Made by a program: the position numbers and the translations under genes. Under the pieces are notes generated by a model. That model was not told the DNA's origin. It did not search any database and worked only from the letters and a program-made list of their open reading frames with translations. A stretch of 64,000 nucleotides of DNA from the IMG/VR virus record IMGVR_UViG_3300040770_000334, positions 1-64,000 of that record; one strand, given 5' to 3'. This DNA comes from a virus. Position 1 is the first letter of the stretch. Each line of letters starts with the position of its first letter. This document shows positions 1-64,000 of the stretch, in pieces.

Positions 1-807
1 GTTACTGGATTTAGTAATACCGATATTAGAGTAACTGGTGGTACGTATTCAAATGGTACGACTATATTTACTAATAATACTGGTGGTACGTTTAACGTTA
101 CTGGATTTAGCACTGCACCTAACACATCCGCTATATCAGTAATTAATACGAATAATTTGTTCTCAACTGGTTTATCTAATTCTGGTGCTGGTGCAACGGG
201 TGTTACACACTCAATTTTCTTTGGTCAAGCAGCTGGGCAAAATGCCCCAAATGCGTTTAATTCAAGTTTCATTGGGCTTAATGCTGGTTTTAACGCAAGT
301 GGTGCATCTAATTCAAATTTATTTGGTCAGAATGCTGGTAGGGGAGCAACAAATGCATCTAACTCAAATTTCATTGGTCAGAGTGCTGGTGATGGAGCAA
401 CAGGCGCATCTTACTCAGTTTGCATCGGTTATTTTGCTGGGGCTGGTATTGGTAATGGTAGTATTGGGAATAATAATGTTATTATTGGAAATAATGTATC
501 ATTGGTTAGTGGTAAAACAAATAGTATAAACGTAGGTGGGGTTTTATTTGGAACTGGAATCTATTCAGCAACAACAGGTAACCCAAGTGTTTCTGGTCAA
601 ACAACTGGTAGGTTAGGTATTAACATTGTTGAACCAACAGCTGTATTACATATTGGACCATCAACAACATTATCTGCTCTTATGAGACTTAGTATAGGTT
701 CAGCACCGACAACACCAAACGATGGTGATATTTGGTTTGAATCAAATACTGACACTGGGCTAAAAATAAGAGTTAACGGAATTACAAAAACAATTACATT
801 AAGCTAA
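1..807 (+). CDS. Tail fibre / adhesin repeat protein, C-terminal part
   Basis: The frame is open from base 1, so this is the 3' end of a gene that begins outside the window; the TTG at 157 is internal. It opens with a 30-residue module (DIRVTGGTYSNGT...NVTGFS) that recurs in the fibre genes at 11.0 and 12.8 kb. A run of roughly 17-residue repeats follows, of the form SNFIGQSAG plus a small-residue spacer, resembling the head repeats of trimeric autotransporter adhesins; a beta-roll or trimeric fibre is inferred. Near the C-terminus a GINIVEPTAVLHI segment matches the 'GInt-P-aLhv' pattern common in Bacteroidota fibre-like proteins. The last 70 residues differ from the 12.8 kb paralogue. Likely role: host-surface binding at the virion distal end. 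Confidence 0.8.
   Translation, partial: VTGFSNTDIRVTGGTYSNGTTIFTNNTGGTFNVTGFSTAPNTSAISVINTNNLFSTGLSNSGAGATGVTHSIFFGQAAGQNAPNAFNSSFIGLNAGFNASGASNSNLFGQNAGRGATNASNSNFIGQSAGDGATGASYSVCIGYFAGAGIGNGSIGNNNVIIGNNVSLVSGKTNSINVGGVLFGTGIYSATTGNPSVSGQTTGRLGINIVEPTAVLHIGPSTTLSALMRLSIGSAPTTPNDGDIWFESNTDTGLKIRVNGITKTITLS
22..111 (+). repeat. 30-codon fibre module, copy 1
   Basis: A 90-base in-frame unit encoding a 30-residue Gly/Thr-rich module. Close copies lie in two other fibre genes (11519-11986, 13096-13185, 14404-14493, 14617-14706, 15166-15255). Nucleotide identity is high enough to support homologous exchange. Confidence 0.85.
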
Positions 808-825
808 AATAATTATAAACTTAAT

Positions 826-840
826 ATATTTATAAATAAA
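826..840 (+). promoter_or_regulatory. Putative phage late promoter motif
   Basis: ATATTTATAAATAAA, 11 bases before the ATG of the gene at 852. It matches the motif seen before eleven other genes in the window. Confidence 0.55.
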
Positions 841-851
841 TAAAACAAATT

Positions 852-1226
852 ATGGAGTTTTTTATAAACAAAAATGCAACTTTAAACAAATTAAAGTTAG
901 AACTTATTCAAGATGGAAGGAATGATTATAATTCCTTCTATCAAGAAATTCAAAATGCTAATATTTTTTTTACAATGACAGATGTAATCACTGGTGTAAA
1001 AAAAATAGCAAAAAAAACTGCTGGAATTGAATTGGTTTTACCAACAAGTGATTGTGTTGGTGAAGAATATTATCTTGTCTACCAATTCAATCAAAAAGAA
1101 ACATCTGTAGCTGGAAGGTACGTTGGTCAATTTGAGATAGATTTTCTTAACGGTACTGGTAAATTAATTGTACCAGTACGTGAAGAGTTATTTATCAACG
1201 TATTAGAGGGAAGTATTAAAAAATAA
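852..1226 (+). CDS. Small virion-type protein of unknown function
   Basis: A 124-residue protein I do not recognise with certainty. The N-terminus (FFINKNATLNKLKLELIQDG) and the alternation of short beta-like segments suggest a beta-sandwich such as those at the N-termini of phage baseplate upper or fibre-attachment proteins; this is an inference. It has no signal peptide or membrane segment. A late-type promoter lies just upstream, and the gene follows a fibre gene, so a structural role in the fibre/baseplate group is most likely. It is separated from the following DNA polymerase gene by a host-type promoter. Confidence 0.55.
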   Translation: MEFFINKNATLNKLKLELIQDGRNDYNSFYQEIQNANIFFTMTDVITGVKKIAKKTAGIELVLPTSDCVGEEYYLVYQFNQKETSVAGRYVGQFEIDFLNGTGKLIVPVREELFINVLEGSIKK

Positions 1227-1237
1227 CCTTCAAAATG

Positions 1238-1268
1238 TTGTTTATCTAATTTTAAAAAAGTAAGTTTG
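1238..1268 (+). promoter_or_regulatory. Bacteroidota-type sigma-A promoter for DNA polymerase
   Basis: TTG at 1238-1240, a 20-base spacer, then TAAGTTTG at 1261-1268, an exact match to TAnnTTTG. Transcription would start near 1274 and give a leader of about 75 bases before the ATG at 1350. Confidence 0.6.
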
Positions 1269-1349
1269 TTCTACAAACTTAAAAAAATATTTATGGGTCT
1301 GGGTTGCTAAATGGGATTTTATGTAGTAGTTTTGCACAAAATACATAAT

Positions 1350-4300
1350 ATGAGTAAAATAGAAAATAGTAAAATTGAGAATTTTTTAGAAGGTTCGGAC
1401 CCACAAAAATATATCGTAGCTGTAGAAGGTGGGTACGATAAAGCTACCGTAACTTTGGTAATTAACGACCCGAATGAGGATAAAAAAATGGTTGAACATA
1501 AATTTAAACCTTTTTTATGGTTTAAGGAAGATGTAACTCAATTAATTTATGGCGGTAAACGACTCAAAATAATTGAGGCTTGCCAGAAATATGGTGTAAA
1601 ACTCACAAAACTTAGAACTTGTGATGATAATGGTGACTCACCAGAACGGTTAGCAAATGGTTATAAATACCTAGCTACTTGTACACACTCTTACAACAAC
1701 TTAATCAATTTCTTTAAATATGGTGGTGTTGACTGTTTTAACGAGGAATTCAGAAGACTTTTCGTAACATTTAGTCCAGTAGAACAGTTTTTAATCCAAA
1801 CGGGTAAAAGACTATTCAAAGGGATGGACGATTATGATGATGTGCATAGACTTCAATTTGACTTAGAAACCGAGGGTTTATTTGCCTCATCTAACGCTAT
1901 TTTCCAAATAGGTATTCGTGATAACAGAGGGTTTGAAGGAGTCTTGGAAACACTTGGTAAGACTGGCCTTGAAAACAGACAATCTGAAAGAGATAACATC
2001 GAGAAGTTTTTTAAAGTGATTGATGCAATACAGCCCGATATTATAACTGGTTATAATTCAGAATCATTTGACTGGCCCTATATTTTTCAGCGTGCTGAAA
2101 GACTTAACATGGACGTTACTGATGTTGCAATCACCCTAAATAGAATATCTAAAATTAAACGTAAACCAGCAACAGTTAAATTTGGTGGTGATACTGAGAG
2201 GTATGAACAGACACACATGTTTGGGTATAATATTATTGACATATCACATGCTGTTCGGAGAGCAATGGCGATAAACTCAGAAATCAAGGCTTGGGGGTTA
2301 AAGTATATTACACAATACTCTGAGATTGCAAAACCTAATAGGGTTTATGTTCCTGGTGATAAAATTAACACAACTTGGGCCGATAAGGTAAATTCTTATG
2401 CATTTAATGACACCAATGGTGATTATTATATGATAACAGATAAAAAACCTTTAAAAACTAACTACGTGGTAGTAAAAGGTGATTATATTGTACAACGTTA
2501 CTTATGTGATGATTTATGGGAGACAGAACAAATTGATAATTTATTCAATCAAGCATCTTTCTTAATTGGTAAAATGTTACCTACTTCATTCCAAAGAAGT
2601 TCAACAATGGGTACTGCTGGTCAGTGGAAATTGATTATGGCCGCTTGGTCATATGAAAATGGTTTAGCTATACCAGAAACACAATCTAAACGTGAATTTA
2701 CAGGTGGTTTGGCTCGTTTATTAGAGGTAGGTTACGCTAAGAATGTTGTTAAACTAGATTATGCTGCATTATACCCTAAAATTCAATTAACACATGGTAT
2801 TTTCCCTTTGTTAGATATTAGTGGTGTTATGCAAGGTATGTTAACCTATGTAGTTGATACACGTGATAAATTTAAATTCCTTAACGGTAAAGAGAAAAAA
2901 ACATATAAAAAATTAGAAAAACAATTAGCTGAAAACAAAGCTTCATTATCTGAGAGTGAAATAACTAATCTTACCGAGGAAATAGCAAAACATAAAGCAT
3001 TGGCTAATTTATATGATAAGAAACAATTACCACTTAAAATTTTAGCTAACTCATGGTTTGGTTCATATGGTGCGCCATATATCTTTAATTGGGGTGACAC
3101 AGATTCAGCTGAAGAAACAACTTGTAGAGGTAGACAGTATTTACGTTTAATGGTTAGACATTTTACTGAAAAACATGGTTTTAGGGCGTTGGTTGGTGAT
3201 ACCGATGGTTTTAACTTTTCGTTTCCAGATAATATAGACGATATTAAATACACCGCAATTGGGAGTCACTGGAAAACAACAGATGATGCAAACAAAGAGT
3301 TAACTGGGTTAGATGCCGTTTTAGCTGAATTTAACGAGCACTATATGGAAGGTCGCATGGGTTTAGATATTGACGACATTTGTTCATCGACAATCAACTT
3401 TGCAAGAAAGAATTACGCTAATGATATCGGTGGTAAAATTAAATTAGTTGGAAACTCCGTTAAGTCTAAAAGGATGCCAGTTTATATCGAAGATTTCTTA
3501 GGTAAATCTATTCGTATGTTATTAGATGGCGATGGTTATTCTTTTATACAGTATTATTATGAGTATGTTGATAAAATCTATAACTATCAAATACCATTAG
3601 TTAAGATAGCTTCTAAAGGTAAGGTTAAGATTACAATGTCTGACTACAGAAAGAAAGCAACTCAGAAAAATAAAGCTGGTAACCCTATGCCTAAACAAGC
3701 GCATATGGAATTGGCTCTTAGAAATGAGTTAGATATTAAATTAGGCGATATTATTTATTATATAAACACTGGTGTCGTAAAATCTCATGGTGATTTAAAA
3801 ACTACAAAAAATAAGGAAACGGGTGTGTCAACGGTTACACTCAACTGTAAATTAATTGAACCTAATGTAGTTGAGAAGGATTTTGAAAAAATCAAAGAAC
3901 TAGATGTGCTTAAAAAAGCATTGACTAGAGTTCTAGAGGATGGTGATGATAGTTATGAATTTGTTCAAGCTAGAATCGACACAATCAATGATGAGTTGTT
4001 TACTGATGAATATAACGTTGCTCGTTATTTAGATGCATTTAATAAAAAAGTTAAACCTTTATTGGTTTGTTTTAATGAAGATGTTCGTGCAACAATTCTA
4101 TTAGACATCATTAAAATTAAAGATAAAGCAACAAAAAAAGTTACTGAAAAACTTAAAGAGAGAACAATTTTTACCAAACAAGAGTGTGAGTTGATTTCTG
4201 GAATACCAATGAAAGCTGGTGACCAAGATTCATATGAGGACCTTATGCGTATGGAAGATAAAGAGATTAAATTTTGGGACAAAGTAGATATGGTTCCGAA

Positions 4301-5111
4301 TAATATGGATGATGATGAGTGGATAGCACTTAGAGACGATTATAAGGTTAGAATGGTCATTGCCAAAGCAGAAGGTATCGAAAGAGAAAAAGAGGCTTTA
4401 GAAGACATATTTAAACACCTAGAGTTAGATGAGATTAACATAATGTATGATACGTTCATATTACCAATTGATATATTGGCTATTGCCGACATTTCAGATA
4501 GTGATAACTCTTTGAAGTCTAGAAGATGGGGTGAGAGTTTATGCGAATTAAACGATATTTTTAAATATGAGGAATTAGCGATTGAACGAGACGAGTATTA
4601 TACTTTGATGGGTCTTAAAACAGATGTAAAAAGGTATCAGAAATATTTGGATTACGACATGGAGCGAAAAATTATGACTGGTGACACAATATCAGTCAGT
4701 TACGTTGAGGTTGCTATTGTTGAAAGACCAATAGGTGAATTGATTAGTAACTTAAAAACAAATAACGGTAATATTATTGAAACGAATAAAGAAACAGTTG
4801 TTAAGAAAAAAGGTAGTGTTGAAACCGATGATGACGATACGGGTGTTGTACTTGATGCTAAGGGTAATGTTATCTCAAGAGAAGATGAGAACCTTAAGTT
4901 AGATGATGAGTTTGATGATTCGGTTGCTGATATGCCCGATGATTATGAAGTAAATTACGAATCATATACTGATGATGAACCATATGGTAACACTTTGGTC
5001 GAACCAATAATAAATAATGAAATTGGTAAGATTAAAATAGAACCAGTTATAGTTAATAAAATTATAGTTGTTGCAACTAAAGTGGAATCAGACGATGAAT
5101 GGGGTTTTTAA
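1350..5111 (+). CDS. 43: Family B DNA polymerase (T4 gp43-like)
   Basis: Replicative DNA polymerase with proofreading. Visible motifs: Exo I FDLETE (D171, E173 counted from ATG 1350), Exo II with YNSESFDWP, Pol A LDYAALYPKI (D470), Pol B KILANSWFGSYG, and Pol C GDTDG (D617, D619). At 1253 residues it is much longer than T4 gp43 (898). Extra length lies between Pol A and Pol B (a charged, probably coiled stretch) and in an acidic C-terminal extension ending DDEWGF, which might bind a sliding clamp. An ATG at 1311 is also in frame, but its 13 extra residues look unconserved, so 1350 is preferred. Motif A has ALYPK where SLYPS is usual. A host-like promoter precedes the gene and a bidirectional terminator follows it. 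Confidence 0.93.
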   Translation: MSKIENSKIENFLEGSDPQKYIVAVEGGYDKATVTLVINDPNEDKKMVEHKFKPFLWFKEDVTQLIYGGKRLKIIEACQKYGVKLTKLRTCDDNGDSPERLANGYKYLATCTHSYNNLINFFKYGGVDCFNEEFRRLFVTFSPVEQFLIQTGKRLFKGMDDYDDVHRLQFDLETEGLFASSNAIFQIGIRDNRGFEGVLETLGKTGLENRQSERDNIEKFFKVIDAIQPDIITGYNSESFDWPYIFQRAERLNMDVTDVAITLNRISKIKRKPATVKFGGDTERYEQTHMFGYNIIDISHAVRRAMAINSEIKAWGLKYITQYSEIAKPNRVYVPGDKINTTWADKVNSYAFNDTNGDYYMITDKKPLKTNYVVVKGDYIVQRYLCDDLWETEQIDNLFNQASFLIGKMLPTSFQRSSTMGTAGQWKLIMAAWSYENGLAIPETQSKREFTGGLARLLEVGYAKNVVKLDYAALYPKIQLTHGIFPLLDISGVMQGMLTYVVDTRDKFKFLNGKEKKTYKKLEKQLAENKASLSESEITNLTEEIAKHKALANLYDKKQLPLKILANSWFGSYGAPYIFNWGDTDSAEETTCRGRQYLRLMVRHFTEKHGFRALVGDTDGFNFSFPDNIDDIKYTAIGSHWKTTDDANKELTGLDAVLAEFNEHYMEGRMGLDIDDICSSTINFARKNYANDIGGKIKLVGNSVKSKRMPVYIEDFLGKSIRMLLDGDGYSFIQYYYEYVDKIYNYQIPLVKIASKGKVKITMSDYRKKATQKNKAGNPMPKQAHMELALRNELDIKLGDIIYYINTGVVKSHGDLKTTKNKETGVSTVTLNCKLIEPNVVEKDFEKIKELDVLKKALTRVLEDGDDSYEFVQARIDTINDELFTDEYNVARYLDAFNKKVKPLLVCFNEDVRATILLDIIKIKDKATKKVTEKLKERTIFTKQECELISGIPMKAGDQDSYEDLMRMEDKEIKFWDKVDMVPNNMDDDEWIALRDDYKVRMVIAKAEGIEREKEALEDIFKHLELDEINIMYDTFILPIDILAIADISDSDNSLKSRRWGESLCELNDIFKYEELAIERDEYYTLMGLKTDVKRYQKYLDYDMERKIMTGDTISVSYVEVAIVERPIGELISNLKTNNGNIIETNKETVVKKKGSVETDDDDTGVVLDAKGNVISREDENLKLDDEFDDSVADMPDDYEVNYESYTDDEPYGNTLVEPIINNEIGKIKIEPVIVNKIIVVATKVESDDEWGF

Positions 5112-5116
5112 TAAAG

Positions 5117-5139
5117 AAAGGGGCTTAGGCCCCTTTTTT
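5117..5139. terminator. Bidirectional terminator between convergent genes
   Basis: The hairpin AAAGGGGC-TTAG-GCCCCTTT is followed by T on the + strand, and the A-run on the left gives a T-run on the minus strand. It serves the DNA polymerase gene (+) and the gp13-like gene (-). Confidence 0.85.
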
Positions 5140-5141
5140 AT

Positions 5142-6287
5142 TTAATATACGTAAAAACCTAGTGGTCTAAAACCTAAAGATTTATTTAAATTTTCAGCCT
5201 CATTCGCACTTCGCTCTAATTGTGCAGTAGAGCTCAATCTCAATAGTCTCGCATCCAATCTTTCTAAGACAGCCTTTTTCTCTTCATTACCTTCAGATAT
5301 AAGCGTTTCATAATCCATTGTTCTTTCAGCCTCTGGTGGTCCAACTAATCCACCAAACTTACCACGTGTTCTACCTAATGCTTTTTTTGCCTCAGCAATA
5401 AATAATTGTCTAACAAGTGTTTTGGTTGGTTCATTAAAATCAGAAAAATCTAATTTCGCCAAACCCACTTGATTTGGATATTTTATAATGTCTGGGTTAT
5501 CTCTTTTACAATCAGCCAAATTTTCTGGTGTCGTATCGTAATAATGATACCAAACATTACAACCAGTCATGTTTATTGAACTATTACCAGCAGCACCAGA
5601 ACCAGCAGAGCCAAACGATAGTTTAGAACCAGGAACAGATAACAAATGCAACAATTTGGTCCCATTAGGACCAGCCGTAATTTTATACACTAATTCACTT
5701 CTAACAATTCTATTTTTAAGATTCATATCAGCAGCAGTAAGTAAGATATCAAAAGCTGGTGCGATATAATACCCACTTCTTTGACCACCACCACCAGTTC
5801 CCATTCCACCACCAGTTTGTGCCATACCACCACCAAAACCAGAATCAATTCCACCATAATTGGCAAGTAACGCTTGGCTAGTAGCTGGTGGAGTTATCCA
5901 TAACACTTCATTAACTTCACGTCCAGCTGGTATTGAATAAACTTGTCTACCAGCTTCAAGCTCAACATAATCTTTCTTAAGTTCCCAAGGTCCATTGGTT
6001 TGTAAACCAACTTGTTTTGAATACGCATAAGTGTATTGTGTCGTAAAATCAAAACCTCTAACACTAAGGGCAAATGCCATATCAGTGCTATCAACGTTTT
6101 GACCTAATAATGATTGCCATTGGTGTTCTACCAGCCATTCTTGTACATACTGAGCATAATCCTCAATAGACATTTCTAATAGTGTACACAACATTTCGTC
6201 CGTAACTTCAATTTGTCTAATAGGAGCACCTACTGAATGTCTAAACTGACGGAAAAGTTTATCTTGGTCTTCGTTACTTACTGGCAT
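5142..6287 (-). CDS. gp13-like neck (head-tail connector) protein
   Basis: A 381-residue protein with a helical N-terminal part that resembles T4-type gp13 neck proteins (FRHSVGAPIRQIEVTDE, then SIEDYAQYVQEW). The central part is beta-rich (YSIPAGREVNEVLWI) and holds a Gly-rich loop with GGGMAQTGGGMGTGGGG. The C-terminal helical region, IAEAKKALGRTRGKFGG followed by LISEGNEEKK, matches the end of gp13-like proteins in marine myophages as I know them. The expected role is closing the portal and joining head to tail together with the gp14-like protein. It has its own late-type promoter on the minus strand (6297-6310). Its N- and C-terminal parts are duplicated in the upstream 138-residue gene. 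The family call rests on pattern memory, not a search. Confidence 0.6.
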   Translation of the reverse strand: MPVSNEDQDKLFRQFRHSVGAPIRQIEVTDEMLCTLLEMSIEDYAQYVQEWLVEHQWQSLLGQNVDSTDMAFALSVRGFDFTTQYTYAYSKQVGLQTNGPWELKKDYVELEAGRQVYSIPAGREVNEVLWITPPATSQALLANYGGIDSGFGGGMAQTGGGMGTGGGGQRSGYYIAPAFDILLTAADMNLKNRIVRSELVYKITAGPNGTKLLHLLSVPGSKLSFGSAGSGAAGNSSINMTGCNVWYHYYDTTPENLADCKRDNPDIIKYPNQVGLAKLDFSDFNEPTKTLVRQLFIAEAKKALGRTRGKFGGLVGPPEAERTMDYETLISEGNEEKKAVLERLDARLLRLSSTAQLERSANEAENLNKSLGFRPLGFYVY

Positions 6288-6296
6288 AATTTTTCT

Positions 6297-6310
6297 TTTA
6301 TTATAAATAT
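6297..6310 (-). promoter_or_regulatory. Putative phage late promoter motif (minus strand)
   Basis: Read on the minus strand this is exactly ATATTTATAATAAA, 9 bases before the ATG of the gp13-like gene. The motif follows gene direction here, which supports a promoter role over general AT-richness. Confidence 0.65.
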
Positions 6311-6338
6311 AATAAAATAATGAATTATTTTAAAATAA

Positions 6339-6755
6339 TTATTTTAGTAACCCAAATCCTTTTAGTATTATATCTAAACTTTCATATAAGAACTTTTTAC
6401 TTTGAATGGCATCAACCATGAGAGATTCACAATCGATTATACCACCATCGTCTGTCGCTATATTTAACATAGGAAAACTACTTAAAACATAACTTAAATT
6501 TTTTTTAACCTCAGCTACAAAAAGTTTAGTAACTATAAAATTTTTTCCATTAATTTCTAAAGGAAGTTCTAATAATTTAATATCTACATTATTGGTATCG
6601 CTCCATTCTTTTATATAACGAATATAATCCTCAATGGTAATTATTAATAATTGCTCTAAAATTTCATCAGTAATGTTTATTTGCCTAATAGGGTAACCCA
6701 GTACACGTCTTACATGTTTAAACAATAATAATTGCTCACTTTTATTAACTAACAA
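6339..6755 (-). CDS. Mini-paralogue of the gp13-like neck protein
   Basis: A 138-residue protein. Its N-terminus (GYPIRQINITDEILEQLL, then IEDYIRYIKEW) aligns with the neighbouring gp13-like protein (GAPIRQIEVTDEMLCTLL, IEDYAQYVQEW). Its C-terminal half (TKLFVAEVKKNL, then a Ser-Leu-Met helix) aligns with that protein's C-terminus. The roughly 220-residue central beta and Gly-rich part is missing. The only plausible start is a TTG one base after the glutaredoxin stop, which suggests coupled translation. No late promoter precedes it, so it appears to be transcribed with the SNF2-glutaredoxin operon. It may be a regulator or assembly partner of the neck protein, or a decaying duplicate; its function is unknown. 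Confidence 0.7.
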   Translation of the reverse strand: MLVNKSEQLLLFKHVRRVLGYPIRQINITDEILEQLLIITIEDYIRYIKEWSDTNNVDIKLLELPLEINGKNFIVTKLFVAEVKKNLSYVLSSFPMLNIATDDGGIIDCESLMVDAIQSKKFLYESLDIILKGFGLLK

Positions 6756-6756
6756 A

Positions 6757-7017
6757 CTATTCTTCTCTTAGAATTTGTGCAGTAATCTCATAACACTCTC
6801 TAATTGACTTAAATGACACATTCGGTATTAAAAGTTGGTTCTTAACCGCAACGATGGGTACGTCATCTGATTTAGTTATTTCAGTTAACTGATTATATTC
6901 TGATTCATTCTCTGGTAGATTTACATCCACATCTAAAAATTCTACACCCTCTGCTATGAATATATCTTTTAATTCAACGCAGTAAGGACAATTTGGTATA
7001 CTATAAACTTTAACCAT
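6757..7017 (-). CDS. Glutaredoxin / thioredoxin-like (T4 NrdC-like)
   Basis: An 86-residue protein with a thioredoxin-fold layout. The strand MVKVYSIPNC leads into the CPYC redox pair (C10, C13), and a conserved DVPIVAV segment contains the cis-proline. The likely job is to supply electrons to the class I ribonucleotide reductase encoded at 49.6-52.8 kb, as T4 NrdC does. The start overlaps the 3' end of the SNF2 gene by 8 bases, and the next gene starts one base after its stop, so the three form one minus-strand operon. Confidence 0.88.
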   Translation of the reverse strand: MVKVYSIPNCPYCVELKDIFIAEGVEFLDVDVNLPENESEYNQLTEITKSDDVPIVAVKNQLLIPNVSFKSIRECYEITAQILREE

Positions 7018-8860
7018 CTATTCCATTTATTAATTCATCTACCATTAAAGTAGTTATTTCTTCATCACTTAACTTTTTATCACCCATGATTATATTGATT
7101 ATATCTTTTTTATTTTTTAACATAGACCACATTCTAGTCGATATAGTATTTGAAAATAATTGATAGTAAACATTTACGTCATTTTTCTGACCTATACGAA
7201 ACGCTCTATCTTCGGCTTGCTCATTATTTCCTGGTACCCAGTCAAATGAATTAAAGATTACAACCGTTGCTTCTGTAAGTGTAATCGCAACACCAGCCGA
7301 TTTAATATTCCCAATAAAAACTTTAACTTTAGCGTTTTCTTGGAACGCATCAACTGATTTTTGCTTGGCTTTAGCACTCATAACTCCATTATGACAAACA
7401 CCCAATTTTCCAAAATGTTTTGATAGCGTTTCTAATTCTTCAGTAAAACTAGTAAAGATAATAACTTTTCTACCCATAGCAATAGCATTCTCAACCATTT
7501 CAATAGTGTATGGAATCGCTTGGTTAGCGATAAATTGCCTTAACAGTATTAATTCAACTAAATCTTTTTGTAAATTACCTGTTTTTTTACCAGCTTTTTG
7601 TTTAGTTTCGATATAATCATCCCATAGCGCATTGTATTCCTTAACACCTTTTATTGATAGGTTATGGTATGTCGGGGAAATTACTTTATCTGGCATATCC
7701 AAAACATCAACTTTAAGTCTCCTTAAAATAATATTTTTAGTTTTTGCTGACAACTCATCCAAGTTAGATGCTCCATCAGTAAGCCATATCTGTTTCCTAA
7801 GACCATTTTTAAGCACTTTAAAGAACTGTTTCCCATCACAGTATCTAACGGCATAGTGTTTCCAGTTTTCAGCGATAGGAGACTTAATAATTTTCAATAA
7901 ATTAAAGAAATCCATAGGTCTATTAGCTACGGGTGTTCCAGTCAATAACCAAACTTTAGGTGTTTTAAATTTAACACTCAATTCAGCCATTATCTTACCA
8001 CGAATACTCTCATGGTTTTTAAGGTAATGGGCCTCATCAATAATTATTAAATCAAAACCAGCGTTAACTAAATCTCGATTTAATGGCACAACAATTTCAC
8101 CTTCTTTGGGTTTCTTTGTTTCACCCATACCGTGAAAGTTTTTAAGTATGTCAAAATTGATAATTGTGAATTTTGATTCATTCCACACCTTACCATCAAC
8201 AATAGCTGTTTCATCACTGAAAACGTTTATCTCACGCTCCCAGTTAATTTTTGCCGAAGCTGGTGCAACAACTAATATTTTTTTAGCTTTTGACTCTATA
8301 GCAGCAATAATGGCTTGGGTAGTTTTACCCAGACCCATATCGTCAGCTAAGATACACCCATTTCTAGTTAATAAAAATTTAATACCTTCCTCTTGGTGAG
8401 TATACAATTTTTTACCCGTTTTACCTAAAACATCATTATACACATTAAAATCAACAGCTACCTTGATATCATCAAAATATGGGTCATCAGTTACTTGCGT
8501 TTTAGGTAACCAATACATTGCTGATTCAACTTGTTTTTGTGTTAACTTTCCATAAACATGAAATGTTTTTTCAGTTTCAGCTAAAATGAATTCAACCAAC
8601 AACCTCTCTGGTGTAAAGTTTAACCCGTGTTGCTTTTGAAGCTCATCACCTAAATATTTAGTGATATTTAAGACTCTATTAATATACATCGGAGCCTTTT
8701 GATGGTTGTCCATAATATATTTCGTCTGATTCTCTGTTAATACCAATTTTTTCTTTTTAAGTAACTCATTTTTAAGTTTTCTTATATATGGGTTGATACC
8801 ATCGTAGCTCTCCAATAGTGATAGAGCTTGACGACTTTTTATGTTTTCTAAATTTATCAA
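7010..8860 (-). CDS. SNF2-family DNA helicase / translocase
   Basis: A 616-residue superfamily 2 ATPase. Motif I is DDMGLGKTT (about residues 173-181), motif II is DEAH (275-278), motif III is WLLTGTPVANRP, and motif VI is EDRAFRIGQ, the arginine-finger motif typical of SNF2/SMARCAL1-like enzymes. The roughly 150 N-terminal residues are unassigned. Such proteins remodel or anneal branched DNA; here it may take the place of T4 UvsW in recombination and fork processing (inference). The start codon is TTG, since a stop codon lies immediately upstream in frame and the next ATG is at residue 50. A host-type promoter lies upstream. Confidence 0.9.
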   Translation of the reverse strand: MINLENIKSRQALSLLESYDGINPYIRKLKNELLKKKKLVLTENQTKYIMDNHQKAPMYINRVLNITKYLGDELQKQHGLNFTPERLLVEFILAETEKTFHVYGKLTQKQVESAMYWLPKTQVTDDPYFDDIKVAVDFNVYNDVLGKTGKKLYTHQEEGIKFLLTRNGCILADDMGLGKTTQAIIAAIESKAKKILVVAPASAKINWEREINVFSDETAIVDGKVWNESKFTIINFDILKNFHGMGETKKPKEGEIVVPLNRDLVNAGFDLIIIDEAHYLKNHESIRGKIMAELSVKFKTPKVWLLTGTPVANRPMDFFNLLKIIKSPIAENWKHYAVRYCDGKQFFKVLKNGLRKQIWLTDGASNLDELSAKTKNIILRRLKVDVLDMPDKVISPTYHNLSIKGVKEYNALWDDYIETKQKAGKKTGNLQKDLVELILLRQFIANQAIPYTIEMVENAIAMGRKVIIFTSFTEELETLSKHFGKLGVCHNGVMSAKAKQKSVDAFQENAKVKVFIGNIKSAGVAITLTEATVVIFNSFDWVPGNNEQAEDRAFRIGQKNDVNVYYQLFSNTISTRMWSMLKNKKDIINIIMGDKKLSDEEITTLMVDELINGIDG

Positions 8861-8894
8861 TTAATAATTATGTGTTTAAACTTGGTAATTTTAT

Positions 8895-8925
8895 TAAATA
8901 TACTAAAAGATTTAATAAAAATCAA
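8895..8925 (-). promoter_or_regulatory. Bacteroidota-type sigma-A promoter for the SNF2 operon
   Basis: On the minus strand: TTG (8925-8923), a 20-base spacer, then TATATTTA (8902-8895), one mismatch from TAnnTTTG. It lies 35 bases before the TTG start of the helicase gene. Confidence 0.5.
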
Positions 8926-8954
8926 TAGTTTATTGTTTATTATCTAAAATGTAA

Positions 8955-8968
8955 ATATTTATTATAAA
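8955..8968 (+). promoter_or_regulatory. Putative phage late promoter motif
   Basis: ATATTTATTATAAA ends only 3 bases before the ATG at 8972. If it is a -10-like element, the mRNA leader must be absent or only a few bases long. Confidence 0.55.
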
Positions 8969-8971
8969 AAG

Positions 8972-9490
8972 ATGAGTAAAAAAATAATTCCAATCACTAG
9001 AATTAACAAATTTTTTTCTGGTGAGGACTTTAATTTGGAAGTGGAAATGGGTCGTGAGGCTATTGAAGGTGATGGTAATTTTACCGTTGTATTGTATCGT
9101 GTTGATAGGGAAATGACCGAATCAGATAACTTATATGGTGAAGCATCAAAAGATGGTATACGTTATTTCCCACCAATAGAATTGAAGGTAATTCCGATAT
9201 TAGCGGAAGCAGTAAATAAAACATATAACAATAATGGTGGGTTAAGATACCTACAAGATGGTCAGTTAACATTTGGTATTTATTCGGCACAATTAGTTGA
9301 GTTGAAAACAACGATATCTTATGGTGATTATATCGGTTACCCTGTTTCAGAAACAGAGATACGGTATTTTACCGTGGTTAATGATGGTAGTAAAAACTAT
9401 GATAATAAACACACAATAATGGGGTATAAAGGTGCTTTTCAAACAGTAATCTGTACACCAGCAGACACCACTGAATTTAAGGGTGTATAA
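8972..9490 (+). CDS. gp14-like neck protein
   Basis: A 172-residue protein. It carries a DNLYGEAS segment followed by PPIELKVIP, and later GDYIGYP and YFTVVNDGS. This order (a YGE motif, a strand-rich middle, then a 'GDyi' strand) is typical of T4 gp14-type or head-closure neck proteins. Together with the gp13-like protein it would seal the portal and form the collar to which the tail binds. It starts a + strand unit with its own late promoter and is followed by the gp15-like gene, the usual neighbourhood. It is shorter than T4 gp14 (256), so the assignment is tentative. Confidence 0.5.
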   Translation: MSKKIIPITRINKFFSGEDFNLEVEMGREAIEGDGNFTVVLYRVDREMTESDNLYGEASKDGIRYFPPIELKVIPILAEAVNKTYNNNGGLRYLQDGQLTFGIYSAQLVELKTTISYGDYIGYPVSETEIRYFTVVNDGSKNYDNKHTIMGYKGAFQTVICTPADTTEFKGV

Positions 9491-9512
9491 TAAATAAAAA
9501 AATTAGTTAATT

Positions 9513-10571
9513 ATGGCAATGCCTAAAGGTTATCGAACGAATATTAATATCAACCCTAGTAAAATAGGTACTGATAGAAGACAAGAAATACTGGATGGGA
9601 TTGCTGCTAAAAATACTTTCTTACCAAATGGTGTTTTGGAAGAAGATATGGACCAAACACTATTAGATTTTATTAAATCAGACAAAACCATAGGATTAAC
9701 CATTGATGGTGAAGTAGTGCCAGTTATTTTTTTAACAATTCAAAGATGGACTGAGTTTAGTAAAACTTGGCAATTCTCTGATAAATATAAAAATATCGAG
9801 TTACCATTTATCACTGTTGTTAGAAAACCAGATATACAACAAGGTCAAAACCAAGCTGGTTTATGGAATATACCAGGAAATCGCTCATACACCTATATGA
9901 AAGTACCAACATGGGATGGTGCCAGAAAAGGTTTCGATGTTTATAAAGTCCCACAACCTACATCTGTAGACATGACATACGAAGTGAGAATATTCACTAA
10001 TCGAATGAAAGATTTAAATAAATTCAATAGAAAGGTTCAAAAAGCTTTTCAATCAAGACAATGTTATATCAATGTTAATGGTCACCCAATGCCATTGCAT
10101 TTAGAAAATATTGGTGATGAATCTAATATCGATGATTTTGAGAATAGAAGGTTTTACATTCAAATGTTTGAGATGAAATTATTGGGTTATATTTTAGACG
10201 AAGAAGATTTTGAGGTAATCCCTACGATTAACCGAACAATGGTGTCTACAGAAGTAGTAGCATCATTATTACCTAGTAATGTAATTACTGATTTCGCTGT
10301 TTCAACAAATGGTGTTGTATTTACATTCAATTTTAAACCGCAATCGGATACACAATTTACCTTTATATCACAATATGATGTTAGTTTTACACAAATTTTG
10401 GATATCTCAAACGTAACACGTATAGTTATTTCAATTAACGAAAGTGTAGTTTTTGACGGAACTGTTTTAATAACACCTATATTAGTTAACGCTAACGATA
10501 GCATTAAGATTAGAGTAAATAAACCTTTTAGTAGTGAAGGTATTTTTAAACTGAAAGGAAACACAACGTAA
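9513..10571 (+). CDS. gp15-like tail completion / sheath stabiliser protein
   Basis: A 352-residue protein. The middle part has the gp15 signature MTYEVRIFTNRMKDL, followed by a GHPMPLHLE segment and an ENRRFYIQMFEM-LLGYIL strand, the same order as in T4 gp15 (YELSIFTR..., IP..., RR..., GW/GY). T4 gp15 caps the tail tube and sheath and forms the head-binding interface. A roughly 100-residue beta-rich C-terminal extension beyond the gp15 core (after about residue 240) is unexplained. It follows the gp14-like gene by 22 bases and is probably co-transcribed with it. Confidence 0.62.
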   Translation: MAMPKGYRTNININPSKIGTDRRQEILDGIAAKNTFLPNGVLEEDMDQTLLDFIKSDKTIGLTIDGEVVPVIFLTIQRWTEFSKTWQFSDKYKNIELPFITVVRKPDIQQGQNQAGLWNIPGNRSYTYMKVPTWDGARKGFDVYKVPQPTSVDMTYEVRIFTNRMKDLNKFNRKVQKAFQSRQCYINVNGHPMPLHLENIGDESNIDDFENRRFYIQMFEMKLLGYILDEEDFEVIPTINRTMVSTEVVASLLPSNVITDFAVSTNGVVFTFNFKPQSDTQFTFISQYDVSFTQILDISNVTRIVISINESVVFDGTVLITPILVNANDSIKIRVNKPFSSEGIFKLKGNTT

Positions 10572-10572
10572 A

Positions 10573-10959
10573 ATGAGTAGAACAAACAACCATTCGGACA
10601 TTAACCAAACATTCATAATATCTGCCCCAGAACAACTAGCTAGTTCGGGGTGTACAAACGTATATACAAATAGATTAATAAACTGTGAAAATGGTGCTGT
10701 TATCTATTTGGGTAGAACTCAAACTATTTTCAACACTAATATTGTACCAGAAACAACTGATTTTATCGTTTTGGGTACACCATTGAAAAGATTTAGAGAC
10801 ATAAACGTTATGAGTGGTACAACATCTGTTTGGGCAGTTACCGAAAAAGTTAAAACCCCAACATTAGCTTTAGGTCTAGATGCTAATGGTGAAAATAGAG
10901 AAATAAACGCACAAAACTCTATCATTCAATACGATTCTTTGAATGGTGGTGAATATTAA
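10573..10959 (+). CDS. Small fibre-like structural protein
   Basis: A 128-residue protein. It contains a PLKRFRDINVMSG motif followed by VKTPTLALG and a C-terminal ...YDSLNGGEY. This 'RFRDI-v-sGt' plus 'T-p-L-LG' layout is familiar from fibre and appendage proteins of Bacteroidota phages, and its ending resembles that of the next gene (DVLDGGVY). It starts one base after the gp15-like stop, so it is translated from the same transcript. Role: probably an accessory fibre or whisker component; not established. Confidence 0.6.
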   Translation: MSRTNNHSDINQTFIISAPEQLASSGCTNVYTNRLINCENGAVIYLGRTQTIFNTNIVPETTDFIVLGTPLKRFRDINVMSGTTSVWAVTEKVKTPTLALGLDANGENREINAQNSIIQYDSLNGGEY

Positions 10960-10981
10960 ATGAACATTTAAATAAAATAAC

Positions 10982-10995
10982 ATATTTATAATAAA
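10982..10995 (+). promoter_or_regulatory. Putative phage late promoter motif
   Basis: ATATTTATAATAAA, 10 bases before the ATG at 11006. Confidence 0.6.
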
Positions 10996-11005
10996 ACAAA
11001 GATAA

Positions 11006-12685
11006 ATGGCAAATAGAATAACCACACACATTTTAAAAAATAGTGATGTAATTGCAAGACCGTTACCTTCGGTATTATTAAAAGGTGAACCAATTATTAA
11101 TACCGCTGAAGGTATTATGTTCTTCTCTGGTTCTACTAGCTCAACAGCTGGTTGGACACAAGCTGGTCCTAACCCTTCATTTTTTGAGGTAGGGTCTAAT
11201 CTTTATGATTTAAAAATTAGAAATAGAATAACAGCATACAATGGTTTAACTAACCTAACAGGTAAATTCCTTTCTGGTACAACTAGTGGGTTCGTTTTAG
11301 CCGATATAGCAAATATTGTTGGTGTTGATACATATGTTACTGGTGGTACTTACAACGCTGGTACAGCAACCTTCAGAAATAATTTCGGTGCATCATTTAA
11401 CGTTACTGGATTCAAAGAATCTGACTTGGTTGTAACTGGTGCTACTGGTAATGATAGTGTTAAAACTTATACCTTCACAAATAATACAGGTGGTACATTT
11501 ACTGTTAATGCATTATCTGATATTCGTGTAACTGGTGGTACTTTCTCAAACGGTACGGCTATTTTCACAAATAGTACTGGTGGTACGTTTAACGTTGCTG
11601 GTTTTAGTGATGTTCGTGTAACTGGTGGTACTGCTAATGATAGTGCTAAAACTTATACCTTCACAAATAATACAGGTGGTACTTTTAACGTTAACGCATT
11701 AAACGACATACGTGTAACTGGTGGTACTTACTCAAACGGTACAGCTATTTTCAGTAATAATACTGGTGGTACGTTTAACGTTACTGGTTTCAAAGAATCT
11801 GATACTGTAGTAACTGGGGCGACTGGTAATGATAGTGCTAAAACTTATACGTTCACCAACAATACTGGTGGTACTTTCAGTGTTAACGCATTATCCGACA
11901 TACGTGTAACTGGTGGTACTTTCTCAAATGGTACAGCATCGTTTACAAATAGTACTGGTGGTACGTTTAACGTTGGTGGTTTTGCTACTGGTACATCAAG
12001 TAGTGATACTTATGTTAGTGGTTTTACATACACCCCAACACAAAATAAATTTACAATAGCGCAAAACGGAATAGCTAATCTAGATGTAACGCTTTCAGCT
12101 GTATCTGGTTTAACTGTATCTGATTTAGCAACAAATAGACTTGTTTATACAACAACTGGTGGTAAACTATTAACTGGTACCGCAGTTTTTGATGGAACTA
12201 ATACTAACTTACCATCGAATGGTTCGTTAACTGTTGGTAGTGGTGGTTTAATCATTGGTAGTGGTGGTTCACCAAGTGTTGCTGGAACTGGAGACCTTAT
12301 TGTTAATGGTAACATAACAGTATTTGGTAATGCCTTCTCAGCATTTACATCTCAATTATATGTTGAGGATAACAACATTTCACTTAACTTTAACCCTACT
12401 GGAAGTACTGTCGCAACATCTGTTGGTGCTGGTTGGACTATCCAAGATGGTAATGGTGTTAGTACTGGTGACGTTAACTTCGATATTAGAGCAATGAACG
12501 TATTTAGTGGGCTAACTGGTACACAAATACCGAATGTTAGTGAATATGGTGGGGCAACTGGATACGCAAATAGAGGTTTTGTTACACAACTAAACGATAT
12601 CGTTATTCGAAGCACAAATATCAACACACCAAATGGTGTTAGGTTATTGGCCGAATTTGATGTTTTAGATGGTGGGGTTTACTAA
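11006..12685 (+). CDS. Repeat-rich tail fibre protein
   Basis: A 559-residue protein. The N-terminus (MANRITTHILKNSDV, then KGEPIINTAEGIMFFSG) matches the N-terminus of the 12.8 kb fibre (MANRKNTFLIKRSNV, GELALNTADVILYTSG), so both probably attach at the same baseplate site. Residues of about 105-330 are tandem Gly/Thr/Asn-rich modules of about 30 residues (RVTGGTFSNGT...GGTFNV) alternating with a variant (NDSAKTYTFTNNTGGTF). The C-terminal part (about 330-559) has a non-repetitive head-like segment ending DVLDGGVY. It is preceded by a late-type motif and followed by a strong terminator. Expected role: host binding. Confidence 0.75.
   Translation: MANRITTHILKNSDVIARPLPSVLLKGEPIINTAEGIMFFSGSTSSTAGWTQAGPNPSFFEVGSNLYDLKIRNRITAYNGLTNLTGKFLSGTTSGFVLADIANIVGVDTYVTGGTYNAGTATFRNNFGASFNVTGFKESDLVVTGATGNDSVKTYTFTNNTGGTFTVNALSDIRVTGGTFSNGTAIFTNSTGGTFNVAGFSDVRVTGGTANDSAKTYTFTNNTGGTFNVNALNDIRVTGGTYSNGTAIFSNNTGGTFNVTGFKESDTVVTGATGNDSAKTYTFTNNTGGTFSVNALSDIRVTGGTFSNGTASFTNSTGGTFNVGGFATGTSSSDTYVSGFTYTPTQNKFTIAQNGIANLDVTLSAVSGLTVSDLATNRLVYTTTGGKLLTGTAVFDGTNTNLPSNGSLTVGSGGLIIGSGGSPSVAGTGDLIVNGNITVFGNAFSAFTSQLYVEDNNISLNFNPTGSTVATSVGAGWTIQDGNGVSTGDVNFDIRAMNVFSGLTGTQIPNVSEYGGATGYANRGFVTQLNDIVIRSTNINTPNGVRLLAEFDVLDGGVY
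11519..11986 (+). repeat. Array of 30-codon fibre modules
   Basis: Near-identical 90-base units start at 11519, 11705 and 11897, separated by a variant unit carrying a NDSAKTYTF segment. They are the same module as at 22-111 and in the 12.8 kb fibre gene. Confidence 0.85.
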
Positions 12686-12698
12686 TTAAAATATTTAA

Positions 12699-12742
12699 TA
12701 AAAAAAAAAAGAGATAACACATGTTATCTCTTTTTTTTTTTA
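12699..12742. terminator. Terminator, strong and symmetrical
   Basis: The inverted repeat GAGATAAC-ACAT-GTTATCTC (12711-12730) is flanked by an A-run on the left and a 10-base T-run on the right. It ends the 11 kb fibre transcript and could work in both directions. Confidence 0.88.
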
Positions 12743-12769
12743 TTAAAGTAAATAAACTTTATTTTACGC

Positions 12770-12783
12770 ATATTTATATTATA
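12770..12783 (+). promoter_or_regulatory. Putative phage late promoter motif
   Basis: ATATTTATATTATA, just after a terminator and 57 bases before the ATG at 12841. The long AT-rich leader contains no ORF. Confidence 0.5.
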
Positions 12784-12840
12784 CTGGTTAAATAACCAAT
12801 AGAATAAACTCTAGATAGAGTATTAATTAAAACCATAGAT

Positions 12841-15800
12841 ATGGCAAATAGAAAAAATACGTTTTTAATAAAACGTTCAAACGTTCCTGGTAATAAACCT
12901 ACAGCTGGTCAGATTTTACTGGGTGAATTAGCCCTTAACACAGCTGATGTTATTTTATATACTTCTGGAACAACAGCAAATTCTATATTGCCAATTGGTT
13001 GGGATAGGGTGAGCAAGACTGGTGATACCATGACTGGGCCTCTTTACTCACCAACAATATCAGCAACAACATACCTTAATTTACCAATAACAGCTGACAT
13101 ACGTGTAACTGGTGGTACGCATTCAAATGGTACTGCCACGTTTACAAATAATACTGGTGGTACGTTTAACGTTACTGGATTTAGTACTGGTGGTGGAAGT
13201 AGTACTATTTTAACTGGTGGTACGTTTAATAATGGTGTTGCAGTATACACTAATAACTCTGGTGGTACTTTTAATGTAACTGGGTTTACGTCATCGAACA
13301 TTCCAGTTAAATCAGAACTTGGTTCATCATTCTCTAAACTTCAAGATTTTATTGATGTTGGTTGGTCTGCTGGTAGGATTTCTGGTGGTGAATTGGTTAA
13401 TAATGGAAATGGTACTGTTAACATACTATTAGGTTCTGGTATGATTAAAACAACCGATAATATTCTTGGAAACACAAATTTCTTTAGTTGGAACACGCAG
13501 AATAACATATCATTAGTAAATGAACAAACATCTTACCTTTATGTCGATTATAATGGTGGATTACCTTTAATTACAGCAACAACGGATTCACTGAGCGTTA
13601 CACAAACAACACAGTTTATTTTAGCATCTGTTTATAGGAAAAACAACGATATCTATACGGCACAAACTGGTACAGAGATATCTAACTTACCTAGAAAAAT
13701 ACAACGACGATTAACTGAAGCTTTTGGTTATCAGAGAACATCTGGTATCATAACAAGTGAAACTGGTACATTAGGTTTTAAGGTGTCTACTGGTATTATA
13801 TGGTCATCCTTAAATAGAAACATATTCCCACCATTCTCAACTATTTCTGGTGGTACATTTACATTATTTACTAGAAATGGAGTTGGTGGGTTCAATGAAT
13901 TAGCAAGTCAAACTACGTTAGACCCTAACATATACGATAATGACGGAACCACACCACAATTAACAAACGGTAGGTATTCTTCTTATTTCGTATATGTTGG
14001 AACAGGTGGTAAGGTAGACGTATTAATGGGTCAAACAAATACAACCTTATCATTAACCCAGAGTAGTGTTGTTCCAGCTAACCTACCAAAGGTAATGAAT
14101 GATTTTAGTTTATTTGCGGCTAAAATAATTATATTAAAAGGTGCAAATACTTTTACTGAGGTGCAATTACCGTATGGTACACTTGTATCTCAAGGCTCTA
14201 CTAATAACCATAATGAATTATCGTCTCTTCAAGGTGGTAGTGTTGGGGAATACTATCACTTAACATCAAATGATTATAATACAGTGTTGGGTGTTAACAC
14301 ATCATTACAACAAAAAGCTAATCTAACTGGTGCAACGTTTACTGGTGGTGTATCAGCTACAACAATTTCAGCAACAACATACCTTAATTTACCAATAACA
14401 GCTGACATACGTGTAACTGGTGGTACACATTCAAATGGTACAGCAACCTTTACAAATAATACTGGTGGTACATTTAATGTTACTGGTTTTAGTACTGGTG
14501 GTGGTGGAAGTAGTACATTCACAGGTGGTACGGTTAGTGGTGCAACGCAGTTCACTGGTGGCCTAACAGCTAATACTATTTCAGCAACAACATATTTAAA
14601 TTTACCAATAACAACAGATATTAGAGTAACTGGTGGAACTTATTCAAACGGTACAACGTTATTCACAAATAATACTGGTGGTACATTTAATATTACTGGT
14701 TTTACCACAAATACTTATGGCGATTTAAGACAAAAAAATACCGTAACTACAACGGGAACATCACAAACACTCTTAGGTATAATAACTGGGATTACTATTG
14801 GTACATATATTATTGAGTCATACGTTACTGCAAATAAATCAAATAATGAGTATGGTGTTTGGAAAAGAACATTAGGCGTAACTACTAGTGGTGGTACTCC
14901 TGTTATTGTTCATGAAAACGCTGATTTAGATAAAGTATCTTCTGGATTTACTGGAAACACTATAGTATATAGTGCAATTACTGGAAATGCAATTAATATT
15001 TATGTTACAGGTATTTCAGCAAACACATATAACTGGGCATCATATTATAATATTATTGACCAAGGAATTGCTGCTAATAATATATTAACATTATCAACAA
15101 ATATTTCTGCATCAACAATAGTTGTTGGTGCTATAACAGCCACTAATTATTTAGGTTTACCAACAGATATTAGAGTAACTGGTGGAACACATTCAAATGG
15201 TACAGCCACATTTACAAATAATACTGGTGGCACGTTTAATGTTACTGGTTTTAGTACTGGTGGTACTGGTAGTGTGTCACCGATAACAATTGTTAACACA
15301 TCAAGCTTATTCTCAACAGGTTTAGCTAATACTGGGAATGGCTCAATAGGAGTTGATTCACTTTTCTTTGGTAGAAGTGCTGGTAATGGAGCAACAAATG
15401 CTAGTAACTCTAACTTTTTTGGTTTTAGTGCTGGTCAAAATGCTATAAATGCTAACAATTCAAATTTCATTGGAGCTCAAGCTGGACAAGAAGCAACAAA
15501 CGCTACTTATTCAAATTTTATCGGATTCCAAGTAGGTAGTGCGACAAGTGCTCAATTCTCAAACTTCTTTGGTTTTCAAACTGGTAATCAAGCAACAAAT
15601 GCCAGTAATTCAAATTTCTTTGGTCAAAATGCTGGATTTCAAGCAACAACTGCTAATGATTCAAATTTCTTTGGTTATTATGCTGGTAATGGGGCTACGG
15701 GTGCTTCTTTTTCAAATTTCATTGGTCAGAGTGCTGGTGACTCAGCATCAAGTGCGACTGGTTCAAATTTTATCGGTCATAATGCTGGGCAATTTTCAAT

Positions 15801-16287
15801 AGGTGCTTCACAATCAAATTTTATAGGTTACCAAGCTGGTGTTCTTGCAACAAATGCAAGTGGTTCAACCTTTATTGGTTCCCAAGCTGGTAGAAGCGCA
15901 ACAGGTGCTTCTTACTCAACCTTAATTGGTTTTAATGTCGGTAACGGTGCAAACTTAAAAAGTATTGGGTCAAATAATATAATTATTGGTACTAACATAT
16001 CATTGGTTAGTGGTAAAACAAATAGTATTAATTTAGGTGGTGTTTTATTTGGGACTGGGGTCTATTCAACAATAACGGGTAATCCAAGTATTACACCACA
16101 AACCCAAGGTAAAATAGGCGTTAACATTATTGACCCAATCCAAGCATTTGAGGTATCGGGTGGAACAAGGTTATATGGTGGTTTAACCGCAACAACAATA
16201 TCGGCAACAACATACCTTAATTTACCATCTACTGGTGGTGGTCTATCTTTTGGTCAATTATACGCAATAACAACATTAAACATATAA
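12841..16287 (+). CDS. Large tail fibre / trimeric adhesin-like protein
   Basis: A 1148-residue protein. The N-terminal anchor domain is shared with the 11 kb fibre. Four 30-residue modules (DIRVTGGTHSNGT...NVTGFS), two of them after an ATTYLNLPIT linker, are spread through the protein. A non-repetitive middle follows the first module (about residues 155-480). About 13 tandem repeats of roughly 17 residues (NASNSNFFGFSAGQNA type) fill about residues 820-1040. An IGVNIIDP motif and a final copy of the TTYLNLP linker close the protein. The 17-residue repeats resemble the YadA/Hia head repeat pattern, so a trimeric beta-roll is inferred. The C-terminal half is a close paralogue of the partial gene at the window start. 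It probably binds the host surface. Confidence 0.78.
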   Translation: MANRKNTFLIKRSNVPGNKPTAGQILLGELALNTADVILYTSGTTANSILPIGWDRVSKTGDTMTGPLYSPTISATTYLNLPITADIRVTGGTHSNGTATFTNNTGGTFNVTGFSTGGGSSTILTGGTFNNGVAVYTNNSGGTFNVTGFTSSNIPVKSELGSSFSKLQDFIDVGWSAGRISGGELVNNGNGTVNILLGSGMIKTTDNILGNTNFFSWNTQNNISLVNEQTSYLYVDYNGGLPLITATTDSLSVTQTTQFILASVYRKNNDIYTAQTGTEISNLPRKIQRRLTEAFGYQRTSGIITSETGTLGFKVSTGIIWSSLNRNIFPPFSTISGGTFTLFTRNGVGGFNELASQTTLDPNIYDNDGTTPQLTNGRYSSYFVYVGTGGKVDVLMGQTNTTLSLTQSSVVPANLPKVMNDFSLFAAKIIILKGANTFTEVQLPYGTLVSQGSTNNHNELSSLQGGSVGEYYHLTSNDYNTVLGVNTSLQQKANLTGATFTGGVSATTISATTYLNLPITADIRVTGGTHSNGTATFTNNTGGTFNVTGFSTGGGGSSTFTGGTVSGATQFTGGLTANTISATTYLNLPITTDIRVTGGTYSNGTTLFTNNTGGTFNITGFTTNTYGDLRQKNTVTTTGTSQTLLGIITGITIGTYIIESYVTANKSNNEYGVWKRTLGVTTSGGTPVIVHENADLDKVSSGFTGNTIVYSAITGNAINIYVTGISANTYNWASYYNIIDQGIAANNILTLSTNISASTIVVGAITATNYLGLPTDIRVTGGTHSNGTATFTNNTGGTFNVTGFSTGGTGSVSPITIVNTSSLFSTGLANTGNGSIGVDSLFFGRSAGNGATNASNSNFFGFSAGQNAINANNSNFIGAQAGQEATNATYSNFIGFQVGSATSAQFSNFFGFQTGNQATNASNSNFFGQNAGFQATTANDSNFFGYYAGNGATGASFSNFIGQSAGDSASSATGSNFIGHNAGQFSIGASQSNFIGYQAGVLATNASGSTFIGSQAGRSATGASYSTLIGFNVGNGANLKSIGSNNIIIGTNISLVSGKTNSINLGGVLFGTGVYSTITGNPSITPQTQGKIGVNIIDPIQAFEVSGGTRLYGGLTATTISATTYLNLPSTGGGLSFGQLYAITTLNI
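13096..13185 (+). repeat. 30-codon fibre module copy
   Basis: A 90-base unit, nearly identical in sequence to 22-111 and 14404-14493; it follows the ATTYLNLPIT linker. Confidence 0.85.
14404..14493 (+). repeat. 30-codon fibre module copy
   Basis: The second copy in this gene. Together with its upstream linker, the stretch from about 14360 nearly repeats 13052-13200. Confidence 0.85.
14617..14706 (+). repeat. 30-codon fibre module copy
   Basis: The third copy; it uses the GATATTAGAGTAACTGGTGG variant also found at base 22. Confidence 0.85.
15166..15255 (+). repeat. 30-codon fibre module copy
   Basis: The fourth copy, directly upstream of the 17-residue repeat region; the same arrangement occurs at 22-111. 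Confidence 0.85.
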
Positions 16288-16290
16288 ATT

Positions 16291-17508
16291 ATGATTTTTT
16301 TAAACACAACAAATGAATCTTTAGAGATTAAAACTACATCTATCGCTGATATTGATTTCCAAGTAAATTTTGTAGATGTAGTTCCATCTACTTCAGCAAC
16401 TCCTGGTAGTTTCCAAGGAAAAATTACAACTATTGGTATAACCGTGATATTATCGGCACCAGCAGCATCAGTTTCAAGACAAATTAAATCGGTCTTTATT
16501 AGAAACAAACATGCATCTTTAGCAAATACAATTTCAGTTAATAAAGATGTATCGACAATTGAATATTTATTAACTAGTGATACGCTTTTACAGGCTGGGA
16601 CATTTATGGTGTATGAAAGTGGAAATGGTTGGAGCCTTGGTTCTACATTAGTTAACACACTTAATAACGACTACCATACTGGATATCAAGACTGGCTAGG
16701 TATTTCCGACCCAGTATCTCCAGCAATTGGTGATTTAAGGGTTTACGCAAAACCAGTTGTTGGTAGAATGTTACCAAAATGGAAGGGCCCATCTGGGCTT
16801 GACACACCATTTCAACCAGCTTTTTTTGGTAATAATATTGTTATGTGGAATCCAGCGGCAACCTCTGGTGTTATGATTGGCGCACTACAGACAGTTATAA
16901 CTGCTGGTGTTTCAACACTTCCAACAGTAACAAATCGATACACTAGTTTACGTAGAAGTGTGTTTACCTCAGCAACTGGTGTTAACACAATGAATAGTCT
17001 TAGAAGCGAAGCTACTTTTTTTAGAGGCGCAACAGTTGGTGCTGGTGGTTTCTTTTTCTTTTGTAGGTTTGGTTTTACAACTTGGACCCAAGGAAATAGG
17101 TTGTTTATAGGTTTGGCCGTTGATACTACCGCTTTAATAACGGCTGACCCATCATCTAAACTTAACACTCTTGGTTTTGCGGTTGATTCAGCAGATACCG
17201 CAATTAGCTTTATACATAATGATGGTACTAGTGTCGCAATTAAAGACGTTATTGTCGGACAACCAGCCTTATCTAGTAATAATGCTTATGATGCGTATAT
17301 ATTCTGTAAACCAAATGATACGACAGTATTCTACAGACTTGATGACGTATCATCTGGTTTAACAATTATTGACACATCAACAGCTATTGACTTACCAATT
17401 TCAACAACTATGCTTAACGCAACAGCGGCAATAGGTTCTGGTACTAACGCTGGTGCTGGTGTAGCCGCTATAGGTGTTAACAGAATGTACATTGAATCGG
17501 ATTACTAA
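16291..17508 (+). CDS. Phage tail / fibre-associated structural protein
   Basis: A 405-residue protein. The centre has MLPKWKGPSGLDTPFQP followed by NIVMWNPAA. This pattern (kw-GPSGlDt-lQP, then W-P) is familiar from a widespread group of phage tail-fibre and receptor-region proteins with no assigned activity. The first 130 residues look like a small attachment domain. It starts 3 bases after the large fibre gene and is therefore co-transcribed. It has no catalytic motif that I recognise. A role in the adsorption apparatus is inferred from neighbours. Confidence 0.65.
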   Translation: MIFLNTTNESLEIKTTSIADIDFQVNFVDVVPSTSATPGSFQGKITTIGITVILSAPAASVSRQIKSVFIRNKHASLANTISVNKDVSTIEYLLTSDTLLQAGTFMVYESGNGWSLGSTLVNTLNNDYHTGYQDWLGISDPVSPAIGDLRVYAKPVVGRMLPKWKGPSGLDTPFQPAFFGNNIVMWNPAATSGVMIGALQTVITAGVSTLPTVTNRYTSLRRSVFTSATGVNTMNSLRSEATFFRGATVGAGGFFFFCRFGFTTWTQGNRLFIGLAVDTTALITADPSSKLNTLGFAVDSADTAISFIHNDGTSVAIKDVIVGQPALSSNNAYDAYIFCKPNDTTVFYRLDDVSSGLTIIDTSTAIDLPISTTMLNATAAIGSGTNAGAGVAAIGVNRMYIESDY

Positions 17509-17547
17509 TAATCCAAAAATAATTAAAAATAAATATAATATATTATA

Positions 17548-17799
17548 ATGGCAACAAGTAATTTAAAAAGAGTAACTATTGGTTCAATAGAGTTACAAAG
17601 TGGTAATGGTTCGCCAAGCCATTTTTCAGCAATTGGTAGTACATATATAAATGTAGATACTGGAATTAAATATAAAAATAATGGTGGTATAAATTGGGGT
17701 TTAGAAGCTAGTGGTTCTGGTAGTGCAATTACTGTTTCATTATTACCACCAACAGGAATACCATCTAATGGTGACCAGTGGGTCACGTATAGCGGATAA
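17548..17799 (+). CDS. Small fibre-cluster protein
   Basis: An 83-residue protein. It has a pattern common in small phage appendage proteins: GNGSPSHFSAIGSTYINVDTG with a following W, then PSNGDQWVTYSG. Such 'GSP-H-a--Gs-Y-d-dTG' segments occur in fibre-tip and collagen-like adaptor proteins. The stop is 3 bases before the next ATG, so the two genes are coupled. Function unknown; a capping or chaperone role for the following depolymerase is possible but only inferred. Confidence 0.6.
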   Translation: MATSNLKRVTIGSIELQSGNGSPSHFSAIGSTYINVDTGIKYKNNGGINWGLEASGSGSAITVSLLPPTGIPSNGDQWVTYSG

Positions 17800-17802
17800 T
17801 TT

Positions 17803-20427
17803 ATGGCAAATAATAGTAATGGTTACATAGGAGTTAATGGTGGTTGGAGTGGAATAACAAGTAGGTCTATTGGTGTTGATAACCAATGGAAGGACCAGAC
17901 ATTTCAATATGTTGGTGATAATGGGTATTGGCGATTAACATATACTAAAAACCCAATAGATTTAGGTGGTAACTTTTTTGTCCGATACCTAGAAGGTTAT
18001 GAAGTAGTAACGGGTAACTCATTAACGATATACGGAAGTAATTTAGTTGGAAATCAAGTTATGTTCCCAGCAGATGGTGGTTATTTTGAATTGACTGCTA
18101 ATCTTAGTGATTTATATGGAAATTTTGCTGGTGGTACGTTAGTTGGGACACCAAGTATTGGTCAATTATTTGGTGGTCAACCAGCTCTGGGTATAACAAC
18201 AAATAATGATTATTTCAACTTACCTAGTGATTTAGATGCAATTGGTATTTTTGGTAATGATGGTAATAAAAATTACAATTTAGGTTCTTATTTCTATTTA
18301 AACACTTTACCTAGTGGGTCAACAGTTACCCCTGTTTTATCTTATGGTAACGCAGCTAATGGTATGGAAGTAGTGGTAACATCTGGTGGGAATTTACAAC
18401 AAAAAATATATACTGGTAGTTCACCTTTATTAATTGACTCTGGGAGTGGAAAAATAAAGGTAGGGTGGAATTCATTTTTAATTAATAGAACAACTGGTAC
18501 AACAAAAATGTATTTATCTGGAACAACAACAGCTGTAACAACATCATCATTAGTTACAATAACCCCATCTCTTAATAATTTAGTTAGAGTTGGTGCTTCA
18601 TTTACTAGTGGGTCAACAACGCCTATATCACCAGCTATGTCAACTACTAGGACAGCACCAGCGTATGCACTTAGTAACAATAATTTAACCATAACATCTA
18701 GTGATGTAAACTATTATACATCAAGAAGTAATATGGTTATATCACGTAATACTGGTAAATACTATATCGAAGTATTTATTAATGCTGTTGGTTCTGGATG
18801 GCAATGGTTAGGTCTTGGTAGTACATCTGATTCGGTGACTAATGGTAATGGTGTTGGTTTATTAACTTGGAGTATAACAAGTAGTTCTAGAACTTTTAAT
18901 AAAGATAACGGTGTTGTATGGGGTGGTGGTGCAAATACATTCACTACTGGTGATATTGTAGGTTGTATTTACGATTCAAATGCTGGGTCATTAACATGGT
19001 ATAGAAACAATGTTTTATTAGGTACTAGCACAACTGCTGTTATTGGCGATACGGAATTTATCTTTTCATCAGATACTGGTGGGTCCGACACAATGAGATT
19101 TACTTCTGGTAGTTGGACATACGCACCACCTGTTGCTGGCGCAATCGCTTTTCCACCAGCAACAGTTATTGTTGCTGGTACTGTTTACTCAACTATCGGT
19201 ACTGGGTATAAATACGTTTATTGGAAATTACAAGCGTTAACACCGATTAACCTTTCAAAATATTTAAATAGGGGTAACACTAAAATTATCTTTAAAAACA
19301 AAACAACTTTAGCTGAATCAATTGTACCAAGTAATTGGTTATTAAATAGTACTAATGAATATATCTCTTTTACTGTACCACCAAACGTTACCGAAGGTAT
19401 TTATGATGTATTACTTAGATACTCAGATATCGAGGAATCATATGGTCTTCCAGTTACCGTTAATAAACCAGTAATTGCAACCACGGAATTCATTGACGAT
19501 TTTAGTGATGAAACAACACTTAAAAATAACTATCTTTTCTCAAACACTGCTTGGGGTGGTGCCAACGGTGGTGTTGTACCAGATAATGTGTTTTTAAGAG
19601 ATGGTGTTTTAATATTAAAAGGTAATGGTGATAATTATACTGGAACAACTCAAGGTGTTGATGGTAATGGAGTTAAAAAATTCCATACTAACCCTTCAGA
19701 CCCACAATTTGGTTTACCATGGACAAATAGGGTTGGTGGGGTTATATCGTATAATAAACTGACTGGGTATGGTAGTTATGAGGTAAACGCATTGATACCT
19801 AATGTATTAGGCGTGTCTTATGCTTTTTGGACATTTTTCTATAACGAAATATATCTTGATGACCCAAGGTATAATGAGTATCTAGCTGAAGGTTTGTCAC
19901 CACAAGGTGTTAGTAATTATATTGCTCGTAACCATGAAATAGATATAGAATTCCCGTCACATTTAACTGGTGGAACTTATAATAACCCAAGCCTTAATAA
20001 TATGAAATGTAATACTTGGATAGGTGAATTATCTGCTGAAAATACTATTGCGTTAACACCTGTAGGTTTTAATATTGCTGATGGTAATTATCATAAAATT
20101 AGGTTTGATTGGTACCCAACACGTGTTGACTACTATGTTGACGATGTTTTAAAAAATAGTGTCACTAAAACGATACCAAATATAGCTGGTTATTTTACTT
20201 TTGGGTCATGGTTCCCATCATCACCTTTAACAGCTAAACCTTGGTTGGCTGACCCAGAAAATGCATGGGCTGGTGGAACGGTAACAGCTGATGGTGGTAT
20301 GAAAGCTAATTTTGGTTCCGTTGAGCTTAAAGTTAAGGGGTTTAAATTTACACCATTTAGTGGTTTCACAGCACAACAGAGAGTATTAGGTGTTACATAC
20401 CCATTTGGAGACTACATAAAACCATAA
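17803..20427 (+). CDS. Virion polysaccharidase: SPRY-like domain plus GH16-like domain
   Basis: An 874-residue protein. Residues 1-285 form a beta-rich N-terminal part. Residues about 287-444 look like a SPRY/B30.2 domain (GKYYIEVFIN, GDIVGCIYD, LTWYRNNVLLGT). Residues about 490-550 look Ig-like. Residues about 560-874 look like glycoside hydrolase family 16: a concanavalin-type beta-sandwich with the catalytic signature HEIDIEFPS (E712, D714, E716 = ExDxE), preceded by GSYEVNALIPN and AFWTFF and followed by DGNYHKIRFDWYPTRVDYYVDD. GH16 enzymes cut beta-glucans, agars, carrageenans and similar polymers, so this is probably a tail depolymerase that degrades capsule or algal-type polysaccharide. 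It sits at the end of the fibre operon. The exact substrate is not readable. Confidence 0.82.
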   Translation: MANNSNGYIGVNGGWSGITSRSIGVDNQWKDQTFQYVGDNGYWRLTYTKNPIDLGGNFFVRYLEGYEVVTGNSLTIYGSNLVGNQVMFPADGGYFELTANLSDLYGNFAGGTLVGTPSIGQLFGGQPALGITTNNDYFNLPSDLDAIGIFGNDGNKNYNLGSYFYLNTLPSGSTVTPVLSYGNAANGMEVVVTSGGNLQQKIYTGSSPLLIDSGSGKIKVGWNSFLINRTTGTTKMYLSGTTTAVTTSSLVTITPSLNNLVRVGASFTSGSTTPISPAMSTTRTAPAYALSNNNLTITSSDVNYYTSRSNMVISRNTGKYYIEVFINAVGSGWQWLGLGSTSDSVTNGNGVGLLTWSITSSSRTFNKDNGVVWGGGANTFTTGDIVGCIYDSNAGSLTWYRNNVLLGTSTTAVIGDTEFIFSSDTGGSDTMRFTSGSWTYAPPVAGAIAFPPATVIVAGTVYSTIGTGYKYVYWKLQALTPINLSKYLNRGNTKIIFKNKTTLAESIVPSNWLLNSTNEYISFTVPPNVTEGIYDVLLRYSDIEESYGLPVTVNKPVIATTEFIDDFSDETTLKNNYLFSNTAWGGANGGVVPDNVFLRDGVLILKGNGDNYTGTTQGVDGNGVKKFHTNPSDPQFGLPWTNRVGGVISYNKLTGYGSYEVNALIPNVLGVSYAFWTFFYNEIYLDDPRYNEYLAEGLSPQGVSNYIARNHEIDIEFPSHLTGGTYNNPSLNNMKCNTWIGELSAENTIALTPVGFNIADGNYHKIRFDWYPTRVDYYVDDVLKNSVTKTIPNIAGYFTFGSWFPSSPLTAKPWLADPENAWAGGTVTADGGMKANFGSVELKVKGFKFTPFSGFTAQQRVLGVTYPFGDYIKP

Positions 20428-20451
20428 TAAACAATTTAAAACAAAAACAAA

Positions 20452-20928
20452 ATGTTCGGAAGTAAAAACGATTTTTTCTTACAAGATTCAGCTAGGTTGG
20501 CCGATAGAAGGGACCAACTAATTTTCTTATTAAATAATATTTGGGGTAGAAACTATCTAGTTACAAAACTTTACTTAGAAGCATATGATTTCTTCTGTGC
20601 TGAACCAAGTGAATTTGATGGCGCAACAATAGTTAAGGATTTAAAGAGTATACCTAACCTTGATATTCATGCGATGCTTCACGATTACTTATATGTGAAA
20701 TACAATGTTTCGGTTAATGTTAAATATAAATGGTACGCTGATTTAATTTACGCTAAAGAAATGGAGCGTATGGGTTCAGCGGCTTACTCAACATGGAGCC
20801 GATTCATAGGGTTAACATTGTTTGGTGGATTATTTTTTACACCAATAATGTATTTTTCTGGTAAACGAATGTCACCAGAACAGAAAACCGAAATGTCGAA
20901 AATGGTAGTATTTTTTAATATTAATTAA
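20452..20928 (+). CDS. DUF1353-like small protein with C-terminal hydrophobic segment
   Basis: A 158-residue protein. The segment LKSIPNLDIHAMLHDYLY followed by WYADLIYAKEMERMG matches the 'aSiP...hDyLY...aD-lf-e-m---g' pattern of DUF1353-type phage proteins. A hydrophobic stretch near residues 118-138 (FIGLTLFGGLFFTPIMYFSG) could be a membrane segment. The function of that family is unknown; it is often found near tail genes or lysis regions. Its stop overlaps by 4 bases the stop of the small minus-strand gene that follows. Confidence 0.5.
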   Translation: MFGSKNDFFLQDSARLADRRDQLIFLLNNIWGRNYLVTKLYLEAYDFFCAEPSEFDGATIVKDLKSIPNLDIHAMLHDYLYVKYNVSVNVKYKWYADLIYAKEMERMGSAAYSTWSRFIGLTLFGGLFFTPIMYFSGKRMSPEQKTEMSKMVVFFNIN

Positions 20929-21077
20929 TCTTCACCATAAATACCTTTTTTAGGTACACATTTATCATTTATCAGTTTTTCAACAAATGAAAACATCTTT
21001 AACCCATTTTCTTCACAGTATTTTTTGAGGATAAGATGGGTTTTTGTCGTTATTTTTAAGTTTTTATCTCGTACCAT
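20925..21077 (-). CDS. Small ribbon-helix-helix-like DNA-binding protein
   Basis: A 50-residue ORF on the minus strand with an ATG start. The sequence begins with a basic strand (MVRDKNLKITTKTHLILKKY), followed by CEENGLKMFSFVEKLINDKC. This is the strand-helix-turn-helix layout of Arc/MetJ/CopG-type repressors (K-x-T-tHxxLKxYcxexglkxxxfvexlI). It is the only gene in a 302-base gap. It faces away from the tail sheath gene, and its start lies 96 bases from that gene's late promoter. A 12-base perfect palindrome lies between them. It is likely a phage regulator; the target is inferred. Confidence 0.65.
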   Translation of the reverse strand: MVRDKNLKITTKTHLILKKYCEENGLKMFSFVEKLINDKCVPKKGIYGED

Positions 21078-21144
21078 ATAAGTATTTAACTATAAGTATG
21101 ATAGAAGTAGGTCAAAAAACATACTAAATCAAATTTATCTTTTG

Positions 21145-21156
21145 GTAAGTACTTAC
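21145..21156. promoter_or_regulatory. Palindrome, candidate operator
   Basis: GTAAGTACTTAC is a perfect 12-base palindrome, flanked on both sides by a CTTTTGG/TTTTGG direct repeat. It lies 16 bases upstream of the sheath gene's late promoter motif and 67 bases from the start of the divergent RHH-like gene. It is suited to a dimeric ribbon-helix-helix repressor, but this is an inference. Confidence 0.4.
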
Positions 21157-21172
21157 TTTTGGAAAAAACCTA

Positions 21173-21186
21173 ATATTTATAATAAA
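21173..21186 (+). promoter_or_regulatory. Putative phage late promoter motif (sheath gene)
   Basis: ATATTTATAATAAA, 44 bases before the ATG of the sheath gene. Confidence 0.62.
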
Positions 21187-21230
21187 GAAAACGATAAAAG
21201 TAAATAATAACATTAACAAAAAAAAATAAT

Positions 21231-24047
21231 ATGTCACAAAAAGTATTCGTTAGTCCTGGGGTTTATACGTCAGAAAAAGACTTAACATTTGTTACTCGTC
21301 AAGTAGGGGTAACAACACTTGGTTTGGTAGGTGAGACAACAATCGGTCCAGCGTTCCAACCAATATTCATAAGTAATTATGGTGAGTTTCAGTCATTCTT
21401 CGGTGGGTTAAACAACACATTAGTAAAAGACACGGGAAGTCCACTATATGAATTACCTTATGTTGCTAAATCATATCTATCACAATCAAATCAATTATTC
21501 GTAACTAGAGTATTAGGTTTGTCTGGATACGATGCTGGTATGGCTTGGGGTATCACACTTGATGCCGCAATGAATGAAGCTTCAGTTGTAGAAGTAAGTG
21601 GTGGTGGTGATTTCCCAGCATTAATTAGTTATTCAGCTAACACTGCTGGTATTGTAACAAACCTTACATCTAGTAGTTCATTAATACAATCACTTATTGA
21701 TTCTGGTGAATTTACTTCATCTCTTGCATTTTTAGGTAACGCACCTTTAGCTTCTGGTGGACCAATAACTGCAAAATATAATAAAGTGAATGGTACATTT
21801 TTAGGTGCATCGATGAACTTAACTGTTACATCAAGAACAGTTAATAATGGTGGTGATATTGTTGGTGTTGCCTCTGGTAATACAACACATTTTTATGGTC
21901 AAGCTTTTGGTGACGTAGAAAATAAGTTAGTTGCTTTAATTCGTTCAAGAGGTAGTGTTAACCAAGTAAGTCAATTAACTTCGTTTGAGGTTGATACTAT
22001 TGATGGGTTAACTTTTGATGAATCAATTACTGATTCAATTAACAATCCATTAGGTAATTTTTCATTGAAAGGTACTTCAAGTCTTCAAGGAACATTTGAT
22101 TATAGTGTGTCTTTAGATAGAACAAAGAAAAACTACTTACCTAAAGTATTAGGTAGAACAGCTCAAGATGGTAGAGCAGCAATATTTGTTGAGGAGTTAT
22201 ACGGTAATATGTTTAAAGATGCTGTTTCTTCTAACAAAATAAGAGGTATTAAACAAACTATGGTTAATTATAACTCTGAGTTTTCAGATTATTTAAACCA
22301 ATTTAGTGCAGCTGTAACACCTTATATTGTATCTGAATTACGTGGTAACAAAATATTAAGATTGTTTAGATTCCATACCATTTCTGATGGTAATGCAGCG
22401 AACGAACAATTTAAAATATCTATTGTTAACATTAAACCAGATGCTAGAGAATTTGATATCCAAGTAAGAGCTTTTTATGATACTGACAACCAACCAGTTG
22501 TTTTAGAATCTTTTAGCCGTTGTACGATGGACCCATCTTCAGCTAATTATATTGGAAGAAGAATTGGGACAACTGATGGTACTTACGGTTCTAAATCAAC
22601 GTTTGTTTTAGTTGAGTGTGATGATGCTAGTGATACTAGTGATGCGTTTCCAGCTGGATTTACTGGTTACCCAGTTAGAGATTACCAAGCTAATGATAAC
22701 GATACTGTTCTTGCACCATCATTGATGTACAAACAATCATATAGTCCTTTTGAAAACAAACGTAAGATTTATTTAGGTGTTTCTCAAGCTGTAGGTATCG
22801 ATGCCGATTTCTTTGACTACAAAGGTGTTCCATTAAGTGCTAACCCAAACATGTGGACTGGTCTAACAAATGGTTTCCACATGGATATTGATGCTGGTAG
22901 TGTTACTATAGAAAATGGTGATAGATATAATCCAATTTATAAATTTGATGCTGGTGTTGGTGAGTTTAGAACTGATGCTGATTTATTTAACGGTCCTTAT
23001 GAAAAAGTTTACGCACGTAAATTTACGTTAGTACCTTTTGGTGGTTTCGATGGATGGGATGTTTATAACTCTAGAAGAACAAACACTGATAAATTTATTA
23101 TAAATGGTACTGGTGGTTCAGCTGGGTTGTTATCTGGTAGATTCACGAATAGAGTTTTATCTAACGGTGACTTGGGTATTAACTCTGATTACTATGCTTA
23201 TTTAGAAGCTATTTGGACATTTAAAAACCCAGAGGCGGTGAATGTGAATGTGTTTGCAACACCTGGAATTGATAACTTCGAAAACACTAACTTAGTTGAG
23301 GCAGCAATCGAAATGGTTGAACAAGATAGAGCCGATTCATTATATATTATAACAACACCAGATACAGCTAATGGCGAAATCTTAAGTGTTGGTGATGTGG
23401 TTGACCAATTAGATGGTCAAATTGATTCAAACTATTCTTGTACATACTGGCCTTGGGTACAAATTAATGATGTTGAAAATAATGTATTCATTTATGTACC
23501 ACCAACAAGAGATGTTGTTAGAAACATTGCGTTGACAGATAATATTGCTTTCCCTTGGTTTGCAGTTGCTGGTATTCAAAGAGGGGATGTTGATGCAGTT
23601 AAAGCTAGAAAGAAACTTACACTTGCTGAAAGAGATGAATTATATGAAAATAGAATAAATCCTATCGCTACGTTCACAACTGATGGAGTTAAAATCTGGG
23701 GTAATAAAACGCTTCAAGTTAAAGAAACAGCTCTTAATAGAATTAGTGTTAGAAGACTTCTTATTCAAGCAAGAAAACTTATTTCTGCTGTATCTATCAG
23801 ACTATTGTTTGAACAAAATGATTCAGTTGTTAGAAGTCAATTCTTATCACTTGTTAACCCTATCTTGGATAACATTAGAAGCGAACGTGGTTTAACTGAC
23901 TTCCGTGTTGTTCTTTCGAGTAACCCAGAAGATATAGATAGAAATCAATTAACTGGTCAAATATTCTTGAAACCGACAAGAAGCTTAGAATTTATTCAAG
24001 TTGAGTTCGTAATCATGAACACTGGTGCATCATTTGATAATATCTAA
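21231..24047 (+). CDS. 18: Tail sheath protein (T4 gp18-like)
   Basis: A 938-residue protein with the classic sheath opening (KVFVSPGVYTSEKDLTFV, then TTLGLVGETTIGPAFQP) and C-terminal domain (KIWGNKTL, RISVRRLLIQARKLI, then LEFIQVEFVI). Sheath subunits polymerise around the tail tube and contract to drive it through the cell envelope. It is about 280 residues longer than T4 gp18 (659). The extra length lies in the middle and probably forms surface-exposed insertion domains. Its own late promoter and a strong terminator make it a single-gene unit, consistent with high late expression. Confidence 0.95.
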   Translation: MSQKVFVSPGVYTSEKDLTFVTRQVGVTTLGLVGETTIGPAFQPIFISNYGEFQSFFGGLNNTLVKDTGSPLYELPYVAKSYLSQSNQLFVTRVLGLSGYDAGMAWGITLDAAMNEASVVEVSGGGDFPALISYSANTAGIVTNLTSSSSLIQSLIDSGEFTSSLAFLGNAPLASGGPITAKYNKVNGTFLGASMNLTVTSRTVNNGGDIVGVASGNTTHFYGQAFGDVENKLVALIRSRGSVNQVSQLTSFEVDTIDGLTFDESITDSINNPLGNFSLKGTSSLQGTFDYSVSLDRTKKNYLPKVLGRTAQDGRAAIFVEELYGNMFKDAVSSNKIRGIKQTMVNYNSEFSDYLNQFSAAVTPYIVSELRGNKILRLFRFHTISDGNAANEQFKISIVNIKPDAREFDIQVRAFYDTDNQPVVLESFSRCTMDPSSANYIGRRIGTTDGTYGSKSTFVLVECDDASDTSDAFPAGFTGYPVRDYQANDNDTVLAPSLMYKQSYSPFENKRKIYLGVSQAVGIDADFFDYKGVPLSANPNMWTGLTNGFHMDIDAGSVTIENGDRYNPIYKFDAGVGEFRTDADLFNGPYEKVYARKFTLVPFGGFDGWDVYNSRRTNTDKFIINGTGGSAGLLSGRFTNRVLSNGDLGINSDYYAYLEAIWTFKNPEAVNVNVFATPGIDNFENTNLVEAAIEMVEQDRADSLYIITTPDTANGEILSVGDVVDQLDGQIDSNYSCTYWPWVQINDVENNVFIYVPPTRDVVRNIALTDNIAFPWFAVAGIQRGDVDAVKARKKLTLAERDELYENRINPIATFTTDGVKIWGNKTLQVKETALNRISVRRLLIQARKLISAVSIRLLFEQNDSVVRSQFLSLVNPILDNIRSERGLTDFRVVLSSNPEDIDRNQLTGQIFLKPTRSLEFIQVEFVIMNTGASFDNI

Positions 24048-24065
24048 TTTTAAGGATAAATAAAT

Positions 24066-24099
24066 AAAAAACCCTAACTTAGTCAGTTAGGGTTTTTTT
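24066..24099 (+). terminator. Terminator after sheath gene
   Basis: The hairpin AACCCTAACT-TAGTC-AGTTAGGGTT ends in seven T; it lies 19 bases after the sheath stop. Confidence 0.9.
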
Positions 24100-24101
24100 A
24101 T

Positions 24102-24115
24102 ATATTTATATTAAA
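24102..24115 (+). promoter_or_regulatory. Putative phage late promoter motif
   Basis: ATATTTATATTAAA, immediately after the sheath terminator and 7 bases before the ATG at 24123. Confidence 0.55.
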
Positions 24116-24122
24116 AGAAACA

Positions 24123-24566
24123 ATGTCAAAACTAAAAATAACTAAAGAACAATATAACGCAATTTTGTTACATGAACAAACGACACGTTTAAACGCTAAT
24201 AGAGCAACTATAATCGAATCGACAACACATAGACCAGAATTATTAAATGAAGCTTGGAAAGACGTTGTTTTAGGTGTTGCTATGCTATGTGGTGTTAACC
24301 TTACTGGCCAGAATAAAGAAATTGCCGATAATGCGGTTAAAGACCCAACTATCATGGCCGAAATAAAGGCCACGTTAGAAGATGAAGTAAAAATAAGTGA
24401 ATTAATTGATTCATTGCTTGAGAAAGGAATGAAAGCCCCAGACAAAATGTTATCAGTTAATCCAGAGAGCATGGTATATGATTTTAATAAAACAGCAAAA
24501 TCTAATAGTATTGATACAACTATTGGTATCAAAGCCGCACTTAATTTAAATTCTATCGCAAAATAA
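24123..24566 (+). CDS. Virion-cluster protein of unknown function
   Basis: A 147-residue, mostly helical, soluble protein that I do not recognise. Its N-terminus, LKITKEQYNAILLHEQ, shares a pattern with the proteins at 25.2, 27.4 and 43.3 kb: a short basic amphipathic helix ending in (I/L)-x-x/x-E. In T4, the prohead protease cuts after (I/L)-x-E and internal proteins carry N-terminal targeting peptides, so a comparable signal is possible (inference). It lies between the sheath and tube genes with its own late promoter. Confidence 0.65.
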   Translation: MSKLKITKEQYNAILLHEQTTRLNANRATIIESTTHRPELLNEAWKDVVLGVAMLCGVNLTGQNKEIADNAVKDPTIMAEIKATLEDEVKISELIDSLLEKGMKAPDKMLSVNPESMVYDFNKTAKSNSIDTTIGIKAALNLNSIAK

Positions 24567-24618
24567 TTTATATTTTTAAATAAAATTTTAGTTTTTACAC
24601 ATTATTTTATTTTTTATG

Positions 24619-24632
24619 ATATTTATATTTAT
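24619..24632 (+). promoter_or_regulatory. Putative phage late promoter motif (tube gene)
   Basis: ATATTTATATTTAT, a doubled version of the motif core, 55 bases before the tail tube ATG at 24688. The leader contains no ORF. Confidence 0.45.
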
Positions 24633-24687
24633 ATAACAATAATTATTGGTGCCAATGTACTGATAAACAACTTAAACAAAAAACAAA

Positions 24688-25176
24688 ATGGCTGATTTAT
24701 TAATGAAAATGCCCCTTCCATACGAACCTAAAAAGAAGAATCGTTGGTTAATTACATTTCCAGCGGATTTGGGAATCCAACAATGGTGGTTATCTGCTGC
24801 ATCTAGACCTACTATAACTCAAAGTGAAGTAGAGATACCTTTTCTTAACACTTCAACTTATGTTCTTGGTAGATTTAACTGGGAAACAATTGATGTTACT
24901 TTCCGTGACCCAATTGGACCTTCAGCATCACAGGCGATTATGGAATGGGTACGTTTACACTCTGAATCAATTTCTGGTCGTCAAGGTTATGCTGCTGGAT
25001 ATAAAAGACCTGTTGAACTTGAAATGCTTGACCCTACTGGTGTGGTTATTGAAAAATGGTTATTAGATGGTACTATGATAACATCTGCTGCTTTTGGTGA
25101 TTTATCGATGGACGATGATGGTATTGCTGAGATAATTGTAACATTAAGATTTGATAGAGCAATATTACTTTTCTAA
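24688..25176 (+). CDS. 19: Tail tube protein (T4 gp19-like)
   Basis: A 162-residue protein (T4 gp19 is 163). It has the tube-protein pattern: an N-terminal NRWLITFPADLGIQQWWL strand, RPTITQSEVEIPFLNT, WETIDVTFRDPIGPSA, and a C-terminal FGDLSMDDDGIAEIIVTLRFD. It stacks as hexameric rings to form the inner tube through which DNA passes. It follows the sheath region in the standard myovirus order and has a long leader with a late-type promoter. Confidence 0.94.
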   Translation: MADLLMKMPLPYEPKKKNRWLITFPADLGIQQWWLSAASRPTITQSEVEIPFLNTSTYVLGRFNWETIDVTFRDPIGPSASQAIMEWVRLHSESISGRQGYAAGYKRPVELEMLDPTGVVIEKWLLDGTMITSAAFGDLSMDDDGIAEIIVTLRFDRAILLF

Positions 25177-25188
25177 AACAAAGTTATT

Positions 25189-25716
25189 ATGAGAAAAATA
25201 GATAAACTTATAAACTTGGCAAAAGCCAATTTATTAACTGAACAACGTTATTTGGAAGCTAAAGGTTCTGTAAATGAGCTTTCACCAGAATTAAAACAAG
25301 CAGCATATAATAAAGCAAGTTATCAAGCTAGTGTTCACGGTAATGCAAATAGCCCAGATACGCTAAATCCTTTGAAAGCTGATAGAAGACGACAACAAGC
25401 ACACGCAATTGGTAATAGTTTACCGAAGAAATATGAAACATCAGTTAACGATATTGGGAATTATTTAGGTCTTAATGGTGCGATAAAAAAAGTTGCAGAT
25501 ACTGAAAGTCAAATCGTTCTAACCTTTGATAAGAAGGATGAGTATAGTGGAAGAGCTACTAAGTTATTACAATATAATATATTTAAAAATAAATATACTG
25601 CTAACCATAATAATAATGTACAAGTGCCAGATAATTATGCGAGAAGAATTGAGAGATTCATTATTACCCTTCAAAAAAATGAATTGAGTGATTCTGATAA
25701 CCCATACGAGTCATAA
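25189..25716 (+). CDS. Virion-cluster protein of unknown function
   Basis: A 175-residue, hydrophilic protein rich in Asn, Lys and Ala. I do not recognise the family. The N-terminus KLINLAKANLLTEQRY again shows a short amphipathic helix ending LLTE, shared in style with the products at 24.1, 27.4 and 43.3 kb. It begins 12 bases after the tube stop and is therefore co-transcribed with it; a terminator follows. A tail-assembly or virion-internal role is possible. Confidence 0.6.
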   Translation: MRKIDKLINLAKANLLTEQRYLEAKGSVNELSPELKQAAYNKASYQASVHGNANSPDTLNPLKADRRRQQAHAIGNSLPKKYETSVNDIGNYLGLNGAIKKVADTESQIVLTFDKKDEYSGRATKLLQYNIFKNKYTANHNNNVQVPDNYARRIERFIITLQKNELSDSDNPYES

Positions 25717-25730
25717 TATATAATCAATTA

Positions 25731-25763
25731 AAAAAAAACCATCTATTTCTAGATGGTTTTTTT
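25731..25763. terminator. Terminator after tube operon
   Basis: The hairpin AAAACCATCTA-TTTC-TAGATGGTTTT has an A-run on the left and a T-run on the right; it may work in both directions. Confidence 0.88.
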
Positions 25764-25803
25764 ATTTAATACACTTGTCATTTACAAAAAAACTTAAAAA
25801 ACT

Positions 25804-25817
25804 ATATTTATTATAAA
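25804..25817 (+). promoter_or_regulatory. Putative phage late promoter motif
   Basis: ATATTTATTATAAA, 23 bases before the ATG at 25841. Confidence 0.58.
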
Positions 25818-25840
25818 TAACAAAAATTAAATAGTTTTAA

Positions 25841-27109
25841 ATGGATATTAAACCAAATGTTTTCCCTTCAAAAGACCAACAGGGTGCGAATAAAGATACT
25901 GCGACTAAAATTGCCGAATATGAAGCTAAAAAAGCTGAAGTAGTGGATGGTATTTTTAACGAGCAACCATCAGACACACCACAACAACATACTGATGCGA
26001 TGGAAGCTATGCGTGCTAGAACAATGAATCAAATCAACCAAAACAAGCAGAACGGTATTGTTATCGATGAATCTTTAGCTGAAAAAAAACCTAGAACAAA
26101 TGCTGTTGCATCAAACAATAATGCTGAACAAATTAGACTTCGTGATGAGCAGTTGGAGAAAAATAAAGAACAGACAAGAAATTATCAAAACTTATCTGAA
26201 GCAGCGACAAATAGACATCTACAACCAAAAGAAAAACAACATATGGAAAATAACAACAATTTCACACCATCAACACCAACACAACCACCAACGAATACGT
26301 CCAATGGTTATGGTGATAATTATGGTAGTAACAACCCTAACCTTAACCCACAAATAGTACAACTTAGTCAACCAAACTATAATTGTGCTTTTGATGTAAT
26401 CCCATTACCTTCAGAGGGTAAATTATACGCTAATAAAAGAAAAAACGTAAGAATTGGATTTATGACAACAGCTGATGAGAATATCCTTACTAGTCCTAAT
26501 CTATTACAAAGTGGTCAATTTTTAGAAGTACTTATAAATAGAAAATTATTGGAAACTGATATGCGATATTCTGATTTACATATTGGTGATAGAAACGCAA
26601 TTATGTTATGGTTAAGAGCAACATCATATGGTGAAATGTACCCAATAACCATATTGGATGAACAAGGTGAAGCTTTTGATGCTGACGTTAATTTAAATGA
26701 CCTTAAAACAAAAAAACTTGGTGCTGAACCAGATGTCGAAGGGTTGTTCGAATTCACAATGCCATTGTCTGGTGCGGTAATAAAATTTAAATTATTGACA
26801 TGTGGTGATGTTGATGCTGTTGAACAATTGGTTTCTAGAGACACAGATAATGATTCTTTAGTTGATAACACTGCGATATATAGTCTAAAAAGAGCTGTTG
26901 TTGAAGTTAACGGTACTAGAGATAGACAATCTATATCAGACTTTGTGGATTCAATTAGAATACATGATGGAAATGAATTTAATAAGTACATAGAAAAAAT
27001 AGAAAGCGGTATTGATTTAACTATCAACGTTCCGACTCCAAGAGGTGGGTCTATTGCCACCTTTCTTCCACTTAACATCAGATTTTTTTGGCCTAACATC
27101 CAGCTATAA
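25841..27109 (+). CDS. gp26-like baseplate/tail assembly protein
   Basis: A 422-residue protein. The first 185 residues are low-complexity, Gln/Asn-rich and probably disordered. From about residue 185 it looks like the T4 gp26 / T4_baseplate family: FDVIPLPSEGKLYANK, TTADENIL, a GDRNAIMLWLRATSYGEMYP segment, and a C-terminal RGGSIATFLPLNIRFFWP. Family members help assemble the baseplate hub. The gene ends in a T7 tract and overlaps the next frame by 65 bases. Its position between tube and tape measure is where tail-assembly chaperone pairs with programmed frameshifts are found in other phages. Confidence 0.7.
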   Translation: MDIKPNVFPSKDQQGANKDTATKIAEYEAKKAEVVDGIFNEQPSDTPQQHTDAMEAMRARTMNQINQNKQNGIVIDESLAEKKPRTNAVASNNNAEQIRLRDEQLEKNKEQTRNYQNLSEAATNRHLQPKEKQHMENNNNFTPSTPTQPPTNTSNGYGDNYGSNNPNLNPQIVQLSQPNYNCAFDVIPLPSEGKLYANKRKNVRIGFMTTADENILTSPNLLQSGQFLEVLINRKLLETDMRYSDLHIGDRNAIMLWLRATSYGEMYPITILDEQGEAFDADVNLNDLKTKKLGAEPDVEGLFEFTMPLSGAVIKFKLLTCGDVDAVEQLVSRDTDNDSLVDNTAIYSLKRAVVEVNGTRDRQSISDFVDSIRIHDGNEFNKYIEKIESGIDLTINVPTPRGGSIATFLPLNIRFFWPNIQL

Positions 27110-27350
27110 AGTCCCGTTACTTGAAGAAATATATATTTGTACCCAGCATTTAAAAGGAATGTCCTATAACGATGTGTTATCCATGCCGACTTTTGAACGT
27201 AGATACTTTTTAGGTTTATTAACTAAAGAGTTCGTCACAAGAGAGGAAAAAGCCCAAGACCAGAAATCGGTTAGTGGTAGCGGTAAACGTGTTTTTACTG
27301 GAAATGAATTAAAAAATAGAATGAATTCGGGTGATATACCATTAATATAA
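27045..27350 (+). CDS. gp51-like tail/baseplate assembly protein, overlapping frame
   Basis: A 101-residue frame opening with GTG inside the preceding gene; the first ATG in frame is at about 27159. The conserved-looking part is FFGLTSSYKVPLLEEIYI followed by MSYNDVLSMPTFERRYF, a pattern I associate with the small partner of gp26 (T4 gp51-like, hub-assembly catalyst). Much of that part lies upstream of the first ATG. The protein therefore starts at the GTG or TTG, or it is made by ribosomal slippage on the TTTTTTT at 27083-27089, fusing it to the gp26-like product. The frame change needed is +1 or -2. A terminator follows. Confidence 0.6.
   Translation: MGLLPPFFHLTSDFFGLTSSYKVPLLEEIYICTQHLKGMSYNDVLSMPTFERRYFLGLLTKEFVTREEKAQDQKSVSGSGKRVFTGNELKNRMNSGDIPLI
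27083..27089 (+). other. T7 tract, candidate ribosomal frameshift site
   Basis: Seven T inside the 65-base overlap. The upper frame reads FFWP and the lower frame reads FFGL across the same bases, so a +1 or -2 slip on Phe codons joins the two products without disturbing the flanking sequence. Confidence 0.35.
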
Positions 27351-27353
27351 AAT

Positions 27354-27383
27354 AAATACTCGCAATTGCGAGTATTTTGTTTT
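27354..27383 (+). terminator. Terminator
   Basis: A 24-base perfect palindrome (27354-27377, AAATACTCGCAA and its complement) followed by TGTTTT. It ends the gp26/gp51 unit. Confidence 0.82.
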
Positions 27384-27388
27384 ATAAC

Positions 27389-27402
27389 ATATTTATAGAA
27401 AA
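27389..27402 (+). promoter_or_regulatory. Putative phage late promoter motif
   Basis: ATATTTATAGAAAA, directly after the terminator and 10 bases before the ATG at 27413. The right half departs from the consensus. Confidence 0.5.
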
Positions 27403-27412
27403 GTAATTTATT

Positions 27413-28732
27413 ATGAAAATAAAACTGACTGAGGCACAATTTAAAAGAATAGAACAATACATTTCAGAATCTAGGGTTCCACCTAAATCAATAAATTTAA
27501 TTGATTTCTTTAATAAAAATAAAGAAACCAGCTATTTTATGGTGGATAATAAACAAAAAGATGGTCAAGATAACTCATACCGTTTTGGTGTTAAATTCGC
27601 TGGTTTAGGTGATTTTCATATTACTGATTTAAATAAGGGTACCAAAACAAGAGGTTGTTCACAAAACGTTAGACTTAACGATTTTCTGTACGATGATGAA
27701 GTTATATTTAATTGTGGTGGTAAAAGACTTATGATTAATAAGGTTACTGGGATTAGACTTTTTGATTCCAATAACCAACAACTTGACCAGATTACTTTTA
27801 ACAACACAACAAATGTTGATGCTGATTCGTTAGTACAAATATATAATGATGACCTTATGGATTCAAATAATGGTAGTCAATTGTTTTTTGATTCAACAAA
27901 AAAATATGACGGTATTGTATATAATAAAGCCGCTGATGGTTTTGAAGTAGAATTTTCAGAACACGGTACAAATAAAGAATCAAGTCTTTTATTAATAGAT
28001 TTTAATAAAGTACATTTTTATGAACAAAATGGTAACGTAATGTTTAGTGCGATAAAAAAAAATGTTAAAACAGGTGCTGAGATTGAATTCACAATACCAA
28101 TCAAACGTTTCACGATAACTGGTGGTGGCGGTAGGGCTAAAGCTGCGACTGATGATGACGAACAACCAAAAGATATTAAGCTTGATGATAAAGAGTTGAA
28201 AAGGCAAGCCAAATTAGCCTATGATGAAATATTAGCCGATAAAACATTACAACAAGCATTTTATAAAGCACCATCATTATGGAATCTGTTTGTTGCCGAA
28301 TTAACAGGTAAAAAAGCACCAGGAACTGGTATCTTACCAACACTACAAATAGTTAGAGCAAATAGAGGTAAAAATTTAAACAATGATTTAGATGCAACGT
28401 TTATACCAAGAAAATGGGTAGAGATTAAAGCTTATAAAAACAATATTGAGCTTAACTCATTTCAAATAAGGACAGGAGATTGGGACCGAAGAGCCTACCC
28501 AAAAGAACTAGAACTTAATGCAGAAAACCAGATTTTAATAAATAAAAGGGAGAACTTTGAGATTGTTATTCAAAGTAAAACTGAAAAACCTAATGTATAT
28601 CGTTGTGATTTATATCACCCAATGAGGACTACAGGACAATCTGGTAACTCCGATAAATTAGAAGGTATTTACCTTGAATTTAATCCAGCCTCAGAAGGGT
28701 ATAACCCAATAGATAACGAAGAAATTGATTAA
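27413..28732 (+). CDS. Virion-cluster protein of unknown function
   Basis: A 439-residue protein that I do not recognise. Its N-terminus IKLTEAQFKRIEQYISES is the clearest example of the short amphipathic helix ending (I/L)-x-E shared by several proteins here. The body alternates beta-rich stretches with a Lys/Asp-rich linker near residues 240-265 and then a helical region. It has no catalytic motif, signal peptide or membrane segment. The stop is 2 bases before the tape measure ATG, so it is expressed with the tape measure and may associate with it or with the hub. Confidence 0.65.
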   Translation: MKIKLTEAQFKRIEQYISESRVPPKSINLIDFFNKNKETSYFMVDNKQKDGQDNSYRFGVKFAGLGDFHITDLNKGTKTRGCSQNVRLNDFLYDDEVIFNCGGKRLMINKVTGIRLFDSNNQQLDQITFNNTTNVDADSLVQIYNDDLMDSNNGSQLFFDSTKKYDGIVYNKAADGFEVEFSEHGTNKESSLLLIDFNKVHFYEQNGNVMFSAIKKNVKTGAEIEFTIPIKRFTITGGGGRAKAATDDDEQPKDIKLDDKELKRQAKLAYDEILADKTLQQAFYKAPSLWNLFVAELTGKKAPGTGILPTLQIVRANRGKNLNNDLDATFIPRKWVEIKAYKNNIELNSFQIRTGDWDRRAYPKELELNAENQILINKRENFEIVIQSKTEKPNVYRCDLYHPMRTTGQSGNSDKLEGIYLEFNPASEGYNPIDNEEID

Positions 28733-28734
28733 TT

Positions 28735-31107
28735 ATGACAACAGCACAAATTAAAGCGGAAGCCGCTGCGTTATTAGCGCAAGCGGAAGCACAACAAAGG
28801 GTAAATGGTAGTCTTGGTGAATATCTTAAGGCGTTAGAACGAATTGAAAAATTAAGGAAAACAATTCTAGAAAGTACTGAGGCTGAAAATAAATTACAAG
28901 CTGAAGTTAATACAGCCGTAGGACAGGCTAAAATTACTGCTCAGAAGAAACTTGATGTTCTAAAAGAAGTAAACGATGAATTAAAAAAAACCCTTAAAAC
29001 AGAGGAAGATATATTAGCAACAGCTAAAAAAACTAACCTTGTTTTAGCAGCTGCTGGTGCTAGTGCAGTTAAAGGTTTCGGTAAACTTCCAGGATTATTA
29101 AAAAATTCATTTGGTAAAATAAAAGGTTGGGGCCTATTTGAAATGGAGAAATCTATGAAAATGTCTACCTTACAAATGGGTATTCTAGGTTCACAATCAA
29201 AATTTTACGAAAGCAATATAAAGGACATATCTCAAAGCACTGCTGAGTTAGGTATTACCTTGACAGAATTAACCAAGATGCAAGCTGATTATAGTTTGGA
29301 GATGGGTAGAACAGTTATGTTAAGTAAACAAAGTCTAAGTGCTATGGCTCAAATGGCAACAGCAACTGGTTTAGGTGCTGAAGGTGCTTCAGAAATGGCT
29401 GCTTTTATGGATGCGCAAGGTCTATCTGTTGAGAAGACCCGTGATTTAATGGAAGAAACCATGAACTCATCAAGTAAAATGGGTATCAATGGTACTAAGA
29501 CTATTAAAAACATGTCTACTGGAATGAAGATGATGAATAGGTATAACTTTAAGGGTGGTACTGAAGGTCTAGCTAAAATGGCGAAGCAAGTTGCCAAGAT
29601 GAATGTTAGTATGGAAATGGCCGCTGGTATGGCAGATAAGTTATTTGATATTGAAGGAGCTGTAGATATGGCCGCACAGCTACAAGTTATGGGTGGTGCA
29701 TGGGCAAATATGGCCGACCCATTTAAATTGGCTTATATGGCTCGTAATGATATGGGTGCTTTAACCGAACAACTGGGTAAGGCCGCTGAATCTATGGTTA
29801 CTTTTAATAAGAAAACTGGCGAAATGGAGATTTCAAGTATGGAAATGCATAGACTTCGTATTATATCTGACCAAACTGGTGCATCAATTGACGAATTAGC
29901 TGAAGCTGGTAAGCGTGCTAAGAAAGCAACGATGATTAAAAGTCAAGTCAGTTTAGATGTTGATGATGAAACAAAAGAGTTCTTGGCTAGTACCGCTGAA
30001 TTTAAAAATGGTAAGGCGACAGTTATGATAGGTTCATCACCAAAACTTGTTAGTCAGTTAAATGATGGTGATAAGAAAATATTAGCTGGTCAAATGCTTG
30101 AGAAGAAATCATTGGAAGCAAGGGCTATATCATCACAGACTTTTGATGACAAATTAACTAATTTAATCAGTATGGTTAAAACTAGTATGTTACCAATAGT
30201 TGAAGGAATGAATGAAATTTTAGGTCCTTTAGTTAAGGAGATATTCGCAAATGATAAATTTCAAGATAACTTAAAAGGTTTAGGTAGAGACATTGGTGAG
30301 TTTGTAAAAGCTGGTGCAAAAATAGTTAAATATGTCGCTGAAGTGGGTGTTGCGTTAGGACCAAAAGGAGTTTTAGCTGTAATGTTAATACCTTCACTTA
30401 TTAGTCTTGGTATTTCAGTCGCTTCATTTACCACATCACTTATTCCTTTATTAGGTGCTGCTGGTCCACTCGTGCTTGGGTTGTTGGCTGTTGCTGCCGC
30501 ATCTAAAGTTGGGTCATATGTTGGTGGAAAGATTTCTAAATCTATGGGTAATAAAGACACCAAAGAAGGTGATACATCAGCAATGTGGACTGGTGCAGCT
30601 ATTGCTGCTAGTGTTGCAGCGATAGCATTGACTGGTGGTTTAGCTACTCCAGCCGTAATAGCTTTAGCTGCTGCTGGTGGGTTAGCTGGTGGTACTGTTG
30701 GTAAAGTTGTTGGTGATAGTATGAATCAAGATAGTTCAGCTGTTGGTGGGGCAACTGTAGGTAGAGGTATGAACGATGGTATAGCCCATGGTGATTTCAG
30801 TCAAGGTAGAGGAATAATACAAGGTGGTCACATAACACCAATTGATAACAAAGATGATTTAGTTGCTTATAAACCAAATGGACCAATCGATAAGTCGATG
30901 AAAAGTAACGGTAATACTAAACCTAGTACAATGAAGATTGAATTTGGTGAAATTAGATTTAAATTTGACGAACTGAAGGTTTCAAATACAAATGGTCAGT
31001 CAGTTTCAGTTGAATTACTAAAAGACCAAGCGTTTATAAGGTCTATAACGAATATGGTACATGCTCAAACTGAGAAAGCAATAAATGGTGGGGTTGTTAG
31101 AGGTTAA
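28735..31107 (+). CDS. Tape measure protein (T4 gp29-like)
   Basis: A 790-residue protein. The N-terminal 105 residues are Ala/Glu/Lys-rich with coiled-coil character. A long helical middle rich in Met, Ala and Gly follows, and Ala/Gly-rich hydrophobic segments at about 541-598 and 617-661 are typical of phage tape measures. The C-terminus, VELLKDQAFIRSITNMVHAQ, resembles the ends of T4-type tape measure proteins. The position after tube and gp26/gp51-like genes fits. It sets tail length: at about 1.5 angstrom per residue, 790 residues allow a tail up to about 115 nm, longer than that of T4. It is transcribed with the 27.4 kb gene. Confidence 0.83.
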   Translation: MTTAQIKAEAAALLAQAEAQQRVNGSLGEYLKALERIEKLRKTILESTEAENKLQAEVNTAVGQAKITAQKKLDVLKEVNDELKKTLKTEEDILATAKKTNLVLAAAGASAVKGFGKLPGLLKNSFGKIKGWGLFEMEKSMKMSTLQMGILGSQSKFYESNIKDISQSTAELGITLTELTKMQADYSLEMGRTVMLSKQSLSAMAQMATATGLGAEGASEMAAFMDAQGLSVEKTRDLMEETMNSSSKMGINGTKTIKNMSTGMKMMNRYNFKGGTEGLAKMAKQVAKMNVSMEMAAGMADKLFDIEGAVDMAAQLQVMGGAWANMADPFKLAYMARNDMGALTEQLGKAAESMVTFNKKTGEMEISSMEMHRLRIISDQTGASIDELAEAGKRAKKATMIKSQVSLDVDDETKEFLASTAEFKNGKATVMIGSSPKLVSQLNDGDKKILAGQMLEKKSLEARAISSQTFDDKLTNLISMVKTSMLPIVEGMNEILGPLVKEIFANDKFQDNLKGLGRDIGEFVKAGAKIVKYVAEVGVALGPKGVLAVMLIPSLISLGISVASFTTSLIPLLGAAGPLVLGLLAVAAASKVGSYVGGKISKSMGNKDTKEGDTSAMWTGAAIAASVAAIALTGGLATPAVIALAAAGGLAGGTVGKVVGDSMNQDSSAVGGATVGRGMNDGIAHGDFSQGRGIIQGGHITPIDNKDDLVAYKPNGPIDKSMKSNGNTKPSTMKIEFGEIRFKFDELKVSNTNGQSVSVELLKDQAFIRSITNMVHAQTEKAINGGVVRG

Positions 31108-31258
31108 ACCTGGAATGCCAGGAAACCATAACATTTAAATATTTTAACCAGGAAATTGTTTTTATATTTAAATTAATTAAATAGTTGATATATTAATGTT
31201 TAAGTATCATTGATTATCAGCTATTTAGATATTATATTAAAATAATAGTTATAAATCA

Positions 31259-31289
31259 TTGACATTGTAGTTTTAAAACGGTATATTTG
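31259..31289 (+). promoter_or_regulatory. Bacteroidota-type sigma-A promoter in intergenic region
   Basis: TTG (31259-31261), a 20-base spacer, then TATATTTG (31282-31289), an exact TAnnTTTG. It faces the terminator 70 bases downstream. Confidence 0.55.
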
Positions 31290-31358
31290 TATATAATTAT
31301 ATAATAAAGTAATAAATAAATTAATAAATAATAAACATATAATATCAATATATAAACT

Positions 31359-31382
31359 AAAGGTACCTACGGTACTTTTTTT
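31359..31382 (+). terminator. Terminator within the 31 kb gap
   Basis: The stem AAAGGTACC-TAC-GGTACTTTT (one G-T pair) followed by a T-run. It may end the tape measure transcript and also any transcript from the promoter at 31259. Confidence 0.75.
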
Positions 31383-31464
31383 GTTATATATAAAAAAAAA
31401 AGTAAATATTAATGGTTTAATGTATTAAAACAACCTATACTTGTTTATATATATAATTTAAACT

Positions 31465-34400
31465 ATGTCAATAATAAATAAAAATACTATCAATTCTGTA
31501 TCACCTAATATAAGGGATTTTTTATTAAATAAAAATTTAAAACCAATTTACCCAAATTTATTAGGAAGATTACCATCACCAAGAATAGGTGAACAGGTAC
31601 TTAGTACATCAAATGGGGATAATTCAGTTTCAATTCCTAACGGTTTACCACTTGAAGAAGAAGGTATACTTAATATGGAATTGCATGTAATGCAGAATAA
31701 ATTCCAAAACAAATCTTCAGAGACCAATACTTTAGTTTCTATTGAAAATGAAACAGCACCTCAAGGACCTTGGGGTAAAACTGATTATTCTATTGGAACA
31801 ACTTCTTACCCTAGAACAGCTAATGATGATACTACTTCTCTTGGTTTAATGGGTAAAACTAATAAAATTGGTTTTAGAGATGATTCAACTGATAAAAATA
31901 TATACTCAGATAAAAGTAAGAGAGTTGATGCAAGTGATTTTCTTGCATACCAACCAGTTACCGCTTCAAAAACAGTTAAAGGTTATTTAGATGAATATGG
32001 TCATTTAAATCTTGGTGGTAATCAAAATACTATTGGTGCTATTAATACAATTGGTAGTCTTATAAATGGTCAAGGAATTGGTTTTAGTAAGAGTGGTATT
32101 GTAAATAATTTTGATATAAGAAGTTCACTAGCTGGTAGAGTTTTAGGTGCGACTGGCGTACTTAATGATACTAAATTAGGAATGATAGGTGGTCAACAAC
32201 TAGCACTTTCTTTAGCGAACAATGCAGCGTTTAATGTACAACAAAGGTTGTTAGGTTCTTTAAACGTTAAAGACAACCTACTTAGTTTAGTTAAAACTGG
32301 TGGGTTAGCTGGTTTTAGACCTAATTACCAAATTACAGTGCCATCTAAGACGTTAAATAAAGTTTTAGATACTGGTGCAAGGATTTTGGGTTTTACGCTT
32401 CCTAAGAGCCTTTTAAGTGATTCTGGGTCTATTTTTCAGAGTGAGAGTGGTGGTGATATCGATAATGTAACAAGAACCAACAATATGATTCTTAATACAG
32501 GTAGTGGTCAAGTTATTTCTTTATTGAAGAATGCTACCGCAAATCTAAACGGGACTAGTACTAGTGGGTACGACTCACCTTCTGGGACCGCATTTAGAAG
32601 TGGTTATTCGCCATCATACACTAATAACGATGGTGAGGCTCAGATTAACGGCAACAACATCTATGCTTACTCAAAAGACGGTATTTTAGATAATTTACTT
32701 TCATCGATTGATGGTATAATTCCAAATATAAATAATAATAGGGAAGCTTCGTTAGCGAAAGCTGGTTTTAGGAGTCCAGAGATGGATTATTTGGGCCCAG
32801 TTGGAAATCCTGGATATGGTGAGAGTAATATTAATAATCCAGGTTTTACCTGGACTTCTGGTAATGCTGAAAGTGTAAACAACATTGAAAATCATTCTCA
32901 ATTAGTTGGTGATAAGAAATCTTTATTAGTTAAAACTCAAAAACTATTTAATAGTGCTGGTATGTTAAATATCGTAACTAAAAAGGGTGATATGAATAAA
33001 ACAGCAACACAAATACAAACAGCTGTCGTAGGTGGTGGTATCTCAAAAGGTAACGCTGTTATGAAAAGTGATGTGTTTCTTGATAATGGTGTTTGGGATG
33101 GTAGGCTTGATAGGTCAGCTGAAAACACTTATTGTAGAAGCTGGACGACATTAGATAGGTATGATAAAGTTAATAAAATGGTTAGAAGCCGTGGTATTGA
33201 TGAGTCGGTACCATATAGATTTAGAACTGAAAACTCAGTACTAGAGGATAATGGTATGCCAAAAATTGCACCGTATCGTAATGATGGTGTAGATGTTAAA
33301 AAATATATGTTCTCAATTGAGAACCTAGCTTGGTCTGATAATGTTACAGATTTACTACCTAGTGAGCAAGGTGCTGGTGATTTAATATCTGGTAAAAAGG
33401 GTAGAGTTATGTGGTTTCCACCATATGAGATACAATTTAATGAGATGAATTCTGTTAACTGGGAGAGTAATAACTTCATCGGTAGAGGTGAATCGGTTTA
33501 CACTTATAATAATACTGAAAGAAGTGGTACTTTATCGTTTAAGGTTATCGTTGACCACGCTAGTTATGTAAATGGTTTTAGCGGTGCGAAAGGTAGTGTT
33601 GTTGATGACCATTACGTTGCATCGTTCTTTGCTGGTTGTGTTGACCCAAGTAAAACTTTTTCAGATAAATTAACAACGACTGATATAAACAGTATTGAAA
33701 ACGAACTATTATATCAAGCAGAAGTTAAAGCGGTCACTAAGGAATCGGTACCACCATCATTCAACGTATATTTTCCAAACGATAATGCTCAAATTCCATA
33801 TAATTATGAAAATGGTTTAAGTGGTATAACATCTACACAACATATTAATTATGAAGTTTACGATGCTGGATATGGTATTGGTCCTTACCCAAGTAAGTTT
33901 ACTAAAGGAGTTACTAGAAACTGGAATGATAACCACAATTATGGTCTTAATGCTGGTGTTACAAAACATGGCGGTGATTTAATCAAACTTGATGGTGATG
34001 ATATCGAATATAAGGGTTGGTTAGATTACAGACTATTGACTGGTATTAGTAAATTTATTGATGCTAAATGCCCTAATTGTGTAGTTACAGTCACTGGTTA
34101 TGCTAGTGTACAAGGAGTTACCGCATCTAATAACAAATTGGGTAAAGCTAGGGCTGAATATATTGTCGCTGAGATGAAAAAAACCCTTTTCCCTAATTTA
34201 ACTGAGGCTGAAAAAAATAAAAGATTCAAAGCGATAGGTTCTGGTGAATCTAATATTGCTGGTTGTGTTGTTGCCACTAAGGAAAACCCAGAACCACCAA
34301 CTGATACTATATTTTGTAAAATAGCTAGAAAAGTTACTGTAACTTTTAAATCTGACACTTCGTTGGCTGGTGAGGCTTTGGCCCCAAAACCTACGGCTAA

Positions 34401-35550
34401 ATCTATAACGCAACGAAAGAAAACCGTAACAAATAGAATTATTAACAAACTATATAATGAACAAGATTATTTTGAAAAACTAAACAGAGAGGACAGTTTT
34501 GTTTTTGATAAATTTAGGGATAAAATTAAATATTTTCACCCAGGATTCCATTCAACAACACCAGAGGGTTTAAATTCAAGACTGACCTTTTTATTACAAT
34601 GTACAAGACAAGGCCCAACTATAGGTCAAGGTGCAAATAATTTAGCTTTTGGTAGACCACCAGTTTGTATTTTAAGAATTGGTGATTTTTACAACACAAA
34701 AATAATAATGGATTCTGTTAATATTGATTACGAGCCACTAGTTTGGGATTTGAACCCAGAAGGTATTGGTGTACAACCTATGATTGCGAATGTAAGTATT
34801 TCGTTTAAATTTATAGGTGGTTCATCACTAATGGGGCCAATTAATAAATTACAAAATGCGTTGTCATTTAATTATTTCGCTAACACGCAAGTATATGACC
34901 CAAGAGCTGATTACATCGCTAAGAATAAGCCAATGGTATCTACTGGGGTTAAAACTAAATCAACGCCACCAACAGAAACGACAACAAATTATTCGATTAA
35001 TAATGATTTAGCACCTAATGGTAACATGAATAAATTTAAGGGTAATTCAAATGAAACTTTTACAACTACACAAGATTTTAAATTTGATGCCGATGTTGCT
35101 GATAAATTAGTAAATGATGAGAGTAAAAGCTTTGATGTGAATGGAAATCCAATAACTAATAAAGAAATAAAAATATCTGGAATTAGTTGTGATGAAAAGA
35201 AAACTGTTAAACTAAAATCGAACTGGCAGTTAAATGTTAAATTTAATGTTACTAATGGCACTAATGACCCAAAAGTTGATGCGTTATCGTTATCACAAAA
35301 TGGTGACGTATACTCGCTAAGAATAACGGATGTTAATTCAAACGAAACATATCAAGAGATAATGAATGTTATTGGCCTTGAATCTGCTTTAACCCCAAAT
35401 AGCGATAGTGGTAACTTTTTAGTTCCTCTTAAAAACTCAAAAAATGATACTGGGGAAGGTATTGTTGATAGTTTTGGTAAAGAGAAGTTTATGTTAGAGG
35501 TTCTAGTTAATAATAAATCAATAAAGAAAATAAATATAAAAATAAAATAA
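31465..35550 (+). CDS. Large baseplate-region protein with OmpA-like domain
   Basis: A 1361-residue protein. Residues about 600-720 contain WFPPYEIQFNE, then NFIGRGESVYTYNNTERSG and LSFKVIVDHA, a pattern I associate with baseplate proteins of large myophages. Residues about 850-962 look like an OmpA C-terminal (peptidoglycan-binding) domain: VTVTGYASVQG, NNKLGKARAEYIVAEM, GSGESN, CKIARKVTVTF. The Asp normally contacting diaminopimelate in that fold is not evident. Residues about 1030-1140 (CILRIGDFYNT, YEPLVWDLNPEGIG) return to the phage tail pattern. It probably belongs to the hub or central baseplate, with the OmpA-like part touching the cell wall. The next gene starts 1 base after its stop. 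Confidence 0.68.
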   Translation: MSIINKNTINSVSPNIRDFLLNKNLKPIYPNLLGRLPSPRIGEQVLSTSNGDNSVSIPNGLPLEEEGILNMELHVMQNKFQNKSSETNTLVSIENETAPQGPWGKTDYSIGTTSYPRTANDDTTSLGLMGKTNKIGFRDDSTDKNIYSDKSKRVDASDFLAYQPVTASKTVKGYLDEYGHLNLGGNQNTIGAINTIGSLINGQGIGFSKSGIVNNFDIRSSLAGRVLGATGVLNDTKLGMIGGQQLALSLANNAAFNVQQRLLGSLNVKDNLLSLVKTGGLAGFRPNYQITVPSKTLNKVLDTGARILGFTLPKSLLSDSGSIFQSESGGDIDNVTRTNNMILNTGSGQVISLLKNATANLNGTSTSGYDSPSGTAFRSGYSPSYTNNDGEAQINGNNIYAYSKDGILDNLLSSIDGIIPNINNNREASLAKAGFRSPEMDYLGPVGNPGYGESNINNPGFTWTSGNAESVNNIENHSQLVGDKKSLLVKTQKLFNSAGMLNIVTKKGDMNKTATQIQTAVVGGGISKGNAVMKSDVFLDNGVWDGRLDRSAENTYCRSWTTLDRYDKVNKMVRSRGIDESVPYRFRTENSVLEDNGMPKIAPYRNDGVDVKKYMFSIENLAWSDNVTDLLPSEQGAGDLISGKKGRVMWFPPYEIQFNEMNSVNWESNNFIGRGESVYTYNNTERSGTLSFKVIVDHASYVNGFSGAKGSVVDDHYVASFFAGCVDPSKTFSDKLTTTDINSIENELLYQAEVKAVTKESVPPSFNVYFPNDNAQIPYNYENGLSGITSTQHINYEVYDAGYGIGPYPSKFTKGVTRNWNDNHNYGLNAGVTKHGGDLIKLDGDDIEYKGWLDYRLLTGISKFIDAKCPNCVVTVTGYASVQGVTASNNKLGKARAEYIVAEMKKTLFPNLTEAEKNKRFKAIGSGESNIAGCVVATKENPEPPTDTIFCKIARKVTVTFKSDTSLAGEALAPKPTAKSITQRKKTVTNRIINKLYNEQDYFEKLNREDSFVFDKFRDKIKYFHPGFHSTTPEGLNSRLTFLLQCTRQGPTIGQGANNLAFGRPPVCILRIGDFYNTKIIMDSVNIDYEPLVWDLNPEGIGVQPMIANVSISFKFIGGSSLMGPINKLQNALSFNYFANTQVYDPRADYIAKNKPMVSTGVKTKSTPPTETTTNYSINNDLAPNGNMNKFKGNSNETFTTTQDFKFDADVADKLVNDESKSFDVNGNPITNKEIKISGISCDEKKTVKLKSNWQLNVKFNVTNGTNDPKVDALSLSQNGDVYSLRITDVNSNETYQEIMNVIGLESALTPNSDSGNFLVPLKNSKNDTGEGIVDSFGKEKFMLEVLVNNKSIKKINIKIK

Positions 35551-35551
35551 G

Positions 35552-35872
35552 ATGAGTATATATCACGACAGATACAGTAAATTTAGAGGTAATAGCGAAA
35601 TGAAAGCAATTCCTGGTATTATTATACCAGATTCGTCAACCGATAAATTGGTTGTTTACAAACAAGGAACCTCTAGACTTGACAAGTTAAGTAATTTATA
35701 CTATCTTAACCCATACAGTGGTTGGTTAATTTTATTAGCTAACCCAGAATTTGGTGGGTTAGAGTTTAACATACCAGATACGACACAAATTAGAATACCT
35801 TACCCTTTCGATAATGCGTTAGAGAGGTATTCATCACAAATTTTAATTCATAAAGCATTGTATGGTGAATAA
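35552..35872 (+). CDS. LysM-like / gp53-like baseplate protein
   Basis: A 106-residue protein. The region KLVVYKQGTSRLDKLSNLYY, then GWLILLANPEFGG and TTQIRIPYPF, has the layout of small tail proteins with a LysM-like fold (T4 gp53 type, P2 gpX type). These bind between hub and wedge: YK-g--RLD-La--YY, W-IL-aNP, and -IRIP. It overlaps the next gene by 11 bases and follows the previous one by 1 base, so the three are tightly coupled. No membrane segment or signal peptide. Confidence 0.6.
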   Translation: MSIYHDRYSKFRGNSEMKAIPGIIIPDSSTDKLVVYKQGTSRLDKLSNLYYLNPYSGWLILLANPEFGGLEFNIPDTTQIRIPYPFDNALERYSSQILIHKALYGE

Positions 35873-38800
35873 TAAAATCGGTTGTAGTGCTGGTAAAACC
35901 AGTCTTATCGACCCAAATAATTTTAGTGGAACCCAATTTGATAACAACACATCAGTTCCATTAGAAGATTTAAATATTTCAGTTCAACTTAGTACTTATA
36001 AAAAAGGACGTACTGTTTTATCAGCTGGTAGTGGCGGTAATAACGGTCAAAGTTCTAAAACTGTTAAGGTTAATTTTATCGAGGGTAGTGTTGTTAACGG
36101 TGTTAACGTTTTAACCACAAAATATACTGATTTAACTACTTCATTCGAGAGTGGTAATGATGGTGGTGAAAATATCGGTATAACAAACATAGATATCGAT
36201 TTTAATTCACAACAAGTACCTATGGTCAACATTAGTTTTGTTGATGTTAGGGGAAGTGCTATTTTCCAGAATGAGGATAATATTTTGAACGGTAGTAATA
36301 AGTTTAGTACATTTTTCCAACTACCTTATCCTATGTATGAATTAACGGTTAAAGGGTATTATGGTCAAGCAGTTAAATATTGTTTACATATGATTAAATT
36401 TAACACTAAATTTAATTCACAAACAGGTAATTTTGAGATAACAGCCAATTTTATTGGGTATACGTATGCGATGCTATCAGATATGATATTAGGGTTTTTA
36501 AAAGCGATACCATATACTACAATAGGTAAAGATAGGTACAACCTAATTAATACTGAACGCCAAAATGCTGGGAAACCACCTATAATAGATTTAAATGAAT
36601 TAGCTATAAAAATTGAAACAATAACTTCAGAGATTGCTAAAATAAGTAAAGATGAAAAAACTGCGGCAACTATTGGCGCAAGTAACCGAAAAAATGATAT
36701 ACTCGTTTCAATTAAAAACGAGATACTTATTCTTGGTCAAGCGATAGGTGTTCGACAAGATACCGACTCAACGGATACTAGTGAGTTACCATCTGAGTAT
36801 AAATACATTTTCACGATAATTAATGATAATAGCCTTTCTATCAATAGGCTTACGACTAACGTTGGTAAACTTATTGACGAATTTAATGATGGTAGTAAAA
36901 CAACTATAACTAAAGATGTTTTTGATAAAATAGGTGATAAATTATCAATAGGTGTGACTAATGAAGAATTAAACGATGCGATACCTTTAACTACTGAAAA
37001 ACTACAAGTTTTAGCTGGTAAGTTAAATGTGACACCAACACTGGTGACCGCTAAAAGAACTGATATTTTTAAGTATAGTAAAAGGTTAGGTATAATTTCA
37101 ACTATTAATATTTATGATTTATCTACATTATATTCTGAATTAGATAGGGTTAAATTAAATTTAACATCGGAAACAGATGATGCTAAAAAAGAGTTCGCTA
37201 TTGTTATAAAAAATAGTATTAGGGATAAAATTGGTTTTGAGCCGACAATTAGAAACATAGTTGAAATTTTTACAACAGCTGTTGAGGTATTTATGAGTAC
37301 GTTATATACCGTATCGATTGCAGCCGAGGGTAATCCTTTGAGAACGGAACAGCTTAAACAAAAATTTAAACCAGCTAACTCTAATGATTTTAAACTTAAA
37401 AGTGATGGTGATTTAGTTTATTTTCCATGGCCAGATTATCGTGAAGAAGATGAAGCAAATAAACAAGGTTTTGTTGAGAAATATTTAGGTTCTTATAATG
37501 TTTTAAATAACCCAAGCAACGTTAATGAATTGGAGTTTATAGATAATTTATTATCAGCATTTTTAATTGCCGATACCAAAAGTCAAAATGCTCTTAACGC
37601 TTTAACCCTTGTTGAAAAATTATGGTTACCGATTAACCCTGTAGATACTAAATTATTTGTAGATAACTTCCCATATAAAAGGTTAAAAGATGGTGGTATT
37701 GATATAAATGCTATTGCTAAAACTATGGTAATAAGAGGTATGACTTTTTTAGGATATAGTAATGCACCAAACTCTTTAAGTGATGATGATATAATAGCAA
37801 TGGCTGGTGAGGAAGCAACTAGTGCTTTAAGGGATATTGCTAATACAACAGTAAAAGGCGGTTTAAATGGTATTACTTTAAAAGATTTTGTGAACGCTAA
37901 AGGTGATATTGATGGTAAGTCTAAATTGGTTCTATCGTTAAAAGATAGTGAATATTACTATGAGTATATATCTGGTAGTAAAGATATTAAATTACTACCT
38001 ATAACTGGTAATGCTGAGAATGGTTTAAATAATTTAAATGAAAGTGATGTTTTTTTAACTAACTACAATAACAATACGGGAAAAAAAGGTGATATAAAAA
38101 AAACAGATGGTGGGGTGTATATTAAAATTTTTAGTGATACAGAGTTTAATAGCACCAATACTGAATTTATTAGTAGCGTAACAACAACCACTCAACCTAT
38201 TATATTATCTGAGATAAAAAAAGAACCTTTTGATTCTGCGGCTGCTGGGTTTTCATTATTTGGTGGTAAATATGGTATTCAAGAGTTTAAAGACCTTACT
38301 TGGAGTGACAGTGTTGGTACGACACCATTATCGTTAGTTTTCTATAAAGACTCAACTACCCATCCTATATCAAGTAATAGGGTTACAAGTAAAGTTGATG
38401 GAACTAAATATGATTTAAGAACTTTAGATAAAAAGTTTTATTATGATAAAACGATATTATTTCCCTCTAAAAAAAGTATACGTGAGTATTATTATTTAAA
38501 TTCTGGTCGCAACATATCTTTACTTAAACAAAACAAGTTAGAAAGTAATATAGCTATAACATACCCTTTCATTAATTATGGGTATATTAATCAAGATTTC
38601 CTAAACGGAAAAGAAGAAATATTTAGTTTATTTGGTAGTACTTGGTATTATTCACAGAGTAACTCTAAATACCCAGAACATAGTAAAGCTATGTTATATT
38701 TACATACGCTACCTTTTAGAGCCAATAGTTTTGAAGTTAACGAAATTGCTAATCTATTTAATAAAAGGTCTGGATTTATCCATGCACCTAAATTATGGTG

Positions 38801-41800
38801 TGCATATATTGGTAGTTTATTATGGCGAGCTGATACCTCTGAACTTACAAATGGTGGGTCTGGTAAAGTTGACCCTATTGTTTGGGGTTTAAAAATAGGT
38901 GAAGAAACATTTAGTATGGCACCTACGATAGATATAGATGATGTTCCAAAAAGAAACCAATATATAAAAACTTTAGATGAGAACGATAATGATAACTATT
39001 CGGACCAGTTAACCTATCTACCAGAACAAGTTAAAGATGAGTTTAAAAGAATATTTTTTGATTTTGTTACGGGTGGTTCAACAAAAGATTGGCCAAGTTT
39101 AAAAAATAGGTTAGAGATATGGAGTGGGAGTGGTCATTCATTTTTACAAGAACTAATTTCATTAACTGGTAGAATAGTTAATGAAAGTAATGATAATAAT
39201 TATATCAAAGGAAGCCCATTTAAAAATTTTAAAAATGTTGATAAATATGAAGTGATAACAGCTCTTGCTGATTTGGATAGAAAACCATACTTAAAAGAGT
39301 TATTTTTAGAGTTACGTGGTGATTATGGAACGAATTACCCTAATGGTGATACAAACGTGATTAAGGACCTTATCGATGGTATGACAGAAGAAGTCATAAT
39401 TGCAAATACTGGTTATGGTACTTGGAGATATACTGGTAGTGGAAAGGCACAAATTTCAACTGGTTCATCAGCTAGTGTTGGTGGCTCTGGTACTGGGGGT
39501 TATACTTCAACAGGTACAGTAGATACCTCAGTGCGTAGAGATATTAAGGTGAGTACAGTAGAATTCAATAAATATTTTAATGAGATAGTTAGAATTTTAA
39601 CCGACAAAACTAATGAAATATCAACAAGTAAAATATTAAAAGACCAAGAGAACAAATTATTTGGTACATCTAATGATGATATCATTAAAATGCAATTATA
39701 CCGTCACTGTAAAAACGTTTATGATAAATGGCTTGGTGGTGCTAAAGATATTGATAATTTAATATTTCAATGTGGTGATGGAGCTAGAAATTCTCTTGAT
39801 TTTAGTGCTGCAACATATAACCGTAATTCAGATAAACCTAGACTTATTGATAGTTTTAAATTCGTAACAAGGTCATTTAAAGATATTGGTGATGAGTTAT
39901 TTATTAACCCATCACCTATTGGTGTTTCCTTAAGTGAAAATCCTAACTCTAGCGTTTATACCGCTATTACAGATTTATTAGGGTCAAATAACTTCCTATT
40001 CAATGCTTTACCTACATTTATTAATTATAAGGATGAAAATGTTCTTACCTCTATTTTTGAACCTCAACAATATGGTAAGGCGATAGAAAATGGTGTATGT
40101 GGTCCATCATTCGTTTGTGTTTATGTTGGTCAAAGTTCAATACATTTAGATTATAATGATTCTGATTACTCAAATGATAGTTTTGATTTTAAATGTGATG
40201 AAAATAGAAACCTAATTGGTTTACCTAAAGATTTTAGTGAAGATGCGTTAGCTCATGAGAATTCGGTACCAGTATTTGGGGTTAATTTTGGTCATCAAAA
40301 CCAAAATATATTTAAAGATATAACGCTAGACCAAAGCGAATTTGGTGAGACCGCTGAATCGTTAAAAATAGTTGATAATATCACGAAAAACGGTGCTGAA
40401 AACAATAAAACTTTGGCTGGTCAAAACATGTATAATGTTTATTCGGTACGAAGTTATAAAGCTGAGGTTGAGATGATGGGTAACGCTATGATTCAACCTA
40501 TGATGTACTTCCAGTTGAATAATATACCAATGTTCCATGGAGCATATATGATTACTAGGGTAAAACATAATATTAAACCAAATACTATGTCAACAACGTT
40601 TTCTGGTGTTAGGGTTAGGTTTCCAGAAACTAAATTATTTGATGCATCAGATTTATACATGTCATTAATTGATAGTTTAGATTTAAGTAAATCAAATGGT
40701 ACAAAATCAAGTGGTGGTTCAACAACTGGTAGTTTCCCACCAATTGTTTTAACAATACGTGAAAATGGTGGTGATAATGGTAATATAATAAATGGTAATA
40801 TTACTGGTACTAAAATACCAAATATAAAGGGTATTTCGGTACTGGTTAGTGGTGAGTCAAATATATTAGTTAGTGAAGCGGTTCCACCATTAGAAGAGAT
40901 GTTAAAGGAATGGGTTGCTTGGATGATAGCTAATGAGTTTAAAGGGATTAATGGTGTGTACGCTAAAATAAATAGTGCTTTTAGGTCAAATGCTGAACAA
41001 GTTAGATTAAAGAAACAATTAGGTGCTACGGCAGCTGAACCTGGTAGTAGTAATCATGGGTGGGGGATAGCTATAGATTTTCAATTTATAGCTAAAAATG
41101 GTGATGTTATTAGTAATTATTCTAATGGTAAACCAAATACAAGCGTTGGTTATGATTTAAAGAGAAACGAGTCATTAGTTTGGTTGTTAGAAAATTCTTA
41201 TAGGTTTGGATGGATAATACCAGAAACATTAAGAGATGATAAAGGTTTAGAAGAATTTTGGCATTTTGAATATCACGGTACATGTGCTGTAACAATGCTT
41301 AACGAAATGCCATTGATTAAAGGTTTATTAGTTAAAACAAATAAAACTGTTTCTAACTTAGTTAAAAATCCAAAAACAGTTAAAAATGTGGCGGCAGTTT
41401 ACACTAGTTGTAAGTATCAAAAGATAAAAGGTTTAGATGGTGGTAATGATGATGGCGAGGGCGTTAAAACAATTACTGGTGATGCACCAGACTTCTGGGC
41501 TCTATTAGCTATATGTTCGTTAGAAGCTGGGAATAAACAAGGTAGGGTAGATGTTGCACAGTCTATTTATAATAGGTTGGCAACACCAAATAAACCATAT
41601 GGTAAAACAATAAAGGGTATTATTATTGAACCAAAACAGTATGAACCAACCTTTAAAAATCGTGGGGATTGGAAACGAATTAAAGATTTACCAACAGCTA
41701 TAATAGCGGTTAGTTATTCAAAAGGTGTTTCTGAGACTACCGCTAGAATAATGTTAAGTGATACTAAAAATGCTTTGCTCGACCAAAATTTAATTAGCGA

Positions 41801-42002
41801 ATCAAAAGCATTTATTGGTACTAGGACTGAATTTTTAGCTAATGACCCAACGTCTAGTGAAGCGATAAGTGTTATCCAAAGAACCCCAGAAAATATACAT
41901 AATGCGTTTTACTGGCGTTATGCTGGTGTTGCGTTAAGGGGTAAGGCTGCACCAAACCCACCAAACTGGGGTGGTTTAAATGTTGATACTAAAATAAGTT
42001 AG
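35862..42002 (+). CDS. Giant baseplate hub protein with M15 peptidase and SleB-like hydrolase domains
   Basis: A 2046-residue protein. The N-terminal part (about residues 100-220, VPMVNISFVDVRGSAIF, then YPMYELTVKGYYGQAVKY) resembles hub/tail-spike platform domains. A long middle without recognised domains follows. Residues about 1680-1830 look like a peptidase M15 (VanY/DD-carboxypeptidase) domain: SAFRSNAEQ, SNHGWGIAIDF (H1732, D1739) and EEFWHFEYHG (E1798, H1801), the Zn ligands and catalytic Glu. Residues about 1875-2040 look like a SleB/cell-wall-hydrolase domain: LLAICSLEAGN (E1888 likely catalytic), VAQSIYNRL, KGIIIEPKQYEPTF. Both would digest peptidoglycan when the tail contracts. This is the functional counterpart of the T4 gp5 lysozyme with two activities instead of one. 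Confidence 0.82.
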   Translation: MVNNKIGCSAGKTSLIDPNNFSGTQFDNNTSVPLEDLNISVQLSTYKKGRTVLSAGSGGNNGQSSKTVKVNFIEGSVVNGVNVLTTKYTDLTTSFESGNDGGENIGITNIDIDFNSQQVPMVNISFVDVRGSAIFQNEDNILNGSNKFSTFFQLPYPMYELTVKGYYGQAVKYCLHMIKFNTKFNSQTGNFEITANFIGYTYAMLSDMILGFLKAIPYTTIGKDRYNLINTERQNAGKPPIIDLNELAIKIETITSEIAKISKDEKTAATIGASNRKNDILVSIKNEILILGQAIGVRQDTDSTDTSELPSEYKYIFTIINDNSLSINRLTTNVGKLIDEFNDGSKTTITKDVFDKIGDKLSIGVTNEELNDAIPLTTEKLQVLAGKLNVTPTLVTAKRTDIFKYSKRLGIISTINIYDLSTLYSELDRVKLNLTSETDDAKKEFAIVIKNSIRDKIGFEPTIRNIVEIFTTAVEVFMSTLYTVSIAAEGNPLRTEQLKQKFKPANSNDFKLKSDGDLVYFPWPDYREEDEANKQGFVEKYLGSYNVLNNPSNVNELEFIDNLLSAFLIADTKSQNALNALTLVEKLWLPINPVDTKLFVDNFPYKRLKDGGIDINAIAKTMVIRGMTFLGYSNAPNSLSDDDIIAMAGEEATSALRDIANTTVKGGLNGITLKDFVNAKGDIDGKSKLVLSLKDSEYYYEYISGSKDIKLLPITGNAENGLNNLNESDVFLTNYNNNTGKKGDIKKTDGGVYIKIFSDTEFNSTNTEFISSVTTTTQPIILSEIKKEPFDSAAAGFSLFGGKYGIQEFKDLTWSDSVGTTPLSLVFYKDSTTHPISSNRVTSKVDGTKYDLRTLDKKFYYDKTILFPSKKSIREYYYLNSGRNISLLKQNKLESNIAITYPFINYGYINQDFLNGKEEIFSLFGSTWYYSQSNSKYPEHSKAMLYLHTLPFRANSFEVNEIANLFNKRSGFIHAPKLWCAYIGSLLWRADTSELTNGGSGKVDPIVWGLKIGEETFSMAPTIDIDDVPKRNQYIKTLDENDNDNYSDQLTYLPEQVKDEFKRIFFDFVTGGSTKDWPSLKNRLEIWSGSGHSFLQELISLTGRIVNESNDNNYIKGSPFKNFKNVDKYEVITALADLDRKPYLKELFLELRGDYGTNYPNGDTNVIKDLIDGMTEEVIIANTGYGTWRYTGSGKAQISTGSSASVGGSGTGGYTSTGTVDTSVRRDIKVSTVEFNKYFNEIVRILTDKTNEISTSKILKDQENKLFGTSNDDIIKMQLYRHCKNVYDKWLGGAKDIDNLIFQCGDGARNSLDFSAATYNRNSDKPRLIDSFKFVTRSFKDIGDELFINPSPIGVSLSENPNSSVYTAITDLLGSNNFLFNALPTFINYKDENVLTSIFEPQQYGKAIENGVCGPSFVCVYVGQSSIHLDYNDSDYSNDSFDFKCDENRNLIGLPKDFSEDALAHENSVPVFGVNFGHQNQNIFKDITLDQSEFGETAESLKIVDNITKNGAENNKTLAGQNMYNVYSVRSYKAEVEMMGNAMIQPMMYFQLNNIPMFHGAYMITRVKHNIKPNTMSTTFSGVRVRFPETKLFDASDLYMSLIDSLDLSKSNGTKSSGGSTTGSFPPIVLTIRENGGDNGNIINGNITGTKIPNIKGISVLVSGESNILVSEAVPPLEEMLKEWVAWMIANEFKGINGVYAKINSAFRSNAEQVRLKKQLGATAAEPGSSNHGWGIAIDFQFIAKNGDVISNYSNGKPNTSVGYDLKRNESLVWLLENSYRFGWIIPETLRDDKGLEEFWHFEYHGTCAVTMLNEMPLIKGLLVKTNKTVSNLVKNPKTVKNVAAVYTSCKYQKIKGLDGGNDDGEGVKTITGDAPDFWALLAICSLEAGNKQGRVDVAQSIYNRLATPNKPYGKTIKGIIIEPKQYEPTFKNRGDWKRIKDLPTAIIAVSYSKGVSETTARIMLSDTKNALLDQNLISESKAFIGTRTEFLANDPTSSEAISVIQRTPENIHNAFYWRYAGVALRGKAAPNPPNWGGLNVDTKIS

Positions 42003-42022
42003 GTTCAATAAATTATTTTAAG

Positions 42023-42030
42023 TATCTTTG
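42023..42030 (+). promoter_or_regulatory. Possible -7 element TATCTTTG
   Basis: TATCTTTG matches TAnnTTTG, but no TTG lies at the expected distance upstream. It ends 4 bases before the ATG at 42035, implying a leaderless mRNA if it is used. Confidence 0.3.
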
Positions 42031-42034
42031 TGAA

Positions 42035-42673
42035 ATGAAAGTAGCAAATATATTATCAGATACTAATTTAAGTGTTTCAGATTATTTTAATGTAGTTGAT
42101 TCCATGGATAAAATTATTCATGGAATCCCTACCTTAATTATAGGGTATGAATTTACTGATACAATTTTTCCAAATTTTGATGTAACTGAAATGTGTATAA
42201 AACATAATTTCTATTGGACCTTTAAAAAAAGGGAACGAAGAGATAAATTTGAACAAGATATGGATTGGTTCGTTAGTAAGGTTTTTAGTGAATTAATTGA
42301 AAATGTTAACTACGTTTACCTAGATGTAATACAGTATCCAGTTAAAACACAAATAAAAATTGTTAAAAAAATATTATCACTTAAGAAAGTTATTTCCTAC
42401 CAAAAGGGGTCTATGGTATATATATATGGGGATAACTTAATATTTGGTGTTGATTTAAAATTGTTAAAGTATGTTGGTTTTAATATTGATAATGTTAAAA
42501 CTAAAATTAAATCAATTAGTTCTGTCTTTTTGGTAGGTAATAAGATAATTATAGATTATACAACTATAGTTGAATCGCTTGGAAATCAAGTGAAATACAT
42601 ACCTTATATATATAATTTATTAAATGGACAAGACAATATTATTAGCGACATTCGTATCACCGAAAAAGGTTGA
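42035..42673 (+). CDS. Protein of unknown function
   Basis: A 212-residue soluble protein that I do not recognise. A mix of helices and strands, with Lys/Phe-rich segments such as FYWTFKKRERRDKFEQDMDW. No signal peptide or membrane segment. The first gene after the hub operon and possibly the head of a small separate unit. Its last 50 bases overlap the next gene in another frame, which suggests coupled translation of two interacting products. Confidence 0.6.
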   Translation: MKVANILSDTNLSVSDYFNVVDSMDKIIHGIPTLIIGYEFTDTIFPNFDVTEMCIKHNFYWTFKKRERRDKFEQDMDWFVSKVFSELIENVNYVYLDVIQYPVKTQIKIVKKILSLKKVISYQKGSMVYIYGDNLIFGVDLKLLKYVGFNIDNVKTKIKSISSVFLVGNKIIIDYTTIVESLGNQVKYIPYIYNLLNGQDNIISDIRITEKG

Positions 42674-43022
42674 TTGGTTCTTACAACACCTTGAAGTTAC
42701 TCACAATATAACAAAAAAAAAAGTATTTTGTTATAAAAATCTAGATGATGAAAATAATTTAATTTTCACGTTTAAACTTACATATCCTAGTGATAAAAAA
42801 ATAGAGATAAAGAGGTTATTCCCAAACGGTATTATTATACATAAAAAAGGTAATGCTCTATACACCATAAATGCTTTGAACAAACTAATTGACTCCACTG
42901 GAATAAAACCAATTGATGGTAATTATAAATCAGTGAAGGTTGATTGGTCAGATTATCAAAATAAATTAATATTAACTAATAGAGGTGAATTGATGTTTTT
43001 AAACATAAATAGGGTCTTTTAG
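42624..43022 (+). CDS. Protein of unknown function
   Basis: A 132-residue, Lys-rich protein. It starts with ATG inside the preceding gene (MDKTILLATFVSPKKVDWF) and has beta-strand-rich patterns (LIFTFKLTYPSDKKIEIKR, SVKVDWSDYQNKLIL). No family recognised. The 50-base overlap with the preceding frame supports co-expression. The late-type promoter of the next unit follows its stop. Confidence 0.6.
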   Translation: MDKTILLATFVSPKKVDWFLQHLEVTHNITKKKVFCYKNLDDENNLIFTFKLTYPSDKKIEIKRLFPNGIIIHKKGNALYTINALNKLIDSTGIKPIDGNYKSVKVDWSDYQNKLILTNRGELMFLNINRVF

Positions 43023-43032
43023 TGTTTTTACG

Positions 43033-43046
43033 ATATTTATTATAAA
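43033..43046 (+). promoter_or_regulatory. Putative phage late promoter motif
   Basis: ATATTTATTATAAA, 24 bases before the ATG at 43071. Confidence 0.58.
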
Positions 43047-43070
43047 CTAACATACAATAAAAAAATAGTT

Positions 43071-43253
43071 ATGGAAAATAAAGATACAAAAAAAGATGTT
43101 AACCCATCATTAGACAAATTTTTAAATGCTGAGGATAAAAATCAAGATTTAGATTGCTCTACTGGTACTTGTGTTATCAAAGGGGATAAAAGCCTTATTG
43201 AGAGAATAAATAAAAAAATAATCACCGAAGACGGTAGACAACTATTATTCTAA
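43071..43253 (+). CDS. Small conserved-type phage protein
   Basis: A 60-residue acidic/basic protein. It has two Cys in DCSTGTCVIKGDKSLIE and ends KKIITEDGRQLLF. This 'DGRQLL' ending after a short Lys/Ile helix is familiar to me from small proteins of large T4-like phages, but no function is attached. The KIITED stretch repeats the (I/L)-x-E pattern discussed for four larger proteins. It is followed 5 bases later by the acidic protein, so both are probably expressed late. Confidence 0.6.
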   Translation: MENKDTKKDVNPSLDKFLNAEDKNQDLDCSTGTCVIKGDKSLIERINKKIITEDGRQLLF

Positions 43254-43258
43254 TATTA

Positions 43259-44026
43259 ATGAAAAAGAAATTTAATCAAGAATTGTTAAACGAGGAACTT
43301 AAAAAGTTTAAGATGATAACAGAGTATGGTTTTTTCAGTGAAAAACAAGAAGAACCAACATATGAAGAAATTGCTGAAGTTGACGAAGAACCATCTAACG
43401 ATTTAGAAGGTGATGCCGAAAACGTATCCACTGATTTAGGTCTTGATACACCAGATGATGGTGGTGAAGCACCAGAAGGTGAACCAGCAATGGGTGATGA
43501 GCCAGAAGGTGAACCAGCAATGGGTGATGAGCCAGCACCAGAACCACCAGTTGAAGAACCACCAGTTGCACCATTACCAGCACCAGAACCAATTGATGAT
43601 GGCGTTGAAGTTGATGTAACTGAATTAGTTAAAGGTTCAGAAGAAGCAAAGAAATCAGCTGATTTAGCTGGTCATAATACTGAGCTATTACTACAAAAAC
43701 TTGCAGATTTAGAGGCACGTGTTGGAAACATGGATAAAGTTACCGCAAAAATTGATAACCTTGAAAAGGAGATAATTAGTCGTAACCCAACACCAGTTGA
43801 GAAACTAGAAATGCGTTCGCTAAGTTCATATCCTTATTCTCAAAAACTAACTGACTACTGGGCCGACAAAGAGGGTCCTTACGATGTTATGGGTAATGAG
43901 GCTAAGAAAGAAGAATACGTTTTACGCCAAGATGATGTTGATTCATCGTATAGTGATTCAAATATCAAAAAATCGTTCTCTGTTGACCAAAACGATGAAA
44001 ACGAATATGAAGAAGAAGATTATTAA
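43259..44026 (+). CDS. Acidic, Pro/Glu-rich virion or scaffold-like protein
   Basis: A 255-residue acidic protein. The N-terminus KKFKMITEYGFFSEKQ carries the amphipathic-helix/(I/L)-x-E signature. Residues about 60-115 are a Glu/Pro-rich low-complexity region with a perfect 10-residue tandem repeat. Residues about 130-180 are a predicted coiled coil (KLADLEARVGNMDKVTAKID). The C-terminus is acidic (NEYEEEDY). The combination (acidic, flexible, coiled coil, possible protease site) resembles prohead core/scaffold or internal proteins, but capsid genes are not in the window to confirm it. A terminator follows. Confidence 0.55.
   Translation: MKKKFNQELLNEELKKFKMITEYGFFSEKQEEPTYEEIAEVDEEPSNDLEGDAENVSTDLGLDTPDDGGEAPEGEPAMGDEPEGEPAMGDEPAPEPPVEEPPVAPLPAPEPIDDGVEVDVTELVKGSEEAKKSADLAGHNTELLLQKLADLEARVGNMDKVTAKIDNLEKEIISRNPTPVEKLEMRSLSSYPYSQKLTDYWADKEGPYDVMGNEAKKEEYVLRQDDVDSSYSDSNIKKSFSVDQNDENEYEEEDY
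43475..43534 (+). repeat. Perfect 30-base tandem duplication
   Basis: Two identical copies of a 30-base unit (43475-43504, 43505-43534) encoding EGEPAMGDEP twice. It keeps the frame. Confidence 0.95.
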
Positions 44027-44046
44027 TAATATATCGTAAACTATAT

Positions 44047-44081
44047 AAAAAGACCCTATAATTTATAGGGTCTTTTTTTTT
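44047..44081. terminator. Terminator after acidic protein gene
   Basis: The hairpin AGACCCTATA-ATT-TATAGGGTCT is followed by nine T; it also has an A-run upstream. Confidence 0.9.
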
Positions 44082-44108
44082 GTTTTAAAAATAAATATTA
44101 TTAATATG

Positions 44109-44139
44109 TTGCAACCATAGATAAACAGTAGTATGTTTG
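44109..44139 (+). promoter_or_regulatory. Bacteroidota-type sigma-A promoter 1 for ssDNA-binding gene
   Basis: TTG (44109-44111), a 20-base spacer, then TATGTTTG (44132-44139): exact consensus TAnnTTTG. Confidence 0.6.
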
Positions 44140-44170
44140 TAAATAATTAAACTAATGAGTAAAATATCGC

Positions 44171-44200
44171 TTGACTTTTGGTAAATTTTTAGTATATTAT
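44171..44200 (+). promoter_or_regulatory. Bacteroidota-type promoter 2 for ssDNA-binding gene
   Basis: TTG (44171-44173), a 19-base spacer, then TATATTAT (44193-44200), a partial match. With 44109-44139 it would form a tandem pair. It lies 54 bases before the ATG. Confidence 0.45.
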
Positions 44201-44254
44201 ACATAACTAAGTAAAGAAAATAACAAACATAAATATAAACAATTAAAGAAAAAA

Positions 44255-45169
44255 ATGAGTACCGAAAAGAAAGAAATGACACAATTAGAGAGAATGATGG
44301 CCCAGTACGAGGACAACAACAAACCACGATTTGCTAAGGCTGAAACAGCAAAAACTTATGATTTAAAAAATTATTTTAACACTTACATTGCCGAAGGTCT
44401 TACTACGGCAAACAAAGAGGTTAGGATTTTACCTAACCCAGATGGAACACCAATTTCTCAGATTCGTGCACACAAAGCACAAGTTGATGGTGCTTATAAA
44501 ACATTTGCATGTTTAAAACATGAAAACAATGAAGCTTGCCCTTTCTGTGAGGCATACGATGAGTTGACAGCAACTAAAGACCCTAAAGACAAAGAATTGG
44601 CGAAACCATTTAACTCAAAGTTAATGTACATCGCTAAAGTTATCGATAGAGATAATGAGGATGAGGGTGTTAAGTTTTGGAGATTTAATCATGACTATCG
44701 TAAAGAGGGTATTTTTGATAAGATTCACGGTGTTCTTAACAGTGTGAAAAAAAACAAAGATATTTTTGACCCAGAAACTGGTCGTGATTTAGTAATTACA
44801 ATAAATAGAAACGCACAATCAAAAGCATGTGTTGTAACAACTATCGTTCCTTTAGATTCTGACGTATTGTCAACTGATGATACACTTAAAGCTGAATGGC
44901 TTGCAGATACTAGAACATGGAGAGATGTTTATGCTATTAAAAGCTACGACTACTTATTATTAGTTGTTAATGGTCATACACCAATATGGAACAAAGACCT
45001 TGGTAAATTTGTTGCTAAAAACGGTGAAACTGAGGAAGGTGATTCTTCTGAAGAAGAAGTTACTATGGGGCTTGAAACTGTTAAGTCTGGTATAGAGATT
45101 GCTAAGACTGCTGACAAAACTGCTGGTAAAAAAACAGCTGAAGCGGAAACAGATGATTTACCTTTCTAA
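44255..45169 (+). CDS. Single-stranded DNA-binding protein (T4 gp32-like)
   Basis: A 304-residue protein. It has the gp32-type layout: a basic/helical N-terminus, a core with a Cys/His zinc-ligand cluster (KHENNEACPFCEAY), and an acidic, disordered C-terminal tail. The tail ends TDDLPF, which looks like the bacterial SSB acidic tip (DDDIPF) used to recruit partner proteins. It coats ssDNA during replication and recombination and would work with the UvsX-like protein encoded next. Two host-type promoters precede it and a terminator follows, so it is an individually regulated gene. Confidence 0.82.
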   Translation: MSTEKKEMTQLERMMAQYEDNNKPRFAKAETAKTYDLKNYFNTYIAEGLTTANKEVRILPNPDGTPISQIRAHKAQVDGAYKTFACLKHENNEACPFCEAYDELTATKDPKDKELAKPFNSKLMYIAKVIDRDNEDEGVKFWRFNHDYRKEGIFDKIHGVLNSVKKNKDIFDPETGRDLVITINRNAQSKACVVTTIVPLDSDVLSTDDTLKAEWLADTRTWRDVYAIKSYDYLLLVVNGHTPIWNKDLGKFVAKNGETEEGDSSEEEVTMGLETVKSGIEIAKTADKTAGKKTAEAETDDLPF

Positions 45170-45188
45170 AAGGTAATATAGATTAAAT

Positions 45189-45218
45189 AAAAAAGGTGAT
45201 ATAATATCACCTTTTTTT
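45189..45218. terminator. Terminator after ssDNA-binding gene
   Basis: The stem GGTGATA-TAA-TATCACC is flanked by an A-run and a seven-T run; it is symmetrical. Confidence 0.9.
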
Positions 45219-45260
45219 ACCTAAAATAATTAATAACAAAAAAAACAAAGTAAAATAAAC

Positions 45261-46373
45261 ATGGCAAATAAACCAGTAAAAAAAAATATAGAAAAAGCAC
45301 CATTTGATAATAGTTCATTTAAGAAAAACCTAGGTTTAAGCGGTGAAACGGTTAAAGAGAAAGAAGTTACATGGATTCCATTTAAAAAAGCGTTCCATAC
45401 AGCAACAGGTTTGCCAGGTGTTCCAAGAGGCTATGCAAGTCAATTTAGAGGGTTTTCAGATGTTGGTAAATCAACTGGTATCTACGAAACTTTAGCTGGT
45501 GCTCAAAAATTAGGTGATTATTGTGTTATTATTGACACAGAAGGTAGTTTTAACTGGGAACATGCTAAATTAGTCGGTTTTAATTTCAACGAGATTGTTG
45601 ATGAAGAAACTGGTGAGATATTAGATTATGATGGAAATGATTTCATGTATTTCGGTGGTAGTGATTTATTGGAGCTATATCAAAATTTTGATTATAAAGA
45701 TTCAAAAATGAAAACAACACCTCAAAGATACGTGCCAGTTGTTGAAGATGTCGCAAGATTAATTAATGAAACGCTTGATAGACAAGAAAAGGGTGCTTTA
45801 CCATTCAATATAGTATTCCTTTGGGATTCTATTGGTTCGCTAGGTTGTTACCAAGGTGCAGTCTCTAATACTAATAACAATCAATGGACCGCTGGTGCTT
45901 TAAAGAGAGAGTTTGAATCTATTTTAAACCATAGAATACCAGCATCTAGGAGAGAGAAATCACAATATGTTAATACATTTGTTTCTGTACAGAAAATATG
46001 GCTAAGGCCAAATGCTGTTGGTCAACCAACTATTATGCATAATGGTGGTGAAGGGTTTAAATATGGAGTTAGGTTAATTTTCCATTTAGGTGGTAAATCA
46101 ACATCGTCAGCAAAAAAATTAACAGCGGTTAATGGTGGTAGGTCATATCAATTTGGTGTTACTACAGATATTGAGGTTGTTAAAAATCACGTAAATGGAA
46201 CTACGTTGTCTGGTTCTATATGTTCAACACCACATGGGTTTCTTGACCCACTTGAAAAGAATGCTTACGTTAAGGAAAACAATAAATATATTAACGAAAA
46301 GTTAGGTACTGATTATTCTGATTTTGAAATAAAAGAGGAAGCTTTAGCTAAAGATGCTTACTCAAACCAATAA
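45261..46373 (+). CDS. uvsX: UvsX/RecA-like recombinase
   Basis: A 370-residue RecA-family ATPase. Walker A is GFSDVGKST, Walker B lies in NIVFLWDSIGSL, and CVIIDTEGSF precedes the catalytic Glu region. It forms filaments on ssDNA and catalyses strand exchange, needed for recombination-dependent replication. It lies directly after the ssDNA-binding gene and is followed 2 bases later by a small membrane-type ORF. No promoter motif of either class is evident between the terminator and the ATG, so expression may rely on readthrough. Confidence 0.9.
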   Translation: MANKPVKKNIEKAPFDNSSFKKNLGLSGETVKEKEVTWIPFKKAFHTATGLPGVPRGYASQFRGFSDVGKSTGIYETLAGAQKLGDYCVIIDTEGSFNWEHAKLVGFNFNEIVDEETGEILDYDGNDFMYFGGSDLLELYQNFDYKDSKMKTTPQRYVPVVEDVARLINETLDRQEKGALPFNIVFLWDSIGSLGCYQGAVSNTNNNQWTAGALKREFESILNHRIPASRREKSQYVNTFVSVQKIWLRPNAVGQPTIMHNGGEGFKYGVRLIFHLGGKSTSSAKKLTAVNGGRSYQFGVTTDIEVVKNHVNGTTLSGSICSTPHGFLDPLEKNAYVKENNKYINEKLGTDYSDFEIKEEALAKDAYSNQ

Positions 46374-46375
46374 CG

Positions 46376-46540
46376 ATGGAGTTCTTAATACATTGGGTTG
46401 GATGGATTATAATATTTCATGCGGCAGATTATAATAGATTTAAAAATGGTGATAGTATAATAAAACCATTTAGTAAAGACCATTGGTACCAAATAGTTTT
46501 AATACTAATTGCTGCCATATTATTAAAAGTAGAATATTAA
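46376..46540 (+). CDS. Small membrane protein
   Basis: A 54-residue ORF with ATG start, 2 bases after the uvsX stop. Two hydrophobic segments (FLIHWVGWIIIFHAA and YQIVLILIAAILL) flank a charged loop (DYNRFKNGDSIIKPFSKDHW), so it may span the inner membrane twice. Unknown function; possibilities include a small superinfection-exclusion or lysis-related protein, but nothing in the sequence decides. Its tight fit between uvsX and the exonuclease gene supports it as real. Confidence 0.6.
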   Translation: MEFLIHWVGWIIIFHAADYNRFKNGDSIIKPFSKDHWYQIVLILIAAILLKVEY

Positions 46541-46557
46541 TCTATAAAGATAGAACT

Positions 46558-47598
46558 TTGAGTCAAAGACCACCACGTAACGGTGAAAAAAGAGAGAAAA
46601 TACAGAATACGTTATTGGTAGATGGAAATGCCCTGTTTAAAACAGGGTTTTTCGGAGCCAAAACAATGTACAACCGAGATGGTGTGCATATCGGTGGAGT
46701 TTACCAATTTTTTACGACATTACGTAAAATGTTAACTGATGAACTATACCATAGAGTATATGTTTTTTGGGATGGTAATTATAGCGGTTTACTCAGATAT
46801 GAGTTATACGAACCCTATAAAAGTGGGCGAGGTAAAGACTACAAAAACGGTACCCAACCGATTGATGAGTCAGAGCTAAGTCAGAGAAGAATTGTGTGGG
46901 AATACCTAAACGAAATGTATATTAGGCAGTTAAAACATGAGGTAATTGAGGGTGATGATTATATCGCAGCATACTGTTTACAGAGAAAATCTAATGAAAA
47001 AATAACTATTGTTAGTAATGATAGAGATATGTGTCAGTTAGTTAGCGAAAATGTGAAAATATATTTCGTTGATTTAAAGAAATATATTGACTCAACCAAC
47101 TTTTCTTCGTATTTTTGTCACCACCAAGAAAACTCAGTTTTAATGAAAACAATGCTTGGGGATGCTAGTGATTCAATAAAAGGAATCAAAGGATTGGGTG
47201 AAAAAGGATTGTTAAATATGTTCCCAGAATTAAATGATAGGAAAGTAACTTTAAATGAAATAATAGACAGTGCGAAACAACAACAATTAGCTAGGCTTGA
47301 AGCCAAAAAAAAACCTCTTAAGGTGTTAACAAACATAGTTGATGTTATAACAGATGGTGTGCAAGGGTCGAAACTTTACGAGATAAACGAAAAGTTAGTT
47401 GACCTAAGTAAACCGCTACTAACTGAAGATGGTTTAAGAGAGTTAGAACAATTAATTGATGGTACGCTTGATTCAAGTGGTCGAGAATTAAAAAATGTTC
47501 TTATGATGATGAAAAGAGATGGATTAGATAAAGCAATCGGTGACTATAGATATCCCGAATTTCTAATGCCTTTCAAACAATTGATAACGAGAGAATAA
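46558..47598 (+). CDS. 5'-3' exonuclease / FEN-like nuclease (T4 RNase H type)
   Basis: A PIN/FEN-family nuclease. Visible acidic motifs are LLVDGNAL, VYVFWDGNYSG, a VIEGDDYIAAY segment and IVSNDRDMCQLV. The H3TH DNA-binding motif is DASDSIKGIKGLGEKG. It would remove RNA primers and 5' flaps behind the replication fork. The best start is the TTG at 46558 (product SQRPPRNGEKRE...), because an earlier in-frame TTG at 46483 lies inside the preceding gene. The 346-residue product is slightly longer than T4 RNase H (305). Confidence 0.85.
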   Translation: MSQRPPRNGEKREKIQNTLLVDGNALFKTGFFGAKTMYNRDGVHIGGVYQFFTTLRKMLTDELYHRVYVFWDGNYSGLLRYELYEPYKSGRGKDYKNGTQPIDESELSQRRIVWEYLNEMYIRQLKHEVIEGDDYIAAYCLQRKSNEKITIVSNDRDMCQLVSENVKIYFVDLKKYIDSTNFSSYFCHHQENSVLMKTMLGDASDSIKGIKGLGEKGLLNMFPELNDRKVTLNEIIDSAKQQQLARLEAKKKPLKVLTNIVDVITDGVQGSKLYEINEKLVDLSKPLLTEDGLRELEQLIDGTLDSSGRELKNVLMMMKRDGLDKAIGDYRYPEFLMPFKQLITRE

Positions 47599-47609
47599 AT
47601 AAAAAAAAT

Positions 47610-48095
47610 ATGAGTACAAATAATACAACTTACTTAGGTAAAAAAATGGAAGATAAAAGGTTCGAGTTTGTTTTATACATAAACAATCACATTATCTGTC
47701 AAAGATATTTTAATATCCGTGATTATAACGAGAATTCGGTAAATTCATTAGATATGAAGGAATTAATGAATAGTATAACTGGTATGCACAATGGTGCTTT
47801 TGGTGAAATGGGTCTTATACCAAACCACTTGAAAAATAAAACAATTGATTACTTGTGGGGTAATTATAACCCTTTCTATTTACAAGGTGATGAAGGTAGT
47901 AAAAATAACTACGATAAAATTGATAATTTTCAATTTGAGATTAAAGTGGATAAAGTTTCTGTTGGTAAAAGTGAATTTTCTGGTAACGTATTCCCACCTA
48001 AAGTTAGATACGCTGTGGATATCAAAGAAATTATCCCTTCAATTATTAATGAAATTTGTTACTTTCTAAGTCAAGAAAGTTACGTTACTGCATAA
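47610..48095 (+). CDS. Protein of unknown function in replication cluster
   Basis: A 161-residue soluble protein. Not recognised. The core has KRFEFVLYINNHIICQRYF, then KTIDYLWGNYNPFYLQG and KVRYAVDIKEIIPSIINEI; a second in-frame ATG at residue 13 could be the real start. It sits between the exonuclease and the replicative helicase, so a role in replication or late transcription is possible but unsupported. A 7-bp hairpin straddles its stop codon. Confidence 0.6.
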   Translation: MSTNNTTYLGKKMEDKRFEFVLYINNHIICQRYFNIRDYNENSVNSLDMKELMNSITGMHNGAFGEMGLIPNHLKNKTIDYLWGNYNPFYLQGDEGSKNNYDKIDNFQFEIKVDKVSVGKSEFSGNVFPPKVRYAVDIKEIIPSIINEICYFLSQESYVTA

Positions 48096-48156
48096 CCTTA
48101 ACGGTTATGTAATGGCGTATTAAAATAACAAATTTGATAAATGGTAGAGTTTAATT

Positions 48157-49548
48157 ATGGTTAAGATTAATAAAGATAAATTTGGGTATTTAGGGTTTGA
48201 TTACCAATTAAGGTTGATGGCTCAAATACTAACCGACACCAAATTTGCAAATGCTATAATAGATATTGTTGACCCAAATTACTTTGATGATGAATATCTT
48301 AAAATAATAGCGGCTGTGATAAAAGATGCTAAGGTTGCATATGATATCATTCCAGATATTGGAAGTATAGAGTTTAGGCTTTTAGAGGATGTGACTAATG
48401 ATATGCAGCGTAGAGCAGTTCTTATTCAATTGGGTAAGATTAAAGAGGCTAATCTTAATGATACTTTAAAAGTTCAAGACATCGCAATGAAGTTTTGTAA
48501 ACAACAAGAGTTAAAGAAGTCGATTAAGGAGATAAATAAAATTATTGAAAAAGGTAATTTAGACGATTATCAACAATGTGAAGTTATTTTAAGAAAAGCT
48601 TTGGAATACGGTGACATGAAAGATGATGGTATGCTTATCTTTGATAAAATTGATTCTGTTTTAACAGAAGATTTTAGGAGCCCAATTCGTACTGGTATTA
48701 AAGGCTTGGACGAAGTAATGTCTGGTGGTTTAGCAAAAGGTGAGTTAGCAGTTATTTTGGCACCATTTGGTGTTGGTAAGACAACTATGATGACAAAGAT
48801 AGGTAACACAGCGGTAAGTGATGGTAAAAAAGTGTTACAAATATTTTTCGAGGATAACCCAAAAGTTATACAAAGAAAACATTTAGCGTGTTGGTCTGGT
48901 TACGATTTAAATAGTTTATCGCTACACGGTGGTGAATTGATGGAAATGTGTGATAAAATGGAGACTGATTTTAGTAAAAATGGTAGTTATTTGATGCTTA
49001 AAAAATTCTCAAGTGATGGTACGACAATACCAAAAATTAGAACATATGTTAGAAAACTAATAGCACAAGGTAATAAACCAGACATAATATTACTTGATTA
49101 CATTGATTGTGTTGAACCATCAAAAACTTTTACTGATGTGAACGCTGGTGAAGGAAGTGTTATGAGACAATTCGAATCAATGTTAGCTGAGTTAGATATC
49201 GCTGGATGGACAGCTGTACAAGGAAATAGAAGCTCTATTGGTGCCGAACTTGTTCAAGCTGACCAAATGGGTGGTTCGATTAAAAAAGGGCAAATTGGTC
49301 ACTTTATTGTGTCTATAGCCAAAACACTTGACCAAAAAGAAAATGGAACCGCTACAATGGCGATATTAAAATCTAGGTTTGGTAAAGATGGTATTATATT
49401 TAGCGATATAGTATTTAATAATGCAACGATTCAAATCGAAATGAGTAGTGATAACCAAGTGGGTACAAGTAATGGTGACCATAAAAAAAATGTCGAGAAG
49501 AACAACGTTAATAGAGTAAGAGAAATAATGGAAGCTAGAAAAAAATAA
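48157..49548 (+). CDS. DnaB/T4 gp41-like replicative helicase
   Basis: A 463-residue protein. The N-terminal helical part (FGYLGFDYQLRLMAQILTD) is typical of gp41/DnaB primase-interacting domains. The C-terminal RecA-like ATPase has LAPFGVGKTT (Walker A), IILLDYIDC (Walker B) and a region with QGNRSSIG (DnaB loop motif). It unwinds the fork as a hexameric ring. It lies after the unknown gene at 47.6 kb and 25 bases before NrdB. Confidence 0.9.
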   Translation: MVKINKDKFGYLGFDYQLRLMAQILTDTKFANAIIDIVDPNYFDDEYLKIIAAVIKDAKVAYDIIPDIGSIEFRLLEDVTNDMQRRAVLIQLGKIKEANLNDTLKVQDIAMKFCKQQELKKSIKEINKIIEKGNLDDYQQCEVILRKALEYGDMKDDGMLIFDKIDSVLTEDFRSPIRTGIKGLDEVMSGGLAKGELAVILAPFGVGKTTMMTKIGNTAVSDGKKVLQIFFEDNPKVIQRKHLACWSGYDLNSLSLHGGELMEMCDKMETDFSKNGSYLMLKKFSSDGTTIPKIRTYVRKLIAQGNKPDIILLDYIDCVEPSKTFTDVNAGEGSVMRQFESMLAELDIAGWTAVQGNRSSIGAELVQADQMGGSIKKGQIGHFIVSIAKTLDQKENGTATMAILKSRFGKDGIIFSDIVFNNATIQIEMSSDNQVGTSNGDHKKNVEKNNVNRVREIMEARKK

Positions 49549-49573
49549 TATAAAAAAATAAAAACTAAAAAAA

Positions 49574-50527
49574 ATGATTGAACCAATATTAATAAGTAAT
49601 GATAATAGATTTGTTTTATTTCCGATAGAGCATAACGATATATGGGATTATTACTTAGAACAAAAATCGGCAATGTGGACCGCAGAAGAATTAGATTTAT
49701 CAAAAGATATCGACCACTGGGATAATAAGCTTAACGATAACGAAAGACACTTTATTAAAAACGTATTAGCTTTTTTTGCTGCTTCTGATGGTATTGTAAA
49801 CGAAAATCTTGCGATAAATTTTCTAAATGAAGTCCAGTATACTGAGGCAAAGTTTTTCTATGGTTTCCAAATTATGATGGAAAATATACATAGCCAAGTC
49901 TATTCTTTATTGATAGATACTTACATTAAAGATACTGCTGAAAGAAATAAATGTTTTAAGGCGGTTGAATATATGCCACCAGTTAAGAAGAAAGCTGACT
50001 GGGCGTTACAATGGATTGAATCAGATTCATTTGTTGATAGATTAATAGCATTCGTTGCTGTTGAGGGCGTGTTTTTCAGTGGTTCATTCTGTAGTATTTT
50101 CTACCTTAAATCTAGAGGTTTAATGCCAGGTTTATGCGATAGTAATGCTTTTATTTCAAGGGATGAGGCAATGCATTGTGATTTTGCGATTCATTTGTTG
50201 AATAACCATATTGTAAACAAACCAACAGAGGAAAGAATTAGAAAAATTTTATTATCAGCATTAGATATTGAGAAAGAGTTTATCACCGAATCACTACCAG
50301 TTTCATTAATTGGTATGAACAGTGAATTAATGAGACAATATTTAGAGTTTGTTGTTGATGGATTATTAGTTCAATTAAACTGTAAAAAAGAGTTTAATAG
50401 TAAAAACCCATTTGAGTTTATGAACCAAATAGCGTTAAAAACAAAACAGAATTTCTTTGAGGGTCGTTCTAGTGAATACAAAGCGGCTGATTTAAGTGGA
50501 CCAATAGCTTTTGACGAAGAAATTTAA
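49574..50527 (+). CDS. nrdB: Ribonucleotide reductase small subunit (class I, NrdB)
   Basis: A 317-residue protein with the di-iron and radical motifs of class I NrdB. The ENIHSQVY segment gives E103, H106 and the radical tyrosine Y110 (E-x2-H-x3-Y). [12 protein letters not shown] lies upstream, and [11 protein letters not shown] and [10 protein letters not shown] (second E-x2-H) follow. With NrdA it reduces ribonucleotides to deoxyribonucleotides for phage DNA synthesis. It precedes nrdA by 12 bases, and the glutaredoxin at 6.8 kb could be its reductant. Confidence 0.95.
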
Positions 50528-50539
50528 AAAAAAATATAT

Positions 50540-52846
50540 ATGAAAATTACTAAAAGGAATGGGTCTCAAATAGATTTTAACCCTAATAAAATCTTATTAA
50601 GAATAAAAAAACAATCAGTCGGGTTGTTAGTTAATGCAGATGAATTGTTTATTAAAGTTACGCAAGGTATTGCCGACAATATGACAACAAGTGAACTTGA
50701 TGATTTGATATCAATTGTTGCTGAATCATTAGCAATGAACCATCCAGATTATTCAAAAGTTGCTGCTAATATAGCTATAACTAAATTACATAAAGAAACT
50801 GATGATTCTTTCATGAAATCAGTTAAGCGACAATATAATGCTGGTTTATTAAATGAAGCATACTTTGCCAAGGTAAAAGAAAAAATTGAACTTATTGAGT
50901 CAGTAATTGACTATTCAAGGGATTTCCAATTTGATTATTTTGGTTGGTGTTCTTTAAAGGATATCTACCTTTTAAAGATAGGTGATGTTATCGCTGAAAG
51001 ACCACAACAAATGTATGTTAGAATCGCTTTATCTGTTACGGATACTGATGAGGATTTTATCGAGAAGTATCTAGATTTAAGTTCACAAAAAGAAAGTCCA
51101 GCAACACCTTTAAAAATAAATATCGGTACTAAAATTGGCCAAATTGCATCATGTAACTTATCAATTGTTTCTGACGACTCTACCGATGGGTTATTGGATA
51201 TGTTGAATAGAATATCAGTATCGTCATCTAAAGCTGAAGGTATTGGGTTAGCTGTATCAAATATTAGGTCAAGACAAAGTAATGTCGGTAAATCTAATGG
51301 TAAAGCTGGTGGTATTTTGAAATATTTAAAAGTTGTGAATGAAGCACTTAGATTTTGGAACCAAAGAGGTAAAAGACCAGGTTCTTGTGCCGTTTATATC
51401 GAACCATGGCATAAAGACATTTTTGACGTTTTAGATATTAGAAAGAAAACTGGTGATGAAACGTTAAGGGCTCGTGACTTATTTTCAGCGTTATGGATTC
51501 CAGACAATTTTATGCGAGCAGTTGAAACAAATTCAGATTGGTACTTATTTTGTCCTAATGACATTAAAATAGCTGGTTTAAAGCCTTTTTATGAAATTTA
51601 TGGTACTGAGTATGAGGAAGAGTATAATAAAGCCGTAGAACTAGGCATTGGTACTAAGATTAAAGCACATGACCTTTGGTTAAAGATAATCGAGTCACAA
51701 ATTGAAACTGGTATGCCATATATGTGTTTTAAAGACCATGCTAATAATAAATCAAATCAAAAAAACTTTGGTGTGATACATTCTAGTAATCTTTGTGCCG
51801 AGATTATGGAAGTGACTGATAAAGATACGACAGCTATCTGTACCCTTACATCAATTCCGTTACAGAAATTTATTGTTGATGGTGTATATGATTTTGATGA
51901 GTTAGGTAGAGTTACCCGTTCAATAACAAAATCTCTTAATATAGCTATTGAAATTAACGACTACTCAACAAAAGAGGGTAGAAAAGGTGGTTTAGAACAA
52001 AGAGCTTTAGGTATAGGTTCTCAAGGGTTAGCTGATGTCTTTGCTATTCTTAAACTACCATTTACATCAGAGAAAGCTAGAGCGTTAAATAAAGAAATTT
52101 ACGAGACAATTTATTTTAATGCGCTGCGACAATCATGCGATTTAGCTAAAGCTACTGGTTTAACTTACCATCACTATGAAGGGTCACCAATATCGAAAGG
52201 TATTTTCCAATTTGATATGTGGGGTTTTAAAGCTAGTGAGTTAAGCGGTAGACACGATTGGGTTAAACTAAAACGAGATATCATTAAGCATGGTGTTAGA
52301 AATTCATTGGTGACTTGTGAACCACCTACGGCTAGTTCTGCTAGGGTTATTTCATCTAATGAGGCATTTGAACCATTTACATCTAACCTTTATGTTAGAA
52401 AAGTTACTGGTGGTGAGTTTGCAATTGTAAATAAACATCTAGTTAAAGAATTAGAGGCTGAGGGTTTATGGAATAGAACGATGCTTAATGAATTGATTAA
52501 AAATAATGGTAGTATTCAAAATATACCTACTATTAGTCAAGAACTAAAGGATATTTATAAAACAGTTTGGGAATTATCTCAAAAATCGTTGATTGAAATG
52601 TCAGCTGAAAGAGGACCATTTGTTGACCAATCACAAAGTCTTAATATATTCTTTTCAACACCAACTGTTGGTAAATTAACGACAGCACATACATTGGCTT
52701 GGAAACTAGGACTTAAAACTGGACAGTACTACTTACGAAGTGAGTCGGTTGATGTTAAATCTAAACATTTAGCGATTGATTTATCTGAAGTTAAACCAGA
52801 GAAACCAACTGATAGTCAGTTTGAGTGTTTTGGTTGTGGTACTTAG
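50540..52846 (+). CDS. nrdA: Ribonucleotide reductase large subunit (class I, NrdA)
   Basis: A 768-residue protein. It opens with an ATP-cone-like region (KRNGSQIDFNPNKILLRIKK). The catalytic core has ASCNLSIVSDDS, SKAEGIGLAVSNIR, RPGSCAVYIEPWH, NLCAEIMEVTD and a C-terminal Cys pair (ECFGCGT) that accepts electrons. Full length for the family. The gene is followed by a terminator that closes the DNA-metabolism block. Confidence 0.96.
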   Translation: MKITKRNGSQIDFNPNKILLRIKKQSVGLLVNADELFIKVTQGIADNMTTSELDDLISIVAESLAMNHPDYSKVAANIAITKLHKETDDSFMKSVKRQYNAGLLNEAYFAKVKEKIELIESVIDYSRDFQFDYFGWCSLKDIYLLKIGDVIAERPQQMYVRIALSVTDTDEDFIEKYLDLSSQKESPATPLKINIGTKIGQIASCNLSIVSDDSTDGLLDMLNRISVSSSKAEGIGLAVSNIRSRQSNVGKSNGKAGGILKYLKVVNEALRFWNQRGKRPGSCAVYIEPWHKDIFDVLDIRKKTGDETLRARDLFSALWIPDNFMRAVETNSDWYLFCPNDIKIAGLKPFYEIYGTEYEEEYNKAVELGIGTKIKAHDLWLKIIESQIETGMPYMCFKDHANNKSNQKNFGVIHSSNLCAEIMEVTDKDTTAICTLTSIPLQKFIVDGVYDFDELGRVTRSITKSLNIAIEINDYSTKEGRKGGLEQRALGIGSQGLADVFAILKLPFTSEKARALNKEIYETIYFNALRQSCDLAKATGLTYHHYEGSPISKGIFQFDMWGFKASELSGRHDWVKLKRDIIKHGVRNSLVTCEPPTASSARVISSNEAFEPFTSNLYVRKVTGGEFAIVNKHLVKELEAEGLWNRTMLNELIKNNGSIQNIPTISQELKDIYKTVWELSQKSLIEMSAERGPFVDQSQSLNIFFSTPTVGKLTTAHTLAWKLGLKTGQYYLRSESVDVKSKHLAIDLSEVKPEKPTDSQFECFGCGT

Positions 52847-52867
52847 TAGTATAACAGATTAAATTTT

Positions 52868-52901
52868 AAAAAGGCCCACTATAAGTAGTGGGCCTTTTTT
52901 A
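52868..52901. terminator. Terminator after nrdA
   Basis: The stem AAAGGCCCACTA-TAAG-TAGTGGGCCTTT is followed by T and preceded by an A-run. Confidence 0.92.
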
Positions 52902-52936
52902 TTTTACACATTTACTTATAAAAAAAAATTACTATT

Positions 52937-52950
52937 ATATTTATTTATAA
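52937..52950 (+). promoter_or_regulatory. Putative phage late promoter motif
   Basis: ATATTTATTTATAA, 9 bases before the ATG at 52960. It marks the switch from DNA-metabolism to baseplate genes. Confidence 0.5.
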
Positions 52951-52959
52951 ACAAATAAT

Positions 52960-53346
52960 ATGAGTAATGGTCGTTTTATCAATATAAACTATCCCTTCAA
53001 GGATAGTGCTAAAGGTTTCTTCTTAGATTTAAATTCAGACAATGCTTCAGCTATTAAGGCTGATTTAATGCATTTAATATTAACTAGAAAAGGTCAAAGG
53101 TTATATAACCCAGATTTTGGGACAGATTTATTAAGGTATATCTTCGAACCAGAAGATGATGTCAGTTTAATGCAAGTTAAAGAAGAAATAAACAATGTTG
53201 TTAAGAAATATTTACCTAAACTACAGATAAATGAGATAATGGTCGACCAATCAACTGAAAGTGAATATGCTGCTGTTGTAAGGATTGACTATACTATAAC
53301 AGATGACGTATTCGATACAAAAGATTTCGTTGTGATTAATTTATAA
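52960..53346 (+). CDS. 25: Baseplate wedge protein (T4 gp25-like)
   Basis: A 128-residue protein (T4 gp25 is 132). Typical gp25/GPW features are NINYPFKDSAKGFFLDLN, then a LILTRKGQRLYNPDFGT segment and LLRYIFEP. It is a core wedge component and helps initiate sheath assembly. It begins a late operon and is followed 24 bases later by the gp6-like gene, the conserved gp25-gp6 order of contractile tails. Confidence 0.92.
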   Translation: MSNGRFININYPFKDSAKGFFLDLNSDNASAIKADLMHLILTRKGQRLYNPDFGTDLLRYIFEPEDDVSLMQVKEEINNVVKKYLPKLQINEIMVDQSTESEYAAVVRIDYTITDDVFDTKDFVVINL

Positions 53347-53370
53347 TAAACAAATACAAAAAATAGAATT

Positions 53371-55194
53371 ATGGCAAATAAGGGGATAGGATACAATAGT
53401 AGGAATTTCGCTGATATAAGAACCGATTTGGTTAATATGGTAAGACAGTATTACCCAGACATATTTAACGATTTTAACGATGCTTCAGTAGGTATGATGT
53501 TACTTGAACTAAATGCGGCTGTTGGTGATATGTTATCATTAAATACCGATAGAATGTTCCAAGAAACACAAATAGATTACGCTAAAGAACGTAAATCTGT
53601 TTTATCTATGGCAAGAACTTTTGGTCTTAAAATACCAGGAAAACGTCCAAGTATAACAATTGTTGATTTTACAGTAACTCTACCAGTGTTGGGTGACACA
53701 TTTGATGTGTCTTACGCACCGTTAATTAGGGTTGGTTCACAAGTGAGTGGTGCTGGTAAATTATTTGAAACAACTAATGATATTGATTTCTCTAGTCCAT
53801 TTACAATTGGTGGTATCCCAAATAGATTAATATTACCTAATTTTGACAGTAACGGTTCTTTAATTAACTATACTTTAGTTAAACGAGAATTAGTCACTAA
53901 TGGATATAGTAAAGTGTTTAAAAGAGTGATTGACTCATCAGACGTTAAACCATTTTTAGAGGTAATATTACCAGATGACAATGTGTTGTCAATTGAATCG
54001 GTAATAACTATAGCTGGTACTAACTCAAATAAGGAGCCAAACCTAGACCAATTTTTAAATTTAAACAATAAATGGTTTGAACTAGATTCATTAGCGGAAG
54101 ATAAAGTGTTTATTGAAGATAACACAAGAATTAGTGATAATTCTGGTATAAAACCAGGAAAATGGATGTCTATAACTAGAAAATTTATACATGAATATAC
54201 TGATTTAGGTTTTTCTAAATTAATTTTTGGTGGTGGAACACAAGATACCAGCAGTTTAAACAATTTTGATACCAATAAAGCATTGGTTAATCAGATTGGT
54301 AATTTTATTAATAATATGTCTTTAGGTGTTACACCTACAGCTAACACAACTATGTTTATCAAATATCGAGTAGGTGGTGGTGGGGATACAAACCTAGGAC
54401 CAAATGTTTTAACTGGTCTGGGGATAATCAATATGTCTATTGATGGTGAAAACGCTACTATTAATAATGCAGTTAAGTCTTCGTTAAAGGTAAATAATAC
54501 TTTCCCAGCTTTAGGTGGTAGGGATATTCCTAGTGTTGCAGAAATAAAGAATTTGGTTAAATATAATTTTTCGGCTCAAAATAGAGCTGTTACAATTAAA
54601 GATTACCAATCTAGAATTAGTTTAATGCCTGGTAGATTTGGAGTTCCATTTAGAAGTGGCGTTTTTGAAGAGCAAAATAAGGTTAAGGTATACATTCTAG
54701 GGTTAAATAATGAAAGTAAGCTAACAAACTCATCAACTACTGCTTTAAAGGAAAACATATCAAATTATTTATCTGATTATAGAATGTTAAATGATTATGT
54801 TGAGATTAATAATGGTAGAATAATAAATATAGGTTTCCAGATAGATTTATTTATCGATAAAAAAGCTCCACAGTCACAAATAATATCCCAAGTTATTAAT
54901 AATGTTCAAGAATATATGAATATTAACAATTTCAGTATGGGTGATAATATTTATTTATCGGCATTAATTGAACTGATAAATAATGTTGGTGGTGTTATGA
55001 ACGTTATTGACCTTAGAGTTTATAATAAGGTAGGTAATGGATTGTATAGTATAAATGAGATATCACAACAATACGCTGATAATGAAACTAGACAAATTGA
55101 TTTATCTAGTGATTATACATTATTTGGTGAACCAACAAGTATGTTTGAAGTACTAATTCCAGCGAAGGATATCATTGTTAGAGTAAAATCGTAA
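53371..55194 (+). CDS. 6: Baseplate wedge protein (T4 gp6-like)
   Basis: A 607-residue protein (T4 gp6 is 660). It has the gp6/baseplate J-like layout. The N-terminal helical domain contains DIRTDLVNMVRQYYPDIF, ASVGMMLLELNAAVGDML and a Tyr/Asp run IDYAKERKSVLSMARTFG. The central beta domain and C-terminal core domain contain QNRAVTIKDYQSRI and LMPGRFGVP. It forms the wedge backbone joining the gp25 side to the hub. Confidence 0.9.
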   Translation: MANKGIGYNSRNFADIRTDLVNMVRQYYPDIFNDFNDASVGMMLLELNAAVGDMLSLNTDRMFQETQIDYAKERKSVLSMARTFGLKIPGKRPSITIVDFTVTLPVLGDTFDVSYAPLIRVGSQVSGAGKLFETTNDIDFSSPFTIGGIPNRLILPNFDSNGSLINYTLVKRELVTNGYSKVFKRVIDSSDVKPFLEVILPDDNVLSIESVITIAGTNSNKEPNLDQFLNLNNKWFELDSLAEDKVFIEDNTRISDNSGIKPGKWMSITRKFIHEYTDLGFSKLIFGGGTQDTSSLNNFDTNKALVNQIGNFINNMSLGVTPTANTTMFIKYRVGGGGDTNLGPNVLTGLGIINMSIDGENATINNAVKSSLKVNNTFPALGGRDIPSVAEIKNLVKYNFSAQNRAVTIKDYQSRISLMPGRFGVPFRSGVFEEQNKVKVYILGLNNESKLTNSSTTALKENISNYLSDYRMLNDYVEINNGRIINIGFQIDLFIDKKAPQSQIISQVINNVQEYMNINNFSMGDNIYLSALIELINNVGGVMNVIDLRVYNKVGNGLYSINEISQQYADNETRQIDLSSDYTLFGEPTSMFEVLIPAKDIIVRVKS

Positions 55195-55197
55195 CTA

Positions 55198-55227
55198 TTT
55201 CCTTATTCGTATAAAATAGTATATTTG
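55198..55227 (+). promoter_or_regulatory. Possible host-type promoter
   Basis: TATATTTG (55220-55227) matches TAnnTTTG; the upstream element is TTT, not TTG, at 19 bases. It lies 19 bases before the ATG at 55247. Weak. Confidence 0.35.
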
Positions 55228-55246
55228 TTTAAATAAATAAAAAAAA

Positions 55247-55588
55247 ATGAGTTGTAATTGTAAAACAGAATTAAGCGACAGCTATGATATAGAGGAAGTT
55301 GAGGTTGAAAAAATTAGTTTAGTTAATCTAGTTATTAGTTATGTGGTAAAAATGTTTGGGTTTCTAATATTATTATTAGGCTTACCAATAATAAATTTAG
55401 TTTTAGTTTGGTTCATGTTCAATACTTTAGTGTTAACTAAAAGTGTTGATATTGCACCATTATTAACTAAAATTGGTCGAAAATTTTCAAATAATGAAGA
55501 TGACGATGAAGAATATGAAGATGAAGATTTAACTGAGGATGATGTTACAGTTATGAATGTTGAAGATATAACAGAAAAAGGTAAATAA
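55247..55588 (+). CDS. Small membrane protein in baseplate cluster
   Basis: A 113-residue protein. It starts MSCNCK, has a hydrophobic region of about 40 residues (about 23-63, including MFGFLILLLGLPIINLVLVW) that can form one hairpin or two membrane passes, and ends in a strongly acidic tail (EDDDEEYEDEDLTEDD). Not recognised. It ends 5 bases before the next gene, which also carries a hydrophobic segment, so the two may act together in the host membrane during infection; this is inference. Confidence 0.65.
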   Translation: MSCNCKTELSDSYDIEEVEVEKISLVNLVISYVVKMFGFLILLLGLPIINLVLVWFMFNTLVLTKSVDIAPLLTKIGRKFSNNEDDDEEYEDEDLTEDDVTVMNVEDITEKGK

Positions 55589-55593
55589 AAAGT

Positions 55594-58500
55594 ATGTCAG
55601 ATACTATAAGAATAAATACAACACCAAATGGAAGCGATAAATATGTTAAGGTAAAATTAGACCAAGAATTTGATTTTATTGAGATTCTTTCATTAAAATT
55701 ATCACAAGAAGACACCTACCGACAATTTTGCTCGGACTATGGGGTAATTGTCGGTAGGGTTTCCGTTAATAATGGTTTTGGTGTACCTAACGCTATGGTT
55801 AGTGTGTTCATACCTCTAGATGATGTTGATAAAAATGATTCAGAAATTAGAGGGTTATACCCATACACGTTACTAAGTGATAAAGATGAAAACGGTGTAA
55901 GATATAACTTATTACCAAAAGAAGGTGGTTCAGACATATGTACTACTAAAATTGGTACTTTCCCAACAAAAAGGGAAGTTTTAGATAATGACCAGCTAGG
56001 TTATGTCTATGAAAAATATTATAAGTTTACTACTACAACTAACCATGCTGGTGATTTCATGATATTTGGTGTACCACTAGGAACCCATACAGTGCATGTT
56101 GATGCAGATATATCTGATATTGGTATCTTATCCCAAAGACCTTATGATTTAATCAGTCAAGGTACACCAAAAGAATTTTTTGATAGCTCTACTAAATTCA
56201 AGAAAGACAAAAATTTAGATAGGTTGGTACAAGTTAAAACATTAAATTCAGCTGTGAATGTCCAACCTTTTTGGGGTGATGTTGATAATTGTGAAATTGG
56301 TATATCAAGATTAGATTTTGACTTAAATTATTCAGTTAGACCAACGGCCATCTTTATGGGTAGTATTTTTGGTGATAACGAAAAAAATAGTATTAGTAAA
56401 AGATGTAGGCCCAGAAAATTAGTTGGTGCGATGTGTGAGCAAACAACATCTACTGGTACAATACAAATGATTAGAAAATCGTTTGATGATACAATCGAAC
56501 AGTTTGATGTTGATGGTGGAAACCTAATAGATGATGATGGTACTTGGTCATACCAAATACCTATGAATTTAGATTACGTGGTAACAAACGAATATGGTGA
56601 TTTAATCCCATCACAAGACCCAAATGTAGGTGTTCCGACTAGAGCTAGTGTTAGGTTTAATATTGGTATGGATGATACTGGTGGTGATGGTAGATTGCGC
56701 ACTAGAGCTAGATATCTAGTACCAAATAACCCAGTAGGTTTAGACCAAATCGATTATGAGTTTGGTCCGAATACAAAGGATACTAGTTTTCGGGAAATGT
56801 ATTGGAATAAGATATATACTGTCTCTAATTTCATATCAAGATTTCAGACTAGTAATACTGCTAATAATAGAGCGTATACTGGTGTGAAAGATGTTGATGG
56901 GTGTGTTGGTACAAAAACACCGTTCCCATACAATAGAGTAGATACTCAAGGTAATCCTATTTTTTTTATTTTATGTCTAATAATAACGGTGCTTATTTTT
57001 ATAATTACAATAATAAATAGCGCAGTCATACCTGTTATTAACACGCTGATTAGTGCTGTAAGGATATTTACTAAAAAAGTAAAATACATTGACTGTGTAA
57101 ACTTCAACTGTAATGGCATTTATTATGCTGAAGGTTGTGGTAAGAGTACTAGGGGTTGGGATGGTATTAGTAATTCACCAAAAGAAAATAGTGGACTTGG
57201 TAATTGCATTAAATATCAATTAGCTGAATCGTTAAATTTATTTAAATTAGATTTCTATAATGATTGGGTTCATGGTAGTTTATTTAGTTTTTTAGTTAAG
57301 TATAAGAAAAAAACTAAAAGAAAAAATAAGAATGGTGAAGAAAAATTTTGTGAGTACGAGTGTTATGATGGTAATTTCACACCGATAGATGGTGTTGATG
57401 CTAATGGTAATAATTTTCCAGATAATAAATGTCATGTAAATTATCTTAAAGATTCTTGTTATGGCACTGGTAACGATTCACAAAACGGTGAGGTAGGGTT
57501 AACCTTAAACGAGGGTTTAATTAAAAAAGTTGATGGTGAATTATATTATGCCGCAACAACACATAATAACGATGTTAAGATGTTCGCTACTGATATAGTT
57601 AATTTAGGTTCAGTACTTGATTGCGACTGGCAAGGTATACCTAAAATTAACGAAAACCTTTTACCTACAACATACAAACTAGCACCAGATAGTGAGGAAA
57701 AAAATGATGCTGGTATTGTAGAAGTTTGTGGTAACGTTTCATTAGTGAATGAAGGGTCATTATTTTTTAAAATAGACTGCGGTGGGTTACATGTTAACCA
57801 ACAAGGTTGTTTAAATGTTAGACATTTGTGTGAGTTTGGTGTTAATATCGATGAAGCTACGTTTGATTCAGATGGGAATCTTTTGACACCAAGTAATTGC
57901 GTAATAGGTTCTTCAGAAGTTGACGATGATAATGGTAAATTTTTTAGAGACGTATTCTATGGTCTAAATAGTTCAGCAACGCCTTGGATTGGGACGACAG
58001 AATTAATTGGTATCGGGACAGGTTATTCAACTAATTTTAATATAAATAACGTAAGTACTTATAGTTTTACAAACGCTGTGGCTAACGGTGCTGATTATTT
58101 AAAATTTAGGGGTTACAAGGAAAATACACAAAATCAATTCGCACAAACAAAGAATTCATATTTCTTTTATTTTGGTTTAACACCAGGAAAAACTGCTCTA
58201 GATAAAATGAATAGTAAATTTTTCACTAAATGTCCGATAACTACCGATTCAAATATTCTTATATTAACATCAACAGTCAATGATGTGCAAGAAACCAATA
58301 ACGGTTCTTTAAGTTTCTCATTTATTGGTGGGGTACCAGAATATACTTATAGCGTTACTAGTGATGCGTATAGTGTTACTGGTATTACTGTAAATAATGG
58401 GACTGTTAGTTTACCTAATATTGCTAAAGGTGATTACCTTATTACTGGTGTTGATGCATTAGGTGTTAGTGTGTCTAAATTAGTTACTATAACTGGGAAA

Positions 58501-59271
58501 TCGACACCAATTGGTTTTGCTACTGCAACCAAGAATACCTCAACTACTACTAGTTCTGATGGCCAAATTACTATTTCAAGTGTTTCTGGTGGCGTACCAC
58601 CATATACGTATACGGTACTTAAATATGGTGCCCCATTGAGTAGTGGTCAAGTATTAGTTGGTCCATTGACCTTTACTGCGCCAACAATCATTAGTGGTTT
58701 ACCATACGATATAACCAATGGACATACATTAAAAATAACAGATAGTGCTAATTCAGAATTTTTCATTTCTAGTTTGAAAATAGACAGTAACCCTATTTTC
58801 ACTTTAAGTGTTTTAGATAAGGAAAATCCTTGTTTTAATGACAGTGAGAGTGGGTATATTTCTTATGGTATTTCTGGTGGTCAACCACCTTATAGCATAT
58901 CAACAACTGGACCTAATGGTTTCCTATCTACTAGCACCGTATTAAGTTTCTTAGGTATTGGTAGTTATACAACGACAGTGACAGATGGTTTAGGTGCGAT
59001 AACTAATAATGTTGTTAGTTTAGTCCCATCACCAGAAATAACACTTACATTAAATTCAAGTTTAAATGGTGTTGTTAGTGTTATGGTTGGGTATAGTTTT
59101 AATGCGCCAACAAATGTTGAGATATTTTATTATGATGCTAATGGTACTGAAGTGATTCTATCAAGCGCACCATACGTTAATTCATCAACTGAAATAATCT
59201 TTAATTCAATAGCTGGTCGTGAAATTACTGTTAGATTGGATAACTGTTATAGTAACACAATCACTACTTAA
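55594..59271 (+). CDS. Large baseplate-cluster protein with SprB-like repeats
   Basis: A 1225-residue protein. N-terminal residues about 45-200 contain a carboxypeptidase-regulatory-like beta-sandwich (VGRVSVNNGFGVPNAMVSVF, then GDFMIFGVPLGTHTV). A hydrophobic segment of about 35 residues lies at 456-492 (FFILCLIITVLIFIITIIN). A Cys-rich region follows (about 500-800). The C-terminus has three units resembling SprB repeats: NGSLSFSFIGGVPEYTYSV (about residue 900), DGQITISSVSGGVPPYTYTV (about 985), and SGYISYGISGGQPPYS with an upstream ENPCFND (about 1080). SprB is the surface adhesin of gliding flavobacteria. Baseplate membership is inferred from neighbours; repeat function is inferred to be surface attachment. 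Confidence 0.7.
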   Translation: MSDTIRINTTPNGSDKYVKVKLDQEFDFIEILSLKLSQEDTYRQFCSDYGVIVGRVSVNNGFGVPNAMVSVFIPLDDVDKNDSEIRGLYPYTLLSDKDENGVRYNLLPKEGGSDICTTKIGTFPTKREVLDNDQLGYVYEKYYKFTTTTNHAGDFMIFGVPLGTHTVHVDADISDIGILSQRPYDLISQGTPKEFFDSSTKFKKDKNLDRLVQVKTLNSAVNVQPFWGDVDNCEIGISRLDFDLNYSVRPTAIFMGSIFGDNEKNSISKRCRPRKLVGAMCEQTTSTGTIQMIRKSFDDTIEQFDVDGGNLIDDDGTWSYQIPMNLDYVVTNEYGDLIPSQDPNVGVPTRASVRFNIGMDDTGGDGRLRTRARYLVPNNPVGLDQIDYEFGPNTKDTSFREMYWNKIYTVSNFISRFQTSNTANNRAYTGVKDVDGCVGTKTPFPYNRVDTQGNPIFFILCLIITVLIFIITIINSAVIPVINTLISAVRIFTKKVKYIDCVNFNCNGIYYAEGCGKSTRGWDGISNSPKENSGLGNCIKYQLAESLNLFKLDFYNDWVHGSLFSFLVKYKKKTKRKNKNGEEKFCEYECYDGNFTPIDGVDANGNNFPDNKCHVNYLKDSCYGTGNDSQNGEVGLTLNEGLIKKVDGELYYAATTHNNDVKMFATDIVNLGSVLDCDWQGIPKINENLLPTTYKLAPDSEEKNDAGIVEVCGNVSLVNEGSLFFKIDCGGLHVNQQGCLNVRHLCEFGVNIDEATFDSDGNLLTPSNCVIGSSEVDDDNGKFFRDVFYGLNSSATPWIGTTELIGIGTGYSTNFNINNVSTYSFTNAVANGADYLKFRGYKENTQNQFAQTKNSYFFYFGLTPGKTALDKMNSKFFTKCPITTDSNILILTSTVNDVQETNNGSLSFSFIGGVPEYTYSVTSDAYSVTGITVNNGTVSLPNIAKGDYLITGVDALGVSVSKLVTITGKSTPIGFATATKNTSTTTSSDGQITISSVSGGVPPYTYTVLKYGAPLSSGQVLVGPLTFTAPTIISGLPYDITNGHTLKITDSANSEFFISSLKIDSNPIFTLSVLDKENPCFNDSESGYISYGISGGQPPYSISTTGPNGFLSTSTVLSFLGIGSYTTTVTDGLGAITNNVVSLVPSPEITLTLNSSLNGVVSVMVGYSFNAPTNVEIFYYDANGTEVILSSAPYVNSSTEIIFNSIAGREITVRLDNCYSNTITT

Positions 59272-59281
59272 ATAATTTAAA

Positions 59282-61051
59282 ATGAATATAAATAGAATAA
59301 AGCAAAAACTGGGTTTTGAGTTATCAAAGAAATCGGTTAACACCGATTCTTTTTTAAAAATTAAAATTGAGAGTAAGGGAAAACAATTACCGTCTAGTGA
59401 TATAAATAAAGTAGTTAATCTAGGTGATAGGTTTGATACTGAAAGAAACCGTAGCAAATTTTATCGTATTATTGGTACGATAAACCCAACAATATCTAAT
59501 AGTTTATTTAACCTAAATAATGGTTCATTAGGTGATGCGCAAACACTAAGTTATTTTAATAGTTTTGATTTTCTAGATACGTCATACCCAAAAGATAACG
59601 ATGTTGCTGATTCAACTGATAATACTTTTGTAAACTCACTAAAGAATTTAAAAGAGTATAATGGTTGGTTTGGTTATTTCAACCCAGATAAAACACAAAA
59701 AGGTTTATGTGGGTTTATTGATATGGAGCCAACTAGAGCTAGATTTTCGTTTGTTCCAGATATTAAACCATATATGAATGCTGTGTTGCCAGTTAAGAAT
59801 TGGGAATTAACTATAACATACCCTAAATCTGTTGATAGGGAGCATACCATGGTTAAAGGTGGTTTATTAATTATTGACATAAAATCAGTTTCTGTCTCGA
59901 CTAGAACTATGGTTGCATTAGGTATGGCTTGTAAACATAATTTAAATATTGGTGATACGGTAAGGTTATCTGGTACGAATGGTTATAATGGTGACCATAC
60001 AATTATTAGAACTGGATTAGATAATGGTGATTTAAAAGATAATTACTTCGTGATTGATTTACAACCTACGGGTTCAATCGGTAGTAATTCTAGAATGAAA
60101 AGGATGTTTGGTAAACAAGAGTCTGAATATTATTTTAGAAAATTTAAAAAGATAAAAACAAGAAGTAATAATGTAATCGAGCAAGACGATTACGAGACGT
60201 ATAAGCTTGCGTTTAGTGAAAACGTATATAGTGACCCTATAACTCAGTTTGCATTCAATGAGGATATTAATATCGATAAATTAACTGATAACTTAGGTAG
60301 ACCATTGACAGAAATATACCTATCAATTATAAAAACAGATAGTGATTCATTATTCACTAGTGTTTCATCTGGAATCGAATCACCTTACATTAATAAATTA
60401 ACAACTGGTAGTTTAAATAATTATATAAAAAGTGTTCCAGTGATAAACCGAATACATAATGGTGGTACATTACCTTTTGAATCGCATATACCTTTGGAAA
60501 CCGATATAATAATAAATGATAATAATTTTTATGGTGATTTGGTTGAGTTTAACAAATATGAGGTAAAAGAAACGATATTGGGTGAGGTAATGCATAGATT
60601 TAACACAAAAAATAGAGAAACGCCAAGTAATATTGATTACGTTGATTCATTAGGGGTTACACCAATACTAACAAATGTTGATTTAGGTCCAAGACATGAA
60701 GGGTATTTTTATAAACCACACAACCTAATTAGGTTAAAAGAAGTATCTAAATATGTTGAACAAGGGGAAATAAATATTGATGAAATACCAGATTATGCAA
60801 TTAATTTAGGTGATGGTAGATACTTATGGAGAGACATTATTGATGTAGGAGTATCTAGTGGTGTTGGTAAGGCTTTAGATTACCCATTTTTAAATGGTTG
60901 TCACTATATTTACCAAAATAATATTTTTAATGTAAAGCGACAGGACCCATTTAATGATTGGGGGTTGTTTTATACTAAATTTCCATCAGATAATGTGGGT
61001 GGGAAAATAACAGAAAAATTCATAATTAAATCAGAAGACGATGTTTGTTAA
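59282..61051 (+). CDS. Baseplate-cluster structural protein
   Basis: A 589-residue protein. I associate the C-terminal pattern (RYLWRDIIDVGVSSGVGK, then DYPFLNGCHYIYQN and VKRQDPFNDW) with proteins encoded beside baseplate genes in large myophages, without a defined function. It has no membrane segment. Starting 10 bases after the SprB-repeat protein and overlapping the next gene by 11 bases, it belongs to a coupled late operon. Confidence 0.6.
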   Translation: MNINRIKQKLGFELSKKSVNTDSFLKIKIESKGKQLPSSDINKVVNLGDRFDTERNRSKFYRIIGTINPTISNSLFNLNNGSLGDAQTLSYFNSFDFLDTSYPKDNDVADSTDNTFVNSLKNLKEYNGWFGYFNPDKTQKGLCGFIDMEPTRARFSFVPDIKPYMNAVLPVKNWELTITYPKSVDREHTMVKGGLLIIDIKSVSVSTRTMVALGMACKHNLNIGDTVRLSGTNGYNGDHTIIRTGLDNGDLKDNYFVIDLQPTGSIGSNSRMKRMFGKQESEYYFRKFKKIKTRSNNVIEQDDYETYKLAFSENVYSDPITQFAFNEDINIDKLTDNLGRPLTEIYLSIIKTDSDSLFTSVSSGIESPYINKLTTGSLNNYIKSVPVINRIHNGGTLPFESHIPLETDIIINDNNFYGDLVEFNKYEVKETILGEVMHRFNTKNRETPSNIDYVDSLGVTPILTNVDLGPRHEGYFYKPHNLIRLKEVSKYVEQGEINIDEIPDYAINLGDGRYLWRDIIDVGVSSGVGKALDYPFLNGCHYIYQNNIFNVKRQDPFNDWGLFYTKFPSDNVGGKITEKFIIKSEDDVC

Positions 61052-61835
61052 CAAAATGATAATTAATTTATCGACACTACCAATTGGAGCTACAGCTACG
61101 ACTATTAATTTTTCGTTAACTACTGATTCTGAATTGGCTGGTCAAAGTGAATTAATAGAAACTGAGTTTGTTGATAAAGAAGTTGAAAAAGCAATAAATC
61201 CAATCCTTGATTATGAAAAAACAAGATTTTTACCAGTAGGTGTAAGTAATTTACCTATTGATAAAATAACCTACGTATTAGATTTAAATGGCGTTACAAA
61301 TTATTCTGGTATTGGATTCACAAATGAAGATATAAAGTTTGAAAAAAGTAATTTTAAGAATACTTTTTTAAATCTATCATTCTATGACACTGACAACTCT
61401 TTAGACCAAAGACTAGTTATGAATACTACACTTTTTTCAGCTTTAAAGACTGAAGATTTAACTAGTTCTGGCAAGGTTAAGGTGGCAAGTGAAATATTAT
61501 TAACTTTTAGTGTTGAAAACCCAATTTTAAATCCAAGAGGTTTTGCTGAGGGATATCATTTGTATGACTACAAGGATGGTCTAAAACTAGGTGAAACTAA
61601 GTATCTGTACATGAGGGGTAGTTTTAAAAATGCTAAAACTGGTAAAAACATTAACCTTATGGTTAAACAAACATCAGATACAATTGATAATCTAGTAAAC
61701 AATCTTTATACTAGATATGTGCTAACTAGGACTAGTAATGGTTATTATTACAATATCGACCCAACATACTCAACTAATATAAGTTACGTTGGGAGTGATT
61801 GCGTTGTTAAAATATATCAAATAAAAGTATTATAA
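61041..61835 (+). CDS. Baseplate-cluster structural protein
   Basis: A 264-residue, mostly beta-strand protein; a second ATG at residue 6 (MIINLSTLPIGATATT) is an alternative start that would avoid most of the overlap with the preceding gene. Not recognised. The stop overlaps the next start by 1 base. Role inferred from its position in the gp25-gp6 region. Confidence 0.6.
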   Translation: MFVNKMIINLSTLPIGATATTINFSLTTDSELAGQSELIETEFVDKEVEKAINPILDYEKTRFLPVGVSNLPIDKITYVLDLNGVTNYSGIGFTNEDIKFEKSNFKNTFLNLSFYDTDNSLDQRLVMNTTLFSALKTEDLTSSGKVKVASEILLTFSVENPILNPRGFAEGYHLYDYKDGLKLGETKYLYMRGSFKNAKTGKNINLMVKQTSDTIDNLVNNLYTRYVLTRTSNGYYYNIDPTYSTNISYVGSDCVVKIYQIKVL

Positions 61836-62707
61836 TGGAAGTAATAAAACGAAAAATTTACCTAGAAGATGGTATTGACAGAAAAGATAATAGCTCAACT
61901 TGGGGTAAGTTAACTGCGACTAATTTTTATATTAAAGTTCTGTTAGTACAAAATTATGATGATATGGGTATTTTTACTGATATGGGTTATATTTCTAAAG
62001 AAAAGGGTTATACTAGTCCTAATTATGGGGTTTTAATTAATAAATTAACACTTAGCGGTCTCAGTTTTCCTTTCATGGAAGGTATACGACCTAAAGATTT
62101 AGCGAACTTAACTGAAACTGATAAACTTTCATTAAGATTACCATCTAAATTAGAATCCGAATACCATAACTTCAAAAATGTAAATATAAGTGGTTCAACT
62201 GATAGTAAAATTGAGGATGTTAGGTCTTATAATATATTAGACCCATTTAGAGTTGGTTTTAATACTAATGAAGAAACATACATCAATTACAAGAGTGTTG
62301 TGGTTGATGGTGTTGATAGAGTAAAAATGATTGGTAATCCTAGTATTTATGTTTTTAATGCTAAGAATGATGCTTATTTGGGTACCGTTAATCAAATGAG
62401 TGGTCTAAAATATCTAGACTATATTGATAAAAATAGGGATGTCTTAATAGATGGTGAGACAACCACTATACCGCTAACAACATTCCATTATGTTGGTGAG
62501 GGTTTTAATGAAACGAACACATCTTTATCTGCTATAAGTAAAGAAGAATATTTATTTGGTATTATTTCTCCACCAGAAGTAGAAAGTGATGTATTTATAG
62601 ATAGAGGGGTAATTAGTGTAATGGATATGCATTTAAGATTATCTGAGATAAAAGATATTAAACAGTTAGAAAGATACGGTAATGGTTTTTATAAACTAAA
62701 CAAGTAA
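61835..62707 (+). CDS. Baseplate-cluster structural protein
   Basis: A 290-residue soluble protein. Not recognised. Features: FYIKVLLVQNYDDMGIFTDM, a repeated GLSFPF-type strand, and an acidic/basic C-terminus (EIKDIKQLERYGNGFYKL). Its start shares one base with the previous stop. Probably a wedge or peripheral baseplate component; inferred from context only. Confidence 0.6.
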   Translation: MEVIKRKIYLEDGIDRKDNSSTWGKLTATNFYIKVLLVQNYDDMGIFTDMGYISKEKGYTSPNYGVLINKLTLSGLSFPFMEGIRPKDLANLTETDKLSLRLPSKLESEYHNFKNVNISGSTDSKIEDVRSYNILDPFRVGFNTNEETYINYKSVVVDGVDRVKMIGNPSIYVFNAKNDAYLGTVNQMSGLKYLDYIDKNRDVLIDGETTTIPLTTFHYVGEGFNETNTSLSAISKEEYLFGIISPPEVESDVFIDRGVISVMDMHLRLSEIKDIKQLERYGNGFYKLNK

Positions 62708-62735
62708 TGTATACTTTAATTAAAAATAAATTATA

Positions 62736-62867
62736 ATGGTAGAGGGATATGATAATATTAATTTGGTGTGTAAATTTTTAAACTTATCATTCAATGAGGT
62801 AATGGCGATGCCAATACATGAGTTTAATCAAATAATAAAAGAAATAAAAAGAAAAAAAGATGAGTAA
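62736..62867 (+). CDS. 43-residue gp51-like mini-protein
   Basis: An ATG-started ORF of 43 residues, overlapping the next gene start by 8 bases (ATGAGTAA arrangement), which is strong evidence for coupled translation. The middle, LNLSFNEVMAMPIHEFNQII, repeats the pattern of the gp51-like product at 27.0-27.35 kb (GMSYNDVLSMPTFERRYF): S-(F/Y)-N-(E/D)-V-(M/L)-(A/S)-M-P. The two are probably distant paralogues, so it may be an assembly catalyst for the baseplate proteins around it. Confidence 0.6.
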   Translation: MVEGYDNINLVCKFLNLSFNEVMAMPIHEFNQIIKEIKRKKDE

Positions 62868-63783
62868 TGGAACATATGGTATAGTAAGGCCAGCAGATAT
62901 AACGCCAGAGGATGTAGAGATATTTTATCACTTTACTCCATCTAGAGATAAAATTGGTAATGCCTCGTTGATAAAATTAAATTCTGAAGAAGTTTTAATT
63001 AAAATGGAAAACCCAAATAAAAATAGCTCAAACGCTGCAAATTTTGAGTTGTTTGGTGGTATGTACACGTTAAAATTACCAGTTGCAACTTTCGGTATCA
63101 AAGGTTTCTATACTATTATGATTAAACCAATTGAAATCAGAACTAAAATCGTTGATTGCGGTACTTTATCTACTTTTCAAAACATAAAAGGGCTTGTTTT
63201 CGATTTAGCGACAATACCAAGCAATTTCGCTAGTAAATTTGAGAACAATGGATTAGTTGGTTATAGAATTGAGTATTTGACAACTAACACTGCATCGACA
63301 GATATTAAAGTTAAAAATTTCTTTAAAATAATTACATCTAATAACAGAGCCGAACCAGTTAATCAAAATTTAACAAATGTAAACCAAAAAGCGATACGTT
63401 ATAGGTTTAATGATAACTCAACGCTTAGTTTTTGTACAGTATCACCTAGTTCGTCATCTAACGTTAAACCTAATTCAGTTCCATTTATTGGTCAACCAAA
63501 TCAAGACGTTATTATAACAAATACCTTTTTTAATCCAATAATGATTGAGGTTGAGATGGTCCAACATGATGTTGAGTCATTAGCAGTTGCCTTATTGGGT
63601 AATCAAACCAAATCAATTGATGATGGTATCTACACATACTATAATTTCAAAAATGAAATATATAAACAATACAACTTATACGAGATTAAAGATAGATTTA
63701 CTGGTAAACCATTATTTGAAGTTAGAGAGGAAAGAACTAGTATCGATTTCGATAAAATATTTACTAACATAACTACAATATAA
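62860..63783 (+). CDS. Baseplate-cluster structural protein
   Basis: A 307-residue, beta-rich protein. The N-terminus (GTYGIVRPADITPEDVEIFY) is followed by FELFGGMYTLKLPVATFG and FYTIMIKPIEI. Not recognised by name; the pattern is familiar from large phage baseplate clusters. It overlaps the preceding mini-gene by 8 bases and ends 6 bases before the next. Confidence 0.6.
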   Translation: MSNGTYGIVRPADITPEDVEIFYHFTPSRDKIGNASLIKLNSEEVLIKMENPNKNSSNAANFELFGGMYTLKLPVATFGIKGFYTIMIKPIEIRTKIVDCGTLSTFQNIKGLVFDLATIPSNFASKFENNGLVGYRIEYLTTNTASTDIKVKNFFKIITSNNRAEPVNQNLTNVNQKAIRYRFNDNSTLSFCTVSPSSSSNVKPNSVPFIGQPNQDVIITNTFFNPIMIEVEMVQHDVESLAVALLGNQTKSIDDGIYTYYNFKNEIYKQYNLYEIKDRFTGKPLFEVREERTSIDFDKIFTNITTI

Positions 63784-63789
63784 TAAAAT

Positions 63790-64000
63790 ATGAGCAATAA
63801 TAAGGTAAAAGTAGTTGGATACGCTAAAAAAGAATTCTTTAATGGTGGTATAGAGTATCGAAATTTTACACCAGATTTAGTTGGTCAACAATCAACGAGT
63901 GGTGCAAACACCCCATTATTTACAATGGGGAATTTTGCTATTACAACAAATATGGACCCTAAAACGAGTAAAGACTTTATATCTAATGGTTTCTCAGACT
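63790..64000 (+). CDS. Structural protein, N-terminal part (cut by window end)
   Basis: ATG at 63790, frame open to the window end (70 residues visible). KVVGYAKKEFFNGGIEYRNF is followed by DLVGQQSTSGANTPLFTMGNF and TTNMDPKTSKDF. This opening is reminiscent of large baseplate-cluster proteins of related myophages. Function cannot be judged from the fragment. Confidence 0.6.
   Translation, partial: MSNNKVKVVGYAKKEFFNGGIEYRNFTPDLVGQQSTSGANTPLFTMGNFAITTNMDPKTSKDFISNGFSD

What the first reader, a model, noticed from the sequence alone, without database searches (positions are those of the whole stretch)
58270..59100. SprB-like adhesin repeats on a phage baseplate-region protein
Three C-terminal units show the SprB-repeat pattern (GSi-fsisGG-PPYtys ... 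G-Yt-tVtD-lGa). SprB is the mobile adhesin of gliding flavobacteria. A phage carrying the same repeats may mimic or bind host surface polymers or the gliding machinery. I do not know of SprB repeats described in phage baseplates.
Basis: partly seen in the sequence, partly recalled or inferred. Interest (0 to 1): 0.74.

Follow-up and report, generated by a model that had tools for sequence, protein, structure and literature searches.

The report
Adhesin-like repeats on phage tail protein
A large, fast-changing protein of an uncultivated T4-like phage ends in a chain of immunoglobulin-like modules of the kind that Bacteroidota bacteria use on their own surface adhesins, which probably helps the phage grip its host; such repeats on phage proteins are already in databases, but this carrier protein and its hot-spot behaviour appear undescribed.

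Summary
D2 matches Pfam SprB (PF13573) only at the margin: 22.2 bits in the protein scan (cut-off 28), 28.4 in the genome scan. Relatives make it firm: 14 of 18 aligned family members match, the best at 36 bits. A profile of the tails matches 17 of 80 Bacteroidota genomes (best 7e-21, spanning D1-D3; the top three hits are type-IX-secreted SprB-repeat adhesins) and none of 79 cyanobacteria. The phage tail lacks the type IX sorting signal.

The carrier sits beside gp25 and gp6 homologues. Its conserved core (aa 1-880) matches no tested T4, Flavobacterium-phage or PHROG baseplate protein. Core-only homologues end cleanly at residue ~880, and a tree needs several gains or losses of the tail. Between two sister phages compared over 54 kb this is the most divergent shared protein (86%; most others 98-100%), varying in a core patch and in D2/D3.

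Best reading: an exposed, diversifying host-recognition protein with an adhesin-type stalk, on phages of Bacteroidota. Virion location, ligand and any gliding connection are untested. 'SprB repeat' is already annotated on uncultured phage proteins: a new variant of a known kind.

The parts
55594..59271 (+). 1225-aa carrier protein: conserved core plus Ig/SprB-type tail
   Evidence: ORF; 39 homologous loci in IMG/VR, 3 in genome contigs, none in INPHARED phages
55594..58233 (+). Conserved core, aa 1-880, ending in the FFTKC motif; aa 1-450 median 70% identity between relatives
   Evidence: no PHROG match for the window protein; AF2 model poor, pLDDT 49, so no fold is claimed
56938..57066 (+). 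Conserved strongly hydrophobic segment, aa 449-491, transmembrane-like helix
   Evidence: Kyte-Doolittle maximum 3.45; a comparable segment in all 18 aligned members; AF2 helix 455-490 at pLDDT about 71-85
57001..57843 (+). Core hypervariable region, approx. aa 470-750 (conserved cysteines between variable stretches)
   Evidence: sliding identity of close pairs L013/L020 and L021/L023
58258..58491 (+). D1: Ig-like domain, weak SprB match (14.7 bits at 58294-58362)
58510..58782 (+). D2: Ig-like domain, best SprB match in this protein (58546-58614)
58801..59019 (+). D3: Ig-like domain; the D3 of L034 and L013 score about 36 bits to SprB; fast-diverging in close pairs
59071..59268 (+). D4: Ig-like domain without SprB motif; most divergent (median 24% identity)
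52960..53346 (+). gp25-like baseplate wedge protein
   Evidence: PF04965 E=5.8e-13, phrog_261
53371..55194 (+). gp6-like baseplate wedge protein
   Evidence: phrog_219 E=2.1e-19; about 28% identical to the baseplate wedge protein of Flavobacterium phage immuto
55247..55588 (+). Small membrane-segment protein (113 aa) directly upstream, also in the relatives read; second most divergent shared gene in the closest pair

Best explanation
The gene encodes a large structural protein, lineage-specific to uncultivated T4-like phages that most likely infect Bacteroidota. A conserved core anchors it in or near the baseplate (inferred from gene position). Its C-terminus is a chain of four Ig-like domains, homologous to the SprB-type repeats of host type-IX-secreted adhesins, that projects outward and contacts host surface polymers or surface proteins during adsorption. 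The core patch and D2/D3 diverge fast because the host surface changes. Shown: gene, domains, homology to Bacteroidota adhesin repeats, modular presence or absence, localised divergence, gene neighbourhood. Inferred: virion location, Bacteroidota host, ligand binding.
For: Neighbours are gp25 and gp6 homologues. The tail is a multi-domain Ig model at pLDDT 83. The best PDB structural matches are fragments of the Bacteroidota adhesin GhpA. The tail profile hits 17/80 Bacteroidota and 0/79 cyanobacterial genomes; the best three hits are proteins with 16-17 SprB repeats and a type IX sorting domain. Core-only homologues L017 and L028 keep the same flanking genes, and the tree needs 3 label changes, 2 of them forced by supported branches. 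Identity falls from 70% (aa 1-450) to 24% (D4). In L013/L020 this protein is 85.7% identical while almost all other shared genes over 54 kb are 95.5-100%. Shine-Dalgarno-like motifs are rare (2/40 ORFs against 17/26 in T4), as in a Flavobacterium phage (1/22).
Against: No proteomics or cryo-EM. The core model is too poor to place it, and the core matches no known baseplate protein. The strong transmembrane-like segment is unusual for a baseplate protein (T4 gp7 carries a weaker one). dN/dS stays below 1 in every domain, and raised dS in the variable patches points to import of divergent alleles, so positive selection is not shown. Some relatives do without the tail. One relative lies in a Prochlorococcus single-cell genome, so the host range of the family may be wider than Bacteroidota.
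Confidence: 0.57

Rival explanations
1. The Ig array is a general decoration or spacer (Hoc-like): it stiffens or extends the protein or sticks weakly to environmental glycans (mucus, algal or extracellular polysaccharide), without being the receptor-binding part.
For: The tail profile weakly matches phage Ig-like decoration proteins of known structure (9d7z E=1.7e-4, 5lxk 0.13); one family member and a SprB-rich protein of a related phage match the PHROG 'Hoc-like head decoration'; the tail is dispensable in some lineages; Ig-like phage proteins with mucin adherence are described, including a Flavobacterium phage (PMC6867891).
Against: The gene lies in the baseplate, not the capsid, cluster; divergence concentrated in D2/D3 of sister phages fits specific recognition better than a passive spacer; the profile matches Bacteroidota adhesin repeats far more strongly than Hoc-like proteins (7e-21 against about 1e-4, in searches of different sizes).
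Confidence: 0.27
2. Mimicry of the gliding machinery: the repeats let the phage bind the mobile SprB adhesin or its partners and ride the gliding track.
For: Repeats are homologous to SprB-type repeats; gliding adhesins have been proposed as phage receptors (PMC7345892, PMC13288928).
Against: PF13573 repeats also occur in type IX adhesins with other sorting domains; nothing ties these phages to a gliding host; the sorting domain of SprB-type adhesins is absent.
Confidence: 0.06
3. The protein is not virion-borne: it is a membrane-inserted late protein (for example for superinfection exclusion or lysis timing) whose Ig domains face the periplasm or the cell surface.
For: Strong conserved transmembrane-like segment and an adjacent small membrane-segment protein.
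Against: Same position between wedge genes and downstream tail-region genes in the relatives read; no obvious export signal at the N-terminus (by eye only).
Confidence: 0.1

Closest known systems
SprB repeat (Pfam PF13573) in type-IX-secreted adhesins of Bacteroidota
   Same: Same repeat type: family members exceed the curated cut-off; the tail profile aligns collinearly with about 250 residues of an adhesin with 17 SprB repeats
   Different: Three units only, borderline score in the window protein, no CHU_C or Por_Secre_tail sorting domain, placed on a phage protein
'SprB repeat [uncultured Caudovirales phage]' (UniProt A0A6J5LD72, A0A6J5LDA4)
   Same: Rank 1 and 3 viral structural matches, E=3.4e-13 and 9.8e-11; SprB repeats on phage proteins
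   Different: Their gene neighbourhood was not seen here; at 714 and 677 aa they are nearer in size to the stand-alone 713-aa repeat protein of L063 than to this carrier
Hoc and Hoc-like phage Ig decoration proteins (phrog_2973; T5-type decoration protein)
   Same: Ig-like domains on a phage protein, weak profile matches
   Different: Capsid decoration, not baseplate cluster; weaker match than to adhesins
Tentaclins (PMC10743442)
   Different: Tentaclins have an N-terminal C-lectin domain varied by a retroelement; no reverse transcriptase was found here and the architecture differs
Grappling hook protein GhpA of Aureispira (9fly, 9flv, 9flw)
   Same: Best PDB structural matches of the tail; a Bacteroidota adhesin of Ig-like modules
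   Different: Giant bacterial adhesin of thousands of residues; 17% identity

Membership tests
SprB repeat (PF13573) | Score over the curated cut-off of 28 bits | tested here: inconclusive
   Window protein 22.2 bits against 28.4 for D2 in the six-frame search; family members L034 36.2, L013 35.7 bits
SprB repeat (PF13573) | Homology to SprB repeats of cellular adhesins | tested here: met
   Tail profile hits 17/80 Bacteroidota genomes, best 7.3e-21; the top three proteins have 16-17 SprB repeats
SprB-type gliding / T9SS adhesin | C-terminal type IX sorting domain (CHU_C / TIGR04131 / TIGR04183) | tested here: not met
   No NCBIfam match in the tail; the cellular relatives have it
SprB-type gliding adhesin | Role in gliding motility | not testable with these tools
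   Needs a cultivated phage and host
Phage Ig-like decoration proteins (Hoc-like) | Ig-like beta-sandwich fold | tested here: met
   AF2 model, pLDDT 83; Foldseek matches to Ig/Fn3 chains
Phage Ig-like decoration proteins (Hoc-like) | PHROG profile match | tested here: not met
   No PHROG match for the window protein; 1 of 18 family members matches phrog_2973
T4-type baseplate wedge protein (gp7, gp8, gp10) | Sequence or profile homology | tested here: not met
   hmmsearch --max and hhalign of the core against T4 gp7, gp8, gp10 and immuto 162 give nothing
Virion structural protein | Present in purified virions | not testable with these tools
   Only gene position supports it
Tentaclin | N-terminal C-lectin domain | tested here: inconclusive
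   No Pfam lectin match; core fold unresolved
DGR target | Reverse transcriptase in the same phage | tested here: not met
   No RVT_1 in 12 phage records, which may be fragments

The most novel reading that the evidence does not exclude
A previously undescribed family of large T4-like-phage baseplate-region proteins, with a conserved membrane-type segment and a hypervariable cysteine-containing region, has captured the repeat modules of its hosts' own type IX adhesins as a replaceable receptor-binding arm, and this protein is the main locus where otherwise near-identical phages differ.
Probability: 0.35. Interest if true: 0.7.

Novelty: new variant of a known kind. Interest (0 to 1): 0.5.

Why it matters
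How phages recognise Bacteroidota, whose surfaces carry type-IX-exported adhesins and polysaccharides, is poorly known. A phage protein that combines a conserved anchor with host-adhesin-type repeats, and that is the most divergent shared gene between two sister phages, is a concrete candidate for the host-recognition determinant of an uncultivated phage lineage found in many metagenomes. It gives a direct test: do the alleles of the variable patches bind different strains?

Tried and rejected
Core structure prediction gave pLDDT 49; no fold search was run on it. Homology of the core to T4 gp7, gp8, gp10 or the large proteins of immuto and Mel-JY01: none; those two phage proteins instead match the window's downstream 1109-aa gene family (hhalign 7.7e-6 and 2.5e-9). 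Diversity-generating retroelement: no reverse transcriptase. Gene fission in tail-less relatives: rejected, the next gene starts at the stop codon. Composition artefact: other repeat-rich window proteins give no SprB match; reversed and shuffled tails were generated but not scanned. Gliding mimicry: no evidence beyond the family name. The original SprB paper (PMC2293251) is not held. Rumen-phage core as tblastn query against INPHARED: no match.

Full report
Observation. The gene at 55594-59271 encodes 1225 aa. AlphaFold2 with 16 homologous tails gives mean pLDDT 83 and a chain of beta-sandwiches that I divide into four. Pfam SprB is the only family under E=0.01 in the window protein (E=1.1e-4) but scores 22.2 bits against a cut-off of 28; the six-frame search scores the same D2 repeat at 28.4 bits. 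I treat the single protein as borderline. The family is not borderline: 14 of 18 aligned members match, with L034 and L013 near 36 bits, and across whole phage records 10 of 21 records searched have a match over the cut-off (the 21 include three cellular assemblies and two isolate phages).

What the repeats are related to. A profile of the tails searched against 80 Bacteroidota genomes matches in 17, best E=7.3e-21 over profile positions 23-298, that is D1-D3 in register. The top three proteins have 16-17 SprB repeats and type IX sorting domains. The same search in 79 cyanobacterial genomes matches none. Foldseek ranks Aureispira GhpA fragments first in the PDB and 'SprB repeat [uncultured Caudovirales phage]' first among viral models. 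By sequence profile the best solved structure is a phage Ig-like protein at 1.7e-4, so the relation to adhesins looks the stronger one, allowing for different search sizes. The phage tail has no sorting domain.

The carrier. The gene follows gp25 and gp6 homologues and a small membrane-segment protein. Thirty-nine IMG/VR loci and three loci in genome assemblies (two Bacteroidota MAGs, one Prochlorococcus single-cell genome) encode homologues; tblastn finds none in 50,697 phage records. The core, aa 1-880, is 53-64% identical to the closer relatives, carries a hydrophobic segment in all 18 aligned members, and matches no PHROG and no tested baseplate protein. In Flavobacterium phage immuto and in Mel-JY01 the large gene downstream of gp6 is related to the window's 1109-aa gene at 63790, not to this one, so the carrier is not shared with those phages at that position.

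Modularity. L017 (954 aa) and L028 (944 aa) stop just after the core motif and the next gene begins at once, with the same neighbours as in the window. The outgroup relatives L036 and L040 also end there. On a tree of core residues 1-480 the tail label needs three changes, two forced by supported branches, and tail-less L017 is sister to the window plus L034. In L036's phage, SprB repeats sit instead on a separate 713-aa protein (53.6 bits), and the window's own phage has another SprB unit on an 842-aa protein outside the window.

Divergence. Median pairwise identity falls from 70% (aa 1-450) to 39, 37, 29 and 24% for D1-D4. L013 and L020 come from sister phages compared gene by gene over 54 kb. 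Most shared genes there are 98-100% identical, the next lowest being 97.3%, 95.6% and the 115-aa neighbour at 91.3%; the carrier is 85.7%. A few small ORFs have no partner, and genes cut by the borders of the fetched stretches were not scored. The differences lie in aa ~470-750 and around D2/D3. In L021/L023 the carrier is again the lowest (67.3%, the small neighbour 68.8%); in L016/L024 it is lowest only marginally (91.8 against 91.9); in the tail-less pair L036/L037 it is not (95.4%). dN/dS is 0.06-0.11 in the first half of the core and 0.33-0.74 in D3, always below 1, and dS is also raised in the patches of L013/L020. This points to relaxed or diversifying change plus allele import, not to demonstrated positive selection. 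No reverse transcriptase was found.

Host. Shine-Dalgarno-like motifs precede 2 of 40 ORFs, against 17 of 26 in T4 and 1 of 22 in a Flavobacterium phage. With the MAG associations and the adhesin homology this favours Bacteroidota hosts; it is indirect. That Bacteroidota genes rarely use such motifs is from general knowledge.

Mechanism. The most likely reading is an exposed baseplate-region recognition protein with an adhesin-type Ig stalk. Literature: Ig-like domains on phage structural proteins are common and have been linked to mucin adherence, also in a Flavobacterium phage (PMC6867891); gliding adhesins have been proposed as phage receptors (PMC7345892, PMC13288928); tentaclins are a described family of Ig-bearing phage binding proteins (PMC10743442). 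I found no paper describing SprB repeats on phages, but database entries exist, so the repeats on phages are not new; the carrier family and its hot-spot behaviour appear to be.

Noticed in passing
window 56938-57066: Strongly hydrophobic, transmembrane-like 43-residue segment conserved in all 18 aligned members of a putative baseplate-region protein family; role unexplained.
   Followed up: partly
window 55247-55588: Small membrane-segment protein directly upstream of the carrier, also in the relatives read; second most divergent shared gene in the closest phage pair, so the two may work together.
   Followed up: partly
G000 67161-69689 (L060 7161-9689), outside the window: 842-aa protein of the same phage with a single canonical SprB unit (27.9 bits in Pfam scan, 31.2 in genome search).
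   Followed up: partly
L063 3737-5878: 713-aa protein of a related phage made largely of SprB repeats (53.6 bits), also matching the PHROG Hoc-like decoration family (2.8e-8).
   Followed up: partly
window 17803-20427: Protein with a glycosyl hydrolase family 16 domain and a SPRY domain, both over Pfam cut-off: a possible polysaccharide-degrading tail-region protein.
   Followed up: no
window 1-807, 11006-12685, 12841-16287; L060 9716-11902: Several proteins share a repeat like VTGGTYSNGTxxFTNNTGGTFNVTGF; no Pfam match in the two tested.
   Followed up: no
L060 3790-7119 (window 63790 onward): 1109-aa protein, related to the large gene after gp6 in immuto and Mel-JY01, carries a C-terminal region with two similar units that the shorter 882- and 871-aa homologues seem to lack.
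   Followed up: partly
L046: Homologue of the core in a Prochlorococcus single-cell genome assembly: either a wider host range of this phage family or a co-sorted phage.
   Followed up: no
L042 (G010): Near-identical sister of L034 whose ORFs are broken by apparent frameshifts, probably sequencing error.
   Followed up: no
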